Of a stretch of DNA of 14,119 bases, positions 1 to 14,119 are shown piece after piece (the first letter of the stretch is position 1; every line of letters starts with the position of its first letter). A model generated the notes under the pieces. The model was not told the origin of the DNA and ran no database searches. It worked only from the letters and a program-made list of their open reading frames with translations. Origin of the DNA: Spirochaetes bacterium RBG_16_67_19. Lineage in GTDB: Bacteria > Spirochaetota > Spirochaetia > SZUA-6 > DRHE01. The position numbers were made by a program, and so were the translations under genes. Where the stretch lies: positions 1 through 14,119 of the forward strand of contig MIBK01000028.1 in NCBI GenBank assembly GCA_001829505.1, read 5' to 3'.

Positions 1-789
1 GGCTGCGGCTCCTGCCACATGTGCATCCAGGGATTCAACCAGCTCTGCCCGACCTATGAAGCGTTCGGCATCAGCATCGACGGGGGATTTGCGCAATACC
101 TGCGCATCCCTGCCGGGGCCATCGGCAACGTGGTGCGGATACCCGCTCAGGTGAGCTATCGGGAGGCTGCGCTGATCGAGCCGCTCTCCTGTGTGTACAA
201 TGCCTACGAGGCCCACAAGACGGTCCCCGGCGACACGGTCCTGATCATCGGCGCGGGGCCCATCGGGGCCCTGCATGCCCTGCTGAACAAGAGGGCCGGC
301 GGGCGGGTGATCGTCGCGGACCTTTCCGCCGCTCGCCTCGCCGCAGTGAGCAAGTATGGGGTGGACTGCGTCATCCATTCTTCCGAAGTCGATCTGAAAA
401 CCGAGATCAGCAGGATCACCTCCGGCAGGGGCGCCGACGTGGTCATCACGGCCTGCTCCGTCCCGGAGATGCAGGCACTCGCCCTGGAGCTGGCCGGCTG
501 CCACGGGCGGGTTTGCCTGTTCGGGGGCCTGCCGCAGGGAAAAGAGATCGTGGCCTTGAATACGAACCTCATCCATTACAAGGAGCTTTTCGTCACCGCC
601 ACGACGGGTTCGAGCATGCTGGATTTTCACAACGCCGCAAGAATACTCGCTGCCGGCAACTTCGAGATCGCCTCCCTGGTCACCCGGATCTTCCCCGTGG
701 AGGAGACGGTTGCCGCCTTTGAGTACGCGGCGAAAGGACTGGGCCTGAAGGCCATGTTGGCCCCCGACGGACTGGAGGACTTGGCATAA
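1..789 (+). CDS. Zn-dependent medium-chain alcohol/polyol dehydrogenase (5' end missing)
   Basis: The reading frame is open from base 1, so the gene starts outside the window; 262 residues are present and roughly the first 90-100 are missing. The first visible residues carry four cysteines spaced C-x2-C-x2-C-x7-C (visible residues 2, 5, 8, 16), the structural-zinc lobe of the sorbitol/threonine dehydrogenase branch of the MDR superfamily. The LIEPLSC segment supplies the conserved Glu near the catalytic zinc; the catalytic Cys and His lie in the missing part. The Rossmann fold follows, with IGAGPIG, and VIVADLS ends the second strand in Asp, which suggests NAD rather than NADP. Known family role: reversible oxidation of a polyol or alcohol to a ketone or aldehyde. 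It is separated from the next operon by a regulatory gap, so it belongs to an upstream transcript, but it may act in the same pathway. The exact substrate cannot be read from the sequence. Confidence 0.9.
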   Translation, partial: GCGSCHMCIQGFNQLCPTYEAFGISIDGGFAQYLRIPAGAIGNVVRIPAQVSYREAALIEPLSCVYNAYEAHKTVPGDTVLIIGAGPIGALHALLNKRAGGRVIVADLSAARLAAVSKYGVDCVIHSSEVDLKTEISRITSGRGADVVITACSVPEMQALALELAGCHGRVCLFGGLPQGKEIVALNTNLIHYKELFVTATTGSSMLDFHNAARILAAGNFEIASLVTRIFPVEETVAAFEYAAKGLGLKAMLAPDGLEDLA

Positions 790-800
790 GGGACTCAAGA

Positions 801-819
801 GTGTCACCATATTATACAC
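801..819. promoter_or_regulatory. Distal upstream activator site of the transketolase operon (imperfect)
   Basis: A 19-bp site reads GTGTCAC-CATAT-TATACAC. The right half-site TATACAC is identical to that of the perfect palindrome at 8969-8987; the left half keeps only GTGT. It sits exactly 31 bp before the site at 832-850. By analogy with NtrC-class enhancers it is inferred to be the weaker of two tandem activator binding sites. Confidence 0.55.
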
Positions 820-831
820 GGGCAATGTGAG

Positions 832-850
832 TTGTATAAGAATTATACAT
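832..850. promoter_or_regulatory. Proximal upstream activator site of the transketolase operon
   Basis: The site reads TTGTATA-AGAAT-TATACAT. TGTATA and TATACA are perfect reverse complements around a 5-bp spacer, the same form as the site at 8969-8987. Its centre (841) is about 95 bp upstream of the -24 GG of the sigma-54 promoter at 935-950. It is inferred to bind the NtrC-type regulator encoded at 8935-7601. Confidence 0.7.
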
Positions 851-934
851 AGTATGGCGAAGGAAGGATCTTTCGCATTATTTTTATGTAACTCTTTATG
901 GCATAAATACTAATAACTCTGCCCAGACGCTCTT

Positions 935-950
935 TGGCACGTATTTTGCT
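935..950 (+). promoter_or_regulatory. Sigma-54 (-24/-12) promoter of the transketolase operon
   Basis: TGGCAC-GTATT-TTGCT matches the sigma-54 consensus TGGCACG-N4-TTGCW at every specified position, with GG at 936-937 and GC at 948-949. Standard spacing puts transcription start near 961, only about 2 nt before the GTG start codon at 963. The element lies 70-135 bp downstream of two palindromic activator sites, as expected for an enhancer-dependent promoter. No convincing IHF site was seen in the AT-rich stretch between them. Confidence 0.88.
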
Positions 951-962
951 TAGAACTGATGC

Positions 963-1799
963 GTGGCATATCACTCCGAGGAATCGATTCGGAATCTGGA
1001 AAAGATCGCGCGCGGGCTGCGGCTGAAGTCTCTGGAAATGATTTGCCGCCGGGGGGCAGGGCATCCCGGCGGCTGCCTTTCGGCGGCAGACATCATTGCG
1101 GCTCTGTATTTTCATAAGCTTCGCGTCGATCCGGCTCGTCCTCAAGACCCTGACCGGGACCGCTTCATACTCAGCAAGGGGCATGCCAGCGCCGTGCTGT
1201 ATGCAGCCCTGGCGGAACGCGGCTTTTTCCCCAAGGACGACTTGCAGGATTGGGGCAAGTTGGATTGCCATCTGCAGGGCCACCCGGAGCGGCTGAAGAC
1301 CCCGGGGGTGGATATGACCACCGGGCTCTTAGGGCACGGGGTCAATGTGGGCGCCGGCCTAGCGCTCGCCGCCCGGCTTAACAGGAAGACTTACCGCACC
1401 TATGTGCTCCTGGGCGACGGCGAATGCCAGGCCGGAATCGTCTGGGAAGGCGCCATGACCGCCGCCAAGTTCAGGCTGGCCAACCTGACCTTGATCCTGG
1501 ACAACAACGATGTGCAGTTGGACGGGTTCGTGCACGACATCATGCCACTCCAGCCCATTATCGACAAATGGAAGGCCTTCAACTTTGCGGTCCTGGAGAT
1601 CGACGGGCACAACTTGCGCCAGATCTTGGAGGCTTTGGACGAAGTCGAACATATCCACGATCGCAGCGCGATCATCGTGGCCTACACGGTCAAAGGCAAA
1701 GGAGTGAGTTTCATGGAGAATTCCCACGAATGGCATGGGGCGGTTCCCAGCGCCGAGCAGATGGCCCAGGCGCGCCAGGAACTGCTGGCGGGGGCTTAG
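963..1799 (+). CDS. Transketolase, N-terminal (TPP-binding) subunit
   Basis: This 278-residue protein is the pyrophosphate-binding half of a split transketolase. Visible motifs are GAGHPGG (31-37), SKGHAS (71-76), LGHG (123-126), and the TPP/Mg motif GDGE (151-154) running to NN (181-182), followed by KGKG (244-247) and WHG (257-259). Together with the next gene it would move a two-carbon ketol unit from a ketose to an aldose acceptor in the cytoplasm. GTG at 963 is the only start upstream of the homology, because an in-frame TGA lies at 957-959. There is no Shine-Dalgarno sequence and the predicted sigma-54 transcript begins about 2 nt earlier, so the mRNA may be leaderless or a non-standard codon such as ATT at 987 (after GAGGA) may be used. 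Split transketolases are common in archaea, anaerobes and dedicated carbohydrate clusters. The family is certain; the substrate is not. Confidence 0.95.
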   Translation: MAYHSEESIRNLEKIARGLRLKSLEMICRRGAGHPGGCLSAADIIAALYFHKLRVDPARPQDPDRDRFILSKGHASAVLYAALAERGFFPKDDLQDWGKLDCHLQGHPERLKTPGVDMTTGLLGHGVNVGAGLALAARLNRKTYRTYVLLGDGECQAGIVWEGAMTAAKFRLANLTLILDNNDVQLDGFVHDIMPLQPIIDKWKAFNFAVLEIDGHNLRQILEALDEVEHIHDRSAIIVAYTVKGKGVSFMENSHEWHGAVPSAEQMAQARQELLAGA

Positions 1800-1800
1800 A

Positions 1801-2727
1801 GTGCGAAAGGAACTCGGACAAGCCCTGAGCGAGTATGGATCCCGGAACCAGGACGTTGTGGTCTTGGATGCTGACGTTTCCAGCTCCACCATGACTCGGC
1901 TCTTCCAGCAGGCGCACCCTGATCGTTTCTTCAACGTGGGGATCGCCGAAGCGGGGATGGTCGATACGGCAGTTGGACTGGCCTTGGGAGGGAAGATCCC
2001 CTTCGCCAGCGCTTTCGCCGCCCTGCTGTGCTACCGGGCCCTGGAGCAGATCCGCACCTGCGTGGCCTACAACAACGCGAATGTCAAGCTTCTGGCCGGC
2101 TACGCCGGAGTGTCGGACTTCAAAGATGGGCCTACCCATCACTCCTTGTTCGACCTGGCCGTGATGCGAGCCATGCCGAACATGGCGGTGGTGGTCCCGG
2201 CGGATGGGCCGGAACTGATGGCTCTGATCCCGGAGGTGGCCGAATACCGGGGACCTGTTTATCTAAGGATAAGCCGGGCCGAGATGCCTCGCTTGTTCGG
2301 CGAAAAGGACAAGGTGCGGATCGGCACCGGGCGCGTCCTCGAGGAAGGCCGAGATCTCACCTTGGCGACCACCGGCATAGTTCTGCATCGCGTGCTGGAG
2401 GCAAGGAGAATCCTGGGTCGCAAGGGCCTCTCGGCCCGGGTGGTGGAATTCCACACCCTCAAGCCCTTCGATGAGGCGCTGGCCTGCCGTTGCGCTCAAG
2501 AGACGGGGGCCCTGGTCACGGTGGAGGAGCACAACGTGATCGGCGGGCTGTATGGCGCGGTATGCGAAGCTCTCAGCCAACGCATCCCTGTGCCCGTGCT
2601 GCCTGTGGGCATCCAGGACCGCTACACGTGCACCGCTCCGGATCCGGAGAGTCTGTGGGACTACTGTGGGCTGCGGGCCGAGGACATTGCCTCGAGAGCG
2701 GAAGAGCTGATGCTTCTCAAACGCTGA
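1801..2727 (+). CDS. Transketolase, C-terminal (pyrimidine-binding) subunit
   Basis: This 308-residue partner of the preceding gene begins at GTG 1801, one base after the previous stop. The GGCGGGGG run at the end of the upstream gene serves as ribosome-binding site, and homology starts at this GTG (RKELGQALSEYG), so longer in-frame starts upstream are not used. The catalytic Glu that activates the TPP aminopyrimidine is E50 in FNVGIAEAGM. GPTHHS (110-115) and the Arg of YLRISRAE (154-161) lie where canonical transketolases bind the sugar phosphate. The C-terminal transketolase fold follows, with EFHTLKPFD (216-224) and VEEHN (241-245). The tight spacing implies translational coupling and a heteromeric enzyme. 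Because the acceptor-anion pocket looks intact, a phosphorylated or otherwise anionic (for example sulfonated) substrate is plausible. Confidence 0.95.
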   Translation: MRKELGQALSEYGSRNQDVVVLDADVSSSTMTRLFQQAHPDRFFNVGIAEAGMVDTAVGLALGGKIPFASAFAALLCYRALEQIRTCVAYNNANVKLLAGYAGVSDFKDGPTHHSLFDLAVMRAMPNMAVVVPADGPELMALIPEVAEYRGPVYLRISRAEMPRLFGEKDKVRIGTGRVLEEGRDLTLATTGIVLHRVLEARRILGRKGLSARVVEFHTLKPFDEALACRCAQETGALVTVEEHNVIGGLYGAVCEALSQRIPVPVLPVGIQDRYTCTAPDPESLWDYCGLRAEDIASRAEELMLLKR

Positions 2728-2747
2728 AGAGCCCGGGAGGTGCAGGA

Positions 2748-4145
2748 ATGATTTCCACGAGGAAACCGAGAATCGGCTTGCTCGGCCTGATGCATGGGCT
2801 GTATGACAAGTCACAACCCGATCTGCCTGCGGAGCAGGAGGGCTTCGCGCGCGCATTGGCGGACCGGTTGAAGGATGAAGCCGTGGTGGATTTCCCTGGG
2901 GCAGCCAAGGACAGGGGACTCATCGAGAAGTACGTCAAATACTTCAATGAAAAAGAATATGACGGGATTATGGTGGTGAATCTCTTGTACAGCCCCGGCA
3001 TGAGAGTCGTTCAGGCACTCCAGAAGAATACGCTTCCGCTGCTATTGGCCAATGTCCAGCCGCTTCCAGGGGTGACGAAGGAGTGGAACTGGAGGTTGCT
3101 CACCACCAACCAGGGCATTCACGGCATCCAGGACACGGCCAATATGATCGCGCGCGCTGGCTTGCACCCCACCATCGTAACCGAGGATTGGGAAAGCGGA
3201 GCCTTCAAGTTCATCTTCGCCGATTGGGCCATGGCCGCTAGCGCCTTCCAGCGATTGAAGGGAATGAAGGTGGCGATCTTCGGCAGGATGCCCGATATGG
3301 GGGATATTCTGGGCGACGACGCCGCTTTCTACAGGAAACTAGGGCTCGAAGTCAACCACGAGACCATCGGGGCGGTCTACCGGTTGATGGAAGGTTTGAG
3401 CCCGAAAGAAATCGATATGCAGGTGGCGGAGGACAGAAGGAACTTCGCCGTAGACGCCCAGCTATCGGCCGAAAGCCATCGCTACGCCGCTGCGCTGCAG
3501 CTGGCCTTCGAGAAGTTCATGCAGGAAAGAGGCTATTCGGGTTTCACCGCTTTCTTCAACATCTTCAAGGAGGATGGGCGCTTCAAGCAGCTACCGATCC
3601 TGGGAGCTTCCAATCTCCTGGCCAAGGGCTTTGGTTATGCAGCCGAGGGCGACACGAATGTGCTGGCGCTGACGGTTATCGGCCACTTGCTGGTCGGCAA
3701 TCCTCACTTCACCGAGATGTATTCTCTCGATTTCGGAAGAGACGCCGCGCTCCTGAGCCATATGGGAGAAGGAAACTGGAAGGTCGCCCGCAAGGACAGG
3801 CCGATCAGGCTGATCGATCGGCCCCTGGACATAGGAGAACGCGACAATCCGCCTACTCCCGTCTACAGCGCTCAACCCGGGCGGGCGACATTGCTTTCCC
3901 TGGTGGCGGTCCAGGGGGAGATGTACCGTCTGGTGGTTTCGCAAGGGACCATCCTCGATAGCGAGGAGATTCCCGGAATACCGATGAACTATTCCTTCTT
4001 CAAGCCCGATTCCGGAATCCGCAAGAGCATGAATACCTGGTTGGAATGCGGTGGCACTCATCATCAGGTGCTGTTTTTGGGAGATCAGGCGCGAAGGTTC
4101 AAGGTGCTGTGTGACATCGCCCGGATCGAATACGTCGAGGCCTGA
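2748..4145 (+). CDS. L-arabinose/L-fucose isomerase family sugar isomerase
   Basis: This 465-residue protein has the three-domain architecture and length (about 470-500) of the AraA/FucI family. All four Mn-binding positions of E. coli L-arabinose isomerase can be matched by eye: E300 in AAEGD, E323 in FTEMYS, H338 in LSHMGEGN, and H438 or H439 in GGTHH. It should therefore be an active metal-dependent aldose-ketose isomerase. GGGAGG lies about 8 nt before ATG 2748; a longer in-frame extension to 2490 overlaps the transketolase gene and is rejected. Overall similarity to true AraA looks modest outside the motifs, so the substrate need not be arabinose. As the only aldose-ketose isomerase beside a transketolase and with no kinase nearby, it may convert the incoming sugar to the ketose that the transketolase uses. 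Members of this family are, as I recall, also used as sulfoquinovose isomerases in some sulfoglycolytic operons. Confidence 0.88.
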   Translation: MISTRKPRIGLLGLMHGLYDKSQPDLPAEQEGFARALADRLKDEAVVDFPGAAKDRGLIEKYVKYFNEKEYDGIMVVNLLYSPGMRVVQALQKNTLPLLLANVQPLPGVTKEWNWRLLTTNQGIHGIQDTANMIARAGLHPTIVTEDWESGAFKFIFADWAMAASAFQRLKGMKVAIFGRMPDMGDILGDDAAFYRKLGLEVNHETIGAVYRLMEGLSPKEIDMQVAEDRRNFAVDAQLSAESHRYAAALQLAFEKFMQERGYSGFTAFFNIFKEDGRFKQLPILGASNLLAKGFGYAAEGDTNVLALTVIGHLLVGNPHFTEMYSLDFGRDAALLSHMGEGNWKVARKDRPIRLIDRPLDIGERDNPPTPVYSAQPGRATLLSLVAVQGEMYRLVVSQGTILDSEEIPGIPMNYSFFKPDSGIRKSMNTWLECGGTHHQVLFLGDQARRFKVLCDIARIEYVEA

Positions 4146-4148
4146 AAA

Positions 4149-4775
4149 ATGCGGATCGCGGTGGTGAATGAAGCCAGTGCCGCAGACAGGAACGGCGACA
4201 TCCTGGCGGCCCTGAAGGACAGGGGCCATCAGATCATCAATGCCGGGATGACCAAGAGTGGTACCAAACCGGAGCTGCTCTACATCCACACCGGTCTGAT
4301 TACCGCCATCCTGCTCAATCTCGGCCGGGTGGATTTCGTGGTTGGCGGCTGCGGGACAGGTCAGGGCTACCTGAACGCGGCCATGCAGTATCCGGGGATT
4401 GTCTGCGGCCACATCCTGGACGCCCTGGACGCTTGGCTGTTCGCCCAGATCAACGGCGGCAACTGCATTGCTTTGGCCTTGAACCAGGGTTACGGCTGGG
4501 CGGCGAACGTGAACCTCCGCTTCATTTTCGATCAGCTTTTCAGCGTGGAGAGGGGGGGCGGGTACCCGGCGCATCGCAAGGAAGCGCAGCGAGAGGCCCG
4601 CTTGCTGCTGGAAAGGATATCGGCCCTGGCGCACCGGCCCTTCGCTGAGATCATTGCCGCCTGCCCCGACGAACTAATCCACCCTGTATTGGCTTATCCC
4701 GGGATATGGGAGCTGATCGACGTGGAATCCATTGCCGATTCACAGCTGAAGGACGCCTTTTGTAGAAGGAGGTGA
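4149..4775 (+). CDS. RpiB/LacA/LacB family sugar isomerase with C-terminal extension
   Basis: The 208-residue product carries the RpiB hallmark GGCGTGQGYLNAA, in which C68 aligns with the catalytic Cys, followed by the ribulose-isomerase-like core GIVCGHILDALDAWLF and GNCIALAL. RpiB proteins are usually about 150 residues; this one continues about 55-60 residues with a charged helical tail (140-208). The start ATG 4149 follows the previous stop by 3 nt, and GAGG about 8 nt upstream inside the preceding gene is a reasonable ribosome-binding site. Known members isomerise ribose-5-P/ribulose-5-P, galactose-6-P/tagatose-6-P, tetrulose phosphates, or (as I recall) 4-deoxy-4-sulfoerythrose. Behind a split transketolase, the likely job is to turn the shortened aldose product into a ketose so that it can donate again to the transketolase. 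The exact substrate is inference. Confidence 0.87.
   Translation: MRIAVVNEASAADRNGDILAALKDRGHQIINAGMTKSGTKPELLYIHTGLITAILLNLGRVDFVVGGCGTGQGYLNAAMQYPGIVCGHILDALDAWLFAQINGGNCIALALNQGYGWAANVNLRFIFDQLFSVERGGGYPAHRKEAQREARLLLERISALAHRPFAEIIAACPDELIHPVLAYPGIWELIDVESIADSQLKDAFCRRR
4766..4775 (+). promoter_or_regulatory. Near-perfect Shine-Dalgarno that decides the start of the Gfo/Idh gene
   Basis: AAGGAGGTGA complements the 16S rRNA tail over 10 bases. It ends at the stop codon of the upstream gene, and its AGGAGG core is 8 nt before GTG 4781. The in-frame GTG at 4772 lies inside this Shine-Dalgarno sequence, so 4781 is the preferred start. Confidence 0.8.
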
Positions 4776-4780
4776 GAACT

Positions 4781-5752
4781 GTGTCTGAGAAGCCTATCGG
4801 AATTGCCTTCATCGGCGCGGGAGAGGTCTCGTTGCTGCACCACAAGGCGCTCAAGGCCATCCCCGGAGCGCGGCTGGTGGGGTTGTGGAACCGCACGGCC
4901 AAGCTGGCGACCGAACGGGCAGCGGCGTACGGCTGCAAGCGATATGACACGCCGGAACAGCTCGTGGCTGACCCGGAGGTGCAGGCGGTATTCGTTATGA
5001 CGAACCTCGAAACGCACCTTCAGTTCGTGAAACTGGCGCTGGAGGCGGGCAAGCAGGTGCTGGTCGAGAAGCCGCTGGGGTCGACGGTGGCCGAAATCGA
5101 GGAAATGAAGTCCACGGCCCAGCGCTGCGGCCGGATTTGCGTTCCTGGGCACAACATGATCCACGAGGACAGCCTGGCCCGGGCCCACGAACTGATAAAG
5201 ACCGGCAATATTGGAAAGGTCGTTTCCTGCTATGTGATGTACAATATACACCACTCCGAGGAACGCGCCTCGACCCTGCCCGGCATGGTCCGTCATATCC
5301 TGACGCATAACCTGTACACGATGATCTATCTGGTCGGGCGGCCGACCCGCGTCACCGCGCTCAAGGCGACGCGGCACTACCAGAAGCTGACGAAAGAGGA
5401 CCTCGCCATGTGCCTACTGGAGCTGGAGAATGGCGGCCTGGCCCACCTGTGCGCCTCCTTCGCTGCGGACGACCTTGCCGCCGACCCATGGACCTTCCTG
5501 GTCAAGGTGATCGGCACGGCGGGCACCGTGCGCTACACCTATCAGGATTGGGTGGAAGTCAAGAAGGGCATTTCCCATTCGCATACCTATACCGCCTACC
5601 AGCAAACCATCACCAATGAGGACCGTTACTTCGTGGAGGTCTGCCTGAAGGGCGGCGCGCCGCGCTCCTCCCTGGAGGACGCCATCGCCGCACAGAAGAC
5701 GGTCGAAGCGGTCGAACGCTCCATCAGCAAAGGAATCACCGTCGAGATATAA
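4781..5752 (+). CDS. Gfo/Idh/MocA family NAD(P)-dependent oxidoreductase
   Basis: The 323-residue protein (starting MSEKPIGIAFIG) has an N-terminal Rossmann fold with IGAGE (11-15), the family EKP motif in VLVEKPLG (94-100), and a C-terminal alpha/beta substrate domain from about residue 125. In the usual GALLDLGIH-like motif, this protein reads MVRHILTH (169-176): the His (H176) aligns, but the common Asp is replaced by H172. Family members oxidise or reduce sugar hydroxyls, and some are NAD-dependent glycosidases (GH4-like chemistry, for example GH109 and the sulfoquinovosidase family GH188), so a glycoside-cleaving role is possible. It is last in the operon and converges on the sensor kinase gene with only 5 bp between the two stop codons and no visible terminator hairpin. 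The reaction and substrate are not determined by the sequence. Confidence 0.88.
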   Translation: MSEKPIGIAFIGAGEVSLLHHKALKAIPGARLVGLWNRTAKLATERAAAYGCKRYDTPEQLVADPEVQAVFVMTNLETHLQFVKLALEAGKQVLVEKPLGSTVAEIEEMKSTAQRCGRICVPGHNMIHEDSLARAHELIKTGNIGKVVSCYVMYNIHHSEERASTLPGMVRHILTHNLYTMIYLVGRPTRVTALKATRHYQKLTKEDLAMCLLELENGGLAHLCASFAADDLAADPWTFLVKVIGTAGTVRYTYQDWVEVKKGISHSHTYTAYQQTITNEDRYFVEVCLKGGAPRSSLEDAIAAQKTVEAVERSISKGITVEI

Positions 5753-5757
5753 ATCTC

Positions 5758-7620
5758 CTAGCGCTCATCTTTCTTACGAGGAAAGCGCAAGGTGAACTCG
5801 CATCCGCAGCCGTCCAGGTTGCGCACCGCGATGGAGCCATCGTATTTTTTTATGATTCCATAACTTACGGAAAGCCCCAGGCCCAGATTGCCGTGCATTT
5901 CCTTTTTCGTGGAATAGAAGGGCAGGAAGACGTCGTTGAGATTATGACGCTTGATGCCCGTGCCCGTATCCTGGAAGATGATTTCCACCAGGGATGAATC
6001 TGCCCCGTCTTTTTCTCCCGTCTGGATATTCAGCCTGCCACCCGAAGGCATGGCCTCAAAGCTGTTTTTCATGAGATTGAGAATCACCTGCTTGATCTCG
6101 GTCCTGTTGACCCTCAGGAAGATGGGATTGCTTTGCTTGTTGAAGGAAATTTGTATGTTCTTGTACTTGGCGTTGTATTTCACCAGGTTGATGATGCTTT
6201 CAATCAGCTCGTTCAGCTCCACCGGTTCGACCTGATGCTTGCTGCTGTCCGCGAAGGTGATCAGGTTGCTTACGATTTGCGAAATGGAATTGATCTCCTC
6301 CTCCAGGCTATTGACGGTCCTTGCGACGATCTTGTTCTTGGAATGGAATTTCAGATAGCGGATGTAGTTGCAGATGATTTCTAGCGGGTTGTTGATCTCA
6401 TGGGCAACCCCGGCGGATAGCAGGCCGATCGAGGCCAGTTTCTCCGACAGGACCACCTGTTCGCGCAGCTTCTCCCGCTCAGTGACGTCCTCGATGATGA
6501 TGTAGTAGCCGATCAGGAAGGATTCGTCGTAGATCGGGTGCGTCTTGATATTGGTGATCGACTCGGACTCGGTTCGATGCAGGGGGAGGTTGTAGAATGT
6601 CTGGCCCTGCTGCTTGCCGAGGGCGCCCTCAATGAGGCCGCAGGCCTCCCGGTTGTCCTTATCCACCAGGAACAGCTCTTGGAAAGGCATATTGAGGTAG
6701 GAGGATTCCTCGATGTTGAAGTACTGCTTAGCGTACTCGTTGATCAGCTTGATCTTCCCGTGGTGGTCGACTACGATCAGGTTCACCGGGAGTTTGATGA
6801 GCACCGCCTCGTTGTACTTCAGAAGGCTGTAGAACTCCTGGTTGGCGTTCTCCAGGCTGTCGTTGCCGCTGATCTGCGTGTAGGCCAGCTTGATCAGGTT
6901 GATTTTGTCGATGTTCTTCACCGAATCGGTGATCAGGATCTCGCCGTTCTTGATGATGGACACCTTATCGGCGAAGTTGTAGATGTCGTCGATGCGGTGG
7001 GTGACGAAGATGATGGACATTCCGGTCTGCTTCAGGTCTTTGAGTTGCTGGGTCACCTTGTTCAGCATGGGAGCGGTGAGCTTCTGCAGGGCTTCGTCGA
7101 GGATCAGCAACCGGGGCTTGTTGAACAGGTGCTTCAGGATGTCCACCAGGACCCGATCGGAGAGCTTCATATCCCTGAGCAGGATGTTGGGGTCCAGGGG
7201 GAAATCCCGCTCCCGCAGGTAGGCCCGGGCTACTTCCAGGTGATGCTTGCGGCTGATGAAGGGGTGCGAAGCGATGCCGCGGTTGTCGAGGAACAGGTTT
7301 TCGGCCACCGTGAAGTTGTCCACCACGGGGTTCTGCTGGGTGACCATTTCGATCCCCAGGTTGCGGGCCTTGCCTTGCGCCATGGAGACCAGAGTCCGGT
7401 TGCCGATGAGGAACTTCCCCGAGTGCGGCTTGAGGAAGCCGCTCAACATCAGGCAGAGGGAGGTCTTGCCGGCGCCGTGCTCTCCGACAATGGCGTGGAC
7501 TTCCGAGCGGTGGATCGTCAGGTTGATGTCTTTTAAAACTCTCAGGGTGTCGTAGTAGAAAGAGATGTTCTGTAGCTCTAGCAGCGGTTCGCCGAACAGC
7601 TCAGCGCATTGTGAGCCCAT
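5758..7620 (-). CDS. ABC ATPase-PAS-histidine kinase fusion (soluble sensor kinase)
   Basis: This 620-residue protein combines domains that normally occur separately. Residues about 13-245 form a complete ABC ATPase: Walker A GEHGAGKTS (46-54), Q-loop Q95, Walker B LLILDE (171-176) and switch His in FVTHR (H208). The ABC signature (LSGGQ or IGGQQ) is replaced by LSDRV (153-157), and DEPT has become DEAL. Residues about 266-380 form a PAS domain ending in IIIEDVTERE. The HisKA domain carries the phospho-acceptor H407 in GVAHEINNPL, followed by HATPase_c with N-box NLMKNSFEA (515-523), DTGTGI (551-556), FLPFYSTK (565-572) and GLGLGLS. No transmembrane segment is seen. The gene overlaps the upstream response-regulator gene by 20 nt, so the pair is co-translated. 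By eye the ABC domain resembles nucleoside/BMP-type importer ATPases (VDILKHLF) rather than the neighbouring ATPase. The inferred role is sensing the state of a transporter or nucleotide and phosphorylating the regulator. Confidence 0.93.
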   Translation of the reverse strand: MGSQCAELFGEPLLELQNISFYYDTLRVLKDINLTIHRSEVHAIVGEHGAGKTSLCLMLSGFLKPHSGKFLIGNRTLVSMAQGKARNLGIEMVTQQNPVVDNFTVAENLFLDNRGIASHPFISRKHHLEVARAYLRERDFPLDPNILLRDMKLSDRVLVDILKHLFNKPRLLILDEALQKLTAPMLNKVTQQLKDLKQTGMSIIFVTHRIDDIYNFADKVSIIKNGEILITDSVKNIDKINLIKLAYTQISGNDSLENANQEFYSLLKYNEAVLIKLPVNLIVVDHHGKIKLINEYAKQYFNIEESSYLNMPFQELFLVDKDNREACGLIEGALGKQQGQTFYNLPLHRTESESITNIKTHPIYDESFLIGYYIIIEDVTEREKLREQVVLSEKLASIGLLSAGVAHEINNPLEIICNYIRYLKFHSKNKIVARTVNSLEEEINSISQIVSNLITFADSSKHQVEPVELNELIESIINLVKYNAKYKNIQISFNKQSNPIFLRVNRTEIKQVILNLMKNSFEAMPSGGRLNIQTGEKDGADSSLVEIIFQDTGTGIKRHNLNDVFLPFYSTKKEMHGNLGLGLSVSYGIIKKYDGSIAVRNLDGCGCEFTLRFPRKKDER

Positions 7621-8935
7621 ACTTTTCGATCTTATTATACAGCGTTTTCCTGCTCACGTTCAGCAATTCCGCGGCCTTCTTCTTGTTGTAGCCCGCCTTT
7701 TGCAGCATGCTCAGGATCAGCTCCTTTTCCATCTTGTCCCGGACGTTCGACGGTGCCTCGGAGGATTCCTGCTGCAGAAGGCCCGGCGGCAGGTCGGCGA
7801 TGTCTACAAGATCCTTGAGGGAGACGGCGACAGCGTAGTGCAGGGTATTCTTCAGCTGCCGCACGTTGCCTGGCCAGTCGTAGCTCAGGAAGAACTTCAT
7901 CACCTGCTCGGAGAGCTGCTTCGGCTTCTTCGAGTTGCCCGACTGGCAATCCTGCAGGAAATGGGCGACCAGCCAGGGGATGTCCTCCCGGCGCTGGCGA
8001 AGCGGCGGTATGTTCAAAGTGGCGGCATTCAGCCTGTAGAACAGATCCTCCCGGAACTTCTGCTCGGCGAGCAGCACTTGCAGATTCCTGTTGCTGGCCG
8101 CGATGAAGCGCACGTTCATCTTGATTGCGGTCTTGCCGCCGACGCGGCGCAGCTCCTTGTCCTGCAGCGTCCGCAGGATCTTCGCCTGAATGGAAAGAGG
8201 CATATCCCCGATCTCGTCGAGGAAGAGGGTGCTGTTGTGGGCCCGCTCGAACACTCCCTGGTAGTTGGAATCCGCTCCGGTGTAGGCGCCCTTGTCGTGA
8301 CCGAACAGCTCGTTGTCCAGGAGTGATTCGGCGAAAGCCGAGCAGTTGATCTTCACAATCTTGTTGCAGGACTGCGGGGAACTGGAATGGATGAAATCGG
8401 CCAGCAGCTCCTTGCCCGTTCCGCTCTCCCCGCAAATCAGGATGGGCAGGTCAGTGGCGGCCAGCTGCCTGGCCTTACGGCACAGCTCCAGCAGCTGGCT
8501 GGACTGAGTGACCAGCCGGGAGGAGAAATCCGACAAACGGCCCCGGAACTTGAGGTTCTCCTCCTCCAGCTGTTTCAGCCGTATGGAGTTTTTCACCACC
8601 GTTTCCAGCTTGTCGAAATTGATGGGCTTCTGCAGATAGTCGAAGGCCCCCAGCTTGATCGATTCCACTGCCGTCTCGATCGTGGCGTAGGCGGTGATCA
8701 TGATGATCGGCACCTTGCTGTTCAGCGATAGGAAGTGCTTCAAGACGTCGATGCCGTTCTCTTCCCCGAGCTTGACGTCCAGAATTACGGCGCTAATCTT
8801 TTCATTCAGAAACAGGCGGATGGCCACAGAGGAGCTGGTGGCCGTATGGCTGATATAGCCAAGCTCGCGAAAGTTCTGGGCCAGGCTTTCGCAGACTTTG
8901 CTCTTGTCGTCGATGATCAGAATCTCATGTTCCAT
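7601..8935 (-). CDS. NtrC-type sigma-54-dependent response regulator
   Basis: The 444-residue protein (from ATG 8935, MEHEILIIDD) has a receiver domain with acidic pocket D9/D10, phospho-acceptor D53 (ILDVKLG) and K103 (QKP). A short coiled linker follows (119-150), then an AAA+ domain with Walker A GESGTGKE (169-176), GAYTGA (216-221; the sigma-54 contact loop, Tyr in place of the common Phe), Walker B TLFLDEIGD (236-244) and Arg fingers in FREDLFYRL. A Fis-type helix-turn-helix (417-441) lies at the C terminus. It should hydrolyse ATP to open sigma-54 promoters once phosphorylated by the adjacent kinase. An alternative ATG seven codons upstream (8956) is possible and has a slightly better GGGA; homology starts at the 8935 ATG. 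The family is present twice over in the context: two sigma-54 promoters and matching palindromes lie beside the two neighbouring operons. Paired operators lie directly upstream of this gene, suggesting autoregulation. Confidence 0.96.
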   Translation of the reverse strand: MEHEILIIDDKSKVCESLAQNFRELGYISHTATSSSVAIRLFLNEKISAVILDVKLGEENGIDVLKHFLSLNSKVPIIMITAYATIETAVESIKLGAFDYLQKPINFDKLETVVKNSIRLKQLEEENLKFRGRLSDFSSRLVTQSSQLLELCRKARQLAATDLPILICGESGTGKELLADFIHSSSPQSCNKIVKINCSAFAESLLDNELFGHDKGAYTGADSNYQGVFERAHNSTLFLDEIGDMPLSIQAKILRTLQDKELRRVGGKTAIKMNVRFIAASNRNLQVLLAEQKFREDLFYRLNAATLNIPPLRQRREDIPWLVAHFLQDCQSGNSKKPKQLSEQVMKFFLSYDWPGNVRQLKNTLHYAVAVSLKDLVDIADLPPGLLQQESSEAPSNVRDKMEKELILSMLQKAGYNKKKAAELLNVSRKTLYNKIEKYGLTMR

Positions 8936-8937
8936 GT

Positions 8938-8956
8938 GTGTAGACGAATTATACAT
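8938..8956. promoter_or_regulatory. Distal upstream activator site of the ABC importer operon (imperfect)
   Basis: GTGTAGA-CGAAT-TATACAT differs from the palindrome at 8969-8987 by one base in each half-site. It lies 31 bp from that site, the same separation as the pair at 801-850. It also falls between the two possible start codons of the response-regulator gene. Confidence 0.6.
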
Positions 8957-8968
8957 TCCCGAATGGCT

Positions 8969-8987
8969 GTGTATAATAAGTATACAC
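8969..8987. promoter_or_regulatory. Proximal upstream activator site of the ABC importer operon (perfect palindrome)
   Basis: GTGTATA-ATAAG-TATACAC has two perfect 7-bp arms. Its centre (8978) is about 94 bp upstream of the -24 GG of the sigma-54 promoter at 9071-9086, matching the 95 bp seen for the transketolase operon. On the other strand it covers the likely -10 box of the response-regulator gene. Confidence 0.75.
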
Positions 8988-9006
8988 GAGAATAAATTTG
9001 CTTCAA
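8979..9006 (-). promoter_or_regulatory. Possible sigma-70 promoter of the response-regulator/kinase pair
   Basis: Read on the minus strand, TTGAAG (9006-9001) and TATACT (8984-8979) are separated by 16 bp, and the -10 matches TATAAT at five of six positions. Transcription would start near 8972, about 37 nt before ATG 8935. The -10 overlaps the perfect operator, so bound regulator could block its own promoter. Confidence 0.45.
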
Positions 9007-9070
9007 GTTCCTTTTTTCCTTCTCTAATTTCATACTGGCGAAGAAGTTGTCTCGAGACTACTGAATGGTT

Positions 9071-9086
9071 TGGCATATTTCTTGCT
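9071..9086 (+). promoter_or_regulatory. Sigma-54 (-24/-12) promoter of the ABC importer operon
   Basis: TGGCAT-ATTTC-TTGCT has the invariant GG (9072-9073) and GC (9084-9085) at the correct spacing. It shares TTTGGCA before and AACTG after the core with the promoter at 935-950. The predicted start is near 9097, giving a leader of about 46 nt before ATG 9143. Confidence 0.87.
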
Positions 9087-9142
9087 TCTAACTGCCTAAG
9101 GGTGATCAACCCTACAAACCTTTATTCTGAGGAGGATCAGCG

Positions 9143-10177
9143 ATGAAACGAACCATCAAGGTGCTGGCCATCCTGGGGGCGCTGCTTCTGCTGGCGAGCA
9201 TGACGGCGACGGCGCAGGCGGGCAAACAAATCACCATCGCCTATGTCACCAACGGTCCCTACACCTTCTGGACCTATGCCCACGCCGGCTGCCTCAAGGC
9301 GGAGATGGAGTTCGGCGTCAAAGTGAATTTCTTCAAGCCGCCGAGCGCGACGCTGGAAGAGCAGAAGCGCTTCATCGAGACTCAGATGGCCAAGGGGGTG
9401 GACGGGATGGCGATCAGCGTTATCGACCCCGAAAACATGACCCCCTTCATCAACGAGATCTGCGCCAAAATCCCCGTGGTCATGTTCGACAGCGATGCTC
9501 CGAAAAGCAACCGCAAGGCCTACATCGGCATGAGCAACTATGCGGCAGGGAGGCTTGCCGGGCAGAAGATCAAAGAGCAACTGCCCAACGGGGGAAAACT
9601 GGTGATCTTCGTCGGCCGGCTGGACGCCCAGAACGCCGTGGAGCGCCGCCAGGGGATTATCGATGAGCTGCAGGGCAAGCCCTATGCCGCCCAGTATCCA
9701 GGCAAGATGACGCCGCAGGGCAGGGTGAACGCCGGCAAGTGGACCATCCTTGATACGCGCACCGACGGCGGTGATGAAAGCCGCGCCAAGGGCAACGCGG
9801 AAGACACCCTGGTGAAGTACCCTGATCTGGATCTGATGATCGGTCTGTGGAGCTACAATACCCCGGCCATCATCAGCGCGGTGCAGGACGCCGGGAAGCA
9901 GGGGAAGATCAAGATCATCGGCTTCGACGAAGAGGTGGTGGTGCTGGGCGGGATCAAGGATGGATACGTGGCCGGCACCATCGTCCAGAACCCCTATGAG
10001 TACGGTCGGACCAGCATCGAGATACTCTACAAGCTCATCAAGGGAATGAACGCCGGAATCCCGCCCGACAAGCTGGTGGATGTGCCTGCGCGGATCATCA
10101 CCGCGGACAAGGTCGACGTTTTCATGGACACTCTCAACAAGCAGTTGGCGGTGGGAGAGTTCTTCGAAGTGAAGTAA
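9143..10177 (+). CDS. Periplasmic sugar-binding protein of a ribose-type (CUT2) ABC importer
   Basis: The 344-residue precursor begins with a classical Sec signal peptide: KRTIK, hydrophobic VLAILGALLLLASM, and a TATAQA cleavage site before GKQ (mature from about residue 27). There is no lipobox Cys, so it should be a free periplasmic protein in a two-membrane cell. The mature part is a type-I periplasmic binding fold of the RbsB/peripla_BP_4 class, with GVDGMAISVIDPE (85-97), FDSDAP (115-120), VGRLDAQNAVERRQG (158-171) and IIGFDEE (258-264). GAGGAGG lies upstream of ATG 9143. It would capture a monosaccharide or derivative and deliver it to the ATPase and permease encoded downstream. It is the first gene after a sigma-54 promoter and is followed by a stable hairpin, consistent with higher expression than the rest of the operon. 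The ligand cannot be read directly. Confidence 0.93.
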   Translation: MKRTIKVLAILGALLLLASMTATAQAGKQITIAYVTNGPYTFWTYAHAGCLKAEMEFGVKVNFFKPPSATLEEQKRFIETQMAKGVDGMAISVIDPENMTPFINEICAKIPVVMFDSDAPKSNRKAYIGMSNYAAGRLAGQKIKEQLPNGGKLVIFVGRLDAQNAVERRQGIIDELQGKPYAAQYPGKMTPQGRVNAGKWTILDTRTDGGDESRAKGNAEDTLVKYPDLDLMIGLWSYNTPAIISAVQDAGKQGKIKIIGFDEEVVVLGGIKDGYVAGTIVQNPYEYGRTSIEILYKLIKGMNAGIPPDKLVDVPARIITADKVDVFMDTLNKQLAVGEFFEVK

Positions 10178-10205
10178 GCCAGGGTCGGCTCGATCCTGCG
10201 GCTAT

Positions 10206-10242
10206 GGAAGCCTGGGAGAGTGCTTGAGCTCCCCAGGCTTCC
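10206..10242 (+). other. Intergenic hairpin between binding-protein and ATPase genes
   Basis: GGAAGCCTGG (10206-10215) pairs perfectly with CCAGGCTTCC (10233-10242), enclosing a 17-nt loop that can extend the stem. No U-run follows, so it is not a standard terminator. It probably protects or processes the mRNA so that the binding protein is made in excess, as in other binding-protein operons. Confidence 0.65.
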
Positions 10243-10260
10243 TGTTCCAGAAGGGGCACC

Positions 10261-11769
10261 ATGACGGAAAACCAGGCAGCGGGGCTGCTGGAGATGCGGG
10301 GCATTACGAAATACTTCCCGGGCATCAAAGCCCTGGATCAGGTCGACTTCGATCTGGAACGCGGCGAAATCCAGGCGGTCATCGGGGAGAACGGCGCGGG
10401 CAAGAGCACTCTGATGAAGGTCCTGGGCGGCATCCACCTGCCGGAGATGGGCACGATCCGCCTCGATGGCCGGGAAGTGGTGATCGATTCAGTGCAGACC
10501 GCCAACAAGCTGGGGATATCCTTCGTGCATCAGGAATTGAACCTTTCGGATAACCTGGACATCGCCACCAACTTGTTCCTGGGCCGGGAGCCGCGCGACG
10601 GCTTCCTGCAGCTGATCGATCGGAAGAAACTGTACCGAGACACCGAGGAAGTTCTGCAGCGTATCGATTTGCATTGCTCTCCCCGCCTGCTGGTGCGCGA
10701 CCTAACCATCGGCGGCCAACAGATGATCGAGATCGCCAAAGCCCTCTCCATCGCCGCCAAGATCCTGATCATGGATGAACCTACCAGCAGCCTCTCCTGC
10801 AGCGAGTCGGAGCGGCTGTTCCGAGTGATCCGGGAGCTGCGCTCCCAGGGCGTGAGCATCATTTACATCTCGCACCGGCTCGGCGAGGTGAAGGAGGTCG
10901 CAGACCGGGCTACAGTCCTCCGCGATGGACGCGTTTCCGGACACCTGGCCAAAGAAGAAATCAGCCAGGAGAGGCTGGTGAAGCTCATGGTGGGCAGGGA
11001 CATCGAGAAGTTCTACCACCACGAGCATGAGGCCAGTCGAAAGCCGGTTTTCGAAGTCCGGGATCTGGTTGTCCCGGAACACCCCAAGGAGCGAATTAGT
11101 TTCACCATCCACGAGGGGGAGATCGTGGTGCTGGCAGGTCTGGTCGGCGCCGGCAGAACGGAGCTGGCCCACGCCCTGTTCGGTATCGTGAAACCCCTGG
11201 GCGGGCAGATTTTGCTGGATGAGCGGCCCATCCGAATCGGCAGCCCCCAGGACGCCATGCGGGCGGGGATCATCCTAGTTCCTGAAGATCGCAAGCTGCA
11301 TGGGCTGATCATGGAGATGTCGGTGGAAGCCAACATCACGCTGGCCAGCCTGGATCGCTACCAGAAGATGAAGGTGATCCGGTTGGACGCGGCCCGGGCG
11401 GTGGCAAGGGAAATGGTCGGAAAGCTGGATGTGCGACTGCGCAGCATCGACCAGCAAGTGGAGTCACTCTCCGGCGGGAACCAGCAAAAGGTGGTGCTGG
11501 CCAAGTGGCTGTGCTTGAATCCCCGGGTACTTCTCCTTGACGAACCGACACGCGGGATCGACGTGGTTGCCAAGGAGGAAATATATCGCTTAATGGAGCG
11601 TTTGGCTTCGCAGGGTGTGGCCATTCTGGCGATTTCCAGTGAGATGCAGGAGGTGCTCGGCATCGGGGACCGCATCCTGGTGATGCACGAAGGCCGGATC
11701 TGCGGAGAATTGACCAAGGAGCAGTCCAGCGAAGAGGCGGTGGTGCACCTGGCCACAGGAGGGAAATAA
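10261..11769 (+). CDS. Double-domain sugar ABC importer ATPase (RbsA/MglA type)
   Basis: The 502-residue protein has two ABC domains in tandem, the normal length of the RbsA/MglA/XylG family. Domain 1 has Walker A GENGAGKST (42-50), Q-loop in FVHQELNL (89-96), signature LTIGGQQ (148-154), Walker B ILIMDEPTSSL (168-178) and switch His in YISHR (202-206). Domain 2 has the family's typical degenerate Walker A GLVGAGRTE (293-301), signature SLSGGNQQK (402-410) and Walker B VLLLDEPTRGID (423-434). It powers uptake by the permease encoded next, sitting on the inner face of the membrane. AAGGGG precedes ATG 10261. Its stop overlaps the permease start (TAATG), so the two are translationally coupled. 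All key residues of domain 1 are intact, in contrast to the ABC domain of the nearby kinase fusion. Confidence 0.96.
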   Translation: MTENQAAGLLEMRGITKYFPGIKALDQVDFDLERGEIQAVIGENGAGKSTLMKVLGGIHLPEMGTIRLDGREVVIDSVQTANKLGISFVHQELNLSDNLDIATNLFLGREPRDGFLQLIDRKKLYRDTEEVLQRIDLHCSPRLLVRDLTIGGQQMIEIAKALSIAAKILIMDEPTSSLSCSESERLFRVIRELRSQGVSIIYISHRLGEVKEVADRATVLRDGRVSGHLAKEEISQERLVKLMVGRDIEKFYHHEHEASRKPVFEVRDLVVPEHPKERISFTIHEGEIVVLAGLVGAGRTELAHALFGIVKPLGGQILLDERPIRIGSPQDAMRAGIILVPEDRKLHGLIMEMSVEANITLASLDRYQKMKVIRLDAARAVAREMVGKLDVRLRSIDQQVESLSGGNQQKVVLAKWLCLNPRVLLLDEPTRGIDVVAKEEIYRLMERLASQGVAILAISSEMQEVLGIGDRILVMHEGRICGELTKEQSSEEAVVHLATGGK

Positions 11770-12815
11770 TGAAACGCATTGCCGGAATCGCAGTGCTGTT
11801 GGTGGTGGTCATGCTCATCACTACGCTGATCGACACGACCTTCATCAAGGGCTACAACATCATGAACATCATGCGCTGGTCCGGGCTGTTCGGTATCCTG
11901 AGCCTGGGCGAAGCTTTCCCCATCATGACGGGCGGGATCGATCTGTCGGTCGGCTCCATTGCCGGGCTCGTCGGAGCGCTGTCGGCGAACCTAATTCGGA
12001 TGCGGGAGATGCCGATTGCCCTGGCCCTGCCGATCTGTCTCGCGCTGTCGGTCCTGATGGGCTTCCTGCACGGTTTGCTGGTGACGAAGATCCGGATGCA
12101 GCCCTTTGTCGTCACTCTCTGCGGGCTGTTCATATATCGGGGGATGGCCCGCTTCCTCATGCAGGATGTGACCCAAGGCTATGGCAATGCGTTTCTGGGT
12201 TTGAAGTTCCTGGCCCACGGGAAGGTCCCTCTGGCCTTCTGGCCCGCGGGGCACGCGCCCAAGTTCATCGCCACCTGGTCCCTGCCCATGCCCTTCATCA
12301 TCCTCGTCCTGGTGGGGATCATCCTGGCGGTGTTCTTGAACCGCATGGTATACGGCCGCTACATCCTGGCCTTGGGGCGAAACGAGCAGGCGGCTCGTTT
12401 CAGCGGCATCAACACCAACCGCATGACCATCGTAGCCTACATGATCTCCAGCACCTGTGCTGGCCTGGCGGGGATTCTTTTTTCCCTGGATTTGAATACC
12501 GTGCAGCCTTCCACGGCGGGCAATATGTACGAGCTGTACGCCATCGCGGGCTGCGTGGTAGGGGGCGTGAGCCTCAAGGGCGGGGAAGGCAACATTCTGG
12601 GGGTGATCATCGGAACGGCAATCGTGCGGGTTCTATATAACGCCATTAACATCCTGGGCATTGCCACGACGCTCGAGTTCGCGGTGGTCGGGCTGGTCAT
12701 CCTGGTTGGAGTGGGCGCCGACGAGGTCATCAAGAGCTTCACCGCTCGACGTCGGATCGCGGAGGTGCGCGGCGTGCAGGCAAAAGGAGGCGTGGGAACC
12801 TCCACCGCTGCCTGA
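11769..12815 (+). CDS. Ribose-type ABC importer permease (RbsC family)
   Basis: The 348-residue, strongly hydrophobic protein is the inner-membrane channel of the importer, in the BPD_transp_2 family. It has a hydrophobic N-terminal helix (about 5-21), the conserved MTGGIDLSVGS (53-63), repeated hydrophobic segments consistent with about 8-10 transmembrane helices, the cytoplasmic ATPase-coupling loop ALGRNEQAARFSGIN (201-215), and AIAGCVVGGVSLKGGEG further on. Only one permease gene is present, so the channel is presumably a homodimer, as in RbsC. The start ATG overlaps the preceding stop by 1 nt. The operon ends here; the following sequence is a decayed gene on the other strand, so no further transport or kinase gene belongs to this transcript. 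The family is secure; the transported sugar is not known. Confidence 0.95.
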   Translation: MKRIAGIAVLLVVVMLITTLIDTTFIKGYNIMNIMRWSGLFGILSLGEAFPIMTGGIDLSVGSIAGLVGALSANLIRMREMPIALALPICLALSVLMGFLHGLLVTKIRMQPFVVTLCGLFIYRGMARFLMQDVTQGYGNAFLGLKFLAHGKVPLAFWPAGHAPKFIATWSLPMPFIILVLVGIILAVFLNRMVYGRYILALGRNEQAARFSGINTNRMTIVAYMISSTCAGLAGILFSLDLNTVQPSTAGNMYELYAIAGCVVGGVSLKGGEGNILGVIIGTAIVRVLYNAINILGIATTLEFAVVGLVILVGVGADEVIKSFTARRRIAEVRGVQAKGGVGTSTAA

Positions 12816-13194
12816 GGCGCAAGCAGGGCGTACTGCTCGCTCACCCCCTGCTCGAAGATCAGGCCCCGCTCGCCGGGGACGCGCACCCGCACGCGCTGTC
12901 CGTCGGCCACCGTCGCGCGGGTGCATGTGGATGTGCCGGGCGGCGGCGATCAGTCCGCTTTCCAGCTCCACCTGCCCCGCGCTCCCGACCAGCGTGACTC
13001 CAGGCGTGCCGTCCAGGCGGCCGGACTCTCGCAGCGGGGCTTCCAGTCCCAGCACCAGGGCGTTGCCCAGGGCCGGCGATGGTCAGGTCCCGCCACTTGC
13101 TCAAGGAGTGACCCTGGCCGAAGAGCGCCTCCACGTGCCGGGACTCCAGGTGCACGTGGATGTCGGACATGGCGATGGGCAGCATGGTTTTCAT
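12816..13194 (-). pseudogene. pduL: Remnant of a PduL-type phosphate acyltransferase, frameshifted and truncated
   Basis: This 454-base stretch between the permease and the hydrolase has no intact gene. Three minus-strand frames line up in order with a PduL-type phosphotransacylase. From 13194, PIAMSDIHVHL, HVEALFG and KWRDLTIAGPGQ correspond to the N-terminal zinc-binding HVHL region. From about 13064, in another frame, LGLEAPLRESGRLDGTPG, VTLVGSAG and ARHIHMHP correspond to the middle and second His motif. From 12910, in the third frame, VADGQRVRVRVPGERGLIFE corresponds to the C-terminal part. From memory of the family, about 40-45 residues between the first two blocks are missing, a few are lost before ADGQ, and the end is cut at the permease gene. 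PduL makes acyl-phosphate from acyl-CoA, and in some bacteria works inside bacterial microcompartments. Several independent lesions point to a true pseudogene rather than one sequencing error. Confidence 0.8.
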
Positions 13195-13230
13195 GGCACC
13201 CCAGGCGCTCTGCGGTCAAGGACGACGCCC

Positions 13231-13249
13231 GCGCCCGGCCGACGGGCGC
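13231..13249 (-). terminator. GC-only hairpin downstream of the hydrolase gene
   Basis: GCGCCCG and CGGGCGC form a perfect 7-bp stem around a 5-nt loop, 21 bp after the stop of the minus-strand hydrolase gene. No U-run follows, so intrinsic termination is doubtful; it may only mark the transcript end. Confidence 0.25.
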
Positions 13250-13269
13250 CTCCCGGGGGGTCTTCCGCG

Positions 13270-14037
13270 CTACCCCTTCAGGGCGCCGGCCAGGAAGGCC
13301 ACCATCTGCCTCCAGGCCTGTTCGGCCGCGGCGCCGTTGCGGTAGGTATTGCTCTTCACGAAGGCGTGCCCCACGCCCGGGTAGAGGGTGATGGTGGAGC
13401 TGATGCCCCGGGACTTCAGCGCGTTTTCGAAAGCCCGCACCTGGGCCACCGGGATGCTCGAGTCCTGCTCCCCGTAGATGCCCAGCACCGGGCCGGAGCG
13501 GCCCATGCTGCCCAGGCCGGAGGCTTCCTGGATCGGGCCGCCCCCGTAGAAGATGACCGTGGCAGCCAGGTTGGCCTGCCGGGTGGACTGGAACATGGAC
13601 TGGGTCCCGCCGAAGCAGAAGCCCACCGTGGCCACCCGGGCCGGATCGGCCAGGGGGTGGGAGCGCAGGAACTCCAGGGCCGCGTCCAGGTCCGCGGCGA
13701 TCTGCTCGCGCGGTGTGCCGGTAACCTGCTTCATGGCCTGCTCCGGGGTGGTGGCCACGCTGCCGCGGAAACCGTCCGGGGCCAGCACCAGGTAGCCTTC
13801 CTTGGCCAGGGCGTCGGCCAGCAGGGTGATGTCGCGGTTCAGGCCCCACCACTCGTGGATCATCAGCACTGCAGGGTGGGCGCCGCTGCCCGGGGGCAGA
13901 GCCAGGTAGCCCTGCAGGGTGACCCCGCCGGGTCCGGGATAGGTGACGTAAGTCCTGCCCGGCTCCATGATGTCCTGGCCAAATACCGTGGTCGCGGCGA
14001 GAAGCGCAAAGAGAAGAATTGGTGATTTCAAGATCAT
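13270..14037 (-). CDS. Exported dienelactone-hydrolase-family protein
   Basis: The 255-residue alpha/beta hydrolase starts with a signal peptide (MILKSPILLFALLAATTVFG, cleavage near residue 20-22, before QD), so it is probably periplasmic. The dienelactone-hydrolase triad is complete: nucleophile C141 in GFCFGG (139-144), D192 in GEQDSS and H224 in GVGHAF. The associated Glu is E62 in IHEWWGLN (60-67). Family members hydrolyse dienelactones or other esters and lactones; the physiological substrate here is unknown. GGGAGGT directly abuts ATG 14037, which is too close for efficient initiation. The TTG two codons later (14031) is 7 nt from GGAGG and may be the real start, with no effect on the signal peptide. 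It lies beyond the pduL remnant, has high GC content and is transcribed towards the importer operon, so a role in the same pathway is not implied, though an extracytoplasmic ester-cleaving step cannot be excluded. Confidence 0.92.
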   Translation of the reverse strand: MILKSPILLFALLAATTVFGQDIMEPGRTYVTYPGPGGVTLQGYLALPPGSGAHPAVLMIHEWWGLNRDITLLADALAKEGYLVLAPDGFRGSVATTPEQAMKQVTGTPREQIAADLDAALEFLRSHPLADPARVATVGFCFGGTQSMFQSTRQANLAATVIFYGGGPIQEASGLGSMGRSGPVLGIYGEQDSSIPVAQVRAFENALKSRGISSTITLYPGVGHAFVKSNTYRNGAAAEQAWRQMVAFLAGALKG

Positions 14038-14044
14038 ACCTCCC
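14038..14044 (-). promoter_or_regulatory. Ribosome-binding site of the hydrolase gene with ambiguous start
   Basis: GGGAGGT (minus strand) touches ATG 14037 with zero spacing and is 7 nt from TTG 14031. The spacing favours TTG as initiator, while codon preference favours ATG. Confidence 0.5.
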
Positions 14045-14063
14045 GTGTAACGGGGAAGATGCT

Positions 14064-14092
14064 ATAATACGACTATCAAAGTCAAGATTGAA
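14064..14092 (-). promoter_or_regulatory. Weak candidate promoter of the hydrolase gene
   Basis: On the minus strand, TTCAAT (14092-14087) and TATTAT (14069-14064) are separated by 17 bp, placing a start about 20 nt before the gene. On the plus strand, the same AT-rich block contains TGCTATAAT (14060-14068), an extended -10 that could serve a gene beyond the right edge. Neither has strong support. Confidence 0.3.
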
Positions 14093-14119
14093 CGCACCGG
14101 AAGAATTTCAATCCAGCAG

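Follow-up and report, generated by a model that had tools for sequence, protein, structure and literature searches.

The kinase gene at positions 5758-7620 of the window, as we call the whole 14,119-nucleotide stretch of DNA from Spirochaetes bacterium RBG_16_67_19 analyzed here, raises the question of what the ATPase domain of an ABC transporter does at the head of a sensor kinase. Transporters are known to signal to sensor kinases mainly in two ways: the two are separate proteins that contact each other, or the kinase is fused to an entire membrane transporter. The reading frame of the kinase runs along the minus strand (7620 to 5758), begins with ATG, and encodes 620 amino acids with no internal stop; the plus strand across 5758-7620 is broken by internal stops. 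The gene and the features it encodes are as follows.

5758-7620, minus strand: ABC-PAS-HisKA-HATPase_c sensor kinase, 620 amino acids (open reading frame, Pfam, alignment)
6883-7590, minus strand: ABC nucleotide-binding domain (NBD) of the CUT2 NBD1 type, residues 11-246 (Pfam, NCBIfam, tree)
7462-7485, minus strand: Walker A GEHGAGKT, residues 46-53, in which His replaces the Asn of CUT2 NBD1 domains (sequence, conservation)
7150-7164, minus strand: LSDRV, residues 153-157, at the ABC signature position (sequence)
7087-7110, minus strand: Walker B LLILDEAL, residues 171-178 (sequence)
6472-6795, minus strand: PAS domain, residues 276-383 (Pfam)
6247-6423, minus strand: HisKA domain with phospho-acceptor H407, codon 6400-6402 (Pfam, alignment)
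5773-6105, minus strand: HATPase_c domain, residues 506-616 (Pfam)

The original prediction, made from the sequence of the window, was that an ABC ATPase domain is joined in a single frame to PAS, HisKA (H407), and HATPase_c domains, and four Pfam domains above their cut-offs bear this out: ABC_tran at residues 29-178 (E = 1.1e-19), PAS_4 at 276-383 (E = 4.1e-8), HisKA at 400-458 (E = 1.2e-7), and HATPase_c at 506-616 (E = 2.1e-17). The Walker A and Walker B motifs, the Q-loop glutamine (Q95), the switch histidine (H208), and H407 were all found as first read, and the ABC_tran match together with the CUT2 NBD1 lineage described below agrees with a transporter-type ATPase domain serving as the input domain. 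H407 lies in AGVAHEINNPLE and was invariant across 118 aligned sequences; with a phospho-acceptor histidine in its HisKA domain and with HATPase_c, the protein has the makeup of a HisKA sensor kinase, and its predicted role is autophosphorylation and phosphotransfer to the adjoining regulator. The highest hydrophobicity over 19 residues was 1.34 (Kyte-Doolittle), so no membrane segment is evident and the kinase appears to be soluble, as had been predicted; 25 of 162 kinase relatives have at least one stretch at 1.6 or above on the same scale. The hydrophobicity scan also gave no pair of transmembrane segments with a short linker of the BceS type in the window kinase, and Pfam detected neither a membrane transporter domain nor a second NBD in the chain, which consists of one ABC_tran stretch and then PAS-HisKA-HATPase_c.

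The window belongs to a draft genome of 3.8 Mb (245 contigs, 83.67% complete), a state of assembly that gives some ground for the reading that a misassembly or frameshift fused two separate genes. A protein search scored 7,999 candidates and yielded at least 2,442 matches, of which the best 120 of 2,442 were taken and 118 were aligned; two shorter proteins without the ABC domain (P0035 and P0062) were left out of the alignment. At least 117 other relatives (118 aligned sequences with that of the window) carry the same fusion and a conserved linker between the NBD and the PAS domain, one of them in a single-contig genome, and the linker was still conserved where identity to the window kinase fell to 47%. 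On this evidence we rejected the artifact, which is vanishingly improbable; a frameshift or misassembly between residues 245 and 266, which would have refuted the original prediction, is contradicted by a linker common to 118 sequences.

The window kinase was the sole family match in its own genome at E <= 1e-90. Full-length copies were present in 14 of 41 near genomes and in 17 of 392 genomes sampled from the phylum Spirochaetota (the window's own counted in both), and several genomes had two or three copies of the fusion. A scan of named contigs gave at least 80 loci. Five of them contain the full one-frame fusion (three spirochaete records, KSB3, and Acidobacteria), L014 has a broken kinase frame, and in the remaining 74 the match is confined to the kinase part. 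Pfam confirmed ABC_tran, HisKA, and HATPase_c in L145, L009, L013, L147, and L143, with the PAS domain under the cut-off in L013 and borderline in L143. In L014 (positions 2646-4139; Spirochaetaceae isolate BB7), the ABC domain has a CUT2-like QQQMVEIAKAL stretch and the kinase frame ends within the HATPase part, possibly through a sequencing error or gene decay. The member sequences are already public, with single members labeled "histidine kinase" or "ATP-binding cassette domain-containing protein". In the open-licence literature we found no description of the family or its circuit, nor of any kinase with an ABC ATPase domain; this agrees with the original prediction, which knew of no characterized kinase of the same design, and is weak evidence of absence. 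The available portion of the main text on the KSB3 genomes remarks on many two-component systems and does not contain the terms "histidine kinase", "ABC transporter", or "ATP-binding" (PMC4312070).

The source of the ABC domain was indicated both by family models and by a tree. Among the 25 NCBIfam families listed of 240, all ABC-type models matched the kinase NBD with the N-terminal half of two-NBD importer ATPases (LsrA, YtfR, AraG, AlsA, MglA, RbsA, XylG, and others). In a tree of 143 NBDs, which was a quick one without bootstrap and with some long branches, the kinase NBDs (61 of 61) formed one clade (SH-aLRT 98) beside some NBD1 sequences and apart from the NBD2 clade (SH-aLRT 99). Thus, the fusion probably had a single origin and, judged from these relationships, the ABC domain of the kinase is a captured NBD1 of a CUT2 (ribose-type) importer ATPase. 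Like RbsA, AraG, and LsrA, it is of the CUT2 NBD1 lineage and keeps the NBD1 motif pattern; unlike them, the kinase has one NBD followed by kinase domains rather than two NBDs per chain, has LSDRV in that single NBD rather than an intact LSGGNQQ in a second one, and has exchanged the signature and D-loop for new conserved motifs. Two kinase subfamilies were distinguished, I (141 counted) and II (21 counted), among 162 kinases in which the same protein may be present under two names; all 117 database relatives were assigned to subfamily I, with only 15 of them placed in the tree. The subfamily II members L014 and L162 retain the CUT2-like QQMVEIAKAL stretch.

The kinase NBD was compared with the motifs of the neighboring importer ATPases. 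Their NBD1 has the Walker lysine in 44 of 44 cases and no LSGGQ, commonly with an AQQQ-like stretch instead. LSGGNQQ is present in all 44 of their NBD2 domains, only 3 of which have the Walker lysine; thus, these CUT2 ATPases would hold one standard site, made of the NBD1 Walker A and the NBD2 signature. The kinase NBD carries the NBD1 half of this pattern. In subfamily I, the Walker lysine was kept in 140/141, the Asp in 141/141, the Glu in 133/141, and the switch His in 128/141 sequences, and the corresponding counts in subfamily II were 21/21, 20/21, 19/21, and 7/21; from these we infer that ATP binding by the kinase NBD is under selection and that hydrolysis is not always needed. The Walker A His-for-Asn replacement is shared by 138/141 members of subfamily I and 17/21 of subfamily II, and in subfamily I the conserved motifs LSDR and EALEKL stand in place of the signature and D-loop. 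Several ATP-site residues are lost in the kinase copy of L147. Among the NBD1 coupling-region residues, Q95, V105, and N108 are kept in the kinase and the Glu after the Q-loop glutamine is not.

These patterns bear on the original prediction. LSDRV does occupy the signature position, but the loss of the ABC signature is not by itself a mark of inactivation, since CUT2 NBD1 domains are also without LSGGQ. The IGGQQ with which it had been compared is indeed the sequence of the window importer NBD1, but CUT2 NBD1 domains are generally AQQQ-like. The kept residues agree with the proposal that the domain binds ATP without forming a normal hydrolytic sandwich, and a homodimer of kinase NBDs would be unable to complete a standard ATP site; pairing with NBD2, however, could in principle complete one.

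The original prediction had suggested a database search for the same domain order and its gene neighborhoods; in the surroundings analyzed here, the fusion recurs nearly always beside a CUT2 importer. The neighbors in the window are listed below.

7601-8935, minus strand: NtrC-type response regulator, with the ATG at 8935 chosen from sequence (open reading frame, Pfam, NCBIfam)
9143-10177, plus strand: CUT2 binding protein, Peripla_BP_4 (Pfam)
10261-11769, plus strand: CUT2 ATPase with two NBDs, NBD2 having Walker A GLVGAGRT and LSGGNQQ (Pfam, NCBIfam)
11769-12815, plus strand: CUT2 permease, BPD_transp_2 (Pfam)
963-5752, plus strand: sugar-catabolism genes, namely split transketolase, arabinose-isomerase-like, RpiB-like, and Gfo/Idh/MocA (Pfam, NCBIfam, dyad and sigma-54 site)

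Up to 20 kb was collected around 41 full-length copies in other genomes and the window's own, six named loci were added, and profiles built from the genes of the window served to classify the neighboring frames. Removal of duplicates (L010 and L011, contigs of L150 and L157) and of L014 with its broken kinase frame left 45 loci, which are partly dependent because some are paralogues or close relatives. An NtrC-type regulator adjoins the kinase in 43 of the 45; L143 has no regulator, and L169 was scored as without one though a regulator overlaps its over-long kinase frame. Taking first possible start codons, the regulator stop and the start of the kinase are separated by -26 to +12 bases in 40 of the 43. 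Within 6 kb of the kinase, the permease was found in 41/45 loci, the binding protein in 43/45, and the CUT2-type ATPase in 40/45, and at least one CUT2 component was found in 44/45, the exception (L141) lying near a contig end. In L160, the binding protein is the only importer part within 6 kb, and the contig continues. For comparison, the window genome has 62 other HATPase_c places, and 4 of these have a BPD_transp_2 permease within 6 kb, a figure somewhat lowered by the contig ends of the draft; 63 such places were counted with four sub-cut-off matches excluded, and some of the 63 are perhaps not kinases. By length, the importer ATPase is a complete two-NBD protein in 38 of 45 loci. Single-NBD importer ATPases of about 300 amino acids with LSGGQ or MSGGQ were observed in the subfamily II loci L143 (5619-6497) and L147 (934-1869). 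The window permease matched no solved structure by sequence at E <= 0.001. Beyond the importer, a dienelactone-hydrolase family protein (13270-14037, minus strand) has no evident link to the module, and a 454-amino-acid open frame overlapping it (12661-14025, plus strand) was taken as a chance frame in GC-rich DNA.

The regulator of the window contains a receiver, a sigma-54 activator (AAA+) domain with GAYTGA, and a Fis-type helix-turn-helix (Pfam), which is the composition of an NtrC-type regulator; that of L145 likewise has the receiver, the sigma-54 AAA+ domain, and the Fis-type helix-turn-helix. The loop pattern GA[FY]T[GND]A was present in 34 of the 43 adjacent regulators and unmatched in nine. 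The window regulator overlaps the kinase start by 20 bases, and its listed frame extends to a TTG at 9109. Candidate control sites in the window are the following.

8939-8955, unstranded: dyad with two mismatches to TGTATAANNNTTATACA, just before the regulator start codon (dyad search)
8970-8986, unstranded: dyad with one mismatch, 84 bases before the importer sigma-54 site; probable regulator site (dyad search)
9071-9086, plus strand: sigma-54 -24/-12-like site directed toward the importer, whose binding-protein ATG follows after 56 bases (weight matrix)
833-849, unstranded: perfect dyad TGTATAAGAATTATACA, followed after 85 bases by the sigma-54 site at 935 (dyad search)
935-950, plus strand: sigma-54 site, exact TGGCACG-N4-TTGC, the highest-scoring of the window (weight matrix, pattern)

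The promoter test used a weight matrix and 200 single-base shuffles per shared region and covered 35 of the 45 loci, with eight lacking a divergent importer gene and two lacking a regulator set aside. A sigma-54-like site was found on the importer strand in 31 of the 35 testable loci (p <= 0.01) and on the regulator strand in 3 of 35; the former are predicted promoters facing the importer. Over the whole window, sigma-54 patterns were no commoner than chance (4 vs 3.9 expected, and 4 vs 5.4 in a second count), and we rejected such counting as evidence. A third sigma-54-like site, at 1188 on the minus strand inside the transketolase gene, scores 15.4 vs 14.1 for the importer site and was taken as chance. 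The sites before the importer and the catabolism genes are credible because of their position, score, and dyads. Three dyads with at most two mismatches occur in the 14-kb window vs 0.01 expected, all in the two promoter regions. The relative L132 has the same double arrangement: it contains two dyads and just two sites that score 12 or more, paired at distances of 84 and 86 bases, one pair lying before the importer and the other before a stretch in which same-strand relatives of the window's isomerase (56%) and RpiB-like protein (71%) follow further on. Perfect dyads exceeded shuffles in only 7 of 44 loci; the dyad is convincing in the window and L132 and is no general mark of the regulator.

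Genes 963-5752 are a probable second target of the regulator, and we take it that one regulator would control the import and catabolism of a single sugar, which the gene content suggests to be a pentose or similar. The regulator may also control its own gene, since its start codon directly adjoins the dyad at 8939-8955. Only 13 bases separate the transketolase GTG at 963 from the -12 element of the 935-950 site, so translation may begin further downstream, perhaps at a rare start codon that follows GAGGA at 978. The RpiB-like protein (4149-4775) scores above the cut-off of NCBIfam NF006753, which bears the name "hypothetical protein", and its conserved place in the second operon of L132 suggests a role as a sugar-phosphate isomerase.

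Ancestry, neighborhood, the importer-facing sigma-54 sites, the kept ATP site, and the NBD1 half of the motif pattern favor a reading toward which we cautiously lean: that the captured domain acts as an NBD1 mimic that docks on its own importer, reads the importer's state, and controls the kinase, which would be the sensor of a conserved sugar-uptake control module. In this scheme, the NBD1 mimic would bind ATP and dock on the permease coupling site, the kinase dimer offering two copies, as many as the permease dimer needs; alternatively, it would dock against NBD2 of the importer ATPase. The state of the importer, set by the sugar-loaded binding protein, would alter the ATP-bound mimic, the change would reach H407 through the conserved linker and then the PAS domain, and the phosphorylated regulator would bind the upstream dyads and activate the sigma-54 promoters of the importer and, in the window, of the sugar-catabolism operon. 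We infer docking on the importer and an ATP-dependent signal to H407 from sequence comparison; neighborhood and ancestry give circumstantial support to docking on the permease and to pairing with the importer ATPase. The reading is weakened by the only partly kept coupling-region residues, the ATP-site losses in L147, the missing switch His in most of subfamily II, the presence of the binding protein alone within 6 kb in L160, and the patterns of divergence. A further step is possible but doubtful, namely that the permease serves both as a pump with its own ATPase and as a transmembrane sugar receptor when two kinase NBD1 mimics replace that ATPase, with ATP binding rather than hydrolysis setting the kinase.

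Kinase and importer hardly co-diverged (rho 0.01-0.20, 35 loci). For the NBD, rho was 0.15 with the permease (3/500 permutations), 0.08 with the ATPase (54/500), and 0.17 with the binding protein (1/500), as compared with 0.77 with the regulator (kinase-regulator range 0.77-0.83) and with 0.51 between ATPase and permease (0.38-0.51 among the importer parts). Given the kinase core (34 loci), the partial correlation was marginal for the permease (97/2000 permutations), with 141/2000 for the ATPase; by subfamily, the NBD-permease value was 0.34 in I (21/1000) and 0.09 in II (290/1000), a mixed picture. Co-divergence was thus too weak to carry a claim of contact and was rejected as evidence for it. 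Since the kinase co-diverges with the regulator and hardly with the importer, the module probably moved between importers, a pattern as compatible with docking on a surface shared among CUT2 importers as with no docking. The latter would hold if the ABC domain alone read cytoplasmic ATP/ADP and gated the kinase, with the importer a mere regulated target, and the far better retention of ATP-binding residues than of the switch His in subfamily II speaks for such an energy sensor, as does the weak co-divergence. We nevertheless consider it rather unlikely, because it leaves unexplained why a CUT2 NBD1 was the source, why CUT2 importers stay neighbors, and why two or three copies in a genome lie beside different importers.

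The complementary motifs, with the Walker lysine in the kinase NBD and LSGGNQQ (44/44) but seldom the lysine (3/44) in NBD2, would also suit a kinase NBD that takes the place of NBD1 against NBD2 of the importer ATPase, completes an ATP site, and senses turnover or free ATPase rather than the permease. This is close to the reading we prefer, but makes the ATPase the only partner; it is unlikely, as the NBD1 linked to NBD2 in the same chain would compete strongly, the ATPases of L143 and L147 have a single NBD, and the dimer-interface motifs (signature and D-loop) are changed in the kinase. That the ABC domain instead powers or brakes the permease as a transport subunit, kinase activity being a by-product of the transport cycle, would account for the kept Walker residues and, in subfamily I, the catalytic Glu (133/141) and switch His (128/141); yet the kinase NBD has no standard signature, and 38 of 45 loci encode a two-NBD ATPase, complete by length, for the same importer, which makes a transport role quite improbable.

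The module resembles several known systems in part. Among the 25 NCBIfam models listed of 240, the kinase core and the sigma-54 regulator scored best with AtoS and AtoC, below the curated cut-offs. AtoS is membrane-bound with a periplasmic sensor; in the window kinase, the ABC domain takes the place of that sensor. In XylFII-LytS, likewise a two-component system controlling a sugar ABC importer, a sugar-binding protein contacts the kinase from outside the cell, whereas the contact proposed here would be intracellular and through the ATPase domain. In BceRSAB-type modules, too, a two-component system works with an adjacent ABC transporter, which acts as the sensor (PMC3023708); there, BceS is intramembrane-sensing and the ATPase is a separate subunit, whereas the window kinase is soluble and carries an ATPase domain itself. 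The nearest concept, as far as the available portions of these papers describe it, is CbrA, which together with SLC5/STAC kinases is counted among the "transceptors" that link nutrient uptake to gene control (PMC13022988, PMC7096432, PMC9100948). CbrA also combines a transporter part with PAS, DHp, and catalytic kinase domains in one polypeptide (PMC13022988), but that part is a whole SLC5 membrane transporter with 13 transmembrane helices, plus STAC, whereas the window kinase fuses a soluble ABC ATPase domain and leaves the importer separate.

The fusion of an importer ATPase part to a kinase apparently happened a single time, and its descendants, which by record titles span three phyla or more, have stayed next to sugar importers although these importers changed. 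With the design nearly always beside a sugar importer, these cells probably sense the importer itself in timing its production. If the docking is true, the working state of the importer would be the signal, and the sugar of each kinase could be read from the adjacent importer. L132 (7946-9010) and L137 (1991-2980) each have an additional CUT2 permease gene immediately next to the kinase on the opposite strand, outside the importer operon, which could encode a dedicated docking partner.
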